Assembly (NCBI RefSeq): GCF_021531915.1
Contig: NZ_JAFBIV010000007.1
Span: 1-64,000 of the forward strand
DNA: 64,000 bases
Direction of reading: 5' to 3'
Source: Oscillibacter valericigenes
Lineage (GTDB): Bacteria > Bacillota > Clostridia > Oscillospirales > Oscillospiraceae
The first letter of the stretch is position 1; every line of letters begins with the position of its first letter. Position numbers and translations under genes: made by a program. Positions 1 to 64,000 of the stretch are shown here, in pieces. Under the pieces are notes generated by a model. The model did no database searches, was not told the origin of the DNA, and was given only the letters and a program-made list of their open reading frames with translations.

Positions 1-245
1 CCTCTGGACGGTCTTGTGGTTTAAGAGAATATTGCGGCTGCGTAGTTCTGTTGTAATGCGGCGGTAACCGTATCGGCCTTTGTTTTCGTGGTATATGGCT
101 GTGATTTCTGCCTTGGCAGCTCCATATTTGTCTGTGCGGTTCATCCGCTTCAGATGGTAGTAGAAAGTTGCACGGGGCAGTTGAGCGATTGAAAGAAGAA
201 TATTCAGAGAATGCCTTTGCCTCAGCTTTTGAACTACCTGCGTTT
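1..245 (-). CDS. IS3-family transposase OrfB, N-terminal part (partial)
   Basis: The -1 frame relative to OrfA reads KTQVVQKLRQRHSLN and then LPRATFYYHLKR and KGRYGYRRITTEL, the hallmark N-terminal region (HTH_21) of IS150-type OrfB. The DDE integrase core is beyond the window edge, so activity cannot be judged. It has no clear start of its own before the overlap, consistent with production as an OrfAB frameshift fusion or re-initiation. No stop codon interrupts the frame within the window. Confidence 0.75.
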
Positions 246-584
246 TCTGCGCTGGCGCCGCTCGTCTTCCAAAACCAAGGCTTGCAAGTTTTTTAGGTAT
301 TCATTCTCCGCACGCAGCCTCTGCACCTCGGCCAGAAGATCTTCTTCTACCTCTTTCGGCAGCTTCTTTGGCCGGCCGGTGCTGCCGCGTCCTCGGCGCT
401 CCACCCGAAATCCTTCCGCTCCCTCTTCCAAATAGATTCGTTCCCATGATTTGATCTGGTCTCTGCTGTTTACCTCAAATCTACGGCAGGTTTCGCGGTA
501 ACCCAGTCCTTCTTCCAGCATTGTCTTTATTACCTGCTCTTTAAATTCCGGCGTATATCGTTTATTTGGTACTCCTTTTGGCAT
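234..584 (-). CDS. IS3-family transposase OrfA (helix-turn-helix)
   Basis: OrfA carries the helix-turn-helix that recognises the element ends. The protein opens MPKGVPNKRYTPEFKEQVIK, the usual start of IS3 OrfA proteins, followed by a TCRRFEV recognition helix and a C-terminal leucine-zipper-like segment (LLAEVQRLRAENEYLKNL) that normally mediates multimerisation. I chose the ATG at 584; a GTG at 599 in the same frame is possible. The stop at 234 overlaps the -1 frame in which OrfB runs, so a fused OrfAB made by ribosomal frameshifting is expected from the family, but only a short A-run (GAAAAC) is present here and no strong slippery heptamer was seen. Confidence 0.85.
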   Translation of the reverse strand: MPKGVPNKRYTPEFKEQVIKTMLEEGLGYRETCRRFEVNSRDQIKSWERIYLEEGAEGFRVERRGRGSTGRPKKLPKEVEEDLLAEVQRLRAENEYLKNLQALVLEDERRQRRKRR

Positions 585-591
585 AGCAAAA

Positions 592-637
592 CACCCCACT
601 TGTTAGATAGTATATCATACTGTCTAACAAATGGGGT
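592..637. repeat. Long imperfect palindrome at the IS tip
   Basis: The segments accccacttgttagatagta and its partner tactgtctaacaaatggggt form an almost perfect inverted repeat (about 21 bp arms with two mismatches) around a tiny loop, directly inside the IS end and just upstream of orfA. In IS3-type elements such structures can lower translation of transposase from outside transcripts; here that role is inference. Confidence 0.8.
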
Positions 638-677
638 GCAGTTCAATTCGGGCGGCTGTCTCATATTCTGTTTCTGT

Positions 678-1781
678 TCAGGAAACCGTGAAGCTGCTGG
701 TGTCGGGGTCCATGACGCACACGTAGCTGTTGCCCCGGCCCAGGGTCAGGGGCGTGCCGTCCGCCAGGGTGTAGACCAGCTGGCCGTTGCGGTCGGCCTT
801 GCTCCACCGGATGTGCACGCTCTTGCCGCCACAGAAGAAGGTCCCCTCTCCGCTGCCGGAGGTCCGCACCTTCAAGCGGCCGTAGGTGTCCCCGGGAATG
901 ACGGAGATGTCCGTCTCCAGAAACAGCACATTGACGGCGGAGACCTGCTCACGGGTAGCGCCATCGGTATGGGCCTTACCGTACTGGCTCACCAGGTACT
1001 TGCCGCTGGCCTCGTCATAGTCAAAGAGGCCCGTCTTGTAGCTGGAAAATTTCAGCGTCACATGTTGGGCGTCTGTGCCGCCCGTGGGCGTGCCGTTTTC
1101 CGCGAAGGCCTGGGTGTAACTATAGCCCTCCTTGTGCTCCGTGCAGAAGTGGTCCGCATCCAAGTACTCCTGCACCTTCTCCCCGGAGGTCACCAGGGTG
1201 TGCTCGTAGTCCATAGTCTTGCGGCGCTCCGCGTCCCGCCAGAAGATCCGGGCATCGGAGCCACCGTTGACGCCGTCCATGTTGTCCACCTTCCAGCTCT
1301 TCAGGTCCTGGTATGCCTCCGGGCTGCCGCCAGCGTGGACGTACAGGGCATCATGGCCCAGAGCCAGCTCGATGTAATAGGGGCGGGCGGAGCGGATACT
1401 GCCCAAGGTCCCCACGCCTTCCAGGCTCTGGAACACGCCCAGCATGCGGGTGATGCCGCCCTCGGCGGGGACCTCGTAGATGATATCCGCCTGGGAGATA
1501 CCCAGCTGGGGCTGGGCCGCCTTCAGGTTGTTGAACATGACGGCCACCGGTCGGTCATTCTCATACTCCGGCTCCATGGGCAGACCCGTCAGCGGGTTGG
1601 TACCAGCGGGACCGGCAGGCTCCGGTTCCGGCTCGGGTTGGGGTTCCGGTTCAGGCTCCGGTTCCTCCATGGGAGTAGGCTCCATCGCCGGTTTCGCGGG
1701 TTCCTCCTCTTTTCCGCCGCACCCTGCCAATGCCAGGACCATCCAGACCGCCAGGAACATCGCTGCCGCTCGCTTCTTCAT
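678..1781 (-). CDS. DUF3048 domain lipoprotein (YerB-like)
   Basis: Secreted lipoprotein of unknown biochemical function. The N-terminus MKKRAAAMFLAVWMVLALAG followed by Cys21 is a lipoprotein signal with an LAGC lipobox. A Glu/Pro-rich linker (roughly residues 25-60, EPEPEPQPEPEP) follows, then the DUF3048 N-terminal part (NPLTGLPM..., DRPVAVMFNN, SIRSARPYYIELA) and the C-terminal part (HIRWSKADRNGQLVYT). I chose the start at 1781 because a purine-rich site (AAAGGCGG) precedes it and it begins the signal peptide; a longer frame to 1889 crosses the promoter. It is transcribed alone from the promoter at 1816-1844, divergently from the next gene. YerB-type proteins occur widely in spore-forming Firmicutes. 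Confidence 0.88.
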   Translation of the reverse strand: MKKRAAAMFLAVWMVLALAGCGGKEEEPAKPAMEPTPMEEPEPEPEPQPEPEPEPAGPAGTNPLTGLPMEPEYENDRPVAVMFNNLKAAQPQLGISQADIIYEVPAEGGITRMLGVFQSLEGVGTLGSIRSARPYYIELALGHDALYVHAGGSPEAYQDLKSWKVDNMDGVNGGSDARIFWRDAERRKTMDYEHTLVTSGEKVQEYLDADHFCTEHKEGYSYTQAFAENGTPTGGTDAQHVTLKFSSYKTGLFDYDEASGKYLVSQYGKAHTDGATREQVSAVNVLFLETDISVIPGDTYGRLKVRTSGSGEGTFFCGGKSVHIRWSKADRNGQLVYTLADGTPLTLGRGNSYVCVMDPDTSSFTVS

Positions 1782-1815
1782 GTGGCCGCCGCCTTTCTTT
1801 GTTATGGTAACCTTA

Positions 1816-1844
1816 ATCATACCAGTCTCTGCCAGAAGCGTCAA
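1816..1844 (-). promoter_or_regulatory. Sigma-A type promoter for the DUF3048 gene
   Basis: On the minus strand TTGACG and TATGAT are separated by 17 bp, about 35 bp ahead of the chosen start codon. This excludes the longer reading of the gene that would begin at 1889. Confidence 0.75.
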
Positions 1845-1874
1845 GGCAAATTCCACTCTTTTTCGATTTCGCTC

Positions 1875-1904
1875 TGTACAAACCGCCACCAGATGCGGTA
1901 TACT
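1875..1904 (+). promoter_or_regulatory. Putative promoter for the DUF4364 gene
   Basis: TGTACA and TATACT are separated by 18 bp, ending about 38 bp before the start codon. The -10 is good and the -35 is weak. Confidence 0.45.
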
Positions 1905-1941
1905 ATCGATAAATAACAGACAACATCTGGAGGTGCTGCTT

Positions 1942-2490
1942 ATGGCCGGTCAGGGGTTCATCCATGACAAGCTGGAACTGAAATTCCTCATTCTCTATAT
2001 CGCCGCCCGGGTCATCGAGCCCATCCCCTTCGACACCATGCTGGACCTGACCATGTGCGACGACGCCGTGGACTATTTCGATTTTACCGAGTGCCTGCGG
2101 GACCTGGTGGACACGGAGCATCTGACTCTTTCCCAGGACGGGCTTTATTCCATCACGGAAAAGGGCCTGCGGAACAGCAAGATCTGCGAGAGCAGCCTGG
2201 CCTACTCTGTGCGGCTGCGGTGCGACAAGAACCTGGAGGTCTGGAACCGGAAGCTCCGCCGCAAGAGCCAGGTGAAGGCCTCCTGGGAGCAGCGGCCCAA
2301 CGGCACCTACACCGTGCGGCTGTCTCTGGACGATGATGCCGGCAGCCTGATGGACCTGAAGCTCATGGCCGTCCGGGAGGACATGGCCAAGCTGCTGGCG
2401 AACCGCTTCCGCCAGTCCCCGGAGAAGCTCTACGGCCAGATCATGAACCTGCTGCTGGAGGACAGCCAGGGCGGAAAGCCGAAAGGCTGA
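1942..2490 (+). CDS. DUF4364 family protein (winged-helix-like, possible regulator)
   Basis: A 182-residue soluble protein beginning MAGQGFIHDKLELKFLILYI, the typical opening of the DUF4364 family, whose N-terminal half has a winged-helix look (KLELKFLILYIAAR, YFDFTECLRDLVD, LYSITEKGLR). The C-terminal half is an alpha/beta segment with no motif I recognise. The start is fixed by GGAGGTGCTGCTT before ATG; the open frame upstream is not coding. It faces the dnaE operon and shares a bidirectional terminator with it. A DNA-binding role is inferred from the fold only. Confidence 0.82.
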   Translation: MAGQGFIHDKLELKFLILYIAARVIEPIPFDTMLDLTMCDDAVDYFDFTECLRDLVDTEHLTLSQDGLYSITEKGLRNSKICESSLAYSVRLRCDKNLEVWNRKLRRKSQVKASWEQRPNGTYTVRLSLDDDAGSLMDLKLMAVREDMAKLLANRFRQSPEKLYGQIMNLLLEDSQGGKPKG

Positions 2491-2544
2491 GCGGTCCGAC
2501 TGACGGCAGTCAACGACCCACAGCCCGGAAAACAATATCTGCAG

Positions 2545-2583
2545 AAAATCGTCCCCTGACACTCTGTCAGGGGACGATTTTTT
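2545..2583. terminator. Bidirectional terminator between DUF4364 and dnaE
   Basis: A perfect 17-bp stem (AAAATCGTCCCCTGACA and its complement) with a 3-nt loop and A/T tails on both sides, placed between two convergent genes. Confidence 0.9.
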
Positions 2584-2585
2584 CG

Positions 2586-5500
2586 TTATTTGATCACTAC
2601 ATTTTCTTCTCCCAGGGTCTCTTTTGCCTCCTCCACCAAGGCTTTGTGGAGCAGCACTTGGGTGGCGTAGACTTTGCGGGTGTCCGCCATGACCATTTTC
2701 ACCCGGGTGGTGCCGGGGAACATATTGAAGACCAGCTTCATGTGCCGCACCGCCGGGTCCGTGATACTGGGGAATTTCAGGAACAACGTGTCCCCCTCCA
2801 GGAGCTTCTCCCCCTTGGGCTTCTCCGCCGCCTGGGGCGGCAGGCCGCCCTCCGCCGCGGACAGCGGGTAGGCCGAGTCGCACATGATCTGGGGAGCCTT
2901 TTCGTCCCGGACCGACAACCGACCCTTGACGACCACCGCCTGATTCTCCCGCAGGTAGGCCCCGCAGGTGTCCAGCACCCGGGAGAAGCACAGCAGCTCC
3001 ATGGAGGCCGTGTCGTCCTCCACTGTCACATAGGCCATCAGGCTGTTATTTTTGGTTGTCTTGGTCTTGCTGGAGGTCACCACACCGGCGATGGTGATGC
3101 GCTGGTCATCCGCAAACCGGGTGGGCCCCCCCTCCTGGGCGAAGTCCTCCAAAATGGAACCAATGGAGGGTGCGTTCAGCCTGCGGACCGTGTCCCGGTA
3201 GGCATCCATGGGATGACCGGAGAGGTACAAACCCGTGGTCTCCTTCTCCATGGTCATCAGTTCCTGGGCGGTGTACTCCGGAATATCCGGCAAGGGAGTT
3301 TCCTTCACAGATACTGCATTGGATGCATTTCCGTCTCCCATAGTGAAGAAATCCAGCTGGCCCTCCAGATTCTGCCGCTGCTGGTCGGCAACGGCGTTCA
3401 TGACGGTCTCGTAGACCTGGATCAGCTGGGAGCGGCGGGCGCCGGTGGAATCAAAGGCACCGGCCCGGATCAGGTTTTCCACCGCCCGCTTGTTCATGTC
3501 GCTGCCCACCATGCGGCTGCAGAAGTCGTGAAGCGAGGTAAAGGGTCCGTTCTCCCGCTCCCGCATCACCGCCTGAATGAATCCCCGGCCGATGTTCTTG
3601 ATGGCCACCAGGCCGAAGCGGATGCCCCCCTCCTCCACGGTGAAGCGGTCCTCGGAGCGGTTGATATCCGGCGGCAGCAGGGCGATGCCGCAGTCCTTGC
3701 ACTCGCTGATATAGCCCGCCACCTTGTCGGAGTTGTCCAGCACGCTGGTCAGCAGCGCCGCCATGTACTCCCGGGGGAAATGGCACTTGAAATACGCCGT
3801 CTGGTAGGCCACCACCGCGTAACTGACGGCGTGGGCCTTGTTGAAGGCGTAGTTGGCGAAATCATAGATCTCCTGGTAGATGGCCTCCGCCGTGGCCTCC
3901 GGAATCCCATTGGCCACACAGCCTGTAATGCCTCGCTCCTTGTCACCGTGGATAAAGGCGTCCTTTTCTTTCTGGATCTGGGCGGCCTTCTTTTTGGAGA
4001 TGGCACGGCGCACCATGTCCGCCTGGCCCAGGGAATAGCCGCCCAGCTGCTGGAAAATCTGTATGACCTGCTCCTGGTAGACGATGCAGCCGTAGGTGAT
4101 GGACAGGATAGGCTCCAGAGAGGGGTGCTTGTACTTGATGAGCTTTGGGTCCTGCTTGCAGGCAATGAACCGGGGGATGGAGTCCATGGGACCGGGGCGA
4201 TACAGGGCGATGATGGCGGTGATGTCCTCAATGTTCTGGGGCTTCAAACCCACGCACACGCCGGTCATTCCGGAGGACTCCATCTGGAACACGCCGCTGG
4301 TCTGACCCCGGGAGATCATCTCAAAGGTCTCCCTGTCGTCCTCGGGGATGTCCTCCAGCCGGAAGTCCGGCCGGTGCTCCTGGACCATCTTCACCGCGTC
4401 GTCCAGCACTGTCAGGTTCCGGAGCCCTAAGAAGTCCATTTTCAGCAAGCCCAGCTCCTCCAGGGTGGTCATGACGTACTGGCAGACCACTGCCTCGTCG
4501 TTGCGGGCCAGGGGGACGTACTCGTACACCGGCTTCTTGGTGATGACCACACCGGCAGCATGGGTGGAGGCGTGGCGGGGCATCCCCTCCAGGGCCCGGG
4601 CAGTGTCGATGAGCTTTTTCACCCGTGGGTCCGTGTCGTACAGGTCAGAAAGCGGTTTGGAAAGCCGCAGGGCGTCGTCCAACGTGATATGCAGGGTGTT
4701 GGGCACCTGCTTGGCGATCTGGTCCACCTCGGCGTAGGGGATGTTCATGACCCGGCCCACGTCCCGGATAACGCCCCGGGCGGCCATGGTGCCAAAGGTC
4801 ACGATCTGTGCCACATGGTCGTCGCCGTACTTGCGGCGGACGTAGTCCACCACCTCGCCCCGGCGGGTGTCGCCGAAGTCCATGTCGATATCGGGCATGC
4901 TGACCCGCTCCGGGTTCAGGAACCGCTCGAAGTACAAACTGTACTGCATGGGATCGATGTCCGTGATGTGGAGACAATAAGAGACCATGGACCCGGCGGC
5001 AGAGCCGCGTCCCGGGCCCACGGGGATGCCCACGCTCTTGGCGTAGCGGACGAAGTCGGAGACGATGAGGAAGTAGTCCGTGAAGCCCATCTTCTCGATC
5101 ATGTCCTGCTCGTATTGCAGCTGGCCCCGGTACTGGTCGTCCTGGCCGTAGCGCTCCCGGTAACCCTCGTCACAGAGCTTTTTCAGATAGGAAAAGCTGT
5201 CATACCCCGGTGGCAGCTGGAATTCCGGCAGGTGGTACTTGCCGAAGGTGAATTCCAGGTCGCACATGTCGGCAATCTTCGCCGTGTTTTCGATAGCGCC
5301 CTCGTAGTCCCCGAACAGGTCCGCCATCTCCGCCTCGCTGCGGAGATAGAAGTTCCGGGGCTCGTAGCGCATCCGGTTCTCGTCATCGATGGTCTTGCCG
5401 GTCTGGATGCACAGCAGCACATCGTGGGCCTCGGCGTCCTCCTTGCGGAGATAGTGTGCGTCATTGGTGCACACCATAGGGATGCCCGTCTCCTCATGGA

Positions 5501-6080
5501 GCCGCAGCAGGTGCCGGTTCACGATGGCCTGCTCCCGGATGCCGTGGTCCTGGAGCTCCAGGTAAAAGTGGTCCGGACCGAAGATGTGTTGCATTTGCAG
5601 GGCGTAGTTTTTGGCGTTTTCGTACTCCCCGTTCCGCAGCATCCGGGGAATTTCTCCGGCAAGGCAGGCAGACAGGGCGATGAGGCCTTTGCTGTGTTCC
5701 TTCAAAAGGGCCAGGTCGATGCGGGGCTTGATGTAAAAACCTTCCGTCCAGGCCATGGAAACCATATAGGAGAGGTTCCGGTAGCCCTCCTCGTTCTCAC
5801 ACAGCAGCACCAGATGGCGGCTCTCAGCGTCGAACTCGTGGACCTTCTCGAACCGGGAGCGGCCCTTGGGCGTCACGTAGACCTCGCAGCCGATGATGGG
5901 CTTGACGCCCTCCGCCTTGCAGGCCCGGTAGAAGTCGATGACGCCGTACATGACGCCGTGGTCCGTGATGGCGCAGGCGGTCTGGCCCATGTCCTTCACC
6001 ACCTTGGGCAGGTCCTTGATGCGGCAGGCGCCGTCCAGCAGGCTGTATTCCGTATGCACATGTAAATGGACGAAGGACAT
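2586..6080 (-). CDS. dnaE: DNA polymerase III alpha subunit DnaE
   Basis: Replicative polymerase of 1164 residues. The order is a PHP domain (HLHVHTEYS near residue 5, ITDHG near 38), then the polymerase core with GPGRGSAAGS (355-364) and the acidic motif PDIDMDF (396-402; Asp399 and Asp401 correspond to the metal-binding pair of E. coli DnaE), then helix-hairpin-helix and a C-terminal OB fold (ITIAGVVTSSKTKTTK). The start at 6080 has GAAAGGAAGG upstream; the longer frame to 6272 runs over the preceding gene. It is the last gene of the hprK operon, 50 bp after the cysteine-motif gene. With PolC also present (36819-40802), this is the usual Firmicutes two-polymerase arrangement, where DnaE is thought to extend primers before PolC takes over. 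Confidence 0.97.
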   Translation of the reverse strand: MSFVHLHVHTEYSLLDGACRIKDLPKVVKDMGQTACAITDHGVMYGVIDFYRACKAEGVKPIIGCEVYVTPKGRSRFEKVHEFDAESRHLVLLCENEEGYRNLSYMVSMAWTEGFYIKPRIDLALLKEHSKGLIALSACLAGEIPRMLRNGEYENAKNYALQMQHIFGPDHFYLELQDHGIREQAIVNRHLLRLHEETGIPMVCTNDAHYLRKEDAEAHDVLLCIQTGKTIDDENRMRYEPRNFYLRSEAEMADLFGDYEGAIENTAKIADMCDLEFTFGKYHLPEFQLPPGYDSFSYLKKLCDEGYRERYGQDDQYRGQLQYEQDMIEKMGFTDYFLIVSDFVRYAKSVGIPVGPGRGSAAGSMVSYCLHITDIDPMQYSLYFERFLNPERVSMPDIDMDFGDTRRGEVVDYVRRKYGDDHVAQIVTFGTMAARGVIRDVGRVMNIPYAEVDQIAKQVPNTLHITLDDALRLSKPLSDLYDTDPRVKKLIDTARALEGMPRHASTHAAGVVITKKPVYEYVPLARNDEAVVCQYVMTTLEELGLLKMDFLGLRNLTVLDDAVKMVQEHRPDFRLEDIPEDDRETFEMISRGQTSGVFQMESSGMTGVCVGLKPQNIEDITAIIALYRPGPMDSIPRFIACKQDPKLIKYKHPSLEPILSITYGCIVYQEQVIQIFQQLGGYSLGQADMVRRAISKKKAAQIQKEKDAFIHGDKERGITGCVANGIPEATAEAIYQEIYDFANYAFNKAHAVSYAVVAYQTAYFKCHFPREYMAALLTSVLDNSDKVAGYISECKDCGIALLPPDINRSEDRFTVEEGGIRFGLVAIKNIGRGFIQAVMRERENGPFTSLHDFCSRMVGSDMNKRAVENLIRAGAFDSTGARRSQLIQVYETVMNAVADQQRQNLEGQLDFFTMGDGNASNAVSVKETPLPDIPEYTAQELMTMEKETTGLYLSGHPMDAYRDTVRRLNAPSIGSILEDFAQEGGPTRFADDQRITIAGVVTSSKTKTTKNNSLMAYVTVEDDTASMELLCFSRVLDTCGAYLRENQAVVVKGRLSVRDEKAPQIMCDSAYPLSAAEGGLPPQAAEKPKGEKLLEGDTLFLKFPSITDPAVRHMKLVFNMFPGTTRVKMVMADTRKVYATQVLLHKALVEEAKETLGEENVVIK

Positions 6081-6130
6081 AGGCGCCTTCCTTTCAAGTA
6101 TTCTTGGCTGAATTTTTTCCTTTGGCTCTC

Positions 6131-6571
6131 TCAGTCCCGCTCTGCCAGCAGCTCTTCCACGATTTCCACGGCGGTGACCACCATCACATCGCAGTGGCCC
6201 GTCAGGCCCAAGCGCTGGGCGGCGGGAGTGGCGTCGCTGGCGCCAGCCTTGTTTTTCAGCAGGTCCTGGCACCGCAAGGCGCCGAACTTCTGGGAAAACC
6301 GCTTCTGGACCTCCCGGGACAGGGCCACCGTCCGCTTTTTGCTGCCCACGGGGTCGTTTTCATCCACTGGGGTCATCAGGCCCAGGGTCATGATGGCGCC
6401 GGAGAGGGCACCGCACAGCTCGCCCGTGCCCGCGCCGCCGCCGAAGCCGCCGCCGATGTCCATGCTGGCCTGCTCACTGAGACCGGTGATATCCGAAAAG
6501 GCCGCCAGCACGCTCTGGCAGCAGTTATAGCCGTTTTTGTGATATTCGTGTGCCAATTCTACCCGTTCCAT
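6131..6571 (-). CDS. C-GCAxxG-C-C family small cysteine protein
   Basis: A 146-residue protein with the conserved cysteine and glycine pattern of the C-GCAxxG-C-C family: NCCQSVLAAF near residue 15, GGGFGGGAGTGELCGALSGA in the middle, then single cysteines in LRCQDLL and GHCDVM. The family is presumed to bind a metal or act in redox chemistry, often next to electron-transfer genes, but no reaction is established. The start at 6571 has AAAGGAG nearby. It sits between whiA and dnaE in the hprK operon, an unusual setting that gives no clear functional clue. Confidence 0.85.
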   Translation of the reverse strand: MERVELAHEYHKNGYNCCQSVLAAFSDITGLSEQASMDIGGGFGGGAGTGELCGALSGAIMTLGLMTPVDENDPVGSKKRTVALSREVQKRFSQKFGALRCQDLLKNKAGASDATPAAQRLGLTGHCDVMVVTAVEIVEELLAERD

Positions 6572-6601
6572 GATGTTTCTCCTTTGTCTGGTCAAATTCT
6601 A

Positions 6602-7501
6602 TCAGGCCTTCCCTGCCAGGTCCATGAGCTTGCGCAGCCGGTGGTTCAGGCAGGATTTCGTCAACGGCGGGTCAAACTCCTCCGCTAATTCGCTGAGGGT
6701 CAGCTCCGGCCGGGCCATCCGCAACGCCGCCGTCTGCTGCAATTTCTGGGGCAGAGTCTCCAGGGTGCCCGCCTTTTCCAGGCGGCGGATGGCCTCGATC
6801 TGCTCCTGGGCCGCCGACACCGCCTTGTCCAGGTTGGCGCTGTCACAGTTCAGGCGGCGGTTCACGCTATTGCGCAGGTCCTTTTCCAGCTTGGCGGACA
6901 TGATCTTCATGGCCGCCACCGGAGCGCCGATAAGGGTGAGAAAATCCTCGATCTGGTCGCTCTGCTTGAAGTATGTAATGAAGCTGCCGCTGCGGCTCAG
7001 GCTCTTGGGGGGATAGCCGCACTCCCGCAGCAGCACCTCCAGCTCCCGACTGGCCTGCAGATGGGAGGTAGTCAACTCCAGGTGATACCGCTTCAGGGGG
7101 TCCGTGCTGCTGCCCCCCGCGAAGAAGGCCCCCCTCAGGAAGGACGCCCGGCAGCACTCCTCCTCCAGCATACCGAAGTTGATGTGGAGCACCAGATTCT
7201 GACGGGGGTCGTAGCCCAGCACGTTGATGATGTGGTCCAGCTTTTTTGGGTCCGTGATCTGGAAGATGCGCTTTCCCTCCTGCTCCGGTTCCGGCTGGCG
7301 GTCGAACCGCATACCGAAGGCCCGCTGGAACAGCTTGGGGAGCCGTGCGGCGAAGTTTGGATTCTCCGTAATGATGCGGACCTCCGTGGAGTTGAAGGTA
7401 TTGCAGTACAGCAGAATGCCGTAGGCCTCCGCCCGGGCGCAGCACAGCCGCTGCACCGGCAGTTTGCACAATTCATTTTTCGTGTCGTAGGAAAAAGACA
7501 T
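6602..7501 (-). CDS. whiA: DNA-binding protein WhiA
   Basis: A 299-residue WhiA homologue with the homing-endonuclease-like N-terminal domain (SFLRGAFFAGGSSTDP near residue 118, a degenerate LAGLIDADG-type region) and the C-terminal helix-turn-helix (LTLSELAEEFDPPLTKSCLNHRLRKL). In Actinobacteria WhiA switches on sporulation division genes; in Firmicutes it affects chromosome segregation and division without a clear catalytic role. The start is preceded by AAGGAG. It follows yvcK by 9 bp, the conserved rapZ-yvcK-whiA order. Confidence 0.95.
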   Translation of the reverse strand: MSFSYDTKNELCKLPVQRLCCARAEAYGILLYCNTFNSTEVRIITENPNFAARLPKLFQRAFGMRFDRQPEPEQEGKRIFQITDPKKLDHIINVLGYDPRQNLVLHINFGMLEEECCRASFLRGAFFAGGSSTDPLKRYHLELTTSHLQASRELEVLLRECGYPPKSLSRSGSFITYFKQSDQIEDFLTLIGAPVAAMKIMSAKLEKDLRNSVNRRLNCDSANLDKAVSAAQEQIEAIRRLEKAGTLETLPQKLQQTAALRMARPELTLSELAEEFDPPLTKSCLNHRLRKLMDLAGKA

Positions 7502-7510
7502 AGGGTCTCC

Positions 7511-8566
7511 TTATTCTACCCGGTAGGTGTCATCCCGGTAATCAAAGGTACTGCCGGCGATGCGCACGCTGCGCTCCGCGTGCAGCAGGATCAGTTCCCG
7601 GGCCAGATGGCCGGGATGGTGACGGACGTAGCCGTTTTCCACCGTGGCCACGGGGCGGCGCACCAGCTCCACACCCAAGGCGGCGCAGCGGTCCTGGTCG
7701 CATTGCAGCAGCTCCGCCCCCTCCTCCGCGTACCGGGCGGCCACGCCCTTGGGAATGGGGGAGGAATTGGCCAGACACAGCTGAAACAGGCCCTCCGCCG
7801 AGTGCTGGAAGATGGCCTGGATGTGGTCGGCGGCGGTGTAGCCCTCCGTCTCCCCCTCCTGGGTCATGACGTTGGCCACGTAAACTTTCAGCGCGTCGGA
7901 CTGCCGGATGGCATCCACGATACCGTCCACCAGCAGATTTGGGATGATGCTGGTATAGAGGCTGCCGGGGCCCAGCACCAGCATATCCGCCTCCCGGATA
8001 GCCGCCAGGGCCGCAGGCAGCGCCCTCGGGTGCTCCGGCAGCAGGCGGACCCGGGTGATGCGGCAGTCCTCTTTTTTCTTGCAGTAGAAAATTTTGGACT
8101 CCCCCACCACGGAGGCGCCGTTTTCAAACTCCGCCTCCAGCTGCACGTCTGCCGTGGTGACCGGCAGCACCCGGCCGGTAATGGCCAGGACCTGGCTCAT
8201 GCGCTCCACAGCGGCGTCGAAGGTGGGGGAAATGCCGTTGAGGGCCGCCAGAAACAGGTTGCCAAAGCTCTGCCCTGCCAGAGAGCCATCTGTAAAGCGA
8301 TAGTGCATCAGCTCCCGCATAAGGGGCTCCGTGTTGGCCAGGGCCTCCAGGCAATTGCGGATGTCTCCCGGCGGCGGCATGCCCAGGTCCTGCCGCAGCA
8401 TGCCGCTGCCGCCGCCGTCATCCGCCACCGTTACGATGGCGGAGAGGTTTTCCGTATAGGCTTTCAGTCCCCGCAGCATGTTGGACAGCCCGTGGCCGCC
8501 GCCGATGGCGACCACACGGGGGCCGTGGGCTCTGGGGACGCGGTAGGATGTACGCTGATTGCTCAT
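7511..8566 (-). CDS. yvcK: YvcK/CofD-like gluconeogenesis factor
   Basis: A 351-residue member of the CofD-like family with the N-terminal glycine-rich VVAIGGGHGLSNMLRGLK and TVADDGGGSG motifs, which in B. subtilis YvcK bind UDP-sugar. YvcK is needed for growth on gluconeogenic carbon sources and for cell-shape control, and acts together with wall precursor synthesis. A GGGGGAGGG site precedes the start. The gene lies 16 bp after rapZ and 9 bp before whiA. Confidence 0.95.
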   Translation of the reverse strand: MSNQRTSYRVPRAHGPRVVAIGGGHGLSNMLRGLKAYTENLSAIVTVADDGGGSGMLRQDLGMPPPGDIRNCLEALANTEPLMRELMHYRFTDGSLAGQSFGNLFLAALNGISPTFDAAVERMSQVLAITGRVLPVTTADVQLEAEFENGASVVGESKIFYCKKKEDCRITRVRLLPEHPRALPAALAAIREADMLVLGPGSLYTSIIPNLLVDGIVDAIRQSDALKVYVANVMTQEGETEGYTAADHIQAIFQHSAEGLFQLCLANSSPIPKGVAARYAEEGAELLQCDQDRCAALGVELVRRPVATVENGYVRHHPGHLARELILLHAERSVRIAGSTFDYRDDTYRVE

Positions 8567-8582
8567 GGGAACCCTCCCCCGC

Positions 8583-9443
8583 TCAGCCGCGGCTCATGTC
8601 CCGGTGGGACTCCGATACCTGATACCCCTGCCCACGGATGAACTCCGCCAAAGCGTGGGCCACCGCCACGGAGCGGTGGTGGCCGCCGGTGCAGCCCACG
8701 GCGATGACCAGCCCGGTCTTGCCCTCCTCCGCATACAGCGGCAGGGAGAAGGCCAACAGGTCCTCCAGCCGTTTCAGGTAGTCCGTGGTCTGACGGAAGC
8801 CCATGACGTAATCGGCCACCGGCTTGTCAAGGCCGGTCTGTGGCCGCAGCTCCTCGATGTAGAAGGGATTGGGCATGAAGCGCACGTCGAACACCAGGTC
8901 CGCGTCCAGGGGCAGGCCGTACTTGAAGCCAAAGGAGGTGACGCTGACCGCCATGCTCCCCTGCTCCGTCTCCGTGCCGAAATGGTGCAGCAACTGGGCC
9001 CGGAGCTGGGCCGTGCTGGTGCGGGAGGTATCCACGATGAAATCCGCCCGCTGGCGCACCGGCTCCATCAGCGCCCGCTCCTGCTCCACGGCCTCCTCCA
9101 AAGAGTCCGTCCGGTCCGCCAGGGGATGACGCCGCCGGGTCTCCTTGTACCGCTTGATGATGGTCTCCGGAGAGGCCTCCAGAAACAGCATGCGGCAGAC
9201 GCCGTCCATGGCCTTCAGCTTATCCAGCACGTCGAACAGCTCGTCGAAGGAGCTGGCGGTGCGCACATCGTAGACCAGGGCCACCCGGTCATACCGGCCG
9301 CTGCCGCCAGCGCAGAACTCCGCGAATTTCAAAATCATGGCCGCCGGCATGTTATCCACAATGTAAAAGCCCATGTCCTCCAGGAAGGACGCGGCCTTGC
9401 TCTTGCCGGCCCCGGAGAGGCCGGAAATGATCAGGATCTCCAT
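8583..9443 (-). CDS. rapZ: RNase adapter / nucleotide-binding protein RapZ
   Basis: A 286-residue P-loop protein beginning with Walker A GLSGAGKS at residues 8-15, and with the C-terminal RapZ signature GCTGGHHRSVAVAHAL. E. coli RapZ binds glucosamine-6-phosphate and guides RNase E to the sRNA GlmZ; the Firmicutes YvjC/RapZ homologue has the same fold, but its partner is unsettled. Its place between murB and yvcK in an operon headed by hprK fits a link between amino-sugar supply and cell-wall synthesis. Confidence 0.95.
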   Translation of the reverse strand: MEILIISGLSGAGKSKAASFLEDMGFYIVDNMPAAMILKFAEFCAGGSGRYDRVALVYDVRTASSFDELFDVLDKLKAMDGVCRMLFLEASPETIIKRYKETRRRHPLADRTDSLEEAVEQERALMEPVRQRADFIVDTSRTSTAQLRAQLLHHFGTETEQGSMAVSVTSFGFKYGLPLDADLVFDVRFMPNPFYIEELRPQTGLDKPVADYVMGFRQTTDYLKRLEDLLAFSLPLYAEEGKTGLVIAVGCTGGHHRSVAVAHALAEFIRGQGYQVSESHRDMSRG

Positions 9444-9459
9444 ATTGCTTCCCGCTTTC

Positions 9460-10380
9460 TCAGGCTTCGATGATCTTGACCTCCGGCTCCAGCCGGACGC
9501 CCTTTTCCGCCAGGACCCGGTCCTGCACCTGGCGGATCAGCTCCGTCACGTCGGCGCAGGTGGCGCCGCCCAGGTTGATGACGAAGCCCGCGTGCTTTTC
9601 GCTGACCTGGGCCCCGCCCACGGTCAGGCCCTTTAATCCACACTGGTCAATCAGGGTCCCGGCGAAATAGCCGGTGGGCCGCTTGAAGGTGCTGCCGGCG
9701 CTGGGGTATTCCAGGGGCTGGCTGGCCTTGCGGCGGGCCATGAGGGAGCGCATTTTCTCCCGGATCTCCGCCTCATTCCCCTCCGCCAGCCGCAGCACGG
9801 CGGACAGCACCACCCCGTCCGGGCAGTCCGTCAGCAAGCTGTGGCGGTAGCCGAAGTCCATCTCCTCACAGGAAAGGGTCTTGACCCCTTCCTCCGGGAA
9901 CAGCAGGGTGACGCTCCGGACCACCTGCTTCATCTCCCCGTCGTAGGCCCCGGCGTTCATGCACACGGCGCCCCCCAGGGTGCCGGGGATGCCGTGTGCG
10001 AATTCCAGGCCCGTCAGGCCTTGCTTACAGGCAAAATCCGCCAGCCGGGCCAGGGACACACCGGCCTCTGCTTTGATGGTGCAGGGCTCGGGGCCCAACT
10101 CCACCCGGGACATGGCGTAGGTGTTGACCACCAGCCGGTCCAGACCCCCGTCAGGTGCCAGCAGGTTGGTGCCGTTGCCGATGACCAAAGGCCGGGCGCC
10201 GCAGTCCTCCGCGAAGCCCAGCAGCAGCACCAGCTGCTCTCCCCGCTCCGGGAAGGCCATGCGCCGGGCGGGGCCGCCGATGCGGAAGGAGGTGTGGCGG
10301 CTCATGGGCTCGTCACGCTCCACCCGCAGGTCCGGGAGATAATCGGCGATCTGTTTGTCAAGCTGTGTATACCAGTCCAT
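9460..10380 (-). CDS. murB: UDP-N-acetylenolpyruvoylglucosamine reductase MurB
   Basis: FAD- and NADPH-dependent reductase making UDP-N-acetylmuramate in the cytoplasm, the second committed step of peptidoglycan synthesis. The 306-residue protein shows the FAD-binding motifs IGNGTNLL and HGIPGTLGGAVCMNAGAY, the tyrosine-containing YRHSLL, the catalytic serine region PSAGSTFKRP and a C-terminal LEPEVKII carrying the conserved Glu. The start at 10380 has AAGGAGG upstream; the frame continues upstream inside the ROK gene but is not coding there. It is 16 bp from each neighbour in the operon. Confidence 0.97.
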   Translation of the reverse strand: MDWYTQLDKQIADYLPDLRVERDEPMSRHTSFRIGGPARRMAFPERGEQLVLLLGFAEDCGARPLVIGNGTNLLAPDGGLDRLVVNTYAMSRVELGPEPCTIKAEAGVSLARLADFACKQGLTGLEFAHGIPGTLGGAVCMNAGAYDGEMKQVVRSVTLLFPEEGVKTLSCEEMDFGYRHSLLTDCPDGVVLSAVLRLAEGNEAEIREKMRSLMARRKASQPLEYPSAGSTFKRPTGYFAGTLIDQCGLKGLTVGGAQVSEKHAGFVINLGGATCADVTELIRQVQDRVLAEKGVRLEPEVKIIEA

Positions 10381-10396
10381 AAAAGGACCTCCTTGC

Positions 10397-11335
10397 TCAT
10401 ATAGCGCGGCCCAGCATGGCCGCGCCGATGATGCCGGCGTCGTTGCCCAGCTCCGCCCGGATGATGCGGGGAACCTGGTCCACATGGCGGGCATAGCACT
10501 CCCGTGCCACGATTTCCCGCACCGGCTCCAGCAGCAGATGCTCCGGCGCGGCAGCCACACCGCCGCCCAGGGCCACGGCCTCCGGGTGCAGAATGTTCAC
10601 CAAATTGGTCAGGCCCGCCGCCAGATACTCCGCGTAGGCGCGGCAGACGGCCAGGGCTGTCTCGTCTCCCTGCTCCGCCGCCTGGAAGGCCGTCCGGCCC
10701 TCCACGCCGCCATTGGCGGCGGCAATGGCATGCAGGGCGCTTTCGGGATGCCGCTCCATGGCCTCCTTCGTCTCCCGGATCAGGCCGGTGGCGGAGGCAT
10801 AGGCCTCCCAGCAGCCCCGGCGGCCGCAGTTGCAGGGGACGCCGTCCTGTTTGATGACGATGTGGCCCACCTCGCCGCCGGCGCCGCAGCCGCTGTACAG
10901 CTTGCCGTTCAGGATCATGCCGCCGCCCACGCCGGTGCCCAGGGTAATGACCACAAAGTGCTTCGTACCCCGGCCCGCGCCGCAGCTCCACTCGCCCACA
11001 GCGGCGCAGTCCGCGTCGTTGCCCAGCAGCACCGGCAGATCCAGATGCTTCCGGAACAGGGCCTCCAGGGGCACGTTCTTCATGGGGATGTTGGCGGTGT
11101 ACAGAATGTCCCCGCCCTTCACGGCGCCGGGGATGCCCATGCCCACGTATGCCACGTCCTTCGCTTCCACACCGCCCCGCTCCATGACGGCGGCGGCCAG
11201 CTGGGACAAAGTCTCCGCGAAGGGCTCCGGTCCCCGGAAGTCCAGGGGCGTCCGCTCCACGTCCACGATGGTCCCTTCTTCATTTACAAGGCCGGCCTTC
11301 AGGTTGGTGCCGCCCACGTCGATACCGATATACAT
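10397..11335 (-). CDS. glcK: ROK family glucokinase
   Basis: A 312-residue sugar kinase of the ROK type. It has the ATP-phosphate loop IDVGGTNLKAGLV at the N-terminus, the substrate loop GNDADCAAVGEWSCGAG and the ROK zinc-binding motif CNCGRRGCWEAYAS. The most likely reaction is ATP-dependent phosphorylation of glucose; ROK members also act on fructose or N-acetyl sugars, so the substrate is inferred. It is the second gene after hprK (33 bp gap), linking sugar phosphorylation with the HPr control kinase. Confidence 0.9.
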   Translation of the reverse strand: MYIGIDVGGTNLKAGLVNEEGTIVDVERTPLDFRGPEPFAETLSQLAAAVMERGGVEAKDVAYVGMGIPGAVKGGDILYTANIPMKNVPLEALFRKHLDLPVLLGNDADCAAVGEWSCGAGRGTKHFVVITLGTGVGGGMILNGKLYSGCGAGGEVGHIVIKQDGVPCNCGRRGCWEAYASATGLIRETKEAMERHPESALHAIAAANGGVEGRTAFQAAEQGDETALAVCRAYAEYLAAGLTNLVNILHPEAVALGGGVAAAPEHLLLEPVREIVARECYARHVDQVPRIIRAELGNDAGIIGAAMLGRAI

Positions 11336-11368
11336 GTTGTTCCCTCCCTGTGTTCTCTCTATCCCCGC

Positions 11369-12310
11369 TTATCCGTTTTTGCCGCTGCCCATGTCGGCCC
11401 GCAGGTCCACCCGCCGGGCCAGCTCCTGGGCGGCATTGTAGCCGAATTTCCTGTGCCGGTTGTTCATGGCCGCCACCTCCACGATGCTGGCCAGGTTCCG
11501 GCCGGGCCGCACGGGGATGGTGACAATGGGCACCTGAACGTCCAGAATGTCGGTGAAGTGGTCCTCGATGCCCAGGCGGTCATAGAATTTGGTCTGGTCC
11601 CAGGGCTCGAAATGGACCACCAGGTCCAGCTGGGACTCCACCTTGATGGCCCGCATACCGAACAGCTGCCGCACGTCGATGACGCCGATGCCCCGCAGCT
11701 CGATATAGTGGCGGATGACCTCCGGTGCCGTGCCGATCAACTGGTTGGAGATGCGCCGCAGCTCCACGGCGTCGTCCGCCACCAGGCGGTGACCGCGCAT
11801 GATCAGCTCAATGGCGGCCTCGCTCTTGCCCACACCGGAGTCGCCGGTGATCATGACGCCCTCGCCGTAGATATCCAGCAGGACGCCGTGGCGGGTGACG
11901 CAGGGGGCCAGGGCCCGGTTGAGATACTCAATGGTGTGGCTGGTGAAATCCACCGTGGTCTCCTTGCTGCGCAGCAGGGTCTTTTCGTGTTCCCTGGCGC
12001 TCTCCAGGCACTCTGGGAAGCACTCCAGCTCCCGGCTGATAACCAGGGCCGGAATGTCATAGAGAAACAGGTCATCGAAGCACTTGCGGCGGCTCTCCGC
12101 GGGAAGGCCCTTCAGATACATATACTCCGCCTTGCCGATCACCTGGATGCGGCGGGGGTCAAAATAATCATAAAAATCATGGAACTGCAGGCCGGGACGG
12201 TTCACATCCGTGATGGTCAGCAGGGCCGACTCAAAATCGCTGCCCCGGTTCAGGACCTCCAGGCCGGATTCCTTGATAAACTGGGTGATCTTCACTCCGT
12301 TTTCATGCAT
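11369..12310 (-). CDS. hprK: HPr kinase/phosphorylase
   Basis: Bifunctional enzyme that phosphorylates and dephosphorylates HPr (and Crh) on Ser46, the sensor step of carbon catabolite repression in Firmicutes. The 313-residue protein has Walker A GDSGVGKSE at 156-164 and the family signature LRGIGVIDVRQLFG. The start at 12310 follows GAGGAAG; the open frame upstream to 12409 is not needed. It is the first gene of the operon and has a strong promoter about 110 bp upstream. Confidence 0.96.
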   Translation of the reverse strand: MHENGVKITQFIKESGLEVLNRGSDFESALLTITDVNRPGLQFHDFYDYFDPRRIQVIGKAEYMYLKGLPAESRRKCFDDLFLYDIPALVISRELECFPECLESAREHEKTLLRSKETTVDFTSHTIEYLNRALAPCVTRHGVLLDIYGEGVMITGDSGVGKSEAAIELIMRGHRLVADDAVELRRISNQLIGTAPEVIRHYIELRGIGVIDVRQLFGMRAIKVESQLDLVVHFEPWDQTKFYDRLGIEDHFTDILDVQVPIVTIPVRPGRNLASIVEVAAMNNRHRKFGYNAAQELARRVDLRADMGSGKNG

Positions 12311-12417
12311 ACTGTCTTCCTCGTCTTTCCGCCCGTGACCGGAACCGGGCCATTCCTGCCAGCCGTGCGAACACCCGGCTGAGCGGTCAAAAAATTTGCA
12401 GGCGCACATCTGGTTTT

Positions 12418-12446
12418 ATTATATATGAATTTCTCTGTTTCCGCAA
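12418..12446 (-). promoter_or_regulatory. Promoter of the hprK-to-dnaE operon
   Basis: On the minus strand TTGCGG and a perfect TATAAT are separated by 17 bp. No other convincing promoter was seen in the 9.7 kb downstream, where gaps are 9 to 50 bp, so hprK to dnaE is probably one transcript. Confidence 0.75.
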
Positions 12447-12523
12447 CACCTTCTCCCCTCTCCGGCCCGGAAAAATAGGAGCGGCGGCCCGCAAAAAAAC
12501 TTTAATTTTTTTGAAAATTTTGC

Positions 12524-12552
12524 TTGCATTTGCGAAATAATTCTGTTATTAT
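12524..12552 (+). promoter_or_regulatory. Promoter of rpmB
   Basis: TTGCAT and TATTAT are separated by 17 bp in an AT-rich stretch. The 300-bp region 12311-12610 therefore holds two back-to-back promoters (hprK and rpmB) and nothing else I can recognise. Confidence 0.75.
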
Positions 12553-12610
12553 ATCAAACGTGCCTATGAAAGTCGGCATGGAAGTACGCAACAGCAAGGA
12601 GGTGCAACGG

Positions 12611-12799
12611 ATGGCAAAGTGCGAGTTCTGCGACAAGGGCGTTACCTTCGGCATTCAGGTTTCCCACTCTCACCGGCGTTCCAATCGTCCCTGGAAGCCC
12701 AATGTGAAGCGTGTGAAGGCGATCGTCAACGGTTCCCCCCGCCATGTGTATGTTTGTACCCGGTGTATGCGTTCCGGTAAGGTCACCAGAGCGATCTAA
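12611..12799 (+). CDS. rpmB: 50S ribosomal protein L28
   Basis: A 62-residue ribosomal protein starting MAKCEFCDKG and containing SHSHRRSNRPWKPN and a second cysteine pair in CTRCMRSGKV. The two CxxC pairs mark the zinc-binding (C+) form of L28. A strong AAGGAGG precedes the ATG at 12611; the open frame continues upstream past the ribosome-binding site and is not coding there. It is a single-gene unit with its own promoter and terminator. Confidence 0.97.
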   Translation: MAKCEFCDKGVTFGIQVSHSHRRSNRPWKPNVKRVKAIVNGSPRHVYVCTRCMRSGKVTRAI

Positions 12800-12815
12800 C
12801 AGTTGGACAAACAAA

Positions 12816-12846
12816 GATCCCGGACTTCGGTCCGGGATTTCTTTTT
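12816..12846 (+). terminator. Terminator of rpmB
   Basis: Stem ATCCCGGAC with loop TTCG followed by a T-rich run (TTTCTTTTTT). Confidence 0.9.
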
Positions 12847-12862
12847 TGCAATGCCGAGTATC

Positions 12863-12897
12863 AAAAACGCCCCGGAAGCGGCTGCTTCCGGGGCGTT
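12863..12897 (-). terminator. Terminator of the der-plsY-gpsA operon
   Basis: A 14-bp GC-rich stem (AACGCCCCGGAAGC) followed on the minus strand by TTTTTGA, just after the last gene of the operon (stop at 12908). Confidence 0.88.
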
Positions 12898-12907
12898 GCT
12901 TATACAG

Positions 12908-13777
12908 TCAGGGGCCGTTTTCCGCCAGGGACTCCAGGAAGTGGACCGCGCCGCTGTTGGCGGGCTCCACCTCCGTCCGCAGAACGCTGCCCGGCAGGTG
13001 GAATTCCGCTGCCAGGGTCCCGGCGTAGTCATCGCTCCGGGTCAGGGTCACGCCTTTCAGGGACGTCCAGGGGATGGCGGTGAACTCCGTGCTGTACTTC
13101 TGCTCCCCCTTCTTCTCCGGCTTGCCGCTGCGCAGCAGCAGAAGCTCCCGGTCATTGTGGAGGTACAGCGTCCCGGCAAACTCCTCCGGCTTGGTCCAGG
13201 GGAACCGCCGTCCCGCCCGGAAATCGCTCCAGCAGGGCTGGTAGGCGTCCAGTTCAAAGGCCACGCCCCGGGTCCGCAGGTCCCGCAGCTGGTTGAACAG
13301 CCAGATATCCACTTTCTCCTCCGTCAAAGCCGGGTCCGGGACCAGCCCCTCCGGGCAGGTGCTCTCCGCAGGCCAGGACTGGCGTACCAGTTCCAGCAGC
13401 TTCCAGACGGTGTCGCTGGAGACCGTGTTATAGGGCAGCGTCACCGCCCCCTCCCGGCCATACAGGGTGCAGACGCCCTTCAGCAGCCGTTGGTACAGCC
13501 GTACACCGCCGGTCTCCCCAAAGGAGATGCCGGTACTGTCCACCGCCTTCTCCCGACGGCTCCAGATGCGGATGCCGCTCTCGTCCGCGCCCACCACATA
13601 GTCATACAGGTCCATGTCCGGCGTGGCTTTCCGCCGCTCGATATCCCGGGGCAACTTGAACAGCATCCGGTATGTCTCCGGATGCTCCACATAGGGCACA
13701 AACAGAGGCGGCAGAGGATGGTCCTCGTCGATCTCATAGATCCAGGGACCAAAGGCATCATATTCGGAAACCCGCAC
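12908..13777 (-). CDS. Conserved-looking protein of unknown function
   Basis: I do not recognise this 289-residue protein. It is soluble (no signal peptide or membrane segment) and rich in Trp, Tyr and Asp; visible stretches are YDAFGPWIYEIDEDHPLPPLF at the N-terminus and IPWTSLKGVTLTRSDDYAG near the end, suggesting a PH-like or beta-rich C-terminal part. The start is a GTG at 13777 with AGAAGGG upstream. It is 16 bp after gpsA and ends at a strong terminator, so it is the last gene of the der operon. No function is proposed. Confidence 0.75.
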   Translation of the reverse strand: MRVSEYDAFGPWIYEIDEDHPLPPLFVPYVEHPETYRMLFKLPRDIERRKATPDMDLYDYVVGADESGIRIWSRREKAVDSTGISFGETGGVRLYQRLLKGVCTLYGREGAVTLPYNTVSSDTVWKLLELVRQSWPAESTCPEGLVPDPALTEEKVDIWLFNQLRDLRTRGVAFELDAYQPCWSDFRAGRRFPWTKPEEFAGTLYLHNDRELLLLRSGKPEKKGEQKYSTEFTAIPWTSLKGVTLTRSDDYAGTLAAEFHLPGSVLRTEVEPANSGAVHFLESLAENGP

Positions 13778-13793
13778 AATTAACCCTTCTTTC

Positions 13794-14798
13794 TCACATC
13801 CAGGTGGTTTCCAGCAGTTCGTCCTTCTTGGCGCGGGTCATCAGCTCCGTCACCACGTCCCGGACCTGCTTGCCATGGTACAGCACCTCGTAGGCACAGC
13901 GGCAGATGGGCATTTCCACACCCTCCCGCTCCGCCAGCTGGTGGATGCTCTCGGCGGCATAGTAGCCCTCCACCACGGCACCGACCTCCTCCATGGCCTT
14001 CCGGACGGTCTTGCCCTGGCCGATGAGGATGCCCGCCCGGTTGTTGCGGGAGTGCAGGGATGTGCAGGTGACGATCAGATCGCCCATACCGGCCAGACCG
14101 CCGAAGGTGCGGCGGGTGCCGCCCAGCTGCTCGCCCAGGCGGGTCAGTTCCGCCATGGCCCGGGTCATCAGCAGGGCCTTGGTGTTATCCTGGAAGCCCA
14201 GGCCGGTGCAGATGCCGCAGCTGAGAGCCACCACGTTTTTCAGCGCCGCCGCCAGCTCCACGCCGATGATGTCATAGCTGGTGTAGACGCGGAAGTAGTC
14301 ATTCATAAAGGCATCCTGGACGAACCGGGCCGCCGCCCGGTCCGGACAGGCGGACACGCAGCCGGTGGGCATCCGGATGCCCACTTCCTCCGCGTGAGAA
14401 GGGCCGGAAAGGGCAACCACTTTACAGATATTTCCCGTCACTTCCTGCAATACCTGGCTCATGCGCAGGTTGGTGTCCCGCTCGATGCCCTTGGAGACCG
14501 TCACCAGGATGGTCTCCGGCCGCAGCCAAGGCGCCATCTTTTTACCGGTCTCCCGGACGGCGAAGGAGGGGCTTGCACAGACTACCATGTCCGCCCCCTC
14601 CAGGCAGGAGAGGTCGCCGGTAATATGCAGGCTGTCCGGCAGACCCACGCCCTTCAAAAGAGGATTCCGCCGGGTCTCCGCCATCTCCGCCGCCTTGGCG
14701 GGGTTATGGGACCACAGCCAGGTCTCATGACCGTTGTCGCAGAGGACCAGGCTTAGGGCCGTGCCCCAGCCGCCGCTGCCAAGCACAACTGCTTTCAT
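13794..14798 (-). CDS. gpsA: Glycerol-3-phosphate dehydrogenase [NAD(P)+]
   Basis: Reduces dihydroxyacetone phosphate to sn-glycerol 3-phosphate, the backbone for phospholipids. The 334-residue protein has the N-terminal Rossmann motif VLGSGGWGTALS, the KGIE motif in VTVSKGIERDTN, and the conserved substrate-side segment AAALKNVVALSCGICTG including the catalytic Lys. The gene follows plsY by 15 bp, so the product of GpsA and the enzyme that first acylates it are made together. Confidence 0.97.
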   Translation of the reverse strand: MKAVVLGSGGWGTALSLVLCDNGHETWLWSHNPAKAAEMAETRRNPLLKGVGLPDSLHITGDLSCLEGADMVVCASPSFAVRETGKKMAPWLRPETILVTVSKGIERDTNLRMSQVLQEVTGNICKVVALSGPSHAEEVGIRMPTGCVSACPDRAAARFVQDAFMNDYFRVYTSYDIIGVELAAALKNVVALSCGICTGLGFQDNTKALLMTRAMAELTRLGEQLGGTRRTFGGLAGMGDLIVTCTSLHSRNNRAGILIGQGKTVRKAMEEVGAVVEGYYAAESIHQLAEREGVEMPICRCAYEVLYHGKQVRDVVTELMTRAKKDELLETTWM

Positions 14799-14813
14799 AG
14801 GGTCTCCTCCCTT

Positions 14814-15515
14814 TTATGATTTGCGGTGGAAGCTGAACTTGTTCTCCGTGCCGCTCAGAAGCCGCTTAATATTGGCCCGGTGCTGCCACACCACCAGTCC
14901 GCCGCAGGCGAAGCCCAGGGCCACGATGACTGGATCGGGATAGCAGTACCAGGTGACAAAGGGAAAGCTGGCTCCGGCCCACAGGGAGCCCAGGGATACG
15001 TACCGGGTCAGGACGGTCAAAATCAGGAACCCGCCCCAGACCACCAGGGCGATGCGCCAGTCGATCATAATGGCAATGGTGCCGCCGGAGAGGATGCCCT
15101 TGCCGCCCTTGAAGTGGAACATGCAGGGGAACATGTGGCCCAGCAGGCAGAACAGGCCCGCCCAGTATTTGCCGAAAAGGCTCCACATTCCGCTGATATA
15201 AAGGTTGGCCGCATAGCCCCATCGCCCACAGAAATAACCCAGATACCAACTGCCGAATCGCACGGCCACTACTGCCTTCAGTACGTCCGTCAGAATGACT
15301 ACGGCAGTCAAAGGGCCTCCAAATGTCCGGTAGAAGTTGGTCAGTCCTGCATTGCCGCTGCCATGGTTCCTCACATCATCCCGCAAAATATACTTGGAGA
15401 CAATGACCGCTCCATTAAAGCAGCCACAGAAATAAGCCACCACCGCCAGCACAAGAAGACTCTCCCAGCCCGCCCCTGTGACAGCATAGGGATCCAGATA
15501 GAAAGAATTCAGCAC
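14814..15515 (-). CDS. plsY: Acyl-phosphate:glycerol-3-phosphate acyltransferase PlsY
   Basis: Integral membrane enzyme that transfers an acyl group from acyl-phosphate to glycerol 3-phosphate. The 233-residue protein has several hydrophobic segments and the PlsY motifs HGSGNAGLTNFYRTFG (glycerol-phosphate site) and FKGGKGILSG. It appears a little longer than typical PlsY (about 190-215 residues), with extra residues in the first periplasmic part. The start is a GTG at 15515 with GGAGG inside the end of der, 3 bp upstream, so translation is probably coupled. Confidence 0.95.
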   Translation of the reverse strand: MLNSFYLDPYAVTGAGWESLLVLAVVAYFCGCFNGAVIVSKYILRDDVRNHGSGNAGLTNFYRTFGGPLTAVVILTDVLKAVVAVRFGSWYLGYFCGRWGYAANLYISGMWSLFGKYWAGLFCLLGHMFPCMFHFKGGKGILSGGTIAIMIDWRIALVVWGGFLILTVLTRYVSLGSLWAGASFPFVTWYCYPDPVIVALGFACGGLVVWQHRANIKRLLSGTENKFSFHRKS

Positions 15516-15518
15516 CTC

Positions 15519-16844
15519 TCACTCCTCCTTATCGCCCTTCTGGCGGATAGAGAGGACGATAGGCGTGCCCTCCAGGCCGAAGGTATTGCGGATGCAGTTC
15601 TCGATATACCGCTGATAGGAGAAGTGGAACAGCCGGGCATCGTTGCAGAAGATCACGAAATGGGGCGGGCGGATGCCCACCTGGGTCATATAGTAGATCT
15701 TCAGACGGCGGCCCTTGTCCGTGGGAGGCTGCACCCGGGTCTGCGCGTCCGCCAGCACGTTGTTCAGCATGCCGGTGGTGATGCGGACACTGGCCTGGTT
15801 GGACACGTAGTCGATCAGCTCGAACAGCTTGTCCACCCGCTGGCCGGTCTTGGCGGAGATGAAGAGGATGGGGGCATAGGGCATGTAGGCCAGGCCCTGA
15901 CGGACCTCCTCCCGCATGCGGTCCATGGTCTTGCCGTCCTTTTCGATCAGGTCCCACTTGTTCACCACGATGATGCAGGCCTTTCCCGCCTCATGGGCCA
16001 GACCAGCCACCTTGGTATCCTGCTCGGTGACACCCTCGGTGGCGTCGATCATGATGAGGCACACGTCGCTGCGCTCAATGGCCATGGTGGCCCGCAGGAC
16101 GCTGTACTTCTCGATGTCCTCCTCCACCTTGGACTTCTTGCGGATACCGGCGGTGTCGATGAACACGAAGCTGCCCTTGTCGTTGGTAAAGCGGGAGTCG
16201 ATGGCATCCCGGGTGGTGCCCGCCACATTGGAGACGATCACCCGCTCCTCCCCCAGGATCTTGTTCACCAGGGAGGATTTACCGGCGTTGGGCTTGCCGA
16301 TGACCGCCACCTTGATGGCGTCATCCTCCTCTTCCTCCTCGTCCTCCGGGGGGAAATACTGGACACAGGCGTCCAGCAGGTCGCCGGTGCCGTGGCCGTG
16401 GACGGCGGAGACGGCGATGGGGTCGCCCAGGCCCAGGTTATAGAACTCGTAGAAGTCCGGGTTCACAGTGCCGGTTGAGTCCATCTTGTTGACGGCCAGC
16501 ACGATGGGCTTGCCGCTGCGCAGCAGCATGTTGGCCACCTCCTGGTCGGAGGCGGTGAGGCCTGTGCGGATATCCGTCAGGAACACGATGACGTTGGCGT
16601 TGTCGATGGCGATCTGGGCCTGGTCCCGCATGAACTCCAGGATCATATTGTCGGTGCGGGGCTCGATGCCGCCGGTGTCGATCAGGGTAAACTTCCGGCC
16701 GTTCCACTCTGTCTCTCCGTAAATGCGGTCCCGGGTGACGCCGGGGGTATCCTCCACGATGGAAAGCCGTCTGCCGATCAGCTTGTTGAACAGCATGGAC
16801 TTGCCCACATTGGGCCGTCCAACGATGGCAACGATGGGTTTCAT
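15519..16844 (-). CDS. der: Ribosome biogenesis GTPase Der (EngA)
   Basis: A 441-residue GTPase with two tandem G domains and a C-terminal KH-like domain, needed for maturation of the 50S subunit. G1 of the first domain is GRPNVGKSML near residue 8 and G3 is DTGG; the second domain has GKPNAGKSSL and a DTAG-type G3 followed by NKWDLIEKD. An acidic linker (DEEEEEEDD) joins the two domains. It heads the der-plsY-gpsA operon. Confidence 0.97.
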   Translation of the reverse strand: MKPIVAIVGRPNVGKSMLFNKLIGRRLSIVEDTPGVTRDRIYGETEWNGRKFTLIDTGGIEPRTDNMILEFMRDQAQIAIDNANVIVFLTDIRTGLTASDQEVANMLLRSGKPIVLAVNKMDSTGTVNPDFYEFYNLGLGDPIAVSAVHGHGTGDLLDACVQYFPPEDEEEEEDDAIKVAVIGKPNAGKSSLVNKILGEERVIVSNVAGTTRDAIDSRFTNDKGSFVFIDTAGIRKKSKVEEDIEKYSVLRATMAIERSDVCLIMIDATEGVTEQDTKVAGLAHEAGKACIIVVNKWDLIEKDGKTMDRMREEVRQGLAYMPYAPILFISAKTGQRVDKLFELIDYVSNQASVRITTGMLNNVLADAQTRVQPPTDKGRRLKIYYMTQVGIRPPHFVIFCNDARLFHFSYQRYIENCIRNTFGLEGTPIVLSIRQKGDKEE

Positions 16845-16888
16845 CGGCTCTCACTTCCTTTCTGTTGTTTCATAAAAGTCCAGTGTAT

Positions 16889-16917
16889 ATTATACCCGCC
16901 AATGGGCGGGATAGCAA
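16889..16917 (-). promoter_or_regulatory. Promoter of der operon with palindrome in the spacer
   Basis: On the minus strand TTGCTA and TATAAT are 17 bp apart. The spacer is almost filled by the inverted repeat CCCGCC-CATT-GGCGGG, which touches the -10 box and could be an operator. Confidence 0.7.
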
Positions 16918-16954
16918 GACAAAAAGCAAGGAGGGAAGAATCCTCTTCCCTCCT
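16918..16954 (-). terminator. Terminator of rpmF
   Basis: An 11-bp stem AGGAGGGAAGA with a 4-nt loop, followed on the minus strand by TGCTTTTTG. It ends right at the -35 box of the der promoter. Confidence 0.85.
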
Positions 16955-16973
16955 AAAGCAAGCATGCAAATCC

Positions 16974-17168
16974 TTATTTCGCGACGACGGACTTGACAAC
17001 CTTGACCTCGCGGCCGTTGTAGTTACCGCACTCCTGGCACATTCTGTGAGGCAGGTGCAGCGCACCGCATTTCGGGCATGCAACGAGACCGGGAGCCGCC
17101 AGCTTCCAAACGGAGCTACGGCGCTTGTCGCGTCTTGCTTTGGATACTTTTCCCTTAGGTACTGCCAT
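16974..17168 (-). CDS. rpmF: 50S ribosomal protein L32
   Basis: A 64-residue protein beginning MAVPKGKVSKARRDKRRS with the zinc-binding cysteines CPKC and CQEC, the C+ form of L32. The ATG at 17168 has a strong AAGGAGG upstream. It follows the DUF177 gene by 57 bp, the almost universal yceD-rpmF pairing. Confidence 0.97.
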   Translation of the reverse strand: MAVPKGKVSKARRDKRRSSVWKLAAPGLVACPKCGALHLPHRMCQECGNYNGREVKVVKSVVAK

Positions 17169-17225
17169 TGTGACACCTCCTTGATCTTTCAAAGGCGCGG
17201 GAGTGTGGCCCGTCCTTATTGTACT

Positions 17226-17723
17226 TTATTTGTTCTCCAAAAGCTTTGCCAGGGCTGCGAGCCGGGGGTCCACTTCCTTCTTGCAGGAGCATGGCCCCAG
17301 ATTCAGGTCGGCACCGCACCGGGGACACAGTCCCTTGCAATCTTCCGAACACAGTGTTTTTGTGTCCATCTCCAGGATGAACGCCGTGCGGGCCAGGTCG
17401 CCCGCATCCACTTTCCCTTCCTCCAGCAGGACGATCTCGTCGTTGTCCTCGTTCTGGAGCTCCTCCGCCAGCATGCAGCGGAAGGGGACTTCCTTTTCCT
17501 GCGAAAACTCTTTTCCACAGCGGTCACAGACCGCGTCCAGCACAGAACTGGCGGTCAGCTCCAGCCACAGAACGTCCGCGGTGTTCCGGATCTCTCCCCT
17601 CACCGCCACAGGGCGGCTGATAGGATACCGGCCAGCAAACTCCACGTCGGACAGGTCCAGTTCAAAGTGAAAATTCAGGGCCTTGCCCGGGGTCCGCAGG
17701 ATGGGTCTTACGTCGATCAGCAT
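17226..17723 (-). CDS. DUF177 (YceD-like) protein
   Basis: A 165-residue protein of the YceD/DUF177 family, found upstream of rpmF in most bacteria and linked in plants and bacteria to 23S rRNA or ribosome biogenesis. The N-terminal half is beta-rich, with a CDRCGKEF motif at mid-protein, and the C-terminus carries a cysteine cluster (CSEDCKGLCPRCGADLN) typical of the family and probably metal-binding. The start at 17723 follows GCGAGGT; a longer frame exists but would cross the consensus promoter at 17751-17779. Confidence 0.92.
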   Translation of the reverse strand: MLIDVRPILRTPGKALNFHFELDLSDVEFAGRYPISRPVAVRGEIRNTADVLWLELTASSVLDAVCDRCGKEFSQEKEVPFRCMLAEELQNEDNDEIVLLEEGKVDAGDLARTAFILEMDTKTLCSEDCKGLCPRCGADLNLGPCSCKKEVDPRLAALAKLLENK

Positions 17724-17750
17724 AACATACCTCGCAATGACACGGTTAGT

Positions 17751-17779
17751 ATTATAAAGGCTGGCGGCCCCGTTGTCAA
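17751..17779 (-). promoter_or_regulatory. Consensus promoter of DUF177-rpmF
   Basis: On the minus strand a perfect TTGACA and a perfect TATAAT are separated by 17 bp. This is the best match to a housekeeping promoter in the window, as expected for a ribosomal-protein operon. Confidence 0.9.
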
Positions 17780-17808
17780 ACATTTTTTTCAAATTTCCGC
17801 CAGTTTTT

Positions 17809-18279
17809 TCACCGGTCCCTCTCCCGGTCCAAATGCTTCCCCTCCAGGTCGATGCCCAGGATGGTGTTTCGGAAGCCCTTCTGCAGAACTTCGGCCGTGG
17901 TGATCTGATAGCTGTCCTTGGGCCAGCGCTCCGCCCAGCCCTGGCGGAGCATCCCCGCCAGCCGCCCGCACAGAGGGTCCGGCTGGTCCAGCAGCATGGG
18001 AGAAAGGAAGCTGACAATGACCTGCTTCTCCTCCACCCGGACGGCGCCGCGGTTCCAGAAAGCCCGGCGCTTCCAGGCCGCCTCCAGGGCGTCCAGAATG
18101 TCATTCGCCAGCGCCTCCAGAGCCGTCAGGTCTCCCTCCGTCTCTGCCACCGCACGGACATACAGCGGGCCGAAGCGCTCCTGATACTCCCGGAGAGCCT
18201 TGGCGTATTCGTTCCGCCGGAACCTGGGCAGCCAATCCCTGGCCTCCCAGACGGCGGCGCACAGGTCATTGACCTTCAT
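17809..18279 (-). CDS. Hypothetical protein
   Basis: A 156-residue soluble, mainly alpha-helical protein that I do not recognise. It starts MKVNDLCAAVWEARDWLPRF and ends in charged residues. The start at 18279 has GGAGGAGC upstream, and its first 14 bp overlap the end of the preceding small membrane-protein gene, so the two are likely made together. Length, codon use and the ribosome-binding site support a real gene. Confidence 0.7.
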   Translation of the reverse strand: MKVNDLCAAVWEARDWLPRFRRNEYAKALREYQERFGPLYVRAVAETEGDLTALEALANDILDALEAAWKRRAFWNRGAVRVEEKQVIVSFLSPMLLDQPDPLCGRLAGMLRQGWAERWPKDSYQITTAEVLQKGFRNTILGIDLEGKHLDRERDR

Positions 18280-18553
18280 GACGCTCCTCCCCGCTGTCCT
18301 CCTCCGGCTCCTCGTCGGACCAGGTGCTGGGATCGTCCTTGTGCTTGGCGCCGTACTGATAGGCACTCCACTCCCGCCACAGCAGCCAGCCGCCGATGGC
18401 GGCAAAGGCCACGCCGCCGCCGATGCCGACGGCCGGAGAGTCGGAGGTTCCCCGGATCACATTGAACAACAGCTGGGCCGCCAGATACAGCAGGTAGCCG
18501 CCCGCCAGTACCCAGACGTAATTGACCTTGCCGGTCTTCTTATTGCTGCTCAT
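18266..18553 (-). CDS. Small membrane protein, unknown function
   Basis: A 95-residue protein with two predicted membrane segments (VWVLAGGYLLYLAAQLLFNV and a glycine-rich VGIGGGVAFAAIGGWLL) and an acidic cytoplasmic-type tail (DEEPEEDSGEE). AAGGAG precedes the start at 18553. It overlaps the next gene by 14 bp. I know no family for it; a partner role with the downstream protein is inference from the overlap. Confidence 0.72.
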   Translation of the reverse strand: MSSNKKTGKVNYVWVLAGGYLLYLAAQLLFNVIRGTSDSPAVGIGGGVAFAAIGGWLLWREWSAYQYGAKHKDDPSTWSDEEPEEDSGEERHEGQ

Positions 18554-18594
18554 AAAAAGCGTCTCCTTACCAACTCAAAATATTCCCGCCGCCC

Positions 18595-18623
18595 TTTACA
18601 AAAAGGTGCCAAACGGGTATGAT
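18595..18623 (+). promoter_or_regulatory. Promoter of the pseudouridine synthase gene
   Basis: TTTACA and TATGAT are separated by 17 bp, about 35 bp before the start codon. Confidence 0.75.
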
Positions 18624-18658
18624 AATGCCAAATCGGAACTTACCGCAGGAGGGTCATC

Positions 18659-19630
18659 ATGCGAGAATTCACCATTGGGAAAAACGACGCCGGGCAGCGG
18701 CTGGACCGCTTCGTGTCCAAGAATCTGCCCCTGCTGCCCCCTGCCCTGCTGCAGAAATACATCCGCCTCAAGCGCATCAAGGTCAACGGCAAGGGCTCCA
18801 AGCGGGACGCACGCCTCAATACCGGCGATATTTTACAATTATATATCAACGACGAGTTCTTTGACAAGCCCAATGAGGAAAATCTCTTCCTCACCGTGTT
18901 CAAACCCCAGCTGACCATCGTCTATGAGGACGAGAACCTGCTGCTGGTGGACAAGCGCCCCGGTCTGGTGGTCCACGCCGACGAGACGGAGAAGGTCAAC
19001 ACCCTCATCAACCACATCCAGGCCTATCTGTACCAGAAGAAGGAGTGGAACCCCAAGTGGGAGAACGCCTTCGCCCCCGCCCTGTGCAACCGCATTGACC
19101 GGAACACCGGCGGCATCGTCATCGCCGCCAAAAACGCCGAGACCCTGCGCATCATCAATGAGAAGATCAAGGCGCATGAACTGGAAAAGTCCTATCTCTG
19201 CGTCACCGTGGGCCATCCCCGGCCCGCGGAGGGAAAAATCGAGGGTTTTTTGTTGAAGGACGAGGCCAAAAAGCTGGTATCCTTCTACCACAAGCCTATC
19301 CCCGGCGGCAAGACCGCTGTCACCCTCTATAAAACTCTGGAAAACCGGGGAGAATTATCTCTGGTGGAGTGCCGTTTGCTCACCGGCCGGACCCACCAGA
19401 TCCGCGTCTCCATGGCGGAGATCGGCTGTCCCCTGCTGGGGGACGGCAAGTATGGCCGGGGCGATGTGAACAAGCGGTATCACGAGACCCGCCAGGCCCT
19501 CTATTCCTACAAGCTGCACTTCGATTTTCCCACGGACGCAGGGATGCTGAACTACCTGCGGGGCAAGACTTTCACCGTGGAGGATGTCCCCTTCCAGGAG
19601 AAATATTTTTCCCATGAGAAAAAAGGGTAA
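18659..19630 (+). CDS. RluA-family pseudouridine synthase with S4 domain
   Basis: A 323-residue enzyme that isomerises uridine in RNA. An N-terminal S4 RNA-binding segment (residues 1-60, AGQRLDRFVSKN, IRLKRIKVNG) precedes the catalytic RluA domain, where NRIDRNTGG carries the catalytic Asp in place of the common HRLDxxTSG, followed by LLTGRTHQIRV. The substrate site cannot be assigned; RluC/RluD-type 23S rRNA positions are the usual targets. GGAGG precedes the start. It is monocistronic, diverging from the 18553 gene. Confidence 0.93.
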   Translation: MREFTIGKNDAGQRLDRFVSKNLPLLPPALLQKYIRLKRIKVNGKGSKRDARLNTGDILQLYINDEFFDKPNEENLFLTVFKPQLTIVYEDENLLLVDKRPGLVVHADETEKVNTLINHIQAYLYQKKEWNPKWENAFAPALCNRIDRNTGGIVIAAKNAETLRIINEKIKAHELEKSYLCVTVGHPRPAEGKIEGFLLKDEAKKLVSFYHKPIPGGKTAVTLYKTLENRGELSLVECRLLTGRTHQIRVSMAEIGCPLLGDGKYGRGDVNKRYHETRQALYSYKLHFDFPTDAGMLNYLRGKTFTVEDVPFQEKYFSHEKKG

Positions 19631-19635
19631 TTCCC

Positions 19636-19664
19636 TTGACATTTGGGGGTACTTCCTATATAGT
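19636..19664 (+). promoter_or_regulatory. Promoter of potABCD
   Basis: TTGACA and TATAGT separated by 17 bp, leaving a leader of about 85 nt. A second TTGACA at 19700-19705 with TTTTAT 18 bp on could be a weaker internal promoter. Confidence 0.8.
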
Positions 19665-19692
19665 CAAAATTGCTGAATTTCGACGAGAAAGG

Positions 19693-19752
19693 TCCCCCCT
19701 TGACAGAGAAAAGAGGCGCATCATTTTATAGAAATATACATGAAATGGGGGA
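19693..19752 (+). promoter_or_regulatory. Possible ribosome-site-masking leader of potA
   Basis: The leader segment TCCCCC at 19693-19698 is the exact complement of GGGGGA at 19747-19752, which forms the start of the potA ribosome-binding site (GGGGGAGG). Pairing would hide the site. This is a sequence observation; regulation is inferred. Confidence 0.35.
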
Positions 19753-19758
19753 GGATAC

Positions 19759-20943
19759 ATGTCCAAAGAGTTGATTCGCCTGCGGGATGTCTGCATGGCC
19801 TTCGACGACGAGCTGGTTCTCGATCACTTAAATCTGTATTTTAATGACAAAGAATTCCTCACACTGCTAGGGCCCAGCGGGTGCGGCAAAACCACCACGC
19901 TGCGGATTATTGGCGGCTTCGTGACACCTACGTCCGGAGACGTCCTCTTTGACGGTGTGAGGATTAATGACGTTCCGCCCTATCAGCGGCAGATCAATAC
20001 GGTTTTTCAGAAGTACGCGCTCTTCCCGCATCTGAACGTGTTTGAAAACATCGCCTTCGGCCTGCGGATGCAGAAGCGCCCCGACCCCAAGGACCCCTCC
20101 GGGAAAAAAATGGTGAAGATCCCCGAAGCGGAGATCCGTGAGCGGGTCATGGAGATGCTGGAGGTTGTCAGCCTCAAGGGCTTCGAGCACCGCAAGCCCG
20201 ACGCCCTCTCCGGCGGCCAGCAGCAGCGTGTGGCCATCGCCCGGGCTCTGGTGAACAAGCCCAAGGTCCTGCTGCTGGACGAACCTCTGGCGGCCCTGGA
20301 CCTGAAGCTGCGCAAGGATATGCAGATTGAGCTGAAGCGTATCCAGCAGCAGGTGGGCATCACCTTCATCTACGTCACCCACGACCAGGAGGAGGCCCTC
20401 ACCATGTCCGATACCATCGTGGTCATGGACAAGGGCACCATCCAGCAGATCGGCACTCCCGAGGACATCTATAACGAGCCGAAAAACGCCTTCGTGGCGG
20501 ACTTTATCGGCGAGTCCAACATCATCGACGGCGTCATGCTCCAGGACAACCTGGTGCAGATGTACGGCAAGCAGTTCCCCTGCCTGGACGGCGGCTTTGC
20601 CGAGAACGAACCGGTAGACGTGGTCATCCGCCCCGAGGACATCGACATCGTCCCCGTGGAGCAGGGCCAGCTGACCGGCGTCGTCACCAGCGTGACCTTC
20701 AAGGGTATGCAGTACGACATCATCGTGGACTTCAAGGGCTTCAAATGGCTCATCCAGACCACGGACCACTGCCCCGAGGGTTCCCGCATCGGCATCAAGA
20801 TCGATCCCGACGGCATCCATGTCATGAAAAAGAGCAAGTACTCCGGTATGTTCGGCGACTACTCCTCCTTCTCCGAGGAGTATGACGAACTGGACGACGC
20901 CAGCCTGGCGCTGGACGAGGAGGAGAGCGGGGATGAGGAATAA
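19759..20943 (+). CDS. potA: Spermidine/putrescine ABC transporter ATP-binding protein PotA
   Basis: The cytoplasmic ATPase of the polyamine importer, 394 residues. Walker A is GPSGCGKTT (near residue 38), the ABC signature [15 protein letters not shown], Walker [13 protein letters not shown], then an H-loop [15 protein letters not shown] segment and a C-terminal TOBE domain ([15 protein letters not shown]). An unusual acidic tail ([19 protein letters not shown]) ends the protein. Its stop overlaps potB by 11 bp, so the two are translationally coupled. Confidence 0.96.
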
Positions 20944-21787
20944 GCTGCCCTTGCTGTCCGTCCCCTATGTGGTCTGGATGGCGCTGTTCGTGGTGGCCCC
21001 CATCATCATGGTGGTCATTTACGCCTTCTCCTCCGCCGCAGGCGGCTTTACCCTGGCAAACTTTGCCCGCATGGGCACCTATACCGTGGTGTTCACCCGG
21101 TCCTTCAAGCTGGCCCTCATCGCCACCGTCATCTGTCTTCTGATCGGCTATCCCGTGTCCTATATGATGAGCAAGGAGGGCCCCCGGTTCCAGCGCATCG
21201 CCATGGTGCTCATCATGCTGCCCATGTGGATGAACTTCCTGCTGCGGACCTACTCCTGGATGTCCATTCTGGAGAACAACGGCCTGCTGAACCAACTGTT
21301 CCAGAAAATCGGACTGATCACTCTGTACAACAACGTCTTCGGCACGGACCTCGCCTTTTTCCGCATGATCAACACCCAGGGGGCCGTGGTGCTGGGCATG
21401 GTGTACAACTACCTGCCCTTTATGATCCTGCCCATCTACTCCGTCATCGTGAAGCTGGACGACAGCCTGATCGAGGCGGCCCGGGACCTGGGCGCCAGCA
21501 CGTTCAACGTGTTCCGCCGGGTGATCCTGCCCCTGTCCCTGCCCGGTGTGCTGTCCGGCATCACCATGGTGTTCGTCCCCTCCGTCTCCACCTTTGCCAT
21601 CAGCAAGATGCTGGGCGGCGGCACGGAGATGCTGCTGGGCGACCTGATCGAGCAGCAGTTCCTGGGCGGCGCCTACAATCCCCAGCTGGGCGCGGCCATC
21701 TCCCTGGTGATGATGGTCATTGTGGTGGTCTGCATGTGGATCATGAACCGCTTCGGCGAGGGCGAAGAACAGGCGGTGATGATGTGA
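20933..21787 (+). CDS. potB: Polyamine ABC transporter permease PotB
   Basis: Membrane permease of 284 residues with about six membrane segments, beginning [20 protein letters not shown]. The permease EAA loop is visible in [26 protein letters not shown] residues, the contact site for PotA. The start at 20933 lies inside the end of potA and has GAGGAGG upstream. Confidence 0.95.
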
Positions 21788-22653
21788 AGAAGAACAATTC
21801 CCCGCTGAACCGCCTGTTTATGGTTCTGGTGTTTGTATTCCTGTACGCGCCTATTTTCCTGCTGATCATCTTCTCCTTCAACGCCGGTAACAGCAATACC
21901 GTCTGGAAGGGCTTCTCCCTGGACTGGTACGCCAAGCTGTTCCACAACCGACTCATCATGCAGAGCGTGTACACCACCCTGCTGGTTTCCCTGCTGGCCA
22001 CCGTGATCGCCACCTTCGCCGGTACCTTCGCCGCCATTGGCTTCTACGCCATGCGCCGCAAGGCCCGGGAACCCCTGATGACTGTTAACAGCATCCCCAT
22101 GATGAATGCCGATATCGTCACCGGCGTTTCTCTGTGCCTGCTGTTCGTGGCCTTCTTCAACGGCTGGGGCAGTTTTGCCACCTGGTTCAACTCCCTGGGA
22201 CTGTTCCGTCTTCCTACCCGTCTGACCATGGGCTTCGGCACCCTGCTGATCGCCCACATCACCTTCAACATTCCCTATGTGATCCTGTCCGTGGGCCCCA
22301 AGCTGCGGCAGATGGACAAGAACCTGGTGGATGCCGCCATGGACCTGGGCTGCACCTGGATGCAGGCCTTCTGGAAGGTCATCCTGCCGGAGATCAAGCC
22401 CGGTATCATCTCCGGCGCCCTGACGGCCTTCACCATGAGTATTGACGACTTCGTCATCAGCTACTTCACCGCCGGCTCCTCCGCCTCCACTCTGGCCATG
22501 ACCATCTACGGCATGACCAAGAAGCGGGTCACGCCGGAGATCAACGCCGTCTCCACGCTGCTGTTTGTGACGGTGCTGGTACTGCTGGCTGTCATCAACA
22601 TCCGGGAGGCCCGGCAGGAGCGGAAGCGCGCCGCGGAGCTGCGCCGGCGCTGA
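21784..22653 (+). CDS. potC: Polyamine ABC transporter permease PotC
   Basis: Second permease, 289 residues, beginning (GTG)[20 protein letters not shown], with an EAA loop DKNLVDAAMDLGCTWMQAF. The GTG start at 21784 overlaps the potB stop codon by 4 bases (GTGA), so it is translated by coupling; no other start before the first membrane segment fits as well. It ends with a basic cytoplasmic tail. Confidence 0.94.
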   Translation: MKKNNSPLNRLFMVLVFVFLYAPIFLLIIFSFNAGNSNTVWKGFSLDWYAKLFHNRLIMQSVYTTLLVSLLATVIATFAGTFAAIGFYAMRRKAREPLMTVNSIPMMNADIVTGVSLCLLFVAFFNGWGSFATWFNSLGLFRLPTRLTMGFGTLLIAHITFNIPYVILSVGPKLRQMDKNLVDAAMDLGCTWMQAFWKVILPEIKPGIISGALTAFTMSIDDFVISYFTAGSSASTLAMTIYGMTKKRVTPEINAVSTLLFVTVLVLLAVINIREARQERKRAAELRRR

Positions 22654-22716
22654 ACCACGGTTTCACGGCCCTGTGCCTTGAAATAAAAATCACAGTAACA
22701 CTGGAGGAATGATCAA

Positions 22717-23805
22717 TTGAAAAAGATACTTGCCCTTGCCATGATGATGGTGACCATCCTGACCCTCACCGCCTGCGGCGGAAGCAGCAGCGGTAGCGAA
22801 AGCAAAGACCGGGTCGTCAACGTGTGCAGCTGGGGTGAATACATTGATGAAGATTTGATCTATCAATTCGAGGACGAAACCGGCATCAAGGTCAACTACC
22901 AGACCGCCGAAAGCAACGAAGCCCTCTACTCCCTGCTGAAAACCGGCGCTGGTGACTACGATGTCATCGTTCCCTCTGACTATATGATCGGCCGTCTGAT
23001 TGCCGAAGGCATGCTGGCGGAGCTGAACTACGACAACATCCCCAACTATGCTCTGATCGACGCCCGCTACAAGGGGCTCAGCTATGACCCCGACAACAAG
23101 TACACCGTCCCCTACACCTGGGGCACCCTGGGCATCATCTACAATACCACCATGGTGGACGAGGAGATCACCAGCTGGGATGCTATGTTCGACGAGAAGT
23201 ACGCTGGACAGGTCCTGATGATCCGCAATTCCCGGGACGCCCTGGCCGCCGCCCTGCTGGACCTGGGCTATGACATCAACACCACCGACGAGGCCCAGAT
23301 CCGCGAGGCCTATGAACTGCTGGCCGACGCCAAGAGCAAGGGCGTGTATCAGTCCTTCGTCATGGACGAGATCTTCGGCAAGATGGAGGGCGGCAATGCC
23401 GCTATCGCCATGTACTACGCCGGCGACTATCTGACCATGCTGGAGAACAACGAGGACCTGGCCTACGTGGTGCCCGAGGAGGGCTCCAACTGGTTCGTGG
23501 ACGCTATGTGTGTGCTGAAGAACGCCCAGCACAAGGAAGAGGCCGAGGCCTGGATCAACTTCATCGCAGGTACTGACGCCAACCTGGCCAACATGGACTA
23601 TATCTGGTACGCCTCCCCCAACGCCGAGGCTCTGGAGCAGTATCCCGCCTACTATGAGGAGACCTACGGCGAAGAACTGGACCAGGAGACCTTTGGGATC
23701 ATGGCCGCTCCCGCCGACGTGCTGGATCGCTGCACTCTGTATGAAAACCTGCCCGCCGAGACCCTGACACTGTACAACGACCTCTGGACGGAGCTGGGTA
23801 TCTGA
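22717..23805 (+). CDS. potD: Polyamine-binding lipoprotein PotD
   Basis: Extracellular substrate-binding lipoprotein of the importer, 362 residues. The signal MKKILALAMMMVTILTL ends in a TAC lipobox (Cys20), giving a membrane-anchored form as expected in a Gram-positive cell. The mature part has PotD features such as NVCSWGEYIDEDLI, DVIVPSDYMI and VPYTWGTLGI. The start is a TTG at 22717 with GGAGGA upstream. It closes the operon, followed by a strong terminator. Confidence 0.95.
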   Translation: MKKILALAMMMVTILTLTACGGSSSGSESKDRVVNVCSWGEYIDEDLIYQFEDETGIKVNYQTAESNEALYSLLKTGAGDYDVIVPSDYMIGRLIAEGMLAELNYDNIPNYALIDARYKGLSYDPDNKYTVPYTWGTLGIIYNTTMVDEEITSWDAMFDEKYAGQVLMIRNSRDALAAALLDLGYDINTTDEAQIREAYELLADAKSKGVYQSFVMDEIFGKMEGGNAAIAMYYAGDYLTMLENNEDLAYVVPEEGSNWFVDAMCVLKNAQHKEEAEAWINFIAGTDANLANMDYIWYASPNAEALEQYPAYYEETYGEELDQETFGIMAAPADVLDRCTLYENLPAETLTLYNDLWTELGI

Positions 23806-23814
23806 TGACCTGCC

Positions 23815-23848
23815 GAGAGCGGCACCGCAAGGTGCCGCTCTTCTTTAC
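23815..23848 (+). terminator. Terminator of potABCD
   Basis: A stem AGAGCGGCACC with loop GCAA, followed by TCTTT and a further T-run. Confidence 0.88.
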
Positions 23849-23946
23849 CCTTTTGGTCGGCAAGGAACGTCACTGATCAGATATGCTTTGCTGTACATCG
23901 GTATCGTATGATAAACTTCATAAATCGAAATCTGCGGAGGATTGTT

Positions 23947-24600
23947 TTGGAAAAGGATAAACTGATACATGGAATTTTATGGTCAGTCTTTTATTTGATT
24001 GTGTACGGCGTATTAAGCGTTGTTGGTAATTTTTTGTTTCCAGTGGAGTTCCTGATAGGATGTGGGCTGATAGGCGGAGTCTATATCCTAATCAATGCAT
24101 TTTTTATCAGATACAAAAGAGAACGACTGTTTGTAAATGGATTGCTCTCAGCGTTCGCTGTCTTATGCCTTGGCATTCTAATCGGGAAGCAGCTGAAATT
24201 TCAGGATGTTCTTGCGCTTGGTGCTGCAATTTCGATCATTGATATTCTTAGCTTTACAAAACATGGGAAACACACTACAAATGCAAAGGCTATGTCAAAC
24301 ATTCATTTCATGTCGAAATTGATTGTTTACGGAAAAGAGAAGAATGATGTCCTGGTGCCCACCTGTGGGATTGGAGATTACTTTTATTATTCGATGTGGA
24401 TATCGGGAATTCACACGATTTCAAATTCAATTTATGCGTACCTGTTGGCAGTGTGCACGATCCTTCTGGGGAGCTGTATCCATTATGCGATCATTATGAA
24501 GTTGTCCCGGCGGGAAAACTACAAAGGCTTTCCAGGGACTGTTTTTCCTTTTTTGTGTATTGCGGTACAATATACAATTCTGCATTTTCTGAGATGTTGA
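23947..24600 (+). CDS. Polytopic membrane protein, candidate GxGD (presenilin/SPP-like) intramembrane aspartyl protease
   Basis: A membrane protein of 217 residues with about seven hydrophobic segments. In order it shows a membrane Asp (Asp99) followed by SFTKHGKH, a polar loop, GIGD (141-144) at the head of the next membrane segment, one more segment, and a last segment led by KGFPGTVFPF (Pro196). Archaeal presenilin-type peptidases have YDAxSVxxTKHM, then GLGD, then a GLP/PAL motif in the same order, so I infer a GxGD intramembrane protease; the first motif lacks the usual Tyr and the last is degenerate. The start is a TTG at 23947 with GGAGG six bases upstream; an ATG at 23908 would add 13 residues but has no ribosome-binding site. 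The gene is visibly AT-richer than its neighbours, suggesting transfer. A non-enzymatic membrane protein is the alternative. Confidence 0.6.
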   Translation: MEKDKLIHGILWSVFYLIVYGVLSVVGNFLFPVEFLIGCGLIGGVYILINAFFIRYKRERLFVNGLLSAFAVLCLGILIGKQLKFQDVLALGAAISIIDILSFTKHGKHTTNAKAMSNIHFMSKLIVYGKEKNDVLVPTCGIGDYFYYSMWISGIHTISNSIYAYLLAVCTILLGSCIHYAIIMKLSRRENYKGFPGTVFPFLCIAVQYTILHFLRC

Positions 24601-24625
24601 CCATTGGTAGTTCGGTTTCCCGCTC

Positions 24626-24654
24626 TTGCCAAAGGTGAAAAAAACGAGTACACT
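24626..24654 (+). promoter_or_regulatory. Promoter of the thioesterase gene
   Basis: TTGCCA and TACACT are separated by 17 bp, about 40 bp before the start. Confidence 0.6.
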
Positions 24655-24692
24655 ATCTCCGATATCATTCAACACAAAAGGAGGACTTCCCT

Positions 24693-25088
24693 ATGATCCT
24701 GATCGGAACCAAATGCCAGCTGGAGCAGACCGTCACGGAAGACCTGACCGCCGCTGCCGTGGGCTCCGGCCTGCTGAACGTCTTCGGCACTCCCTACATG
24801 ATCGGCCTGATGGAAAACGCCGCCCAGACAGCCCTGCAGAACTTCCTGGAGGAGGGCCAGGGCAGCGTGGGCACCCACCTGGACATCCAGCACACCGCCC
24901 CCACCCCCGTGGGCATGAAGGTCTTTGTGGAGGCCGAGATCGTCTCCGTCTCCGAAAACGGCAAGATGGTGGACTTCCAAGTGAAGGCCTGGGACGAAAA
25001 GGGCCCCATCGGCCAGGGCACCCACACCCGCGCCATCATCAACAACGAGCGCTTCCTCAGCAAGTGCAACGCCAAGCTGGACAAGTAA
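24693..25088 (+). CDS. FlK-like hotdog thioesterase
   Basis: A 131-residue hotdog-fold protein of the fluoroacetyl-CoA-thioesterase-like family. Thr33, Glu41 and His67 (in FGTPYMIG, LMENAA and IQHTAP) have the same spacing as the FlK triad Thr42/Glu50/His76, which I recall from the characterised enzyme. The likely activity is acyl-CoA hydrolysis; fluoroacetate as substrate is not implied, since many gut Clostridia carry such proteins as general or unknown acyl-CoA thioesterases. AAAGGAGG precedes the start. It is monocistronic. Confidence 0.85.
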   Translation: MILIGTKCQLEQTVTEDLTAAAVGSGLLNVFGTPYMIGLMENAAQTALQNFLEEGQGSVGTHLDIQHTAPTPVGMKVFVEAEIVSVSENGKMVDFQVKAWDEKGPIGQGTHTRAIINNERFLSKCNAKLDK

Positions 25089-25093
25089 GACGC

Positions 25094-25129
25094 AAAAATC
25101 CCGGAGTTCCGAAGAACTCCGGGATTTTT
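25094..25129. terminator. Bidirectional terminator after the thioesterase and the ior operon
   Basis: A 15-bp stem AAAATCCCGGAGTTC with loop CGAA and A/T tails on both sides, between convergent genes. Confidence 0.92.
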
Positions 25130-25137
25130 ATGTACAT

Positions 25138-26256
25138 TTACAGGTCCTTGAACAGCTCGGCGCTGGGATTCAGATAGCCCAGATCGTCCTCGCTTCCGGT
25201 CAACTGGCGCAGGTTCTTGACGCCGGTGCGCTTTTTTCCCATGGAGGCGCCCTTCAGCTTGTCCAGGCCGGTCTCGGGGGTATCCTTGAACTCCAGGATG
25301 CCCTTCTCCCGGGCCAGCTCCAGCAGCTGCATGCCCTTCTCGGAGCGGACGATCACTTGGTTCCAGCCCTTGTCCACGTCCCAGCCGTCGGCGCTTCGGG
25401 CACCGCCCACGGACAGGTCGGCAAACTCGGCAGTCATATCGGTGCAGTAGCGGCAGCCGGACCGCACCAGCGGGGTCACCTCGTCCAGGTTGACGGAGAC
25501 GGTCTCGCCGTTCTCCCGCAGCTCCAGGGAGTGGTACTTGCTGGGGGGAATGTCCATGTGGGACACCTTCTCCGGGTCGGCGTGCCGGGCCGTCAGGTCC
25601 CGGATGCCCTCCCAGTCCAGGCCCCAGCCGCAGAAGAGTCCGAAGACCATGCCGATGTTGTCGGCGTGGTTGTCGTTCTCCGCCAGGGGCTTGGACTTCA
25701 TCTTATAGACCGCCAGGGTCTTGCAGGGGGTTCCCACCACGCCGATGCTGTGGTAGCGGTCCTCCTTCAGCGCCTTGTTCAGCACCGCCAGAGTGGGCGG
25801 CACCTGGAAGCTGCTGCCGGAGCAGGCGCGGACCTCCTCCGCCGTGGTGGCCAGGACGCCTTCAGGCTCCAGGCCGCCCTGAGAGCGGGTCATGACGGCG
25901 GCGTCGATGAATCCCTCCTGGATGGCCAGCTCCACCAGAGCGGTCATGGTGCCGCCGTGCTGGGCCTTGGCCCGGATGGCGGGATCGGCAGCCCGGGTCA
26001 GGTACAGGCCGCGGAAGGGGCCGATCTCCGGAATGATGGTGTCCTCGGGGAAGAACTTCTTCCGCAGGGCATCCAGGTCCATAGGCATCCGGGGGCAAAA
26101 ACTCTGGCAGCGGCCGGACTTCCGCTCGCAGTCAAAGTAGCAGAGGGTACGGCCCTCCACGGAATCCCAGTAGGGGCACATACCCTGGCAGGCACCGCAG
26201 CCGGTGCACAGGCCCGGCTTGATGACCTGGGTATCCAATGCAATCGTACTTAACAT
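25138..26256 (-). CDS. FrhB-type iron-sulfur oxidoreductase subunit
   Basis: A 372-residue protein of the coenzyme F420 hydrogenase/dehydrogenase beta-subunit family. It has an N-terminal cluster motif CTGCGACQGMCPYW, further cysteines in CERKSGRCQSFCPR, the family segments AQHGGTMTALVELA and VVGTPCKTLAVYK, and RSGCRYCTDMTAEFADLSVGG near the end. In bacteria lacking F420 such proteins bind FAD and iron-sulfur clusters and pass electrons between ferredoxin and other carriers; use of F420 is not supported here. It is the last gene of the iorA-iorB operon, 12 bp after the small beta-grasp protein, so it may take up the reduced ferredoxin or serve as partner of the enzyme. Confidence 0.85.
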   Translation of the reverse strand: MLSTIALDTQVIKPGLCTGCGACQGMCPYWDSVEGRTLCYFDCERKSGRCQSFCPRMPMDLDALRKKFFPEDTIIPEIGPFRGLYLTRAADPAIRAKAQHGGTMTALVELAIQEGFIDAAVMTRSQGGLEPEGVLATTAEEVRACSGSSFQVPPTLAVLNKALKEDRYHSIGVVGTPCKTLAVYKMKSKPLAENDNHADNIGMVFGLFCGWGLDWEGIRDLTARHADPEKVSHMDIPPSKYHSLELRENGETVSVNLDEVTPLVRSGCRYCTDMTAEFADLSVGGARSADGWDVDKGWNQVIVRSEKGMQLLELAREKGILEFKDTPETGLDKLKGASMGKKRTGVKNLRQLTGSEDDLGYLNPSAELFKDL

Positions 26257-26268
26257 CGTTCTTCCTCC

Positions 26269-26523
26269 TCACACCATGATGACCGGAATGTCAAAGACCT
26301 TCAGCTCGATCTCGGACGCGGTCTCCGGGATGTAATCGCCCAGCTCGTGGGCCATGCCGCAGAGATGGTCCTGATACAGATAGCGGTAGCCGGGCTTCTG
26401 GGGCTGCACGAAATCCCGCTCATACAGCATGTCGGTCAGCTGGGAGAACTTGGTCTCCCGGGGCAGCTCCAGGGTCAGCTTTCGGTCCTCCATGGTGGGA
26501 TGGAGCAGTGTTACAGTGATCAT
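26269..26523 (-). CDS. Small ubiquitin-fold-like protein in the ior operon
   Basis: An 84-residue protein without a name I recognise. Its layout resembles a beta-grasp (ubiquitin/YukD-like) fold: a strand at residues 2-7 (ITVTLL), a strand at 15-20 (KLTLEL), a helix at 26-36 (FSQLTDMLYER), a strand near 46-50 (YRYLY) and a final strand IELKVFDI. No C-terminal Gly-Gly is present, so it is not an obvious conjugated or sulfur-carrier protein. The ATG at 26523 has AAAAGGAGG upstream, and the gene lies 4 bp after iorB. A binding or scaffold role is inference. Confidence 0.7.
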   Translation of the reverse strand: MITVTLLHPTMEDRKLTLELPRETKFSQLTDMLYERDFVQPQKPGYRYLYQDHLCGMAHELGDYIPETASEIELKVFDIPVIMV

Positions 26524-26527
26524 CGCC

Positions 26528-27151
26528 TTAACCCTCCTTTTCGCTGACTGCCGCGCAGCCCTTGGCAAAGGCCTTCTGGTTCAGCTCCAGCACGGCGCCC
26601 TTGAAGCGCTGCGTTAAAATCTTCTCCAGGTCCTCCCGGCTCAGAGGGGCGTCGGGCAGCTGGGTAAAGGCGCCCAGCAGCGCGATGTTGGCGGCGCGGG
26701 AATCGCCCACTTCCATAGCGATATCCGCCGCGGGGACGGGATAGGCCGCCGCGGACAGCTCCGCGATCTCCGCCATCAGGGCCTCCTGGTCGGGATACTG
26801 CTGGATGCCCTGCAGCACGCCCAGGGGGTACACGGGACGGGGGTCATAGACGATGGTGGTATTGGGACCAGCATACTTGCGGGTCATGCGCAGGGTCTCC
26901 AGAGGCTCGAAGCCGATGATGATATGGGCCTCGCCGGAGGGGATCAGCACGCTGAGCTCCTGGTCCTCGGACACGCGGACGTGGCTCATGACGGAGCCGC
27001 CGCGCTGGGAGGCGCCGTAAGTCTCGCCGATGGCGACCCGGTAGCCCCGGTCGGTCATGGCGCTGCCCACGACCTCGGAGGCCAGCACGTTGCCCTGGCC
27101 GCCGATGCCGCAGATGACGATATTCAGAGGGTCGAATTTCAGCTTTTTCAT
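26528..27151 (-). CDS. iorB: Indolepyruvate ferredoxin oxidoreductase, beta subunit
   Basis: A 207-residue gamma-domain-type subunit of the 2-oxoacid:ferredoxin oxidoreductase family. It begins with NIVICGIGGQGNVLASEVVG, followed by GETYGASQRGGSVMSHVR, both standard for IorB. Together with IorA it oxidatively decarboxylates aryl pyruvates from aromatic amino acids to acyl-CoA while reducing ferredoxin. The start overlaps the iorA stop by 4 bp. Confidence 0.94.
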   Translation of the reverse strand: MKKLKFDPLNIVICGIGGQGNVLASEVVGSAMTDRGYRVAIGETYGASQRGGSVMSHVRVSEDQELSVLIPSGEAHIIIGFEPLETLRMTRKYAGPNTTIVYDPRPVYPLGVLQGIQQYPDQEALMAEIAELSAAAYPVPAADIAMEVGDSRAANIALLGAFTQLPDAPLSREDLEKILTQRFKGAVLELNQKAFAKGCAAVSEKEG

Positions 27152-29031
27152 GCTTCCTCACCGCCTTCCACCTTGATGGCGCCGCTGGGGCACAGCTTGG
27201 CGCAGACACCGCAGCCCACGCAGGTCACGGGGTCGATGTAAGCCTTGTTGTTCTTGAAGTCCCAGGTGTTGCCGGGGCATCCCCAGACACGGCTGCAATA
27301 CTTGTCGCAGCCGCAGCCGTCGCCCAGGCACATGTTCTGGTCCACATACACCTTCACCGGGCGTTTTTTCTTCTTGGTCATCAGCGTGGCGCAGGGCTGG
27401 CGCATGATCAGCACGTTCATGCCCGGGGTGTTCAGCAGGCGGCGGATGGTCTTTTCCGTTTCCTTCACATCGAAGGGATCGGCCACCTCGGCCTTGCAGC
27501 CGATGCCCTCCACCACCTTCTGGATGTCCATGGGAGGTACCTGGTCGCCCATGGCGGTGATGCCGGTGGCGGGATGGGGCTGGAAGCCGGTCATGGCGGT
27601 GGCGGAGTTGTCCAGCACCATGAGCAGCATGTTGGCGTTGTGATAGGTGGCGTTCACCAGGCCGGGCAGGATGGTGTGGAAGAAGGTGGAGTCGCCGCAG
27701 ACGGTGACCACCTTCTGGTCCAGGCCATAGTGGGTCAGCTGGCCCAGAGCCTCCGCCAGGTTGATGCCGGAGCCCATGCAGTTGCAGGCCTGGAAGGCAT
27801 ACTGGCCGGCGGCCTGACCGGACATGATGTAGCAGCCGATGTCGCCGATGACGGCGCCGGGGTGCTTCTCCTGCCGCAGGACCTTCTTCAGGATGTGGAA
27901 GGTGGCACGGTGGGGGCAGCCGGCGCAGAAGGTCAGTTCCCGCTCGATCAGAGGCTCCTGAGAGGCGATCTTCTTCTCAGGCAGCTTGGCGCCGGTCAGC
28001 AGAGAGATGGCCTGGGCCACGTTATCGGGGTCCAGCTCGCCGATCTTGGGCAGAGCGCCGTCCTCCCGGCCGGAGAAGGTGATCTGCATCTGGTGGCTGC
28101 CGGCGATGGCCTGCAGGTTGCGCTCCAGAACGGGGTCCACTTCCTCCAGGGTCAGCACCTTCTCCACGCCCTCCAGGTGGCGCAGGATGTACGCTTCCGG
28201 CAGGGGCCAGATGGTGCCCAGGCTCAACAGGCCCACCCGGTCTCCCACGCCCAGGCGGCGGATGGCCTCCTGGCCGTACAGGCGGCCGGTGCCGCCCGCC
28301 ACGATCAGCTCCTTGGGATGATCGGGACCCGCATAGTGGTTATAGGGGCAGTTTTCAAACTCCTGCCGCAGCATGTCCATCTTCTGGAGCATGGCGCTGC
28401 GCAGGTAGGACACGCAGACCATGCGGTCCCACTCCCCCACCTGCTTCATCTGGTGGGGCTTCTCCGGCAGCTCGCCCAGCACCACATTGCCGCGGCCGTG
28501 GCAGACGCGGGTGGTGAGGCGGATAATGACCATCTGGTGGGTCCGTTCGGACAGCTCGAAGGCATAGGGCACCATGTCCTTGGTCTCCTGCATGCTAGTG
28601 GGTTCCAGCATGGGGATGTTGGCGGACATGGCCTGATACCGGGAGTCAAATTCGTTGGTACTGGAGTGGGCGCTGGGGTCGTCGGAGGTGACGATCACCA
28701 TGCCGCCCTTTACACCGTGCTGCGCGCCGCAGTGGATCGCATCCGCCGCGAACAGCAGGCCGTTCTGCTTCACGATGCACAGAGAGCGTGCGTTAGCCAG
28801 AGAGGCGCCGATACAGGCCTCCATGGCACAGGTCTCGTTGGTGGACCACTCCGCGTAGAAATTCCGCTCTCTCGCGACCTTGCCCAGCATTCCCAGCACC
28901 TGAGACGACGGGGAACCGGGATAGGAAGCCGCGAAGTTGATCCCAGCCTCCAATGCGCCGCGCACGATGGCTTCATTGCCCTGCATCAGACAGACCTGAC
29001 CGGGCGCGTTGGCTGTCATCGTCCATTCCAT
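27148..29031 (-). CDS. iorA: Indolepyruvate ferredoxin oxidoreductase, alpha subunit
   Basis: A 627-residue fusion of pyrimidine-binding, TPP-binding and ferredoxin domains. Visible are NEAIVRGALEAGINFAASYP at the N-terminus, the TPP-binding GDSTFFHTILPGLVNATYHN region, and at the C-terminus a cysteine-rich segment (CLGDGCGCDKYCSRVWGC) followed by a [4Fe-4S] motif CVGCGVCAKLCP. It converts aryl pyruvates to aryl-acetyl-CoA in amino-acid fermentation. The start at 29031 has GAGGGTGA upstream; it heads the operon and has a clear promoter. Confidence 0.95.
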   Translation of the reverse strand: MEWTMTANAPGQVCLMQGNEAIVRGALEAGINFAASYPGSPSSQVLGMLGKVARERNFYAEWSTNETCAMEACIGASLANARSLCIVKQNGLLFAADAIHCGAQHGVKGGMVIVTSDDPSAHSSTNEFDSRYQAMSANIPMLEPTSMQETKDMVPYAFELSERTHQMVIIRLTTRVCHGRGNVVLGELPEKPHQMKQVGEWDRMVCVSYLRSAMLQKMDMLRQEFENCPYNHYAGPDHPKELIVAGGTGRLYGQEAIRRLGVGDRVGLLSLGTIWPLPEAYILRHLEGVEKVLTLEEVDPVLERNLQAIAGSHQMQITFSGREDGALPKIGELDPDNVAQAISLLTGAKLPEKKIASQEPLIERELTFCAGCPHRATFHILKKVLRQEKHPGAVIGDIGCYIMSGQAAGQYAFQACNCMGSGINLAEALGQLTHYGLDQKVVTVCGDSTFFHTILPGLVNATYHNANMLLMVLDNSATAMTGFQPHPATGITAMGDQVPPMDIQKVVEGIGCKAEVADPFDVKETEKTIRRLLNTPGMNVLIMRQPCATLMTKKKKRPVKVYVDQNMCLGDGCGCDKYCSRVWGCPGNTWDFKNNKAYIDPVTCVGCGVCAKLCPSGAIKVEGGEEA

Positions 29032-29108
29032 TGCTCTGAGTCACCCTCTTTTTCAGATTTTTGCCGCCGCAAAGGCGGCTTGTGATTTTCTTACCAATCT
29101 AATTTTTT

Positions 29109-29136
29109 ATTGTAGCACGTTCGTCGAAAAATGCAA
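29109..29136 (-). promoter_or_regulatory. Promoter of the ior operon
   Basis: On the minus strand TTGCAT and TACAAT are 16 bp apart, about 78 bp before iorA. Confidence 0.72.
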
Positions 29137-29167
29137 GAAATTGTCATGCTTTTTCTCTCATGGTGCA

Positions 29168-29213
29168 AAAAAAGCACGGCCCTCTCCGGCAGTTAGCCGG
29201 AGAGGGCCGTGCT
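29168..29213 (-). terminator. Terminator of mrnC-rqcH
   Basis: An 18-bp perfect stem AGCACGGCCCTCTCCGGC with a 5-nt loop followed on the minus strand by a run of seven T. Confidence 0.93.
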
Positions 29214-29219
29214 CACTGT

Positions 29220-30971
29220 TCATTTCACCCGCAAGGCCTTCACCAGGTCCTCGTTGGGCGTCACGTTCACCGTCCGGCAGGTGTTGTAGATCACCATGCC
29301 CGGTCGGGCGCCGGCGGGCTTTTTCACGTTTTTCACCTGGGTGTAATCCACCGGCACGTTGCCGCTCTCCCGGGCCTGGGAATACCAGGCTGCCAGCTTG
29401 GCGGCCTCCACGATGGTGTCGTCGTCCACTGCCTGCCCTCCGGTGCAGAGGATCACGTGGGCGCCATGGATCTTCTGGGTGTGGAGCCAGATATCCCTGT
29501 GGTCCGCCTCCTTGCAGGTCAGCTGATCGTTCTGGCGGTTGTTGCGGCCCACCAGCACACGGAAGCCGCTGGTGGTGCGGAACTCCCAGGGTCTGGCCGT
29601 CCGCTTGGGCTCCTTTTTGCCCTTCCCCTGCTTCCGCAGGAACCCTGCGTCCCGCAGCTCGTTGCGGATCTCCATGAAATCCTGCTCCGTCTCGGCGTGC
29701 TGGATCTCCTCCAGCACGCTCTCCAGATACTCCAGGTCCCGGCGGGCGATCTCCATCTGCTCCCGCAGGTACTTTTCGGCGGTCTTGGCTTTGGTGTACC
29801 GCTTGTAGTATTTGGCGGCGTTCTGCTGGGGCGTCAGTAGGGGGTCCAGCTGAATGGTGGTCTCCGCGCAGTTCTCGTCGTAGAAATTCTCGCAGACCAG
29901 CTTGCTCTGGCCACGCTCCATGCGGTAGAGGTTGGAGGTGATCAGGTCCCCGCAGACCCGGAGCCGGTCCCGGTCCTGGGTGGCTTCGTAGTCCTTCTCC
30001 TGCATGGCCAGCTTCCGCCGCAGCCGGTCCCGGGCGGTGGCGGCAGTGCGGATCAGGTCCGCGCCCCGCTGGCGCACCCGCTCCTGCCGCTCCCGGGCCT
30101 CGTAAAAGGCGTCCAGCAGGGCGGAGAAGCTCTCGTAGGTCTCCTGCTCCGCCGCGCCGCCGTACTGGCGGATGGGCAGGCAGGAAAATTCAAAGGGCCG
30201 TCCCTCTTTTTTCAGGCAAATTGGTGTGAAGCGGTTCTCCTGTACAGCACTGATAAAACCAGATAATTCCTCCCACAACCGGTCTTCCCCGGCCCGGTCC
30301 AGGCCAAAGAGACGGCTGTCTGTCTCCCCCGTCGTCCGGAAGGCCAGCTCCCGGGCCATCAGGGGCGAAATGCCAAAGTAGTTGTCCAGCAGAAAGGCGT
30401 CGATCTGCCGCTCCGGGTTGGCGGCGGCCAGCTTTTCCCCGAAGCCTACTTCGGTCTCCTCCGTCACCGGCAGGCGGCCCACGGCGGCAGGAGGCTCATA
30501 ATACAGCCCCGGCAGCACTTGCCGGGCAGCGGACATATCCGCGTCCACCCGGCGCATACAGTCGATGATACGGCCCTCCCCGTCCAGCAGGATCAGGTTG
30601 GACCGGCGGCCCATAGCCTCCAGCACCAGCGTCCGCTTTCCCGGCTGGCCGAAGTCGTCGGTGATGTCCAGCTCCATCCGAACCAGCCGCTCCAGGGGCG
30701 GTTGGATAATATCCGCCACCCGGGCGCCCACCAGGTGCTTTCGCAACAGCATGCAGAACATAGGCGGCTCCGCCGGATTGTCCCGTGGCACCTCCGTTAG
30801 CTGGATGCGGGGGGCGTTGGCCCCGGCATTCAGCAGCAGACGCTTATTGCCCCGCAGCAGCAGGATCACCTGGTCCCGGGCAGGCTGCTGGACCTTGTCG
30901 ATCCGCAGATTCAGCAGCTGAGGCCGCAGCTCCTCCACCACGGCCTGCAGGCAAATGGCATCCAATGGCAT
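29220..30971 (-). CDS. rqcH: Rqc2 homologue RqcH (NFACT protein)
   Basis: A 583-residue NFACT protein of the ribosome quality-control system, which binds stalled 50S subunits and directs alanine tailing of nascent chains. The NFACT-N domain opens MPLDAICLQAVVEELRP and contains NANAPRIQLTEVP-like residues; a coiled-coil middle part (roughly 270-430) is followed by the NFACT-R domain with VLVGRNNRQNDQLTC and IWLHTQKIHGAHVI. Older annotation calls it fibronectin-binding protein A. Its ATG overlaps the mrnC stop codon by one base. Confidence 0.94.
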   Translation of the reverse strand: MPLDAICLQAVVEELRPQLLNLRIDKVQQPARDQVILLLRGNKRLLLNAGANAPRIQLTEVPRDNPAEPPMFCMLLRKHLVGARVADIIQPPLERLVRMELDITDDFGQPGKRTLVLEAMGRRSNLILLDGEGRIIDCMRRVDADMSAARQVLPGLYYEPPAAVGRLPVTEETEVGFGEKLAAANPERQIDAFLLDNYFGISPLMARELAFRTTGETDSRLFGLDRAGEDRLWEELSGFISAVQENRFTPICLKKEGRPFEFSCLPIRQYGGAAEQETYESFSALLDAFYEARERQERVRQRGADLIRTAATARDRLRRKLAMQEKDYEATQDRDRLRVCGDLITSNLYRMERGQSKLVCENFYDENCAETTIQLDPLLTPQQNAAKYYKRYTKAKTAEKYLREQMEIARRDLEYLESVLEEIQHAETEQDFMEIRNELRDAGFLRKQGKGKKEPKRTARPWEFRTTSGFRVLVGRNNRQNDQLTCKEADHRDIWLHTQKIHGAHVILCTGGQAVDDDTIVEAAKLAAWYSQARESGNVPVDYTQVKNVKKPAGARPGMVIYNTCRTVNVTPNEDLVKALRVK

Positions 30972-31378
30972 CAGACCGCCTCCTCCATCATGGCACAGAA
31001 CAGCTCATTGACCCGATCCTTCCGACCTTTCAGCCACAGCCAGCCAAGCAATGCCTCCAGAGCCGTGGCCTCGCCGTACTGGGCGCGGCTGGCGTGGACA
31101 GGGACCGTGTGGACCTGGGCGTTGCGGCCTCGCTTAAAGGCCGCCTGCTCCTCTTCCGTCAGCAGGGGCAGGATGCGCTTGGCCTTTTCCGACTGGCTCT
31201 CGGCACACACCAACCGGATCGTAGCCTGGTGGAGCCCCTTTCCGGTGGCCTTGCCGTGGGCGCACAGCCAGGTGCGCACCAGAATCTCGAAGACCGCGTC
31301 CCCCACATGGGCCAGGCCGATGGAGCTGACGGCACGCAGCTGATCGTCGGTCATGGTGATGTCGAAATAGTTTTCCAT
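30971..31378 (-). CDS. mrnC: Mini-ribonuclease 3
   Basis: A 135-residue RNase III-like protein lacking the double-stranded RNA-binding domain, which in B. subtilis matures 23S rRNA. The catalytic-type region is LAHVGDAVFEILVRTWL near residue 20, and a later helix ends in ATALEALLGWLWL. The start at 31378 has GAGGGAGG upstream. It overlaps rqcH by one base, so the two ribosome-related genes are co-translated. Confidence 0.93.
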   Translation of the reverse strand: MENYFDITMTDDQLRAVSSIGLAHVGDAVFEILVRTWLCAHGKATGKGLHQATIRLVCAESQSEKAKRILPLLTEEEQAAFKRGRNAQVHTVPVHASRAQYGEATALEALLGWLWLKGRKDRVNELFCAMMEEAV

Positions 31379-31490
31379 AGGGTCCTCCCTCGGATTTTTC
31401 ACGATTCGGTGAGGATTATATCATAGATTCCCCCGTTTGTCACCCCAAGGAACAAAAGCCCCCCGAAAAAGTTCCCGCGGCACATGACAA

Positions 31491-31530
31491 ACATGCCGGT
31501 ACCCCTTCCGCAGAAGGCATACCGGCATGT
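31491..31530 (-). terminator. Hairpin terminator after the VOC gene
   Basis: Arms ACATGCCGGTA and TACCGGCATGT flank an inner hairpin CCTTC-CGCA-GAAGG. The T-run is short (TTTGT), so termination may be partial. Confidence 0.65.
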
Positions 31531-31543
31531 CCATTTCCAAAAC

Positions 31544-32017
31544 TCATTTCAGCAGTTCCCGGGCATATTCCAGGCTGATGTCCATTCTCCGGGCCACGCC
31601 CTCCTCGTTCAGGCCGCTGTCCCGGAAGCGCTTGGCTACCTTGGACAGGCTCTCTGCCACCTCGATGATGTGGCGGTCCGGGTCATACAGCCGCACGGCC
31701 CGCTGGCCCCAGCGGTGCTCCACGGTCGGATGCACCAGCTCCACTTCCGGATGGCCTTTCAGATCCGTCAGAAAGGCATCGAAATCCTCAGCCACATAGT
31801 ACATCTCAGCGTCGTTTCCCCCGAAGCGGATGTCGTTGGGAGCCTTCTGCAAAAACTGCCCCCAGGTCTCCAGAGTTTGCAGGGACAGCCCTCCGGTCAA
31901 CACCACATTGGCGCCGAAGTCCTGGACCACCGCCAGCCCCAGTACATCCTGATAAAAGCGCAGGGACGCTTTCATATCCCGCACCGCGAACAGCGGACCG
32001 CCCGCCTTCAATCCCAT
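31544..32017 (-). CDS. VOC (glyoxalase/dioxygenase) family protein
   Basis: A 157-residue vicinal-oxygen-chelate protein, beginning GGPLFAVRDMKASLRFYQDV and with the second-half motif VRLYDPDRHIIEVAES carrying the usual Glu ligand. Such proteins act as glyoxalases, dioxygenases or drug-binding proteins; which one cannot be told. A short helical tail (EEGVARRMDISLEYARELL) is added. It follows spoIIR by 13 bp. Confidence 0.85.
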   Translation of the reverse strand: MGLKAGGPLFAVRDMKASLRFYQDVLGLAVVQDFGANVVLTGGLSLQTLETWGQFLQKAPNDIRFGGNDAEMYYVAEDFDAFLTDLKGHPEVELVHPTVEHRWGQRAVRLYDPDRHIIEVAESLSKVAKRFRDSGLNEEGVARRMDISLEYARELLK

Positions 32018-32030
32018 ATTGCCCTCTCCC

Positions 32031-32663
32031 TTAATTCCATTTCTCTCTCAGCGTCTCCCAAAACTCCACGGCCTTGAACTTCAGCACATAGCCCCGGTCC
32101 TCCTCCGTGATGAGCCGGACCTCATCCTCCGTGAAGCCCGCCGCCATGGCCGACGCGGGAACGTCCGCCGTTGCGGCGGTACACAGGGGCGGAAATACCA
32201 CGCACCACCAGTTCCGCCCCGCCGCCTCACCGATGAGGATGCGAAGGGCCAGATACTCCCCGGCGGGCAGGGTAAAGCCCTCGTACTCCCGGGTGGGGAA
32301 TTCGGTATCGGTCAGCTCCGCGGTGACTTCATAGTCATATCCCGCCTCCCGGACCACTGCTTCCGCCAGCCGCTCGAACTCCAGCAGCTGGCCCCGGAGC
32401 TTTGCCTCTGCCTCCGCCCGGCTGGAAGACTGGGCCAGCAGATCCTCCGCCCGGTCCAGCACGGCGTCCCGCACCTGCAGCTTCAGTGCCTGATCCTCTT
32501 CCGAATCCGAATTTGCCAGCACGTGGAGCCGCACCACCTTGTCGGCCAGTTCATCCTGCGTATGCAGGGCCTTGGCCCCAGAGAGCAGGCACACCGCCAC
32601 GCCCAGCAGCAGGGCGATCTCCCATATTTTCAGCCGGTTTCCGGCTTTTTCTGTCGTTTTCAT
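32031..32663 (-). CDS. spoIIR: Stage II sporulation protein R
   Basis: A 210-residue secreted signalling protein made in the forespore, which triggers the SpoIIGA protease to activate sigma-E in the mother cell. An N-terminal membrane/signal segment (IWEIALLLGVAVCLLSG) precedes the family signature VRLHVLANSDSEEDQALKLQ, and the domain ends FKAVEFWETLREK. I chose the ATG at 32663 (GGAG 6 bases upstream); an ATG four codons earlier at 32675 is too close to its site. Presence of spoIIR supports a sporulating lineage, and the gene sits between ispE and a VOC gene rather than in a sporulation cluster. Confidence 0.93.
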   Translation of the reverse strand: MKTTEKAGNRLKIWEIALLLGVAVCLLSGAKALHTQDELADKVVRLHVLANSDSEEDQALKLQVRDAVLDRAEDLLAQSSSRAEAEAKLRGQLLEFERLAEAVVREAGYDYEVTAELTDTEFPTREYEGFTLPAGEYLALRILIGEAAGRNWWCVVFPPLCTAATADVPASAMAAGFTEDEVRLITEEDRGYVLKFKAVEFWETLREKWN

Positions 32664-32700
32664 CCAGGTCTCCATCCTTTCCTATGTAGGCCTCTTGCGG
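32664..32700. repeat. Intergenic element with shared CCTATGTAGG box
   Basis: TTTCCTATGTAGG followed by a small GGCC...GGCC inverted repeat. The same 13-mer followed by a hairpin recurs at 58016-58049, suggesting a small dispersed (REP-like) element. Two copies are thin evidence. Confidence 0.35.
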
Positions 32701-32734
32701 CCTTTCAGGAAAGCATGGACAGCTTTTTGCGTTT

Positions 32735-33604
32735 TTATTCCGAAAAATCGAACTTTTTTACCGGCTGCGCCAGATAGGTCTGGGCATAGGTGGTTTTCAG
32801 GACCTCCGCCGCCTGCCGGGCCGTTTCCTCCTCCCGGAAGAGGCCGAACACCGTGGGGCCGCTTCCGCTCATGGCGGCGTTCAGGGCACCCAGCTCCAGA
32901 AGCCGGGCCTTAATGGCGAACACCTCCTGGTACTCCTCTGGCAGGACCTCCTCGAACACGTTGCCCAGGCGCTTTGCTACGCCCTCCAGGTCCCCGGCTT
33001 GCAGCGCCGTCATCATCCCGTCAATATCCGGACGGCAGGTCAGCTCTCCCCCATCCACCCGGGCGAACAGGGCGGGCGTGGGGATGCCGAAGTCCGGTTT
33101 GCAGAGCACCAGCCAGCAGTCCGGCAACGGCGGCAGGTCCGTCAGCACCTCGCCCCGGCCCTCCGCTAGGCAGGTACCGCCATGGATGCAGAAGGGCATA
33201 TCGCTGCCCACAGTAAAGCCGATGCGCTCCAGCTCTGCGGTCGGCATGTCCAGTGCGTAGGTATCCCGCAGAATGCGCAGCAGGGCCGCCACGTCGGCGC
33301 TGCCGCCGCCCAGGCCCGCATAGGCGGGGGTCACCTTTTCCAGCGTCACCCGCAGGCCCGGCATGGGTTGACCAATGGCCTCAAAAAACGCCTCCGCCGC
33401 CTGCTGCTCCAGGGTCTTCTTCCCCGCCAGGATGAAACTCCCTCCGGTGTGCAGCTCAAAGCCCGCAGTCCTTTCTTCAAGCGTCACCGTGTCGCAGAGC
33501 GAAATGGTCTGCATGACCATCCGCATATCATGGTATCCGTCAGGCCGGGTGCCCAGAATATCCAGCGCCAAATTTACCTTTGCCGGTGCATTTCTTGTTT
33601 TCAT
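32735..33604 (-). CDS. ispE: 4-diphosphocytidyl-2-C-methyl-D-erythritol kinase
   Basis: GHMP-family kinase of the MEP isoprenoid pathway, 289 residues. It shows the N-terminal APAKVNLALDILGTRPDGYHDM signature and the ATP loop PAYAGLGGGSADVAALLR, and AAMSGSGPTVFGLF near the C-terminus. Two other MEP genes (dxr and ispG) are in the pyrH operon of this window. GAGGAG precedes the start. It leads an ispE-spoIIR-VOC transcription unit. Confidence 0.96.
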   Translation of the reverse strand: MKTRNAPAKVNLALDILGTRPDGYHDMRMVMQTISLCDTVTLEERTAGFELHTGGSFILAGKKTLEQQAAEAFFEAIGQPMPGLRVTLEKVTPAYAGLGGGSADVAALLRILRDTYALDMPTAELERIGFTVGSDMPFCIHGGTCLAEGRGEVLTDLPPLPDCWLVLCKPDFGIPTPALFARVDGGELTCRPDIDGMMTALQAGDLEGVAKRLGNVFEEVLPEEYQEVFAIKARLLELGALNAAMSGSGPTVFGLFREEETARQAAEVLKTTYAQTYLAQPVKKFDFSE

Positions 33605-33620
33605 CGCTGTTTCTCCTCAT

Positions 33621-33656
33621 AAAACTGTCCCCGTGGAATTTCCACGGGGACAGTTT
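33621..33656 (-). terminator. Terminator of the thrH-DUF1015 operon
   Basis: A stem AAACTGTCCCCGTGGAA with a 2-nt loop, followed on the minus strand by TTTTAT. It lies between the DUF1015 gene and ispE. Confidence 0.85.
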
Positions 33657-33682
33657 AGCATGTTCTGCAAGGTCATGCAATC

Positions 33683-34963
33683 TTATTTGATCTTCCGGGC
33701 CTCCACATAGTAGCGCTTATCCTGGGCGTGGCCCATGGAGAAGGTTTTTCTCGGCAGCACGCCGTCGGCCATGACGGTCTTGAACAGCTGTTCCTTGCCC
33801 ATGGCAGGCAGCAGGAAGCCCATGTTGCCGGGCTTGCTGCCCAGCTCCTTCGTCACCTCGTCGCCGTGGATATAGTCCACCTCGCCGCTGTGAGATTTCA
33901 GGTATTCGTCAATGACGCCCTGCAGCGTACCAACAGCAAGCTGGACCTTGGGGTCGGGAACGGTGATACATTCATCGTGGCCTTTCCACACCACCTCGAT
34001 GACATGGCCCTCGCCCCTGCCCTCGTAGGCATTGGGATAGGCAGCCTTGAAAGCGGCCATGAAGTCCTCATGGTCCACATTGAACAGGACACGGTGGATG
34101 GGCTCAAAGCCCAGGGCATCGTCGTGGTTGTTCACCACCTCCACCAGGGCGTACCGAGCAGGCAGGCTGGCCCACTCGCTCTCCGGCGTGACCTTTTTCA
34201 GATTCTCATAGCACTGCTTGGCGGTGGCCAGGGAGTGGTTGCCGTCGCCCACAGCGAACAGCAGGGGCGCTACGCCGCTCATACCGTACTTTTTCTGCAT
34301 CTCGCTGTCGGCGCACAGGCCCGTCAGAGCCTCCGCCACGCCGTCCATCTGGCCCTCCGTCAGCTTCCAGCCCTTCAGATGACCGCCGCCCTGCTGCAGG
34401 TCGAAATCATACAGCTTCTCCATATCGCCGCTGGCGGCGGTGAGGGGCTCGATGACGGTCTTGTCCGGGTCGTCGATCAGCAGCATGACGTGGGGCAGCT
34501 CAATGGGGGCGTCCTGGCGCACCTTCACCCGGGGCGGGATGCGGGAGAGGACCGTCCCCTCCGTGGCCCGGATCAGGGCGCCGGAGCCGGGGGTGAAGTC
34601 ATACTGGTCCAGGTCCACCATGCCGATGAGGCCGTGGCGCACCTTGCCGTCGGACTGGGTGCGCTCGATGTAAATGAGGGAGCCGGGCAGAGTCTTGAAC
34701 ACATCCCCGTCCAGGTATTGCTTCATGGAAGCGTTGATGGCGGCGATATCGCTGTCCACGTCAGGGCCGTTGAGCTTGGCCTCCGGCAGGATCAGACGCA
34801 GCGTGGAGGGAGCGTCCCCCACCGTCTCCTCCACCGCCTGCCAGTATTCCGGCTGGGAGGTGAACTGGTCGCAGGCCACCACGGCCCACTTGGTCATGTC
34901 CGCGTCCTTGGGCAGCAGGATGTCCGCGGGATAGAAGCCCAGCTTGTTGAATTTCTCGTTCAT
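33683..34963 (-). CDS. DUF1015 family protein
   Basis: A 426-residue soluble protein of the DUF1015 family. The N-terminal KLGFYPADILLPKDADM and the conserved FAVGDGNHSLATAK motif are visible; many members are annotated only as conserved protein. In Firmicutes it often lies next to serine-biosynthesis genes, and here it is downstream of thrH, so a role in serine metabolism is a reasonable inference, not shown. AGAAAGGGAG precedes the start. Confidence 0.9.
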   Translation of the reverse strand: MNEKFNKLGFYPADILLPKDADMTKWAVVACDQFTSQPEYWQAVEETVGDAPSTLRLILPEAKLNGPDVDSDIAAINASMKQYLDGDVFKTLPGSLIYIERTQSDGKVRHGLIGMVDLDQYDFTPGSGALIRATEGTVLSRIPPRVKVRQDAPIELPHVMLLIDDPDKTVIEPLTAASGDMEKLYDFDLQQGGGHLKGWKLTEGQMDGVAEALTGLCADSEMQKKYGMSGVAPLLFAVGDGNHSLATAKQCYENLKKVTPESEWASLPARYALVEVVNNHDDALGFEPIHRVLFNVDHEDFMAAFKAAYPNAYEGRGEGHVIEVVWKGHDECITVPDPKVQLAVGTLQGVIDEYLKSHSGEVDYIHGDEVTKELGSKPGNMGFLLPAMGKEQLFKTVMADGVLPRKTFSMGHAQDKRYYVEARKIK

Positions 34964-34986
34964 ACGGCATCTCCCTTTCTTATTTG

Positions 34987-35145
34987 CTATTTTTTAAGTT
35001 CCCGAATGATCATAACTGTCAGGATCACAAGGCCGGCCGCCAGTGCGGCAATAGCGGGCAAAAGGAACGCTCCGCCGAGCAGACCACCCAAGGACTCCAT
35101 GAAGAAGCCCGCCAAAAGATTCAGGTCGCCCGTCAACTGTTCCAT
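34987..35145 (-). CDS. Small membrane peptide (52 residues)
   Basis: A short gene between thrH (15 bp upstream) and the DUF1015 gene (23 bp downstream). It starts at the ATG at 35145 with a strong GGGGAGGG, reads MEQLTGDLNLLAGFFMESLG, then one hydrophobic segment (LLPAIAALAAGLVILTVMII) and ends RELKK. The spacing and site make it a convincing single-pass membrane peptide. No family is recognised. Confidence 0.65.
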   Translation of the reverse strand: MEQLTGDLNLLAGFFMESLGGLLGGAFLLPAIAALAAGLVILTVMIIRELKK

Positions 35146-35160
35146 TTGTCCCTCCCCGTG

Positions 35161-35760
35161 TTACAGCGCCGCTTTTATGGCGGCCAGCAGGTCGCTGAAC
35201 TCCTCGTAGGCAGGCAGTTCCGGATGGTCGGCCTTGATCTTCTCCGTGCTCTTGAAGAGGAAGCCGGCCTTGCTGGCCTGGATCATACCCAGGTCGTTAT
35301 AGCTGTCGCCGCTGGCGATGGTCTCATAGCCGATGGACTGGAGGGCCTTCACCGTGGTCAGCTTGGACTGGGCACAGCGCATGTTGAAGCCGGTGATCTC
35401 GCCGCTCTCCGCCACCTCCAGGGAGTTACAGAAAATGGTGGGCCAGCCCAGCTTCTCCATCAGGGGCTTGGCAAACTCCTCAAAGGTATCGCTGAGGATG
35501 ATGACCTGGGTCATAGACCGCAGCTCGTCCAGGAACTCCTTGGCGCCGGGCAGCGGGTCGATCCTGGCGATGGTGGCCTGGATCTCCTTCAGGCCCAGGC
35601 CATGCTCCTTCAGGATACCCAGCCGCCAGCGCATCAGCTTATCATAATCCGGCTCATCCCGGGTGGTGCGCTTCAGCTCCGGGATGCCGCTGGCCTCCGC
35701 GAAGGCGATCCAGATCTCGGGCACCAGAACGCCCTCCATATCCAAACATACAATATTCAT
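35161..35760 (-). CDS. thrH: Phosphoserine phosphatase/homoserine phosphotransferase ThrH
   Basis: HAD-superfamily enzyme of 199 residues starting MNIVCLDMEGVLVPEIWIAF, the ThrH signature that replaces the usual DxDGTL with DMEGVL. The family dephosphorylates phosphoserine and can transfer phosphate to homoserine. Later HAD motifs are VIILSDTFEEF and ASGDSYNDLGM. The start at 35760 has AAGGGGAG upstream. It leads the operon with the small peptide and DUF1015 genes and has a consensus promoter. Confidence 0.93.
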   Translation of the reverse strand: MNIVCLDMEGVLVPEIWIAFAEASGIPELKRTTRDEPDYDKLMRWRLGILKEHGLGLKEIQATIARIDPLPGAKEFLDELRSMTQVIILSDTFEEFAKPLMEKLGWPTIFCNSLEVAESGEITGFNMRCAQSKLTTVKALQSIGYETIASGDSYNDLGMIQASKAGFLFKSTEKIKADHPELPAYEEFSDLLAAIKAAL

Positions 35761-35813
35761 GGTATCTCCCCTTATCACTGTAATTTGCACAGCCGCACAT
35801 CATTATTGTATTT

Positions 35814-35842
35814 ATTATACAATAGATACCAGTTCCTTTCAA
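35814..35842 (-). promoter_or_regulatory. Promoter of thrH
   Basis: On the minus strand TTGAAA and a perfect TATAAT are 17 bp apart. Confidence 0.85.
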
Positions 35843-35938
35843 TCTATTTTCCGCGAGGTTGCTCCGGCTTTTTTGCATAATCCTTACAGCATACGGGCAT
35901 TCTACCTCTGAAACCTTGATCAGAACGGAGGTCTAACC

Positions 35939-36160
35939 ATGATCCTTGACAAGATCGCATTGATCCTGGTCATCATCGGCGCCCTGAACTGGGGCAGCAT
36001 CGGCCTGTTCGGCTTCGACCTGGTAGCGTTCTTCTGCGGCGGTCAGCTGTCCATCCTCGCCCGCATCATTTTCACCCTGGTGGGCCTGGCTGGCCTGTGG
36101 TGCATCAGCCTGCTGTTCCGCGGCGAGGAAGAAACGGGCCACGCGCCCCACACCGCATGA
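35939..36160 (+). CDS. DUF378 membrane protein (YuzA-like)
   Basis: A 73-residue membrane protein with two hydrophobic segments and the DUF378 motif ALNWGSIGLFGFDLVAFFCG. Function unknown; the family is common in Firmicutes. GGAGG precedes the ATG. It is a single-gene unit ending in a bidirectional terminator. Confidence 0.9.
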   Translation: MILDKIALILVIIGALNWGSIGLFGFDLVAFFCGGQLSILARIIFTLVGLAGLWCISLLFRGEEETGHAPHTA

Positions 36161-36196
36161 AAAAAGTACCGTGTCCTTTCGACACGGTACTTTTTT
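36161..36196. terminator. Bidirectional terminator between DUF378 gene and ferritin
   Basis: A stem AAAAAGTACCGTGTC with a 5-nt loop, flanked by A/T runs, between convergent genes. Confidence 0.93.
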
Positions 36197-36203
36197 ATGG
36201 CAT

Positions 36204-36716
36204 TTACAGCACCAGAGAGGGGGCGTTGTACACCCGGGCAGCCAGCTCGCTGTTGAGCATGTACAGGCTCTTGGGATCGGAGCCGAACAGCTCCATCTTG
36301 GAGATCAGGTCGTTGGCGTTGGTCTCCTCCTCGCCCTGCTCCTTCACGAACCAGTCCAGGAACTGCATGGTGCGGAAGTCCTTCACCTCATAGGCGGCGG
36401 CATAGATGCCGTTGATGAGGCTGGTCACATACTCCTCATGCTCCAGGCCGGCCTTCAGGGGGTCCATATCGCAGGTGAACACCTTGTCGGGCTTGTCGAT
36501 GGCCTCCAGGGTCACGGTCTCGTTGTTGTTGTGCAGATACTGATAGAACAGCAGGGCATGATCCCGCTCCTCCATTGCCTGGATCTTGTACCAGTTGGCG
36601 AAGCCGTCCAGACCCCGGGCCTCATAGTAGTTGGAGAAGTCCAGATACAGATAGGCGGAATAGAACTCCTTGTTAACCTGCTGGTTCAGCAGCTCCTTGA
36701 CTTTTGCGTTCAGCAT
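36204..36716 (-). CDS. ftn: Ferritin
   Basis: A 170-residue ferritin, the cytoplasmic iron-storage cage. The ferroxidase residues are visible in EFYSAYLYLDFSNYYE, in the EERDHALLFYQYLH helix and in WFVKEQGEEE. The start at 36716 has TGGAGG upstream; an open frame to 36791 crosses the promoter. It stands alone between two terminator or promoter regions. Confidence 0.95.
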   Translation of the reverse strand: MLNAKVKELLNQQVNKEFYSAYLYLDFSNYYEARGLDGFANWYKIQAMEERDHALLFYQYLHNNNETVTLEAIDKPDKVFTCDMDPLKAGLEHEEYVTSLINGIYAAAYEVKDFRTMQFLDWFVKEQGEEETNANDLISKMELFGSDPKSLYMLNSELAARVYNAPSLVL

Positions 36717-36771
36717 GTTGATGTTCCTCCATTTCATAATATGTGGTTCTTCGACCGTTTTTTCATCCAAT

Positions 36772-36799
36772 ATCATACCATGATTTTTCAAAAAATCAA
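36772..36799 (-). promoter_or_regulatory. Promoter of ferritin gene
   Basis: On the minus strand TTGATT and TATGAT are separated by 16 bp. The promoter overlaps the self-complementary stretch TGATTTTTTGAAAAATCA. Confidence 0.6.
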
Positions 36800-36818
36800 T
36801 GAAAACAACATCGCTCTT

Positions 36819-39800
36819 TCAGAACAGCGTCATCTGGCTAGTCTCCGCCATGCCGGCAAAGGCGCCCAGGGCCTTCAGCTGCTCGATATGGGTCTTGGAC
36901 AGCTTGTTGCAGCACATGGAGAATTCCTCAATGGAGATGAACTGCTTCCCCTTCCGCTTTTCCACAGTGTCGATGGCGGCGGATTCACCCAGGCCGTGGA
37001 CTGTGGTGAAGGGGGGCAGCAAACCGTTCTCCGTCACGATGAATTTGGTGGCGTCGGACCTGTAAATGTCGATGGTATCGAAGTGGAAGCCCCGGAGATA
37101 GAACTCATAGCAGACCTCCAGAGTGGTCAGCATGTCCTTTTCCACGGCGGTGGCGTCCTTGTTGTTCTCGATCTCCCGGATCTTCCGCTTGACGGCCTCC
37201 TTCCCCGCGCAGCAGAACTCGGCGTCAAAGGCCTTGGCCCGGACGGAGAAATAGGTGGCGTAGAAGGCCAGGGGCTCATGGACCTTGTACCAGGCAATGC
37301 GGAAGGCCATCATCACGTAGGCCACGGCATGGGCCTTGGGGAACAGGTAGCCGATCTTGGCCAGGGACTCGATGTACCACTCCGGCACCTCATGGTCCCG
37401 CATGGCCTCCACCCATCCCTCGTCGAAGCCTCCCTTCTTCACCTTGCCCTTTCGGACCTTCTCCATGATCTTGAAGCTCATTTTGGGGTCCAGACCCTTG
37501 GAGATCAGGTACAGCATGATGTCGTCACGGCAGCCCACGGTCTCCAGAACGGAGGCGGTGCCGCTGACGATCAGGTCCCGGGCATTGCCGATCCACACAT
37601 CGGTGCCGTGAGAAAAGCCAGACAAACGAACGAGGGTATTAAAATCCTTGGGCTGGGTGTCGATCAGCATCTGGCGGGTGAAGCGGGTGTTGAACTCCGG
37701 GATGGCCACAGCACCGGTGGGACCCAGAATTTCGTCGTTCTCATAGCCCAGCACCTTGCTGGAGGTGAAGATGGACATGGTGTCCGGGTCATCCAGGGGG
37801 ATGTCATGGGGGTCCACACCGGTCAGATCCTGCATCATGCGGACCATGGTGGGATCATCGTGTCCCAGCATGTCCAGCTTCAGCAGGTTGGCCTCCATGG
37901 AATGATATTCAAAATGGGTGGTGATGGTGTCGGAGTCGCTGTCGTCCGCCGGGTGCTGGACGGGGCAGAAATCCTCCACATCCTTGTCATCGGGAACCAC
38001 CACCAGGCCGCCGGGGTGCTGGCCGGTGGTGCGGCGGGCGCCTACGCAGCCCATGGCCAGCCGCTTCTTCTCCGCGGCGCAGGCCTCCATGCCGTTCTCC
38101 TCCAGGTATTTCAGCACGAAGCCGAAGGCGGTCTTGTCCGCCAGAGTGCCGATGGTACCGGCACGGAACACCTGGGTCTCGCCGAACATCTCGATGGCGT
38201 GACGGTGGGCCCGGGCCTGGTACTCGCCGGAGAAGTTCAGGTCGATATCCGGCACCTTACCGCCGCCGAAGCCCAGGAAGGTCTCAAAGGGGATGTCAAA
38301 GCCGTCCTTGACGTACTTGGTGCCACAGACGGGGCACACCTTGTCCGGCATGTCGGCGCCGCAGCCGTAGGAGCCGTCCAGGATGAATTCGTTGTGCTTG
38401 CAGTTGGGGCAGCGGTAATGGGGCGGCAGGGAGTTGACCTCCGTGATGCCGGACATATAGGCCACCAGGGACGAACCCACGGAACCACGGGAGCCAACCA
38501 GATAGCCGTTTTCCAGAGAACGCTGCACCAGCTTCTGGGCGGACATGTACACCACGTCGTACTTGCCTAAGATACCGCCCAGCTCCACGTTCAGGCGGTC
38601 CACGATCAGCTGGGGCGGGTCCTCACCGTAGAGCCGGTGGACCTTCTCCCACACCAGGCGGTTCAGGTCCTCCTCGGAATTTTCCAGGCGCGGCGGGAAC
38701 AGCTCGCTGGGCAACAGCTCAAAGGTCTCGATCTGGTCGGCCACCAGCCGGGTGTTCTCCACCACCACCTCATAGGCCTTCTCCTCTCCCAGGTAGCTGA
38801 ATTCCTCCAGCATTTCCTCGGTGGTCTTGAAATAGATGGGCAGGGGCTCGTTGGCGTCGGCGAACTTCTTGGAGGCCAGCAGGATGTGGCGGTAGATCTC
38901 GTCCTCCGGCTCCCGGAAGTGGACATCGCCGGTGGCGCAGACGGGCTTGCCCAGCTCCTCACCCAGGCGGACGATGGTGCGGTTGAATTCCCGCAGGTCC
39001 TCCTCCGACTGAACATCGCCCTTGCGGAGCATGAACTGATTATTGCACAGGGGCTGGATCTCCAGAAAATCGTAGTAGTCGGCGATGCGCTTCAGCTCGT
39101 CCCAGTCCTTGTGGGCCGCCACCGCCTGGAACAGCTCGCCCGCCTCACAGGCGGAGCCCACGATGATGCCCTCCCGGTGCTCGTTCAGCAGACTCTTGGG
39201 GATGGTGGCCACCCGCTTGAAGTATTTCAGGTTGGAGGCCGAGATCATCTGATAGAGGTTTTTCAATCCCACCTTGTTCCTTGCCAGCAGGATGATGTGC
39301 TTGGGGAACCGGTTGGTCTTGCTGCCCAGGGGCCGCAGCTTCTCCATCTCCTTGTTGACAGCCTGCAGGGTGTGGATGTCCCGGTCGTGGAGCATCTTCC
39401 AAAAGGGAATCAGCATATAGCCCACCGTAGCCGCGTCATCGCTGGCCCGGTGGTGGTTGAAGGCGGGCAGGTCCAGGTGCTCCGCCACGATATCCAGCTT
39501 GTACTTCCCCAGGTCCGGCAGCAGATTCTGGGCCAGGATCAGGGAGTCCACGTAAGTAGGCTCAAAGGGCAGCCCCACTTTTTTGCAGCCCGCCCGGATG
39601 AAGCCGATGTCGAACTCTGCGTTGTGGGCCGCCAGAGGGCGGCCGTTCACGAACTTCAGGAACTCCGTCAGGGCCTCCTTCAGCTGGGGGGCGTCCTTCA
39701 GCATACTGTCGGTAATGCCGGTGAGTCCGATGATCTCCGGGGTCAGACGGCGGTTGGGGTTCACAAAGGTCTGGAACCGCTCCGTGATCTCGCCGTTCTT

Positions 39801-40802
39801 CACCACCACGGCACCGATCTCCGTGATGGCCTCCCGGTCCACCTTCAATCCGGTGGTCTCAATGTCGAAGCAGACGAACTCGTCGTCCAGGGACTGGTCC
39901 TGTTTGCCGTGGACCACCACCCGGTCATCCAGGTTGTTGACGAAATAGCCCTCCACACCGTAAAGGACTTTGATCTTATCCCCTGCGGCATGCCAGGCGT
40001 CCGGGAAGGACTGGGCGCAGCCGTGGTCCGTGATGGCAATGGCGGGATGCCCCCAGCGGATAGCCTCCTGGATGACCTCCTTCGTATCGGTCAGGGCGTC
40101 CGTGTTGCTCATCTTGGTATGTAAATGCAGTTCCACCCGCTTCACCGGAGCGTTGTCCTTCCGCTCCTCGTGCTCCGTCACGTTGATGTGGTAGGGATTG
40201 AGCTGAATGTCCTTGCCGTCCCAGGTAGGCTCCATCTTGCCCTGGACGCACAGCCACATGCCGGGCTTCACGGCGCTCTCCAACTGCTGGGCCTCCTTGG
40301 TGGTCAGGTTCTTCTGAACGGTGACGGAGTTGGTGTAGTCCGTCATGTCGATGGTCAGCCGCCACATGCCGGGGCGGCGGGTCTCCTTGCACTCGAAGGC
40401 AAACACCTTGCCGCTGACCGTGACGTTGCCCAGCTTCAGGTCCAGCATCTTCATGGGGATGGGCTTGTTCTTGATGGGATTCCCCATCAGGACCTTGCCC
40501 ACCACCGGCTTGCCTCCGCCGGACGCGGGAGCCGCCTGGGGCACAGGCCGGGGCACCTCCGGAGCCTTGCAGGTCACCTGGATGTCCACGCTGGAAAAGC
40601 CGTAGACCCGCATCAGGCAATCCCGGATGCCCTGGAGGTCCTCCTCCGACAGCTGGTTCTTCACCGTCAGCCGCAGGGTCATGGACATGGTGGCCTGGTC
40701 AATGCAGGCTCCCGTCAGGACCGCGCCCGCCAGCTTCAGCCGCAGCTCTCCGGAGAGCTGCAGCTCTGTGAACATTTCAAAAAAGGGAATGTCTCTGGAC
40801 AT
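36819..40802 (-). CDS. polC: DNA polymerase III PolC (Gram-positive type)
   Basis: Main replicative polymerase with built-in proofreading, 1327 residues. In order: a short N-terminal domain (about 90 residues), an OB fold (residues about 100-215), the PHP part (RVELHLHTKMSN), an inserted DEDD exonuclease (CFDIETTGL, then HNAEFDIGF), the zinc-binding module (CPNCKHN, CPVCGTKY) and the polymerase core with PDIDLNFSGEYQ. It is about 100 residues shorter than B. subtilis PolC, almost all from the N-terminal domain, as is common in Clostridia. It is the last gene of the pyrH operon, 79 bp after ispG with a hairpin in the gap. Confidence 0.97.
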   Translation of the reverse strand: MSRDIPFFEMFTELQLSGELRLKLAGAVLTGACIDQATMSMTLRLTVKNQLSEEDLQGIRDCLMRVYGFSSVDIQVTCKAPEVPRPVPQAAPASGGGKPVVGKVLMGNPIKNKPIPMKMLDLKLGNVTVSGKVFAFECKETRRPGMWRLTIDMTDYTNSVTVQKNLTTKEAQQLESAVKPGMWLCVQGKMEPTWDGKDIQLNPYHINVTEHEERKDNAPVKRVELHLHTKMSNTDALTDTKEVIQEAIRWGHPAIAITDHGCAQSFPDAWHAAGDKIKVLYGVEGYFVNNLDDRVVVHGKQDQSLDDEFVCFDIETTGLKVDREAITEIGAVVVKNGEITERFQTFVNPNRRLTPEIIGLTGITDSMLKDAPQLKEALTEFLKFVNGRPLAAHNAEFDIGFIRAGCKKVGLPFEPTYVDSLILAQNLLPDLGKYKLDIVAEHLDLPAFNHHRASDDAATVGYMLIPFWKMLHDRDIHTLQAVNKEMEKLRPLGSKTNRFPKHIILLARNKVGLKNLYQMISASNLKYFKRVATIPKSLLNEHREGIIVGSACEAGELFQAVAAHKDWDELKRIADYYDFLEIQPLCNNQFMLRKGDVQSEEDLREFNRTIVRLGEELGKPVCATGDVHFREPEDEIYRHILLASKKFADANEPLPIYFKTTEEMLEEFSYLGEEKAYEVVVENTRLVADQIETFELLPSELFPPRLENSEEDLNRLVWEKVHRLYGEDPPQLIVDRLNVELGGILGKYDVVYMSAQKLVQRSLENGYLVGSRGSVGSSLVAYMSGITEVNSLPPHYRCPNCKHNEFILDGSYGCGADMPDKVCPVCGTKYVKDGFDIPFETFLGFGGGKVPDIDLNFSGEYQARAHRHAIEMFGETQVFRAGTIGTLADKTAFGFVLKYLEENGMEACAAEKKRLAMGCVGARRTTGQHPGGLVVVPDDKDVEDFCPVQHPADDSDSDTITTHFEYHSMEANLLKLDMLGHDDPTMVRMMQDLTGVDPHDIPLDDPDTMSIFTSSKVLGYENDEILGPTGAVAIPEFNTRFTRQMLIDTQPKDFNTLVRLSGFSHGTDVWIGNARDLIVSGTASVLETVGCRDDIMLYLISKGLDPKMSFKIMEKVRKGKVKKGGFDEGWVEAMRDHEVPEWYIESLAKIGYLFPKAHAVAYVMMAFRIAWYKVHEPLAFYATYFSVRAKAFDAEFCCAGKEAVKRKIREIENNKDATAVEKDMLTTLEVCYEFYLRGFHFDTIDIYRSDATKFIVTENGLLPPFTTVHGLGESAAIDTVEKRKGKQFISIEEFSMCCNKLSKTHIEQLKALGAFAGMAETSQMTLF

Positions 40803-40838
40803 GCTTTCCTCTCTCCGCCTTGCTTGGTTTTGTACAGG

Positions 40839-40871
40839 ACGCAGGGTGCGGCTATCCGGCGCACCCTGCGT
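40839..40871. terminator. Strong hairpin between ispG and polC
   Basis: A perfect 12-bp stem ACGCAGGGTGCG with a 9-nt loop. On the minus strand no T-run follows, so it may be a partial terminator, an RNA-processing site or a stabiliser. Confidence 0.6.
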
Positions 40872-40881
40872 TATTTCTTCG

Positions 40882-41919
40882 TTACAGCTTCTCGATCTCC
40901 GCCATCAAGGCGTCCACAAGCTGCTCCTGGGGAACCTTGTAAAGGATTTCCCCTTTCCGGAATAGCAGGCCCTCGCCCTTGCCGCCGGCAATGCCGATAT
41001 CGGCGGCGGCGGCCTCTCCGGGGCCGTTGACGGCGCAGCCCATCACCGCCACGGTGATGTTTTTATGGCAGTTCGCTAATCTCCGCTCCACTTCCTCGGC
41101 AATGGGGATCAGGTCGATGCGGGTGCGGCCGCAGGTGGGGCAGGCGATCAGGTTGACGCCCTCTTTCCGCAGGCCAGCCGCCTTCAGGATCTTGTGAGCG
41201 GCGTAGATCTCCTCCACCGGGTCCGCCGTCAGCGTCACCCGGATGGTATCGCCGATGCCCATGCACAGCAATCCGCCGATGCCCATGGCGGATTTCACCA
41301 TGCCCATGGAGGGCGTGCCCGCCTCGGTGACGCCCAGATGCAGCGGGTAGTCCGTCTGCTGGCTCAACAGCGTATAGGCCTTCATGGTCAAAGGTACGTC
41401 AGAACATTTGACAGAAATGCAGATATCGTCAAAATCGAACTTGTTCAACAACTGCACATGGCCTATGGCACTCTCCACCAGGGCCTCGGCGGTGACGCCG
41501 CCGTACTTGGCCCGCAGTTCCTTTTCCAGAGAGCCGCCGTTGACGCCGATGCGGATGGGAATGTGCTTCCGATTGCACATATCCGCCACGGCCTTCACGT
41601 TCTCCTCGGCACCGATGTTGCCGGGGTTGATGCGAATGGCGTCGATGCCCCGTTCCGCGCACTCCAGGGCATACTTATAGTTGAAATGGATGTCGGCGAT
41701 CAGGGGAATGTTGATCTGCTCCTTGATCTTATCAACAGCCTCCGCCGCGGCCTGGTCCGGGATGGCCACCCGGATGATCTCGCATCCGGCGGCCTCCAGG
41801 GCCTTGATCTGGGCCACGGTGGCGACCACATCGTCGGTCTTGGTATTGCACATGGACTGGATGGACACCGGGGCGCCGCCGCCCACGGGGACCTTCCCCA
41901 CCATCAATTGCTTTGTCAT
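40882..41919 (-). CDS. ispG: 4-hydroxy-3-methylbut-2-enyl diphosphate synthase IspG
   Basis: Iron-sulfur enzyme of the MEP pathway, 345 residues. It has the TIM-barrel N-terminal part (SIQSMCNTKTDD) and the [4Fe-4S] cysteine region CPTCGRTRID and GCAVNGPGEAAAADIG. GGGAGG precedes the start. It lies 10 bp after rseP. Confidence 0.97.
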   Translation of the reverse strand: MTKQLMVGKVPVGGGAPVSIQSMCNTKTDDVVATVAQIKALEAAGCEIIRVAIPDQAAAEAVDKIKEQINIPLIADIHFNYKYALECAERGIDAIRINPGNIGAEENVKAVADMCNRKHIPIRIGVNGGSLEKELRAKYGGVTAEALVESAIGHVQLLNKFDFDDICISVKCSDVPLTMKAYTLLSQQTDYPLHLGVTEAGTPSMGMVKSAMGIGGLLCMGIGDTIRVTLTADPVEEIYAAHKILKAAGLRKEGVNLIACPTCGRTRIDLIPIAEEVERRLANCHKNITVAVMGCAVNGPGEAAAADIGIAGGKGEGLLFRKGEILYKVPQEQLVDALMAEIEKL

Positions 41920-41929
41920 AACGTCCTCC

Positions 41930-42994
41930 CTATCGGAACACCTGGAATACGTCTTTTACCGTGATCAGCAGCATGAAGCCCAGCAGCACTACCATGCCCA
42001 CCATATTGATGGCGGCCTGATACTTTTCCGGCACCTTCCGCTTGAACAGCAGCAGGGACACCCCGTCCACCGCCAGGAACAAAATGCGGCCGCCGTCCAG
42101 GCCGGGGATGGGCAGCAGGTTCATCACCGCCAGGTTCACAGCGATCATCGCCGCGATGGAGGCGATGTTCCGCACCGCCAGAGCGGCGGTCTCCGAGGCC
42201 GCCCCCACCTCGGCGATGGTATCCATGATCATCACCGGACCGCCCAGCTCCTGCACGCCCACGTTGCCGGTCACCAGCTGCACCAGGCTGAACCACACCA
42301 GCTGGACATAGTCCAGGGCCTGATACCAGCTGTATTGCAGCCGGGTTACAAAATTCCCGGGCACCACTGCCGCACCGATGCTGATGCCGAATCGCTCCTG
42401 TCCGGTGCCGTCATAATCCCGGCGGTACATGGGGAAATCCTCCAGAACGATGTGTTCTCCGTCCCGGATGACCTCCAGATCAACGCCCTGGCCGTCGTTA
42501 TAGCTCAGGAACATGCTGGTGTCACCCCGGAGATAGGTCCGGTACCCGTCCACCTTGTAGATGATGTCTCCAACCATCAGGCCGTCCTCCCCTTCCAGGG
42601 GGAAGCCCTCGGCAAAGCCCGCCAGCTGGTCCACGTAAAAGCCGCCGGCGCCCGCAAACAGCACTAGTACGATGACAAGGCCCGTCAGGAAATTCATGAC
42701 AGTCCCCGCCACCAGGATGACGAATTTCTTCCACAAAGGCTGCCGGACAAAGGACCTGCTGTCGCCAGTGTCCTCGTCCTCCCCCTCCATGGCGCAGTAG
42801 CCGCCGATGGGCAGCAGCCGCAGGGAATACTCCGTCTCCCCCTTCTGCTTCTGCAAAATCAGAGGACCCATGCCGATGGAAAATTCGTTGACCTTCACGC
42901 CGCAGAGCTTCGCCGTGATAAAATGGCCAAACTCATGGACGGCGATCAGCAGGCCGAAAATCAAAATGGCCGCCAGGATATACACGATCTTCAT
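41930..42994 (-). CDS. rseP: RIP metalloprotease RseP/RasP
   Basis: Membrane-embedded site-2 zinc protease of 354 residues with HEFGH at residues 20-24, one PDZ domain in the middle and the second zinc-ligand motif NLLPIPGLDGGRILF. It cleaves membrane-bound anti-sigma factors and signal-peptide remnants. It sits between dxr and ispG, a common Firmicutes arrangement. A second M50 protease, SpoIVFB-like, is at 62664-63245. Confidence 0.95.
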   Translation of the reverse strand: MKIVYILAAILIFGLLIAVHEFGHFITAKLCGVKVNEFSIGMGPLILQKQKGETEYSLRLLPIGGYCAMEGEDEDTGDSRSFVRQPLWKKFVILVAGTVMNFLTGLVIVLVLFAGAGGFYVDQLAGFAEGFPLEGEDGLMVGDIIYKVDGYRTYLRGDTSMFLSYNDGQGVDLEVIRDGEHIVLEDFPMYRRDYDGTGQERFGISIGAAVVPGNFVTRLQYSWYQALDYVQLVWFSLVQLVTGNVGVQELGGPVMIMDTIAEVGAASETAALAVRNIASIAAMIAVNLAVMNLLPIPGLDGGRILFLAVDGVSLLLFKRKVPEKYQAAINMVGMVVLLGFMLLITVKDVFQVFR

Positions 42995-43015
42995 GCAAAA
43001 ACTCCTAAAAAATGC

Positions 43016-44155
43016 TTACCGCAGCACGCTTTCCCGTGCCGCCCGGTCCGCCTCCAGAATATCCTCCAGAGCAGGACTCTGCACCACAGGCACAGTTGCC
43101 CGGGCCCGGGCCACCAGGCGGGGAATGTCATGGAAGCCGATTTTGTCCGCCAGGAACAGCCGGACGGCCTCCTCATTGGCGCCGTTCAGAATGGCGCAGG
43201 CGGTGCCGCCCTCGGTGGCGGCTTCCTCCGCCAGACGCAGGCACGGGAATGCCTCCCGGTCCGGGGCCGCAAAGGTCAGGGGCGGGCAGGTCAACAGGTC
43301 CAGGGGCTCCGCCGGGTTCACACCCCGCTCCGGGTATGTCATGGCGTACCGGATGGGCAGGCGCATATCCGGTGTCCCCAGCTGGGCCAGCACCGCACCG
43401 TCCCGGTATTCCACCAGGGAGTGGACGATGGACTGGCGGTGGATGACCACACTCACCTGCTCCAAGGTCAGGCGGTAAAGCCGCATGGCCTCAATGACCT
43501 CCAGGCCCTTGTTCATCAACGTGGCGCAGTCCACGGTGATCTTGGGGCCCATCTTCCAGTTGGGATGCCGCAGAGCGTCCGCCTTTGTCATTTTGCCCAC
43601 TTCGTCATAAGTCATGCCGTAGAACGGCCCGCCGGAGCAGGTCAAAATCAGCCGTTTGATCTCCCTGCGGTCCGCACAGCCCTGAACGCACTGGAAGATG
43701 GCGGAGTGCTCGGAGTCCACCGGAACGATCTCCGCCCCGGCAGCGTCCGCCGCGTCCATCACCAGTTCTCCCGCGCAGACCAGGGTCTCCTTGTTGGCCA
43801 GGGCGATGCGCTTCTTTTCTTTAATGGCTGCCAGGGTGGGCTTTAATCCCACCATACCCACCACGGCAGTGACCACGGTGTCGGCCTCCGGGACTGTGGC
43901 AGCCTCCACAAGAGCGTCAAAGCCGCCCAGCACCTTGGTATCCGTGTCCGCCAGACGGACGGCCAGGTCCTTTGCCGCCGCCTCGTCGGTCAGTACGGCA
44001 ATACGCGGCTTGAACTGCCGCACCTGCTCCTCCATGCGCTCCACGCTGGCATGGGCGGTCAGCGCCGCCACCCGCAGTCCCATCTGCTCCGCCACGTCCA
44101 ACGTCTGGCGGCCGATGGAGCCGGTGGAGCCCAAAATGGAAATTGTTTTACTCAT
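43016..44155 (-). CDS. dxr: 1-deoxy-D-xylulose 5-phosphate reductoisomerase
   Basis: NADPH-dependent enzyme making 2-C-methyl-D-erythritol 4-phosphate, 379 residues. It has ILGSTGSIGRQTLDVAE at the N-terminus, NKETLVCAGELV and PVDSEHSAIFQC. It is 6 bp after cdsA. Confidence 0.97.
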   Translation of the reverse strand: MSKTISILGSTGSIGRQTLDVAEQMGLRVAALTAHASVERMEEQVRQFKPRIAVLTDEAAAKDLAVRLADTDTKVLGGFDALVEAATVPEADTVVTAVVGMVGLKPTLAAIKEKKRIALANKETLVCAGELVMDAADAAGAEIVPVDSEHSAIFQCVQGCADRREIKRLILTCSGGPFYGMTYDEVGKMTKADALRHPNWKMGPKITVDCATLMNKGLEVIEAMRLYRLTLEQVSVVIHRQSIVHSLVEYRDGAVLAQLGTPDMRLPIRYAMTYPERGVNPAEPLDLLTCPPLTFAAPDREAFPCLRLAEEAATEGGTACAILNGANEEAVRLFLADKIGFHDIPRLVARARATVPVVQSPALEDILEADRAARESVLR

Positions 44156-44161
44156 AGTCTA

Positions 44162-44971
44162 TTACTTCACCAGGTTCAAAATGATTTCCACCACCGGGGT
44201 CACGAACAGCACGCTGTCAAACCGGTCCAGCACACCGCCGTGCTCCAGGAACAGATGGCCGTAGTCCTTGATGCCGAACTCCCGCTTGATGAGGGAGAAG
44301 CTCAGGTCGCCCACCTGGGCCACGATGCCGCACAGCAGGGCCAGCAACGCCATGGCGCCGTAGCCGATGCTGCCGCCGAACCATCGGTCCATGACGAAAG
44401 CGAAGATCAGGCCGCAGACCACATTGCCCGCCATGCCGCCGATAGAGCCCTCGATGGTCTTTTTCGGGCTGACCTTGGGGGCCAGCTTGTGCTTGCCGAA
44501 GGCCATGCCCGCGAAGTAGGCAAAGGTGTCACAGGCAAAACTGAGGATGAAGGGCAGCAGCAGATAAGCCCGGTGGATGCCGGAGGCTTCCATACGGAGG
44601 AACGCCGCAAAGGAATAGCCGATGGCGATGCTGCCGAACAGCCCTGCCATGACCTGGGCAAACTTCACCTCTCCGGCTTTATAAATAGCATAGCCGAAGA
44701 AGATCAGTGCTTCCAGGACAAAAAGGAGCGCCATATGCGCCGGACGGTCGTAGTACCACTCCACGGTGAACACAGCGCAGATTGCGCTAAAGCCCACCAG
44801 TTCGCTGCGCTTCAAACCGCCGCTGACGCACTTTTGCAGCTCCATGGCGCCGATACCCGCGAGAAGCGCCAGCGCTGCCATCATCACAAGGGACGGTGCC
44901 CACAGCACCACCCACACCAGCACCGGCACGCCGATAACAGCCACCAGCACTCTGGACTGTAAAGAGCTCAT
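44162..44971 (-). CDS. cdsA: Phosphatidate cytidylyltransferase
   Basis: Membrane enzyme making CDP-diacylglycerol, 269 residues with about seven membrane segments. The family signature is at the C-terminus (DLSFSLIKREFGIKDYGHLF, then HGGVLDRFDSVLF). The start overlaps the uppS stop by 4 bp. Confidence 0.96.
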   Translation of the reverse strand: MSSLQSRVLVAVIGVPVLVWVVLWAPSLVMMAALALLAGIGAMELQKCVSGGLKRSELVGFSAICAVFTVEWYYDRPAHMALLFVLEALIFFGYAIYKAGEVKFAQVMAGLFGSIAIGYSFAAFLRMEASGIHRAYLLLPFILSFACDTFAYFAGMAFGKHKLAPKVSPKKTIEGSIGGMAGNVVCGLIFAFVMDRWFGGSIGYGAMALLALLCGIVAQVGDLSFSLIKREFGIKDYGHLFLEHGGVLDRFDSVLFVTPVVEIILNLVK

Positions 44972-45720
44972 TTCTTCACGCCCCCAAACCGTCTGTCTCT
45001 CTGCTGGTAAGCCGCGATGGCCTTATCCAGCTCCGCCTCGTCAAAGTCCGGCCACAGCACATCGGTAAAATAAAACTCGGAATAGGCGCACTGCCACAGC
45101 AGGAAGTTGCTCAGCCGCAGCTCTCCGCTGGGCCGGATGATCAGCTCCGGGTCCGGGATGCCCCGGGAATCCAGATAGGAGGAGAACAGGGCATCATCCA
45201 GGTCCTCCGGCTTCTTCTCCCCCGCCGCACAGTCGGCGGCAAACTGCCGCACCGCCCGCAAAATCTCGTCCCGGCCACCGTAGTTCAGGCACACATTGGC
45301 CTGGAAATCGTCCTTGCTGAGATGCTCCGTGATCTCGTCCGTCTCCCGGGCCAGGGCCCGCAGCTCCGGGTCGATGGGCGTCATGTCCCCGAAGAAGTGG
45401 AGCCGGATGTGGTCCTTTTCCATGGTATCCACGGCTTCCAGCAGGTACTTTTTCAGCAGGCCCATGATGGCCCCCACCTCGTCGGCGGAGCGCTTCCAGT
45501 TCTCCGTGGAGAAGGCGTACACCGTCAGGTACTGGACGCCGATATCCTTGCAATAGGTGGCGATGCGGCGGAAGGTCTCCGCCCCCGCCTTGTGGCCGGC
45601 AGTCCGGGGCAGGCCCCGTCTGGTGGCCCAGCGGCCGTTGCCGTCCATAATAATCGCAATATGACGAGGCAGACATTTCGTCTGCCCCGCCATATCGGTA
45701 GTTTTTGATACGTTTGCCAT
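44968..45720 (-). CDS. uppS: Undecaprenyl diphosphate synthase
   Basis: cis-prenyltransferase supplying the lipid carrier for wall synthesis, 250 residues. It has AIIMDGNGRWATRRGLPR, the TVYAFSTENWKR segment and RPSGELRLSNFLLWQ. It overlaps frr by one base and cdsA by four. Confidence 0.97.
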   Translation of the reverse strand: MANVSKTTDMAGQTKCLPRHIAIIMDGNGRWATRRGLPRTAGHKAGAETFRRIATYCKDIGVQYLTVYAFSTENWKRSADEVGAIMGLLKKYLLEAVDTMEKDHIRLHFFGDMTPIDPELRALARETDEITEHLSKDDFQANVCLNYGGRDEILRAVRQFAADCAAGEKKPEDLDDALFSSYLDSRGIPDPELIIRPSGELRLSNFLLWQCAYSEFYFTDVLWPDFDEAELDKAIAAYQQRDRRFGGVKK

Positions 45721-46277
45721 CAGACCGCCATCAATTCCTTTTCCTTCTTGGCCAGCAGCTCGTCCAGCTTCTTGCAGCTGTCGTCGGTCAGCTTCTGCAG
45801 GTCCTTCTCCACCTGCTTCATCTCGTCCTCGGTGATCTCGGACTTCTTCTCCTGCTTCTTGAAGTTCTCCATGGCGTCACGGCGGATGTTGCGGACGGCC
45901 ACCTTACCAGCCTCGGCGTACTTGTGGATCTGCTTCACCAGCTCCTTACGGCGTTCCTCCGTCAGCTGGGGGAAGGTCAGGCGGATGCAGCGGCCGTCGT
46001 TCTGGGGATTGATGCCCAGTTCGGAGTTCTGGATGGCCTTTTCAATGCTCTTCAGGGCCTTGCTGTCCCAGGGGGAAATGACCAGAGCCCGGGGATCGGG
46101 AGAGGAAATGGCGGCGATCTGCTGGATGGGAGTGGGGCTGCCGTAGTAGTCCACCATAATGCGGTCCAACACGCCGGCGTTGGCACGGCCCGCACGCACG
46201 GAAGCAAAGTCCGCAGCCACGGAGTCGATGCTCTTCTTCATTTTCTCCTCGTAAACTTTGTATTCGTCCTTCAACAT
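45720..46277 (-). CDS. frr: Ribosome recycling factor
   Basis: A 185-residue protein that splits post-termination ribosomes with EF-G. It has the conserved VRAGRANAGVLDRIMVDYYG and WDSKALKSIEKAI segments. It follows pyrH by 58 bp. Confidence 0.97.
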   Translation of the reverse strand: MLKDEYKVYEEKMKKSIDSVAADFASVRAGRANAGVLDRIMVDYYGSPTPIQQIAAISSPDPRALVISPWDSKALKSIEKAIQNSELGINPQNDGRCIRLTFPQLTEERRKELVKQIHKYAEAGKVAVRNIRRDAMENFKKQEKKSEITEDEMKQVEKDLQKLTDDSCKKLDELLAKKEKELMAV

Positions 46278-46335
46278 GACTTGTTCCTTCCTTTCACATT
46301 TTCATCTGTTATGGGGAGGCGCTGACGCGCGGTTC

Positions 46336-47055
46336 TTATTCCTTGACGATGGTGCCCACGTTCTCGCCGCATAGGGCCCGGATGATGTTCCGGGGGTCCT
46401 TCAGGGCAAACAGCAGCACGGGGATGTGGTTGTCCATGGAGAGGGATGTGGCGGTGGTGTCCATCACCATCAGGTGCTGGGCCAGCACGTCGTCGTAGCT
46501 GATGGTGTCGTACTTCACGGCATTGGGGTCCTTGGCGGGGTCGGCATTGTACACGCCGTCCACATTCTTGGCCAGCAGGATCACGTCGGCGTTGATCTCC
46601 GCCGCCCGCAGCACCGCCGCCGTATCCGTGGAGAAGAAGGGGTTGCCGGTACCGGCGCCGAAGATCACCACGCGGCCCTCCTCCAGATGGCGGATGGCCC
46701 GGCCCCGGATGTAGGGTTCGGCGATGGCCCGCATCTCGATAGCGGTCTGGATCCGAACAGGGATGCCCTTCTGCTCGCACACATCGGCCACAGCCAGGCA
46801 GTTCATGACGGTGGCCAGCATGCCGATGTGGTCGGCCCGGGTGCGCTCCATCTTGCCGCCGCCGCTGTTCTTGGCGCCGCGCCAGAAGTTGCCGCCGCCC
46901 ACCACCAGGCCCACCTGGACCCCCATGTCCAGGCACTCCTTGATGACATCGCAGACGCTGCCGATCATTTCAAAATCCAGGCCGCTTCCCTTTCCGCCGG
47001 CCAGGGCCTCGCCGCTGATCTTCAGCAGGACCCGCTTATAAACAGGTTTTGCCAT
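46336..47055 (-). CDS. pyrH: UMP kinase
   Basis: A 239-residue hexameric bacterial UMP kinase of the amino-acid-kinase family, with [13 protein letters not shown] at the N-terminus and [17 protein letters not shown] in the middle. First gene of the operon that ends with polC. The start has CGGAGG upstream. Confidence 0.97.
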
Positions 47056-47096
47056 TTCAAAAACCTCCGTTGTTTTTCGCAGATTTTAACGTTTAT

Positions 47097-47125
47097 ATTG
47101 TAGCGTATTTTTCCGGGTTTGCATA
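47097..47125 (-). promoter_or_regulatory. Putative promoter of pyrH operon
   Basis: On the minus strand TATGCA and TACAAT are 17 bp apart. The -10 is good and the -35 is weak. Confidence 0.4.
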
Positions 47126-47301
47126 GGGGGTAACGGAGATTTTCCCAAAAATTCGGCCAGTGCAGATTTCTGGTCTGCCAGAGGTAAAACAGGCGGATTT
47201 TCTCTCTTTTTTGCCGCCGCAACCGATATTTGACACCCGGGTGGTAGCCAGTTCCTTACATCTGTGGTATCCTGTGAGCATGAAAAGGAGGTGTTCCGCC
47301 C

Positions 47302-48822
47302 ATGACCCTGGGGCAGCGCATCAGCATGTATCGCAAACGCCTGGGGATCTCCCAGGAGGAACTGGGCGCCCGGCTGGGCGTCAGCCGGCAGGCGGTCAGC
47401 AAATGGGAAACCGACGCCGCGTCGCCGGATATGGAAAATTTACTGGCTCTTGCCAGAGAGTTCGGCGTGTCGGTGGCGGAGCTGACGGAGACGTCGGAGG
47501 CGAAAAAAGCCGCTCCAAAGTGGCTGCAATACATTTCCCTGGCGCTGGTGCTGGCAGCACTGGCGGGCCTGGCAATCTGCCTATACAGCCGGGAACAGCG
47601 GAATGACGTATCCGCACCGCCTCCCAGCCCGCCGGTCTCCGACACGGAGAACACACTCCCCACCCCCTCTCCTGCCTCGGACTTCGCCCTGATTCTGGAT
47701 TGGACAGAGACCGGCGAGTTCCTGGAGTTGGGTGAACAGCAAGGAGCCTATCCATTCGGCACATCCCTGTGGCTGGACAGCCAGGAAACCACAGTGACCG
47801 CTGACGACGGCAGCACCGTCCACACGATCGACTGCCTGCAATCCGGAGGCATCCGGCTCCGATACAGTCATATCGAAGAGAAAGATCAGCCGCCCCGGAA
47901 CATCATCACCCTTCTGGAGACCACGATGACTAAGGAGGTTTCCACTCCCCGCAGCATCCACGTGGGCAGCAGCAAAGCGGAGGTCATCGGCACCTACGGC
48001 AGCGACCTGGTCTACTGCATGAAGGAAGGAGGCGGCGATATCCTGACGGAGCATGACTATTTTTACGCCTATCAGCCAAAGGACGCCTATTCCAACAGCA
48101 TCTGCTTCTTGATGAAGGACGGCATGGTCCGGGGCATCCGGGTGGAAAATATGGCGGACCTGGGAAATGACGCCTATGCCGTGAACAACATCTCCATCTT
48201 CCCCATTCAAAGGAATGGTGATCCGGATTACTCCAACCGGCAGGACCTCTATGCAGAGCCCGTCAGCGAGACCCGCAAGGTCTATATCGCCTGGAACGAG
48301 CTGGTGACCAACAGCAGCCTTTCGGCTGAGGAGGCCTACACCGATCGCTGGACCGTCTTCAGCGGTCTTTCCCTTCTGGACTGGCAGGAATTCGGCCGAT
48401 TGGGCACCACAGAGTACCCTGAACAAACTATCGAGGCTTTCCTATCCTGGCTGCAGGACCAGGCACCTTATTCAGAGCCGGAGACCTTCCGGCTCCAGCT
48501 GGGTGTCCAGTCCAACCTGGACGGCTGGCTCAGCGAATCCTATTCTTCCCTGCTCTCCACCGCCTTCTTCGGAAATCCCGCCGTCTTTGCCAGGGGGCTG
48601 GCGTATCCCGGTCTGGAGGACACCATGCGGGAAGTGATGATGCACACCGCTTACAGTGCGGAGCTGTACCCGGCGGAGCTGGAAGCCGCACTGGATACAC
48701 TGGACGCCGCTATCGAAAGCGGCGGATTCACCGCGGCAGAAGCAGATTGGGCCAAGCTGCTGCGTCTGTATCTCGTCACCCCCATTGATGACCGGAACGA
48801 GCTGCCCCGGACCCCCCTCTGA
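47302..48822 (+). CDS. Membrane-anchored XRE-type transcriptional regulator
   Basis: A 506-residue protein with an N-terminal helix-turn-helix (residues 1-60: GQRISMYRKRLGISQEELGA, SRQAVSKWETD), one membrane segment near 75-94 (LQYISLALVLAALAGLAICL) and a large outer domain of about 400 residues with no motif I recognise. The DNA-binding part faces the cytoplasm and the rest the outside, so it could pass an external signal straight to DNA. AAGGAGG precedes the ATG at 47302. It is monocistronic, diverging from pyrH and ending at a terminator. The ligand and targets are unknown. Confidence 0.85.
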   Translation: MTLGQRISMYRKRLGISQEELGARLGVSRQAVSKWETDAASPDMENLLALAREFGVSVAELTETSEAKKAAPKWLQYISLALVLAALAGLAICLYSREQRNDVSAPPPSPPVSDTENTLPTPSPASDFALILDWTETGEFLELGEQQGAYPFGTSLWLDSQETTVTADDGSTVHTIDCLQSGGIRLRYSHIEEKDQPPRNIITLLETTMTKEVSTPRSIHVGSSKAEVIGTYGSDLVYCMKEGGGDILTEHDYFYAYQPKDAYSNSICFLMKDGMVRGIRVENMADLGNDAYAVNNISIFPIQRNGDPDYSNRQDLYAEPVSETRKVYIAWNELVTNSSLSAEEAYTDRWTVFSGLSLLDWQEFGRLGTTEYPEQTIEAFLSWLQDQAPYSEPETFRLQLGVQSNLDGWLSESYSSLLSTAFFGNPAVFARGLAYPGLEDTMREVMMHTAYSAELYPAELEAALDTLDAAIESGGFTAAEADWAKLLRLYLVTPIDDRNELPRTPL

Positions 48823-48835
48823 CATGCAATAGGCG

Positions 48836-48866
48836 CAAAAAAGGAACGGCTCACGCCGTTCCTTTT
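48836..48866. terminator. Bidirectional terminator after XRE regulator and ysxC
   Basis: Stem AAAAGGAACGGC with loop TCAC and A/T tails on both sides, between convergent genes. Confidence 0.9.
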
Positions 48867-48869
48867 CCG

Positions 48870-49466
48870 TTATCGCTCGCAGGCCTGGTTCAGCAGGGAG
48901 ATCAGTTCCTCCTTGCCGGTGCCCTTTTCTGCGGAGAAGGGCACCAGGATGTCCTCCTCCGTCAGTTCCAGGGTCTCCCGGATCAGCTGAACGGCAGGCT
49001 CCACCTGGCTCTTTTTCAGCTTATCCAGCTTGTTTGCCACCACGATCTCCGGGCAGCCGCTCTCCCGGAACCAGCGGTGCATGGTCAGGTCGTTCTCCGT
49101 GGGCTTGTGGCGGATATCCACGATCAGGACACCCACGGTGATGAGACCGCCCTCGTCCTGGAAGTAGTTCTCCATCAGCTTGCCCCAGCGCTCCTTCTCC
49201 GCCTTGGAAACCTTGGCATAGCCGTAGCCCGGCAGGTCCACCAGATAGGCGCCCTTATCCACCATGAAATAGTTGATCTGGGTGGTCTTTCCCGGGGAGG
49301 CACCCACGTAGGCCAGGTTCTTTCGCCCGGCCAGACGGTTGATGACGGAGGATTTGCCCACATTGGAGCGGCCGGCAAAGGCAAACTGGGGCAGACCGTC
49401 CCGCAGGAAGCCGGACCGGTTGGCCGCGGAGCGGACAAACTCCACCTTTCCGAAATTCAATGCCAT
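48870..49466 (-). CDS. ysxC: Ribosome biogenesis GTPase YsxC/EngB
   Basis: A 198-residue GTPase for 50S subunit assembly. It has G1 GRSNVGKSSVINRLAG, the G2/G3 segments SPGKTTQINYF and DLPGYGYAKV, and G4 NKLDKL. The start at 49466 has AGGAGAG upstream; the longer frame upstream is antisense shadow in lon. It follows lon by 13 bp, the conserved lon-ysxC pair. Confidence 0.96.
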   Translation of the reverse strand: MALNFGKVEFVRSAANRSGFLRDGLPQFAFAGRSNVGKSSVINRLAGRKNLAYVGASPGKTTQINYFMVDKGAYLVDLPGYGYAKVSKAEKERWGKLMENYFQDEGGLITVGVLIVDIRHKPTENDLTMHRWFRESGCPEIVVANKLDKLKKSQVEPAVQLIRETLELTEEDILVPFSAEKGTGKEELISLLNQACER

Positions 49467-49479
49467 GTCGTCTCTCCTC

Positions 49480-51894
49480 TCACTGGCGCAGGGCGGCGTC
49501 GCCGCTCTTTTCCCGGGGAAGGGGCGCAAAGGCGGCCACGCAGCCGGTGCCCTCCTCCTGCACGCTCTCCGGGCACAGGGCGGCGGCAAACACCTCGTCC
49601 ACCGTGGCCACCGGGATGAACCGCAAGGCAGCCCGGACGGTCTGGTCAATGTCCTCCAAATCCCGGACATTGTCCTTGGGAATGAGGACCGTGCCGATGC
49701 CGTTGCGTCTGGCAGCCATGGTTTTTTCCCTCAAACCGCCGATGGGCAGCACTCTTCCCCGTAAAGTAATTTCACCTGTCATAGCAACGCCCGCCTTGAT
49801 TTTCCGGTCCGTCAGAGCGGACAGCATGGCGGTCGCCATGGCGATACCGGCGGAGGGCCCGTCCTTGGGCACGGCCCCCTCGGGGAAATGCACATGGATG
49901 TCCCTGGTCTTATAGAAGTCGGCCGGGATGCCCAGCACCGCCGCCCGGCTACGCAGGCAGGAAAGAGCCGCCTGGGCAGATTCCTTCATCACGTCACCCA
50001 GATTGCCGGTGAGCTCCAGCTTGCCGGTGCCCTCCATGACGTTGACTTCCACTTCCAGAATCTCGCCGCCGGCTTCCGTCCAGGCCAGGCCGTTGACCAC
50101 GCCGATCTCCTCCTTCTCCGTGTGGAGGGCGGGGGGATAAGGCTGGCAGTCCAGCAGTTTAGGCAGGTCGTTTTCTGTAACGGTAATTCGCTTTACACCA
50201 TCTGACAGCATGCGCATATCGGCTTTCCGGCAGATGGCGGCCAGCCGCCGCTCCAGCAGGCGGACGCCGGACTCCCGGGTATAGTCCCGAATGACGGCAC
50301 GCAGCACGTCGTCGCTGACGCGGACGCTTCCCTTCTTCAGGCCGTGCTCCTCCATCTGCTTGGGCAGCAGGTGGCGGCGGGCGATCTGCACCTTTTCCTC
50401 GTCGGTGTAGCTGGATAGCTGGATCAGCTCCATGCGGTCCAACAGAGGACGGGGAATGGTCTCGATGGTGTTGGCGGTGGTGATGAACATGACCTTGCTC
50501 AGGTCCACGGGAATCTCCAGGAAATGGTCCCGGAAGCTGTGGTTCTGCTCGCTGTCCAGCACCTCCAGCAGTGCCGCAGCGGGGTCGCCGCGGTAGTCAT
50601 TCCCCATTTTGTCGATCTCATCCAGCAACAGCAGCGGATTCATGGAGCCACTGCGGCTGATGGCCTCAATGATGCGGCCAGGCATGGAGCCTATGTAGGT
50701 CTTGCGGTGGCCCCGGATATCCGCCTCGTCCCGGACGCCGCCCAAGCTCAGCCGGGCCAGCTTCCGGTTCAGGGCCTTGGCAACGGAGATGGCGATGGAG
50801 GTCTTGCCCACGCCGGGAGGGCCCACCAGACAGATGATCTGTCCCTTGCCCTCGGGGTTCATCTGGCGGACGGCAATGGTCTCCAGAATCCGCTCCTTCA
50901 CCTTTTCCAGGCCGTAGTGGTCCTTTTCCAGCACCTTCCGGGCCGCGTCCACGCTGACCCGTTCTTTCGTATAGGTGTTCCAAGGCATCTCCAGGCACAC
51001 GTCCAGATAGCCCCGGATCACGGCGCCCTCAGCGCTGCCGAAGGGCTGCTTGGAGAGCTTGGTGACCTCCTTCAGCAGGTGCTTGGTGGTGTCCTCGTCC
51101 AGCTCCAGGGCCTGGATCTTCTGGCGGTAGGTGTCCAGCTCATCGTCGCCGTCCTCACCTTCCCCCAGCTCGTTCTGGAGCACCCGGATCTGAGTCCGCA
51201 GGATCTGGTCCCGCTGGGTGCGGGCCAGCTGGTCCCGGACCTTGCCCTCCATCTCATGCTCAAAGCCCAGCACGTTGCACTCCCGGGCCAGGAAGCCGTT
51301 CAGCTTCCGCAGGCGGATGAAGGGCGCCAGCTCTTCCAGAATCTCCTGCTTGTCGTCAAACCGCAGGGCAATGTTCTGGGCGATGAAGTCCGCCAGATAC
51401 CCCACGTCCCGGCCATCCATCACCGTGGTGACCACTTCCTCCGGGATGCTGCCGGCCAGCTCCGCATACTCGCTGAACAGGTTCCAGGTCTGCCGCAGCA
51501 GGGCCTCGGTCCGGGGGCTGCGCTGGAAGGCCTCGGACTGGGCGGGCTCCTCCAGCTCCTCCACGTTGGCCTGGAGGAAGGGCTCCGTCTGCCACAGGCG
51601 GCGCAGGCGGGCGCGGCGGCGGCCCTCCACCATCACCCGGATGGAGTTCTTGGACAGCCGCAGAATCTGGGTGATGTGGGAAATGGTGCCCACCGCGTAC
51701 AGGTCCTTTTCTCCCGGCGTTTCCGTGCCGATCTCCCGCTGAGTCACCAGGAAAATTTCCTGGTCCTCCTCCATGGCCCGCTCTAAGGCCCGGATGGAGA
51801 TGCGGCGCTCCACGTCGAAGGTCATGGTCATATGGGGGAAAACCGTCAGACCCCGCAGGGCCAGGACGGGAATATTCAGATTCATTGCTTCCAT
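49480..51894 (-). CDS. lon: ATP-dependent protease Lon
   Basis: An 804-residue LonA protease: an N-terminal substrate domain, the AAA+ module with GPPGVGKTSIAISVA and the Walker B LLLLDEIDKMG, then the proteolytic domain with PKDGPSAGIAM carrying the catalytic Ser. It is not a membrane-bound LonB (no membrane insert). The start at 51894 has AAAGGA about 10 bases upstream; an ATG three codons later is also possible. It is separated from clpX by a terminator-like hairpin. Confidence 0.96.
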   Translation of the reverse strand: MEAMNLNIPVLALRGLTVFPHMTMTFDVERRISIRALERAMEEDQEIFLVTQREIGTETPGEKDLYAVGTISHITQILRLSKNSIRVMVEGRRRARLRRLWQTEPFLQANVEELEEPAQSEAFQRSPRTEALLRQTWNLFSEYAELAGSIPEEVVTTVMDGRDVGYLADFIAQNIALRFDDKQEILEELAPFIRLRKLNGFLARECNVLGFEHEMEGKVRDQLARTQRDQILRTQIRVLQNELGEGEDGDDELDTYRQKIQALELDEDTTKHLLKEVTKLSKQPFGSAEGAVIRGYLDVCLEMPWNTYTKERVSVDAARKVLEKDHYGLEKVKERILETIAVRQMNPEGKGQIICLVGPPGVGKTSIAISVAKALNRKLARLSLGGVRDEADIRGHRKTYIGSMPGRIIEAISRSGSMNPLLLLDEIDKMGNDYRGDPAAALLEVLDSEQNHSFRDHFLEIPVDLSKVMFITTANTIETIPRPLLDRMELIQLSSYTDEEKVQIARRHLLPKQMEEHGLKKGSVRVSDDVLRAVIRDYTRESGVRLLERRLAAICRKADMRMLSDGVKRITVTENDLPKLLDCQPYPPALHTEKEEIGVVNGLAWTEAGGEILEVEVNVMEGTGKLELTGNLGDVMKESAQAALSCLRSRAAVLGIPADFYKTRDIHVHFPEGAVPKDGPSAGIAMATAMLSALTDRKIKAGVAMTGEITLRGRVLPIGGLREKTMAARRNGIGTVLIPKDNVRDLEDIDQTVRAALRFIPVATVDEVFAAALCPESVQEEGTGCVAAFAPLPREKSGDAALRQ

Positions 51895-51921
51895 AGGGGG
51901 TGTTTCCTTTCTTGGAATGAG

Positions 51922-51954
51922 AAAAAGGACGGAACGCATTGGCGTCCCGTCCTT
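51922..51954 (-). terminator. Terminator-like hairpin after clpX
   Basis: Arms AAGGACGG and CCGTCCTT with an inner stem, followed on the minus strand by TTTTTC. It would reduce read-through from clpX into lon. Confidence 0.75.
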
Positions 51955-51963
51955 GTGTTTCGC

Positions 51964-53280
51964 TTAAGACGCCGATCTGGGGTTGGAGCCGGGAACCGGC
52001 TTCTCGCCCTTGCCGGTGTTCAGTTTCACGGAATAGCTGACCTTGTTGGGGTCCCGGGTCAGCACGGGCTCACCCGTTCCCTCCACGCAGTCCCGGGTGA
52101 TGACCACCTTGACGATGGTGGGGTCGGAGGGAATGTCGTACATGAGGGGCGTCAGGATGCCCTCCATGACGGCCCGCAGGCCGCGGGCGCCGATGTTGCG
52201 GGCAATGGCCTTGTCGGCGATGGCGTTCAGGGCCTCCGTCTCAAATTCCAGGTCCACATCATCGTATTCCAGCAGCTTCTGGTACTGCTTCACCAAGGCG
52301 TTCTTGGGCTCCTGCAGGATGCGCACCAGGTCCTCCCGCTTCAATGCGTTCAGGGGGGCAATCATGGGCAGGCGGCCCACCAGCTCGGGGATCAGGCCAA
52401 ATTTCAGAATGTCGTGGGGCTGGACCTCATGGAGGATCTTATCCATGTCCTTGTCCTTCTTGCCCTGGACATTGGCGCCGAAGCCGATGCTCTTCTGGTC
52501 CAGGCGCTTTTCGATGATCTTTTCCAGACCGTCGAAGGCGCCGCCGCAGATGAAGAGGATGTTCTTGGTGTTGATCTGGATGAACTCCTGATGGGGGTGC
52601 TTCCGGCCGCCCTGGGGCGGCACGTTGGCAACCGTGCCCTCCACGATCTTCAGCAGGGCCTGCTGCACGCCCTCGCCGGATACATCCCGGGTGATGGAGG
52701 TGTTCTCGCTCTTGCGGGCGATCTTGTCGATCTCATCCACGTAGATGATACCCCGCTCGGCCCGCTCCACATCGAAGTCGGCGGCCTGCAGGAGACGCAG
52801 CAGAATGTTCTCCACATCGTCGCCCACGTAGCCAGCCTCGGTGAGGGTGGTGGCGTCGGCGATGGCAAAGGGCACCTTCAGAATACGGGCCAGGGTCTGG
52901 GCGAACAGAGTCTTGCCGGAGCCGGTGGGTCCCAGCATCAGAATGTTGCTCTTCTGCAGCTCCACATCCTCGTCTCCGCCGAAGAAAATGCGCTTATAGT
53001 GGTTGTAAACAGCCACGGACAGGGCCACCTTGGCCTCGTCCTGACCGATGACATACTGGTCCAGCACGTCCTTGATCTCCCGGGGAGTGGGCAGCTCGTC
53101 CGGCATATCCTCCAGAGGCTCCACGTCCTCGTCGTCAAAGCCGTCGCTCAAAATGCTCATGCACAGCTGGACACACTCGTCGCAGATGCGCACGCCGGGT
53201 CCCTGGATCATGCGGTGCACCTGGTTCTCATGCTTGCCGCAGAAGGAACACCGCAGGGACTTTTTGCTGTCGTCGCTCAT
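51964..53280 (-). CDS. clpX: ClpX, ATP-dependent unfoldase of ClpXP
   Basis: A 438-residue AAA+ unfoldase with an N-terminal zinc-binding domain ([15 protein letters not shown], then ICDECV), Walker [13 protein letters not shown] and the ClpP-contact IGF loop (KSIGFGANV). It is 14 bp after clpP. It delivers substrates into ClpP. Confidence 0.97.
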
Positions 53281-53294
53281 GGTCTTACCTCTTC

Positions 53295-53879
53295 TTATTT
53301 CTTAGCAGTGATGATCTGGTCCACCAGGCCGAAGTCCTTGGCCTCCTGGGCCGTCATCCAGTGATCCCGCTCGGAGGCTTCCTTGATCTCCTCGGCGGTC
53401 TTGCCGGTGTTCTCCGCCATGATCGCATTCAGCTTCTTCTTGATCCGCAGGAAGTGCTCCACGTCGATCTCCATGTCCGTCACCTTGCCCTGGGTGCCGG
53501 CGGAGGGCTGGTGGATCATGATCTCGGCGTTGGGCAGAGCGATGCGCTTGCCCTTGGCGCCGGCGGACAGCAGGAAGGCGCCCATGCTGGCAGCCATGCC
53601 CACGCAGATGGTGGACACGTCGCACTTGACATACTGCATGGTGTCATAGATGGCCATGCCATCGGTAACGGAGCCGCCGGGGCTGTTGATATACAGCTGG
53701 ATATCCTTGTCGGGGTCCTGGGCCTCCAGGTACAGCAGCTGGGCCACCACCAGGCTGGCGGTGGTGGCGTTGACCTCCTCGCCCAGGAAGATGATGCGGT
53801 CATTCAGCAGGCGGGAGAAAATGTCATAGGAACGCTCGCCGCGGCTGGTCTGCTCCACAACGTAAGGGACTAAACTCAT
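53295..53879 (-). CDS. clpP: ClpP, proteolytic subunit
   Basis: A 194-residue serine peptidase. The catalytic Ser is in [12 protein letters not shown] and the His in MIHQPSAG; the usual [10 protein letters not shown] start of the core is present. GGAGG precedes the start. It is followed by clpX and separated from tig by a hairpin. Confidence 0.97.
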
Positions 53880-53936
53880 TTGGAAAACCTCCGATCTTTT
53901 GTGCTCTCCGATGCCTCGAGAGATGCCTAATAAACC

Positions 53937-53971
53937 ATTCTCTCATGATACCACAGGCACCATGAGAGAAT
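53937..53971 (-). terminator. Hairpin between tig and clpP
   Basis: Arms ATTCTCTCATG and CATGAGAGAAT with a 13-nt loop, followed on the minus strand by GGTTTATT. No long T-run, so termination is probably partial. Confidence 0.55.
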
Positions 53972-54011
53972 GTGTCGAATCTGTAAAATGTACTGCGGGA
54001 AAGATTCGTGC

Positions 54012-55391
54012 TTATTCGGCGTCCTTCTCTGCCTCAGTCTCGGTGGTCTCCACCTCGGCCTCGGCGTCGGCCTTCTTCGTGGTCTTCTTGGTGGTCTTCT
54101 TGGCGGGAGCCTTCTTCACCACCACATTGGCGCTGTCCACCACAACAGCCACGGCCTTCTGGCTCACCAACTGGTCCTTGATCTGCTCGGCGGGCAGATA
54201 CTTCTTGACCATCTCGATGTCCATGTTGTACTGCTCAGCCAGCTTCTTGTACTCAGCCTCGACTTCCTCGTCGGTGGCATCCAGATTCTCAGCCTTGATG
54301 ATGGCGGCCACAGTCAGGTCCATCTTCACCTGACGCAGAGCGGGCTCCTTGGCGTCCTCCAGCAGCTTGGCCTCGTCCATGCCGGTGATCTGCATGTACT
54401 GCTCATAGGGGATGCCCTGCTGGGCGATCTGCATCTTGAAGTTGTCCAGGAACTGACGGCACTGGGTCTCCACCATGGCGTCGGGAATCTCGGCGGTGAT
54501 GTTGGCGGCAGCCTGCTCCATGACGGCGTCCTCGAAGGCGCGGTCGGCGTCCTTCTGGCGCTCCTCGGTGATCTGCTTCTTCAGGTCGGCCTTCAGGTCC
54601 TTCAGGGTGTCGAACTCAGACACGTCCTTGGCGAACTCATCGTCCAGCTCGGGGACTTCCTTGGCCTTGACCTCGTTGACCTTGACCTTGAACACGACAG
54701 CCTTGCCGGCCAGGTCGGCGTGGTAATCCTCGGGGAAGGTGATGTCCAGGTCCTTCTCCTCGCCGGCCTTCATGCCGACCACCTGCTCCTCAAAGCCGGG
54801 AACGAAGCTGTGGGAGCCCAGCTCCAGATTGTGTCCCTCGCCCTTGCCGCCGTCGAAAGGCACACCGTTCAGGAAGCCCTCGAAATCGATGACAGCGGTG
54901 TCGCCCTCCTTGGCCTCGCGGTCCACGGACACCAGACGGGTGTTGCGGTCCTGCAGCAGTTTCAGACGCTCGTTGACGTCAGCAGCGCCCACCTTCACCT
55001 CGTCCTTCTCAGCAGTCAGGCCCTTGTACTCGCCCAGGGTGACCTCGGGATACACGGGGGTGGTGGCGGTGAAGGTGAAGCCTTCCTTGGTGCACTCGCC
55101 CACCATCTCAACGGCGGGATAGCCCACGACCTGCAGCTCCTTCTCCTTCACAGCGGCCTCATAGGCCTCGGGGAATGCAATATTGATGGCCTCCTCGAAA
55201 AACACCTCTGCGCCGTACATGCCCTCGATGACCTTGCGGGGGGCCTTGCCGGGACGGAAGCCCGGGACATTGATCTTCTTGCGCATCTTCTGATATGCCT
55301 TTTCGATGGCAGCCTCAAACTCGGCAGAACCGACCTCGATGGTCAGAACGACCTGGCTCTTTTCAATTTTTTCGCAGCTTTTCAAACTCAT
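54012..55391 (-). CDS. tig: Trigger factor
   Basis: Ribosome-bound chaperone and peptidyl-prolyl isomerase, 459 residues. It has the ribosome-binding N-domain (VPGFRPGKAPRKVIEG) and the FKBP-like part (GDTAVIDFEGFLNGVPFDGG, SFVPGFEEQVVGMKAGEE). A Lys/Ala/Thr-rich then acidic tail of about 35 residues (APAKKTTKKTTKKA, AEAEVETTETEAEK) is added at the C-terminus. CGGAGGA precedes the start at 55391. It heads the tig-clpP-clpX unit. Confidence 0.96.
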   Translation of the reverse strand: MSLKSCEKIEKSQVVLTIEVGSAEFEAAIEKAYQKMRKKINVPGFRPGKAPRKVIEGMYGAEVFFEEAINIAFPEAYEAAVKEKELQVVGYPAVEMVGECTKEGFTFTATTPVYPEVTLGEYKGLTAEKDEVKVGAADVNERLKLLQDRNTRLVSVDREAKEGDTAVIDFEGFLNGVPFDGGKGEGHNLELGSHSFVPGFEEQVVGMKAGEEKDLDITFPEDYHADLAGKAVVFKVKVNEVKAKEVPELDDEFAKDVSEFDTLKDLKADLKKQITEERQKDADRAFEDAVMEQAAANITAEIPDAMVETQCRQFLDNFKMQIAQQGIPYEQYMQITGMDEAKLLEDAKEPALRQVKMDLTVAAIIKAENLDATDEEVEAEYKKLAEQYNMDIEMVKKYLPAEQIKDQLVSQKAVAVVVDSANVVVKKAPAKKTTKKTTKKADAEAEVETTETEAEKDAE

Positions 55392-55440
55392 TTTGTTTAT
55401 TCCTCCGTTCATCATTGGCTACACGCCGATGCGAATAGAT

Positions 55441-55469
55441 ATTTTAACAGAAAAATCTTGAAAAATCCA
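55441..55469 (-). promoter_or_regulatory. Putative promoter of tig
   Basis: On the minus strand TGGATT and TAAAAT are 17 bp apart; the -35 is weak. Confidence 0.4.
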
Positions 55470-55481
55470 GTCTTTTTTCTG

Positions 55482-56168
55482 TTATTCGCAAATTTTTTTT
55501 GGGACAAATCCCAGATAGTCGGCGGAAATCAGGGAAAATTCCGTTTCTCCCCGCTTTCCCTCCAGCCTGCGGCGGATGGTGGGGCCGTGGAGGTGGCCGT
55601 AGCAGCACTGCTCCACATGGTATTTCGCCAAAACCGTCAAAATCTCCGGGCACTGATAGCCCTGGTAGATAGGCGGATAGTGGAGGAAGCACAGGATGGG
55701 CTTCTCCCCCGCCGCCTGCAGGCTGGTCTCCAGCCGCCCGATCTCCCGGGCCAACACCTTGGCGTTGTGGGGCTTCTGCTCCTCCTCCAAAAACCAGCCC
55801 CGGGTGCCGCAGAGGGCATAGTCCCCGTAAAAGGCGCAGTTGTTGTGGAGCAGGTCCAGGCTGCGGAGGTCCTTTTCCTCACAGAACCGCCGAAACTTGG
55901 CGGCGGTGGTCCACCAGTAGTCGTGGTTGCCCTTGAGGAGATACTTTTTCCCGGGGAACCGGTCTAGGAAGCGGAAGTCCGCCTCCGCCTCCGCCAGGTT
56001 CATGCCCCAGGAGGTGTCTCCTGCCAGAATCAGGGTATCGTCCTCCGTTAGGACCTCCAGGGCCTCCTCGATGCGGGCGTGGTAGTTCTCCCAGGCGGGG
56101 CCGAACACCTCCATGGATTTGTTCACCGACAGGGAGAGGTGCAGGTCCCCGATGGCATAGAGGGCCAT
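55482..56168 (-). CDS. Metallophosphoesterase
   Basis: A 228-residue calcineurin-like phosphoesterase with the ligand motifs YAIGDLHLS, LAGDTSWG, KGNHDYWW and YGHLHG in order. Substrate unknown; such proteins hydrolyse phosphodiesters or protein phosphates. GGAGGGG precedes the start. It is 19 bp after the small zinc-ribbon gene. Confidence 0.92.
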   Translation of the reverse strand: MALYAIGDLHLSLSVNKSMEVFGPAWENYHARIEEALEVLTEDDTLILAGDTSWGMNLAEAEADFRFLDRFPGKKYLLKGNHDYWWTTAAKFRRFCEEKDLRSLDLLHNNCAFYGDYALCGTRGWFLEEEQKPHNAKVLAREIGRLETSLQAAGEKPILCFLHYPPIYQGYQCPEILTVLAKYHVEQCCYGHLHGPTIRRRLEGKRGETEFSLISADYLGFVPKKICE

Positions 56169-56187
56169 AAACGCCCCTCCCTTCTAT

Positions 56188-56505
56188 TTATTCTTTGTAT
56201 GCGTCCTCTTCGTCATCAAAAACGAAAGGCTTGCCGCATTTGACGCAGAATTGTTCGTGGATCTCACTGGCTTTCCAGTAGGGCCGCGCCAGGCCCTTGC
56301 CACAACATGGACACTTCAAAAAGACACACCGCACGACGAGCATAGCAATCAGTCCCACCGTTGCGCCAGTCACTCCCAGGATACCCCAGACAGGGGAACC
56401 CGTATCCAACACATCATACATCAATACAGGCAGCGCAGCAAACGCAATAGATATGACCATCAGGATCGTCACCGCTCTGGCCCATTTCCTCTTCAGCGTT
56501 TTCAT
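56188..56505 (-). CDS. Membrane protein with zinc ribbon
   Basis: A 105-residue protein with two hydrophobic segments (residues about 15-32 and 42-62) and a C-terminal zinc ribbon (KCPCCGKG ... FCVKCGKPF). I chose the ATG at 56505; a GTG at 56511 adds two residues and touches the thrC stop. No strong ribosome-binding site, so translation may depend on thrC. Function unknown. Confidence 0.75.
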   Translation of the reverse strand: MKTLKRKWARAVTILMVISIAFAALPVLMYDVLDTGSPVWGILGVTGATVGLIAMLVVRCVFLKCPCCGKGLARPYWKASEIHEQFCVKCGKPFVFDDEEDAYKE

Positions 56506-56510
56506 GACCA

Positions 56511-58001
56511 CTATTTTTTCAGGAAGTCCAGCACCACGTTGTCCATGTTCTGCTTCTCGGCGGTCATGTCGAACCGCTGCGCCTTGCCCTTCAGAGCGGC
56601 CAGACGGCGGGGCACGGTGACGCCGGACACCGCGTTCAGCTGGTCCAGCAGCTCCACGCCGTCGCCTACCGGGGTCTCCCCGATGGCAGTCAGCACATGG
56701 TTGCAGAACTTATAGGGAGAGGCAGTGGACACGAACACCGTCACGGTCTCGTCGCCGGTGGCCTTGCGGTACTGCTCCATAACGTTGGCCGCCACAGCGG
56801 TGTGGGTGTCGATCAGGTAGCCCTTGTTCTTGTAGTAGTCCGCGATGGTGGCGGCGGTGCCGGCCTCGTCGCAGAAGCCGCCCCAGTACTGCTCCTTCAC
56901 CGCCGTCTTAATGGCGTCGGAGACCTCATACTTTCCGTCCTTGCTGAGAGCCGCCATGTAGCCCTTCACCTCTTCGTCATTCTCGCCGGAGAGGTCGAAC
57001 AGCAGCCGCTCCAGGTTGCTGGACACCAAAATGTCCATGGAGGGGCTCATGGTGGTGTGGAAGGGCCGGTTCCGGTCATAGACGCCGGTGCGCAGGAAGT
57101 CCGTCAGCACGTCGTTGCGGTTGCTGGCGCAGATGAGCTTGCCCACGGGCAGGCCCATACGCTTTGCATAATAGGCCGCCAGGATGTCGCCGAAGTTGCC
57201 GGTGGGGACACAGAAGTTCACCTTGTCGCCCATCTTGATCCCGCCGTCCCGGACCAGGTCGCAGTAGGCGGAGATGTAGTACACCACCTGAGGCAGAATG
57301 CGGCCCCAGTTGATGGAGTTGGCGGAGGACAGGAAGAAGCCCCGGTCCGCCAGGGTGGCCCGCATCTGCTCGTCGGAGAAAATGCGCTTCACGCCGGCCT
57401 GGGCGTCGTCGAAGTTGCCCACCACGGCACAGACACCCACGTTGGCACCGTCCTGGGTGACCATCTGGGTCTCCTGGACCTTGGACACGCCGTCCTTGGG
57501 ATAGAACACCATAATACGGGTCTGGGGCACGTCGGCAAAGCCCTCCATGGCGGCCTTGCCGGTGTCGCCGGAGGTGGCCACCAGGATGCAGACGGTCTTG
57601 TCCTCCCCGGTCTTGCGGAGGGCGGCGGACAGCAGCTGGGGCAGCATCTGCAGCGCCATATCCTTGAAAGCGCTGGTGGGGCCGTGCCACAGCTCCAGGC
57701 AGTGGGTGGCATCATCCACCTTGCGGACGGGCGCCACGGCGTCGGTATCAAACTTGTCGGGGCCGTAGGCGTTTTCCGCGAAGCCCAGCAGCTCCTCATA
57801 GGTGTAATCGGTCAGGTACAGGCCCATGACCCTGGCGGCCCGCTCCTGATAGCGGGCGTTCACCAGTTCTGTCAGAAAGGCCTCGTCGATCTGGGGGATG
57901 GTCTCCGGCGTCAGCAGGCCGCCGTCCCGGCTCAGACCCATCTTGATAGCCTCCGCGGATTCCATGCGGACGGCCTTGTCCCGTGTGCTGTAATACTTCA
58001 T
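56511..58001 (-). CDS. thrC: Threonine synthase
   Basis: PLP enzyme forming threonine from O-phosphohomoserine, 496 residues. The PLP lysine is in HGPTSAFKDMALQ; the N-terminal MKYYSTRDKAV is characteristic of the long bacterial form, and VATSGDTGKAAMEGFA carries the phosphate-binding loop. ThrH (35161-35760) could supply phosphohomoserine, but no operon link exists. Confidence 0.96.
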   Translation of the reverse strand: MKYYSTRDKAVRMESAEAIKMGLSRDGGLLTPETIPQIDEAFLTELVNARYQERAARVMGLYLTDYTYEELLGFAENAYGPDKFDTDAVAPVRKVDDATHCLELWHGPTSAFKDMALQMLPQLLSAALRKTGEDKTVCILVATSGDTGKAAMEGFADVPQTRIMVFYPKDGVSKVQETQMVTQDGANVGVCAVVGNFDDAQAGVKRIFSDEQMRATLADRGFFLSSANSINWGRILPQVVYYISAYCDLVRDGGIKMGDKVNFCVPTGNFGDILAAYYAKRMGLPVGKLICASNRNDVLTDFLRTGVYDRNRPFHTTMSPSMDILVSSNLERLLFDLSGENDEEVKGYMAALSKDGKYEVSDAIKTAVKEQYWGGFCDEAGTAATIADYYKNKGYLIDTHTAVAANVMEQYRKATGDETVTVFVSTASPYKFCNHVLTAIGETPVGDGVELLDQLNAVSGVTVPRRLAALKGKAQRFDMTAEKQNMDNVVLDFLKK

Positions 58002-58015
58002 TGTTATTTCCTCGC

Positions 58016-58049
58016 TTTCCTATGTAGGGCGTGACCACCGGGCACGCCG
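58016..58049. repeat. Intergenic element with shared CCTATGTAGG box
   Basis: TTTCCTATGTAGG followed by the inverted repeat GGCGTG-loop-CACGCC. Matches the 32677-32690 copy in the 13-mer; the following hairpins differ. Confidence 0.4.
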
Positions 58050-58059
58050 TCCACTTCTG

Positions 58060-58419
58060 TTATTCAAAGGCGTTCTCCAGGTATTCCATCCGGAGGGCGC
58101 CGTCGTTTTCCGCGTAGACCTCCGCCACATCGAACCGGGCGGGGGCATCGATGTCATGGGAGCTAAGATAAGCGGCGGCGGCAGTCCGCAGCCGTTCCTG
58201 CTTCCGGGCATCCACGAACTCCCGGGGTAACCCGATGGCCCCGGTGCTCCGCAGCTTGACCTCCACAAAGCAGACGGTGCCCCGCCTGTCCCGTGCCACC
58301 AGGTCCAGCTCTCCGAACCGGCAGCGCCACTGACTGGCAAGGAGGGTATAGCCCTTCTTCCGCAAATAGCGGGCCACCTCCGCCTCACCCCGGTTTCCAG
58401 TACTTCTGGTGGTACTCAT
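58060..58419 (-). CDS. yraN: YraN (UPF0102) family protein
   Basis: A 119-residue restriction-endonuclease-like fold protein with GNRGEAEVARYLRKKGY and the catalytic-type ELDLVARD and FVEVKLRS. The function is unknown, although the fold suggests nucleic-acid processing. The ATG at 58419 has GGGAGG upstream and overlaps the rnhB stop by 4 bp. Confidence 0.93.
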   Translation of the reverse strand: MSTTRSTGNRGEAEVARYLRKKGYTLLASQWRCRFGELDLVARDRRGTVCFVEVKLRSTGAIGLPREFVDARKQERLRTAAAAYLSSHDIDAPARFDVAEVYAENDGALRMEYLENAFE

Positions 58420-59039
58420 GGCCGCCGTGCCTCCCACTTTTTCAGGAAGGTGACCCGGTGGGCCGGGCAGGGACCATATTGGTCCAGCATTTCGTAATGT
58501 AATTTGGTGCCGTAGCCCTTGTGTTTGGCGAATTGATACTGAGGATACAGGGCGTCCAGCTCCGTGGACACATATCGGTCCCGGCTGACCTTCGCCAAAA
58601 TAGACGCCGCCGCGATGGAGGCGCTTTTCCCGTCGCCGCCCACGATGGTAACGTGGGGCGTCGTGACGACATGGATGCTGCCGTGGTCCCGGTTGCCGTC
58701 GATGAGAGCCAGGTCCGGTTTGACCGTCAGGCCGTCAATAGCCCGCTGCATGGCCAGCATCCGGGCGTTGAGGATATCCATTTCATCGATCTCCGTTGCT
58801 TCCACCCGGGCGATGCTGTACGCCACCGCCTGGGCGGTGATGATGTCGAACAGGGCCTCCCGCTTCTTCTCCGTCAGTTTCTTGGAGTCGTTGAGGCCGG
58901 GGATGTCCAGTTCCCGTGGCAGGATGACAGCAGCGGCATACACCGGCCCCGCCAAGGGCCCCGCCCCCGCCTCGTCCACGCCGCAAATAGTCTGAACGCC
59001 GCTGTTCCATTGTTCCCGCTCGTATGTCCAAAGGTCCAT
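58416..59039 (-). CDS. rnhB: Ribonuclease HII
   Basis: Removes ribonucleotides from DNA and RNA/DNA hybrids. The 207-residue protein has the CGVDEAGAGPLAGPVYAAAV motif carrying the Asp-Glu pair, and later acidic motifs DLALIDGNR and ILAKVSRDRY. GAGGT, overlapping the preceding stop, serves as the ribosome-binding site. Confidence 0.96.
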   Translation of the reverse strand: MDLWTYEREQWNSGVQTICGVDEAGAGPLAGPVYAAAVILPRELDIPGLNDSKKLTEKKREALFDIITAQAVAYSIARVEATEIDEMDILNARMLAMQRAIDGLTVKPDLALIDGNRDHGSIHVVTTPHVTIVGGDGKSASIAAASILAKVSRDRYVSTELDALYPQYQFAKHKGYGTKLHYEMLDQYGPCPAHRVTFLKKWEARRP

Positions 59040-59579
59040 TTATCTTACCTCAAATTCCACAGTCAGATCCGCAAGAGCACCCTTCATATGCTCGCAGTCC
59101 GGTATGACGATCCGATACCGCCCCGCCCGCAGAGGCGTTGGATAATCGTGAGCAATGTCACAATGCAGCGTGATCTCACCGCCGTTCCAGTTCACGATGT
59201 CGGTTTTCGGAGTACCACCGGTGTCGCTCCACTGGGGGCTTTTCACCACAGGGCGCATTCGATGCCAGGCTCCATCCTTCCAATACTCAAGTTCGTAAGC
59301 AAAACTTGACTGTCGTGAGGACAGCCACACTACACCGTCCGGCGCGTCATTGCGGAAATACAGGAGAATGGTATTCACATCTGTGGAATACACCTCCTGC
59401 TCCGCTGTAAACGTCATATACTCCCATTCATAAAGATCATTCACCATCTCATGGGGTGATACACCGCCTACCGGACTGCGGAACCGGAAATACAGCAGCA
59501 CCGCCGCCATGATGGCAAAGACAGCCAGGATACCTCCAAGCACCTGCTTGGAATACCGCGTCAGGATACCAGGACCCAT
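59040..59579 (-). CDS. Membrane-anchored protein with Ig-like domain
   Basis: A 179-residue protein with one N-terminal membrane segment (VLGGILAVFAIMAAVLLYF) and an outer beta-rich domain of about 130 residues. The pattern (TILLYFRNDAPDGVVWLSSR, YELEYWKDGAWHRM, LRAGRYRIVIPD) resembles the bacterial Ig-like Big_14 type; the match is by eye. GGAGGC precedes the start. Ends exactly where rnhB begins. Confidence 0.75.
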   Translation of the reverse strand: MGPGILTRYSKQVLGGILAVFAIMAAVLLYFRFRSPVGGVSPHEMVNDLYEWEYMTFTAEQEVYSTDVNTILLYFRNDAPDGVVWLSSRQSSFAYELEYWKDGAWHRMRPVVKSPQWSDTGGTPKTDIVNWNGGEITLHCDIAHDYPTPLRAGRYRIVIPDCEHMKGALADLTVEFEVR

Positions 59580-59591
59580 GAGCCGCCTCCT

Positions 59592-59834
59592 TTAATATTC
59601 CACCACAATTTTCCGGCACTCTCTGCAAATATAAGCCGAGAGCGTTCCGTCACTTTCCAAAAGGCCCAGGTTATTGGGGCCGTCCAAAACGATCCCACCC
59701 TGCTTTTCAATTCCCCGTTTTGTCACCACGCGGGGCAGATGCTGAACGCCGGGCGGCAGGAAATGAATACCGGCCTGCGGCGCATATGCGATTTTCCCAG
59801 CTTTCATCTCTTTTCCGCAGACAGGGCAGTTCAT
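59592..59834 (-). CDS. Zinc-ribbon PF20097/DUF6487-like protein
   Basis: An 80-residue protein with paired cysteines at both ends (NCPVCGKEM and YICRECRKIV) around a beta-rich middle, as in the DUF6487 family. Function unknown; zinc binding is inferred. AAGGAGAG precedes the start. It lies 12 bp from each neighbour, after ylqF. Confidence 0.8.
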   Translation of the reverse strand: MNCPVCGKEMKAGKIAYAPQAGIHFLPPGVQHLPRVVTKRGIEKQGGIVLDGPNNLGLLESDGTLSAYICRECRKIVVEY

Positions 59835-59846
59835 AAATATCTCTCC

Positions 59847-60719
59847 TTACTCCGGCAGCTCCAGTGTAAAGCGTCCCAGCTTGCCAGCCCGAAACTCGTC
59901 CAGCAGGATCTTCGCCATGCGCTCCGTGTCCACATCCCCGCCGGAAATCAGGAATCCCCGCTTCCAGCCCGCTGCCTCCAAGAGGCGGTAACCGTAGGCG
60001 ACATCATTTTCTTCCGTCTCCCGCTCCGGCAGGGCAGCCAGTTTATAGCCTGTTTTCAGAGCGTCCGGGTACTGTTCTCCCAGGTAGGCCATCAAGTGGC
60101 AGCCCAGGGTCTCGGTGTCCAGGATATCGTCCTTCACCGCGCCGGTATAGGCCAGGTTCAGACCAACGCTCTGGTCCTCGAACTTGGGCCACAGGATGCC
60201 AGGGGTGTCCAGCAGTTCCAGGCCGCGGTCAATGGGCACCCACTGCTTGGAGCGGGTGACGCCGGGGCGGTCCTCGGTCTTGGCGGTCTTGCGGCCCGCC
60301 ACCTTATTGATAAAGGTGGACTTGCCCACATTTGGGATTCCTAAAATCATCACCCGGACCACCCGGCCCGCCATACCTTTTTCAGCGTAGGCCTTCAGCT
60401 TGTCCGCCAGCAGCTCCCGGACGGCTCCGGCAAACTTTGCCGTTCCCTGTCCGCCCTTGGCGTCAGATTCCAGCACGGCATAGCCCTTGGCCCGGAAATA
60501 CGCCGCCCACTGCTTCGTGGCCTCCGGGTCCGCCTGGTCCACCCGGTTCAGCACCACCAGCCGGGGCTTCCCCGCCGTCAGCTCGTCCACGTCCGGGTTC
60601 CGGCTGGACACCGGGATGCGGGCGTCCAGGATCTCACACACGGCGTCCACATTCTTGATTTGATCGGCGATCATCCGCCGGGTTTTGGTCATATGACCGG
60701 GATACCATTGAATATTCAT
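59847..60719 (-). CDS. ylqF: Ribosome biogenesis GTPase YlqF/RbgA
   Basis: Circularly permuted GTPase for late 50S assembly, 290 residues. The G4 motif comes first (VVLNRVDQAD), then G1 GIPNVGKSTFINKVAG and G3 DTPG; the N-terminus is MNIQWYPGHMTKTRR, the family hallmark. GGGGGA precedes the start at 60719. Confidence 0.96.
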   Translation of the reverse strand: MNIQWYPGHMTKTRRMIADQIKNVDAVCEILDARIPVSSRNPDVDELTAGKPRLVVLNRVDQADPEATKQWAAYFRAKGYAVLESDAKGGQGTAKFAGAVRELLADKLKAYAEKGMAGRVVRVMILGIPNVGKSTFINKVAGRKTAKTEDRPGVTRSKQWVPIDRGLELLDTPGILWPKFEDQSVGLNLAYTGAVKDDILDTETLGCHLMAYLGEQYPDALKTGYKLAALPERETEENDVAYGYRLLEAAGWKRGFLISGGDVDTERMAKILLDEFRAGKLGRFTLELPE

Positions 60720-60856
60720 ACCAATCCCCCATTGCGCCGCGATGCGCAGCACATGTAAAGATGAATTGTTCCCCCGGCGAAATGGGGGATTCCGCCATCA
60801 TCGCCGGTTGCCCGTCAGGGCGAGGCGATGGGCGATCTGAATGATCGTATGATGCT
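60720..60856. other. Intergenic region with several short inverted repeats
   Basis: This 137-bp gap between lepB and ylqF holds TTCCCCC...GGGGGA and a TGATCGT...ACGATCA repeat touching the lepB end. No T-run follows either, and no promoter or gene was recognised. Confidence 0.4.
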
Positions 60857-61441
60857 TCACACGATCACTCCAATCCGTTTGAAGCTGCGCTCCCCGGTAT
60901 AGGCGTCCGGACCGGGGAAGGCCAGGAACACCGCCTTGCCGATGACATAGCGGCAGTCCACCGTGCCCAGCCGGGAATCCCGGCTGTCACTGGAGTGGTT
61001 CCGGTTGTCGCCCATGACAAAGATGCTGCCCTCGGGCACCGTCAGCGGAAACTCGGTCCCCTCCTCCAGCAAGGTCAGTTCATTGATATAGTCCTCCTTC
61101 AGCAGCAGGCCATCCACATAGACGCTGCCGGAGGAAAAGTCGATGTCCACGGTCTGCCCCTCGGTGGCGATGACCCGCTTCACAATGGGCTCCTCCAAAA
61201 AGGCATTTTTCCGCAGAACCACGATATCGCCGTATTTGTAATCATCATACAGCATGGAATTCAGCACCAGCAGGCGGTCCCCATCCTGGAGGGTGGGCAC
61301 CATGGAGTGACCGTCCACGCCAATGAGGCGGATCACAAAGGTGAACAACACCACCACGGCCAGCACGGAGCAGACCAGTGCCTGGACCCACTCATAGAAG
61401 TCTTTCCCGTTTTCCCGCTGTTTTTTCTCGTTCTCTTCCAT
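60857..61441 (-). CDS. lepB: Signal peptidase I (second copy)
   Basis: A 194-residue type I signal peptidase. It has an N-terminal membrane anchor (VQALVCSVLAVVVLFTFVI), the catalytic Ser in GHSMVPTL, the catalytic Lys in IVKRVIA and the GDNRNHSSDSR box. The ATG at 61441 has AAAGGAG upstream. The neighbouring copy at 61453-62037 has the same length and layout. Confidence 0.95.
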   Translation of the reverse strand: MEENEKKQRENGKDFYEWVQALVCSVLAVVVLFTFVIRLIGVDGHSMVPTLQDGDRLLVLNSMLYDDYKYGDIVVLRKNAFLEEPIVKRVIATEGQTVDIDFSSGSVYVDGLLLKEDYINELTLLEEGTEFPLTVPEGSIFVMGDNRNHSSDSRDSRLGTVDCRYVIGKAVFLAFPGPDAYTGERSFKRIGVIV

Positions 61442-61452
61442 CTTGTTCTCCT

Positions 61453-62037
61453 TTATTGCAGAGAGCCCACGCGGCTCCACTCCCGTGCGACCTGGTCCGC
61501 CGTCACACCGGGAACCAACAGAAAAACGGCCTTTCCCGTGACCATGCGGATGTCGATGGGACCCAGATCCTTATGGCGGCTGTCACTGCTGTTGTTGCGG
61601 TTGTCACCCAGCACAAAAATGTGTCCCTCCGGGACGGTAATGGGAAAATCCAAACCCTCGGATGTCCAGGTGGGCTCCCGGATGTAATCCTCCTCCAGCG
61701 CTTCTCCGTCCACATAGACGATGCCGGCATCAAAGTCGATGTCCACTGTCTGGCCTTCCAGGGCGATGACCCGCTTCACAAGGGGCTTGCCGTCCCGGAA
61801 GCTGGCCTTTCGCAGAACCACGATGTCCCCCGGCTGATAGCCCCCGCAGAGGTGGTCATTCAGGATCAGGAGCAAGTCGCCGTTCTGCAGAGTCTCCCGC
61901 ATGGACTGGCCGTCTACCCAGAATCCACGGACCGCGAAAGTAAATACCAGCACCACGGCCAAAACAGAACAGACCAGGGTCTGGACCCATTCATAGGCCC
62001 CGCGCCCGCGCTGCTCCGCTCGCTTTTCTGCCGTCAT
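61453..62037 (-). CDS. lepB: Signal peptidase I (first copy)
   Basis: A 194-residue type I signal peptidase with the anchor VQTLVCSVLAVVLVFTFAV, the catalytic Ser in GQSMRETL, the Lys in LVKRVIA and GDNRNNSSDSR. GGAGGG precedes the start at 62037. It lies 11 bp before the second copy and has its own promoter. The two are recent or selected duplicates. Confidence 0.95.
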   Translation of the reverse strand: MTAEKRAEQRGRGAYEWVQTLVCSVLAVVLVFTFAVRGFWVDGQSMRETLQNGDLLLILNDHLCGGYQPGDIVVLRKASFRDGKPLVKRVIALEGQTVDIDFDAGIVYVDGEALEEDYIREPTWTSEGLDFPITVPEGHIFVLGDNRNNSSDSRHKDLGPIDIRMVTGKAVFLLVPGVTADQVAREWSRVGSLQ

Positions 62038-62082
62038 CGCCGATCCCTCCACAGCCAATAGGTTTCCACTATAATCTAAAGT

Positions 62083-62111
62083 AGTATAACAAAAAAATCC
62101 CCGGACCACAA
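62083..62111 (-). promoter_or_regulatory. Promoter of the signal peptidase pair
   Basis: On the minus strand TTGTGG and TATACT are 17 bp apart, just after the rplS terminator. Confidence 0.65.
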
Positions 62112-62136
62112 GGGCACAGGGGAATTTTCTGCAACA

Positions 62137-62165
62137 AAAAAGAGAGGCTTGCGCCTCTCTTTTTG
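62137..62165. terminator. Terminator of rplS
   Basis: Stem AAAAAGAGAGGC with loop TTGC and tails of A and T on both sides. Confidence 0.92.
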
Positions 62166-62171
62166 TCTCTC

Positions 62172-62513
62172 TTAGAGCTTCTCCTTGACCTTGGCGCCCT
62201 TGCCGACGCGGCCGCGCAGATAGTACAGCTTGGCACGACGGACCTTACCGTTGCGGACGACCTCAATGTGGTCGATGGAGGGAGAATGAACGGGGAACAC
62301 TTTCTCCACGCCGACGCCGTAGGAGATACGACGGACGGTGATGGTCTCCTCGATGCCGCCGTGCTTCTTGGCAATGACGGTGCCCTCGAAGACCTGGATA
62401 CGCTCACGGGAGCCTTCCTTGACCTTCACGTGGACACGGACGGTGTCACCGATCTTGACGTTGGTTACCTCGTTCTGCAGGGTTTCCTTGTTGAGTTCCT
62501 TGATGAGATCCAT
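62172..62513 (-). CDS. rplS: 50S ribosomal protein L19
   Basis: A 113-residue protein opening [13 protein letters not shown] with the conserved [20 protein letters not shown] and [27 protein letters not shown] precedes the start. It is a single-gene unit with a promoter and terminator of its own, ahead of the signal peptidase genes. Confidence 0.97.
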
Positions 62514-62614
62514 GGATATTTTCCTCCTATTGTATAGGCGTTCATGCCGCTATTCACGCACTTTCGGCAACTTTTGGCCGGTGCACGACAGAGGACCACC
62601 CTTTTAGCTTGAAT

Positions 62615-62643
62615 AGGATACCACAGATCGTCCCGCATTGCAA
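62615..62643 (-). promoter_or_regulatory. Promoter of rplS
   Basis: On the minus strand TTGCAA and TATCCT are 17 bp apart, leaving a leader of about 95 nt. Confidence 0.72.
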
Positions 62644-62663
62644 GCATTATTTTGCAAAAAAGT

Positions 62664-63245
62664 TCATTTTTCGAAACATTCCCGGCCCGCTGCGGCCAGT
62701 GCACCCACCGCCGCCGGAAGAAGCCACAGACTGCCGCCGCTTCGGATCATCAGCCAACCCAACCCAGCCGCCAGGACCACCGCCGTCACCGCCCCGGTCC
62801 ACCGGGCCGTCGCCTCTCCCGCCGCAGGGCCCAGCAGCCACGATGTCCCCAGATACAGTGCCCGTCCTCCGTCCAAGGGCCGGATGGGCAGCAGGTTGAA
62901 GATACCAAGGACGATATGTGCCCCTGCCGCAGTCTCCATACCCACTCCTGCCAGCACCGCCGCGCTCAGCAGATTGGCCGCCGGGCCCGCCAGGACAGCC
63001 GCCAGCTCCTGTCCATAGGACAGTCCCCGGCTGTCCACCGCCAGCACCGCCCCCAGAACGCCGATCCGCAATCCCAGGGTCCTTGCTCCCAACGCTTTCA
63101 GAACAGCCCAGTGGCCCAGCTCATGGACCGCTGCCGCCCCCAGGACTACGACGGTCAGACACCAGCCGTTCACCGCGGCGAACCAGGCGGTCAGCAGACA
63201 GAAGCCGGGAGAGATCCGGAACGTCTCCTCACAGCACAGAGACAT
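62664..63245 (-). CDS. M50 site-2 protease, SpoIVFB-like
   Basis: A 193-residue membrane metalloprotease with HELGHW in the second hydrophobic segment and the later motif NLLPIRPLDGGRALYLG holding the Asp ligand. It has no PDZ domain, which separates it from RseP and points to the SpoIVFB type that processes pro-sigma-K in mother cells. The 17-bp overlap with the preceding M23 gene and the lack of a clear ribosome-binding site suggest translational coupling. Assignment to sporulation is inference from the partner and fold. Confidence 0.85.
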   Translation of the reverse strand: MSLCCEETFRISPGFCLLTAWFAAVNGWCLTVVVLGAAAVHELGHWAVLKALGARTLGLRIGVLGAVLAVDSRGLSYGQELAAVLAGPAANLLSAAVLAGVGMETAAGAHIVLGIFNLLPIRPLDGGRALYLGTSWLLGPAAGEATARWTGAVTAVVLAAGLGWLMIRSGGSLWLLPAAVGALAAAGRECFEK

Positions 63246-63999
63246 AGTAGATGGGGTTTAAGTACACGCCGTCCTTCTGCAGTTCAAAATGGAGATGAGG
63301 TCCCGTGGCAATGCCCGTCTCCCCCACCTCGGCGATCTTCTCTCCCCGCCGCACCGCACTGCCGGAGGAAGCCGTGATCCGGCTGCAATGGGCGTACAGG
63401 GTGGAATATCCGCCCTCATGGGCCACCATGCAGTATCTTCCGTAACTGCTGCTCTCCCCTACCGCCGTGACAGTCCCGTCAGCAAAGCAATCCACCTCTG
63501 TCCCGGTGTCGGCCGCCAGGTCCACGCCGTAGTGGAACCGCTCTTCCCCCTCGATGGGATGGTCCCGGTAACCGAAACCTGAGCTCAGTGCTCCGGACAC
63601 CGGTGTGCAGTAATCAAAGTCTAGGATCGCCTGCTCCAGACTGACACCCTCCGGAAGATTCTGGTTGGAATACAGCACATAAGCCAGCGTGGAAACCTCT
63701 GTTGCCTGCGGCTCGGCAGTATCGGCTGCCTGCTGCTCCTGACCTGCCTGCTCCTGAGGAAGAGATGTGTCACGCCGATATTCCTGTAACAGCTGTATGG
63801 CTCCTTCCGCCTGGGCGGCGGTGATCTGTGCAGCGGTCTGGACCGCTTCATCATTCTCCTGAGGATGGAAAACCGCCTGATAGACCTCATCCGCGGTCTG
63901 GTCCAGGCCGTTCTCTCCGGAAATCGCACGCCCTAGTGCCGAGAATACGGCCTGTACATCCATGTTCTGCTCCATAGCACGGTACAGTCTGGCGTTCAC
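63229..63999 (-). CDS. M23 peptidase-domain protein, SpoIVFA-like (partial)
   Basis: Reads off the window edge, so the N-terminus is missing or unconfirmed (GTG at 63999 is the first codon seen). The visible 256 residues hold a polar, Gln-rich linker and a C-terminal LytM/M23 domain (GFGYRDHP, FHYGVDLAADTG, GPHLHFELQKDG) with His and Asp ligands as in active enzymes. It overlaps the M50 gene, the layout of spoIVFA-spoIVFB, where the M23-like partner holds the protease in check. Confidence 0.78.
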   Translation of the reverse strand: MNARLYRAMEQNMDVQAVFSALGRAISGENGLDQTADEVYQAVFHPQENDEAVQTAAQITAAQAEGAIQLLQEYRRDTSLPQEQAGQEQQAADTAEPQATEVSTLAYVLYSNQNLPEGVSLEQAILDFDYCTPVSGALSSGFGYRDHPIEGEERFHYGVDLAADTGTEVDCFADGTVTAVGESSSYGRYCMVAHEGGYSTLYAHCSRITASSGSAVRRGEKIAEVGETGIATGPHLHFELQKDGVYLNPIYYVSVL

Positions 64000-64000
64000 C

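Follow-up and report, generated by a model that had tools for sequence, protein, structure and literature searches.

An unannotated gene of the gut-type bacterium Oscillibacter valericigenes probably encodes a stand-alone intramembrane aspartyl protease of the presenilin/SPP fold, predicted to cross the membrane in seven helices with its N-terminus inside and its C-terminus outside. Presenilin is the membrane-embedded protease behind Alzheimer's gamma-secretase, and to our knowledge enzymes of the presenilin/SPP kind have been described from eukaryotes and archaea. Here, we describe the gene, its relatives, and the inserted segment that carries it within the 64,000-nucleotide stretch that was analyzed (the window).

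The gene and its motifs

The ORF runs from a TTG start at 23947 to a stop codon at 24598-24600 and encodes 217 aa. An in-frame ATG at 23908, upstream of the TTG, is an alternative start that would add 13 residues. Asp99 is followed by ILSFTKHGKH, GIGD forms residues 141-144, and KGFPGTVFPF forms residues 193-202; both the ORF and the order of its motifs are confirmed from the sequence as the initial annotation had given them. NCBIfam returned 0 families for the protein, and Pfam left it without a family (best E of 0.014, under the cut-off of the family concerned). The features of the gene are as follows.

23936..23940, + strand: GGAGG, which lies 6 nt ahead of the TTG and is probably the ribosome-binding site (sequence)
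23947..24600, + strand: predicted 217-aa seven-helix presenilin-fold GxGD membrane protein (ORF, homologs, model, and fold match)
24241..24243, + strand: codon of Asp99, which is close to the C-terminal end of helix 4 and is proposed as the first catalytic aspartate (sequence, model, and conservation in 87/89)
24277..24297, + strand: predicted short helix (residues 111-117) that follows Asp99, close to where presenilin has helix TM6a (model; PMC9282858)
24352..24369, + strand: predicted beta-strand (residues 136-141) directly before GxGD, at the presenilin/PSH beta-2 place (model; PMC9282858)
24367..24378, + strand: GIGD with Asp144, the second proposed catalytic aspartate (sequence, PDB profile search, and conservation in 88/89)
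24523..24534, + strand: KGFP, a PAL-like loop before the last helix (sequence, model, and Pro196 in 86/86)

A family conserved at the proposed catalytic positions

A search of 5.8 billion proteins identified 73 at E ≤ 0.001, the window's own included, and a search with the profile A1, in which 7998 candidates were scored, identified at least 91 at E ≤ 10, the weakest one listed having an E of about 1e-11. Together, these searches gave 92 distinct proteins. Clostridia make up most of the named sources and titled loci; sources include Lachnospiraceae, Coprococcus comes, Anaerosporobacter faecicola, Cellulosilyticum, Romboutsia lituseburensis, Herbinix, Blautia, Clostridium sp. DL-VIII, Sporofaciens, and an "uncultured eubacterium." Alignment A3 has 52 rows, with identities down to 26%: the window protein, two loci, and 49 proteins selected by hand from the other 91 for length and spread.

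The initial annotation had held that the likeness to presenilin motifs is less likely to be due to chance, and the pattern of conservation shows that it is more than chance. In A3, Asp99 is present in 51 of 52 rows (the exception, P0027, has Asn), while Ser102, Phe103, Thr104, Gly107, Thr110, and Asn112, the glycines at 141 and 143, Asp144, and Gly194, Pro196, and Pro201 are each present in all 52. Since A3 had dropped rows, we recounted over all 92 proteins, fragments included, among those having the position in question. Asp99 was found in 87/89 (P0027 with Asn and the 120-aa P0069 with Trp) and Asp144 in 88/89 (the 149-aa P0063 with Glu); Gly141 and Gly143 were found in 89/89 and Pro196 in 86/86. 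The three deviating proteins could be natural inactive forms or could reflect sequence errors.

Two earlier remarks on the motifs now read differently. The first motif does lack Tyr, as had been noted, but this is a trait of the family, in which a Tyr precedes Asp99 in 1 of 52 rows. The third motif had been called degenerate; across the family, it reads KG[FIL]P[AG]T, with the Leu of PAL replaced by Thr, and is hence not degenerate. Between the window gene and its homolog at locus L002, dN/dS is about 0.10 by the Nei-Gojobori method, at a dS of 1.9 that is near saturation.

Predicted fold and membrane orientation

Structure predictions for two family members both contain seven helices and adopt what is modeled as a presenilin fold. 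When these two models were used in fold searches, the 24 top PDB entries listed for one and the 22 top entries for the other were all presenilin, SPPL2a, or PSH, and every match well above background was of the presenilin type. That the predicted fold resembles these proteins well above all else listed supports the presenilin/SPP-like GxGD protease reading proposed at the outset. The placement of the motifs along the membrane segments also agrees with that proposal: in the model, Asp99 lies near the end of helix 4 (residues 85-101) and is followed by SFTKHGKH, GIGD stands at the start of helix 5, and, after helix 6, the KGFP motif comes just before helix 7, the last. The two aspartates are thus on adjacent helices.

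SPP has nine helices. According to PMC2947513, presenilin is predicted to have nine helices and human SPP seven, and the catalytic residues of PSH are D162 and D220. PMC9282858 places helix TM6a of PSH at H171-E177 and the beta-2 strand at A213-G217 in PSH and R377-L381 in presenilin-1, and reports reduced activity of both PSH and gamma-secretase when this strand is deleted or mutated; the second catalytic residue of presenilin-1 is Asp385 (PMC12067869). By these positions, the short helix of the window protein begins and ends 12 and 18 residues after Asp99, compared with 9 and 15 after the corresponding Asp of PSH, and its strand spans 8 to 3 residues before Asp144, compared with 7 to 3 in PSH and 8 to 4 in presenilin-1.

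We next consider orientation. Over the 52 rows, the mean number of Lys plus Arg residues is 2.5 at the N-terminus, 0.7 in loop 1-2, 3.3 in loop 2-3, 0.8 in loop 3-4, 6.8 in loop 4-5, 0.4 in loop 5-6, 3.5 in loop 6-7, and 0.3 at the C-terminus. Under the positive-inside rule, this charge pattern indicates that the N-terminus is inside, the C-terminus is outside, and the catalytic loops are cytoplasmic. This is the orientation of presenilin; SPP-type enzymes have the opposite one.

We infer proteolysis and the following catalytic geometry. The mechanism would resemble that of PSH or presenilin. A water molecule would be activated by Asp99, at the end of helix 4, together with Asp144, the GxGD aspartate with which helix 5 begins. 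A substrate helix would pair, through its unwound end, with the strand that precedes GxGD, and the KG[FIL]P loop ahead of helix 7 would be part of the active-site lining, a role that the PAL loop has in presenilin. Expected substrates would be single-pass stubs with the N-terminus out and the C-terminus in, probably cleaved near their cytoplasmic end because the active-site loops face the cytoplasm. With the presenilin orientation, the enzyme might clear or cut such stubs, for example the C-terminal anchor left after sortase cuts an LPXTG protein. The sortase substrate is a guess: in the host genome, two sortase matches exceed the cut-off and the four anchor matches all fall under it, and no link was found there between these matches and the protease gene.

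Sequence-level comparison with presenilin and PSH

Against 177,635 distinct PDB sequences, the A3 profile had a single match at E ≤ 10, to the human presenilin-1 fragment 2kr6 (E of 0.0072), with the alignment at GxGD and the next helix. The Romboutsia protein used alone also ranked the 2kr6 chain first (E of 0.29). The narrower profile A1 found no PDB sequence, and the window protein alone had two weak matches (E of 0.14 and 0.61), both to plant mitochondrial proteins.

The presenilin family PF01080 is matched at E ≤ 10 by 3 of the 52 members, at best with 20.3 bits against a cut-off of 34.3; this score belongs to the Romboutsia protein (E of 2.7e-4), whose residues 143-187 align with positions 333-376 of the 408-position profile, and unrelated ORFs reach similar E values with PF01080 by chance. 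For the SPP/PSH family PF06550, 2 of the 52 match at E ≤ 10 (best E of 0.0032), and P0058 scores 12.2 bits against a cut-off of 23.9. No score shown reaches the curated cut-off of either family, and the window protein matches neither. PF04258 is not among the 25 Pfam families best represented over the 52 members. No PF06550 match was found in 299 genomes sampled from the window's phylum or in 60 relatives. Two matches of PF01080 in genomes, L044 and L045, were rejected as spurious (low-complexity repeat; inside a ribosomal protein gene region).

Profile-profile comparison with an alignment of 36 archaeal PSH sequences gave a score of 13.8, compared with 14.8 for a reversed decoy. Among block-permuted decoys, 41 of 60 equaled or exceeded the real score, as did 36 of 60 that were fully shuffled. 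The score thus did not rise above decoys, perhaps because both alignments are shallow (Neff of 3.4 and 2.5), and we do not count the comparison as support.

The fold, the two-aspartate layout, and the PAL-like loop are thus those of presenilins as far as the models go, but the Tyr of the YD motif, the nine helices, and a score above the Pfam cut-offs are absent. On this basis, we call the group a separate, putatively seven-helix bacterial family of the presenilin/SPP kind (A22, taken broadly by structure), outside PF06550 and PF01080. Whether it is a bacterial branch of the presenilin-fold proteases, perhaps the smallest form, acting alone and spreading among Clostridia as a single-gene insertion, is a proposal that we hold in about equal balance with its opposite.

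Alternative explanations

The protein could have a presenilin fold and yet be noncatalytic, a descendant binding transmembrane helices as, for example, a chaperone or inhibitor. We consider this unlikely. One full-length homolog does carry Asn at 99, two fragments deviate at 99 or 144, and the SFTKxGKxTxN stretch after Asp99 is conserved in a manner unlike the PSH alignment, which could mean another chemistry. Both aspartates, however, are among the most conserved positions together with both GxGD glycines and the loop proline, and a mere binder would not need them. The least probable alternative in our estimation is a GxGD peptidase of another kind, related to the prepilin peptidases (A24, TadV/FlaK-like). 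These and FlaK (PF01478) are likewise GxGD aspartyl peptidases of prokaryotic membranes; a small multihelix bacterial membrane protein with GxGD and a second Asp would suit them, and the host genome has no PF01478 match, so that the role of prepilin peptidase would be vacant. Against this, only presenilin-type folds match well above background, the model puts the two aspartates on adjacent helices with a beta-strand preceding the second, and a Pfam scan to E of 10 listed no PF01478 match for the window protein, a scan in which HMMER filters drop most weak matches. Prepilin peptidases are also absent among the 50 entries listed per fold search, which by itself excludes nothing.

The remaining alternative, that this is an unrelated YwiC-like (PF14256) membrane protein or transporter with coincidental motifs, is very improbable. 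In its favor, 39 of the 52 members match PF14256 at E ≤ 10 (best E of 4.5e-7), two (P0017 and P0053) of 20 proteins scanned singly pass its cut-off, and it is the precomputed domain in 6 of the 73 rows from the 5.8-billion-protein search. The match, however, spans helices 1-3 only and covers about positions 51 to 124 of the 126-position profile, or about its last 60%. Among three full-length YwiC proteins, none has SFT after an Asp, one has a GxGD (GAGD, in L038), and all three have an N-terminal HG[AG]WAM that is absent from the window protein; neither that motif nor a full-length match places the protein in PF14256. No unrelated family that came up in the searches accounts for the catalytic half, and the fold and PDB profile searches point to presenilin.

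As a separate observation, helices 1-3 of many members resemble the second half of the YwiC-like profile (P0017 residues 8-83; L036-L038), and in L038 the GAGD lies further on.

Relation to known proteases

SPPL2a of humans (PF04258) has an extra N-terminal domain and YD and QPAL motifs. Archaeal PSH, or MCMJR1 (PF06550; PDB 4hyc, 4hyg, and 4y6k), has 301 aa, whereas the window protein has 217 aa in a predicted seven helices. The window family further differs from PSH in its bacterial host, in having no Tyr before the first Asp and no PF06550 score over the cut-off, and in the profile comparison described above. Compared with human presenilin-1 of gamma-secretase (PF01080), the window protein lacks the long loop between the two Asp helices, and we propose no partner subunit for it. 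It would also have two helices fewer than the nine of presenilin-1 (PMC2947513). YwiC-like proteins (PF14256) share local similarity over helices 1-3 and have no corresponding catalytic half.

Among the papers listed in our search of the open-access literature, none was on a bacterial presenilin-fold protease. Raut et al. (2021) reportedly trace the archaeal roots of presenilin/SPP proteases and may discuss bacteria. A presenilin homolog termed "bacterial" in one review we take to be probably the archaeal PSH. The term occurs there in connection with lipid binding (PMC8396450). If the enzyme does clear or cut membrane stubs, it would be a bacterial counterpart of the "membrane proteasome" role of gamma-secretase. 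A compact bacterial form that works as a single chain would reveal which helices are truly needed for the chemistry, and it might provide an easily expressed model for work on the mechanism and inhibitors of gamma-secretase. It also raises the question of its function in gut bacteria.

Single-gene insertion and distribution

The gene lies in a segment of low GC content that is bounded by a short direct repeat.

23835..23842, + strand: CCGCTCTT, left copy of a direct repeat of 8 bp, at the edge of the insertion (sequence)
23843..24622, no strand: inserted low-GC segment of 780 bp, absent from the same site in the relative G039, which has one base instead
24620..24627, + strand: CCGCTCTT, right copy of the 8-bp direct repeat (sequence)

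The GC content of the gene is 39%, that of the surrounding region about 60%. In G039, flanks that are 91 and 95% identical enclose a single base where the window has the 780 bp. Six relatives were aligned at the site, and all of them lack the insert. Among 99 genomes searched (its own, 60 of the same genus, and 38 of the same order), the gene occurs in its own genome only. In a sample of the phylum, 3 of 398 genomes matched, two of them partially and without GxGD, so that only the window's own genome remains; we did not include these partial A3 matches, L015 and L016 (profile positions 20-80 and 3-103), in the family. Part of the gene only is held by 4 of 11 genome loci with a relative (L007, L010, L011, and L012), and in L007 this could be an assembly break. 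The gene looks like an accessory one that comes and goes, apparently passing between bacteria as a lone gene.

Besides the protease gene, the insert contains no ORF of more than 82 aa and therefore no full transposase. A perfect 11-bp stem (arms at 23816-23826 and 23831-23841) ends right before the insert and has the look of a potD terminator; a consensus scan did not score it as a terminator, and the promoter and terminator counts of that scan were near those of shuffled sequences. In viral contigs, 10 stretches matched a pattern and none was confirmed by tblastn. PADLOC gave no match at E ≤ 1 for four proteins, PHROGs gave only weak matches for five (best E of 0.009), and a viral structure library gave no match at E ≤ 0.001.

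Gene neighborhood

Upstream of the window gene is what we read from the sequence as a putative spermidine/putrescine-type ABC transporter set; downstream is a fluoroacetyl-CoA-thioesterase-like gene (PF22636). At other loci, the neighbors vary and include an acetyltransferase, an alpha/beta hydrolase, an HNH protein, an AraC or TetR regulator, and a kinase-like ORF. Because the neighbors differ between genomes, the enzyme probably acts alone, and we propose no conserved neighbor as a clue to a partner or substrate.

A few details of individual loci are worth recording. In two different genomes, the protease gene or its remnant is closely preceded by a short kinase-like ORF (L004:7383-7919 and L011:7343-7966); the two ORFs have similar N-terminal sequences and no Pfam match at E ≤ 0.001. 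One homolog, P0070 (211 aa, 37 contigs), carries the family's C-terminal half, beginning at about Phe103, fused in frame to another N-terminal part that looks like a resolvase-type recombinase; it may represent a remnant that a mobile element has captured. The protease gene or its remnant is adjoined in both L005 and L012 by a similar series of small genes, which we read as flavodoxin-like and VOC-like and which Pfam shows to include an acetyltransferase; they look like exchangeable single-gene cargo.
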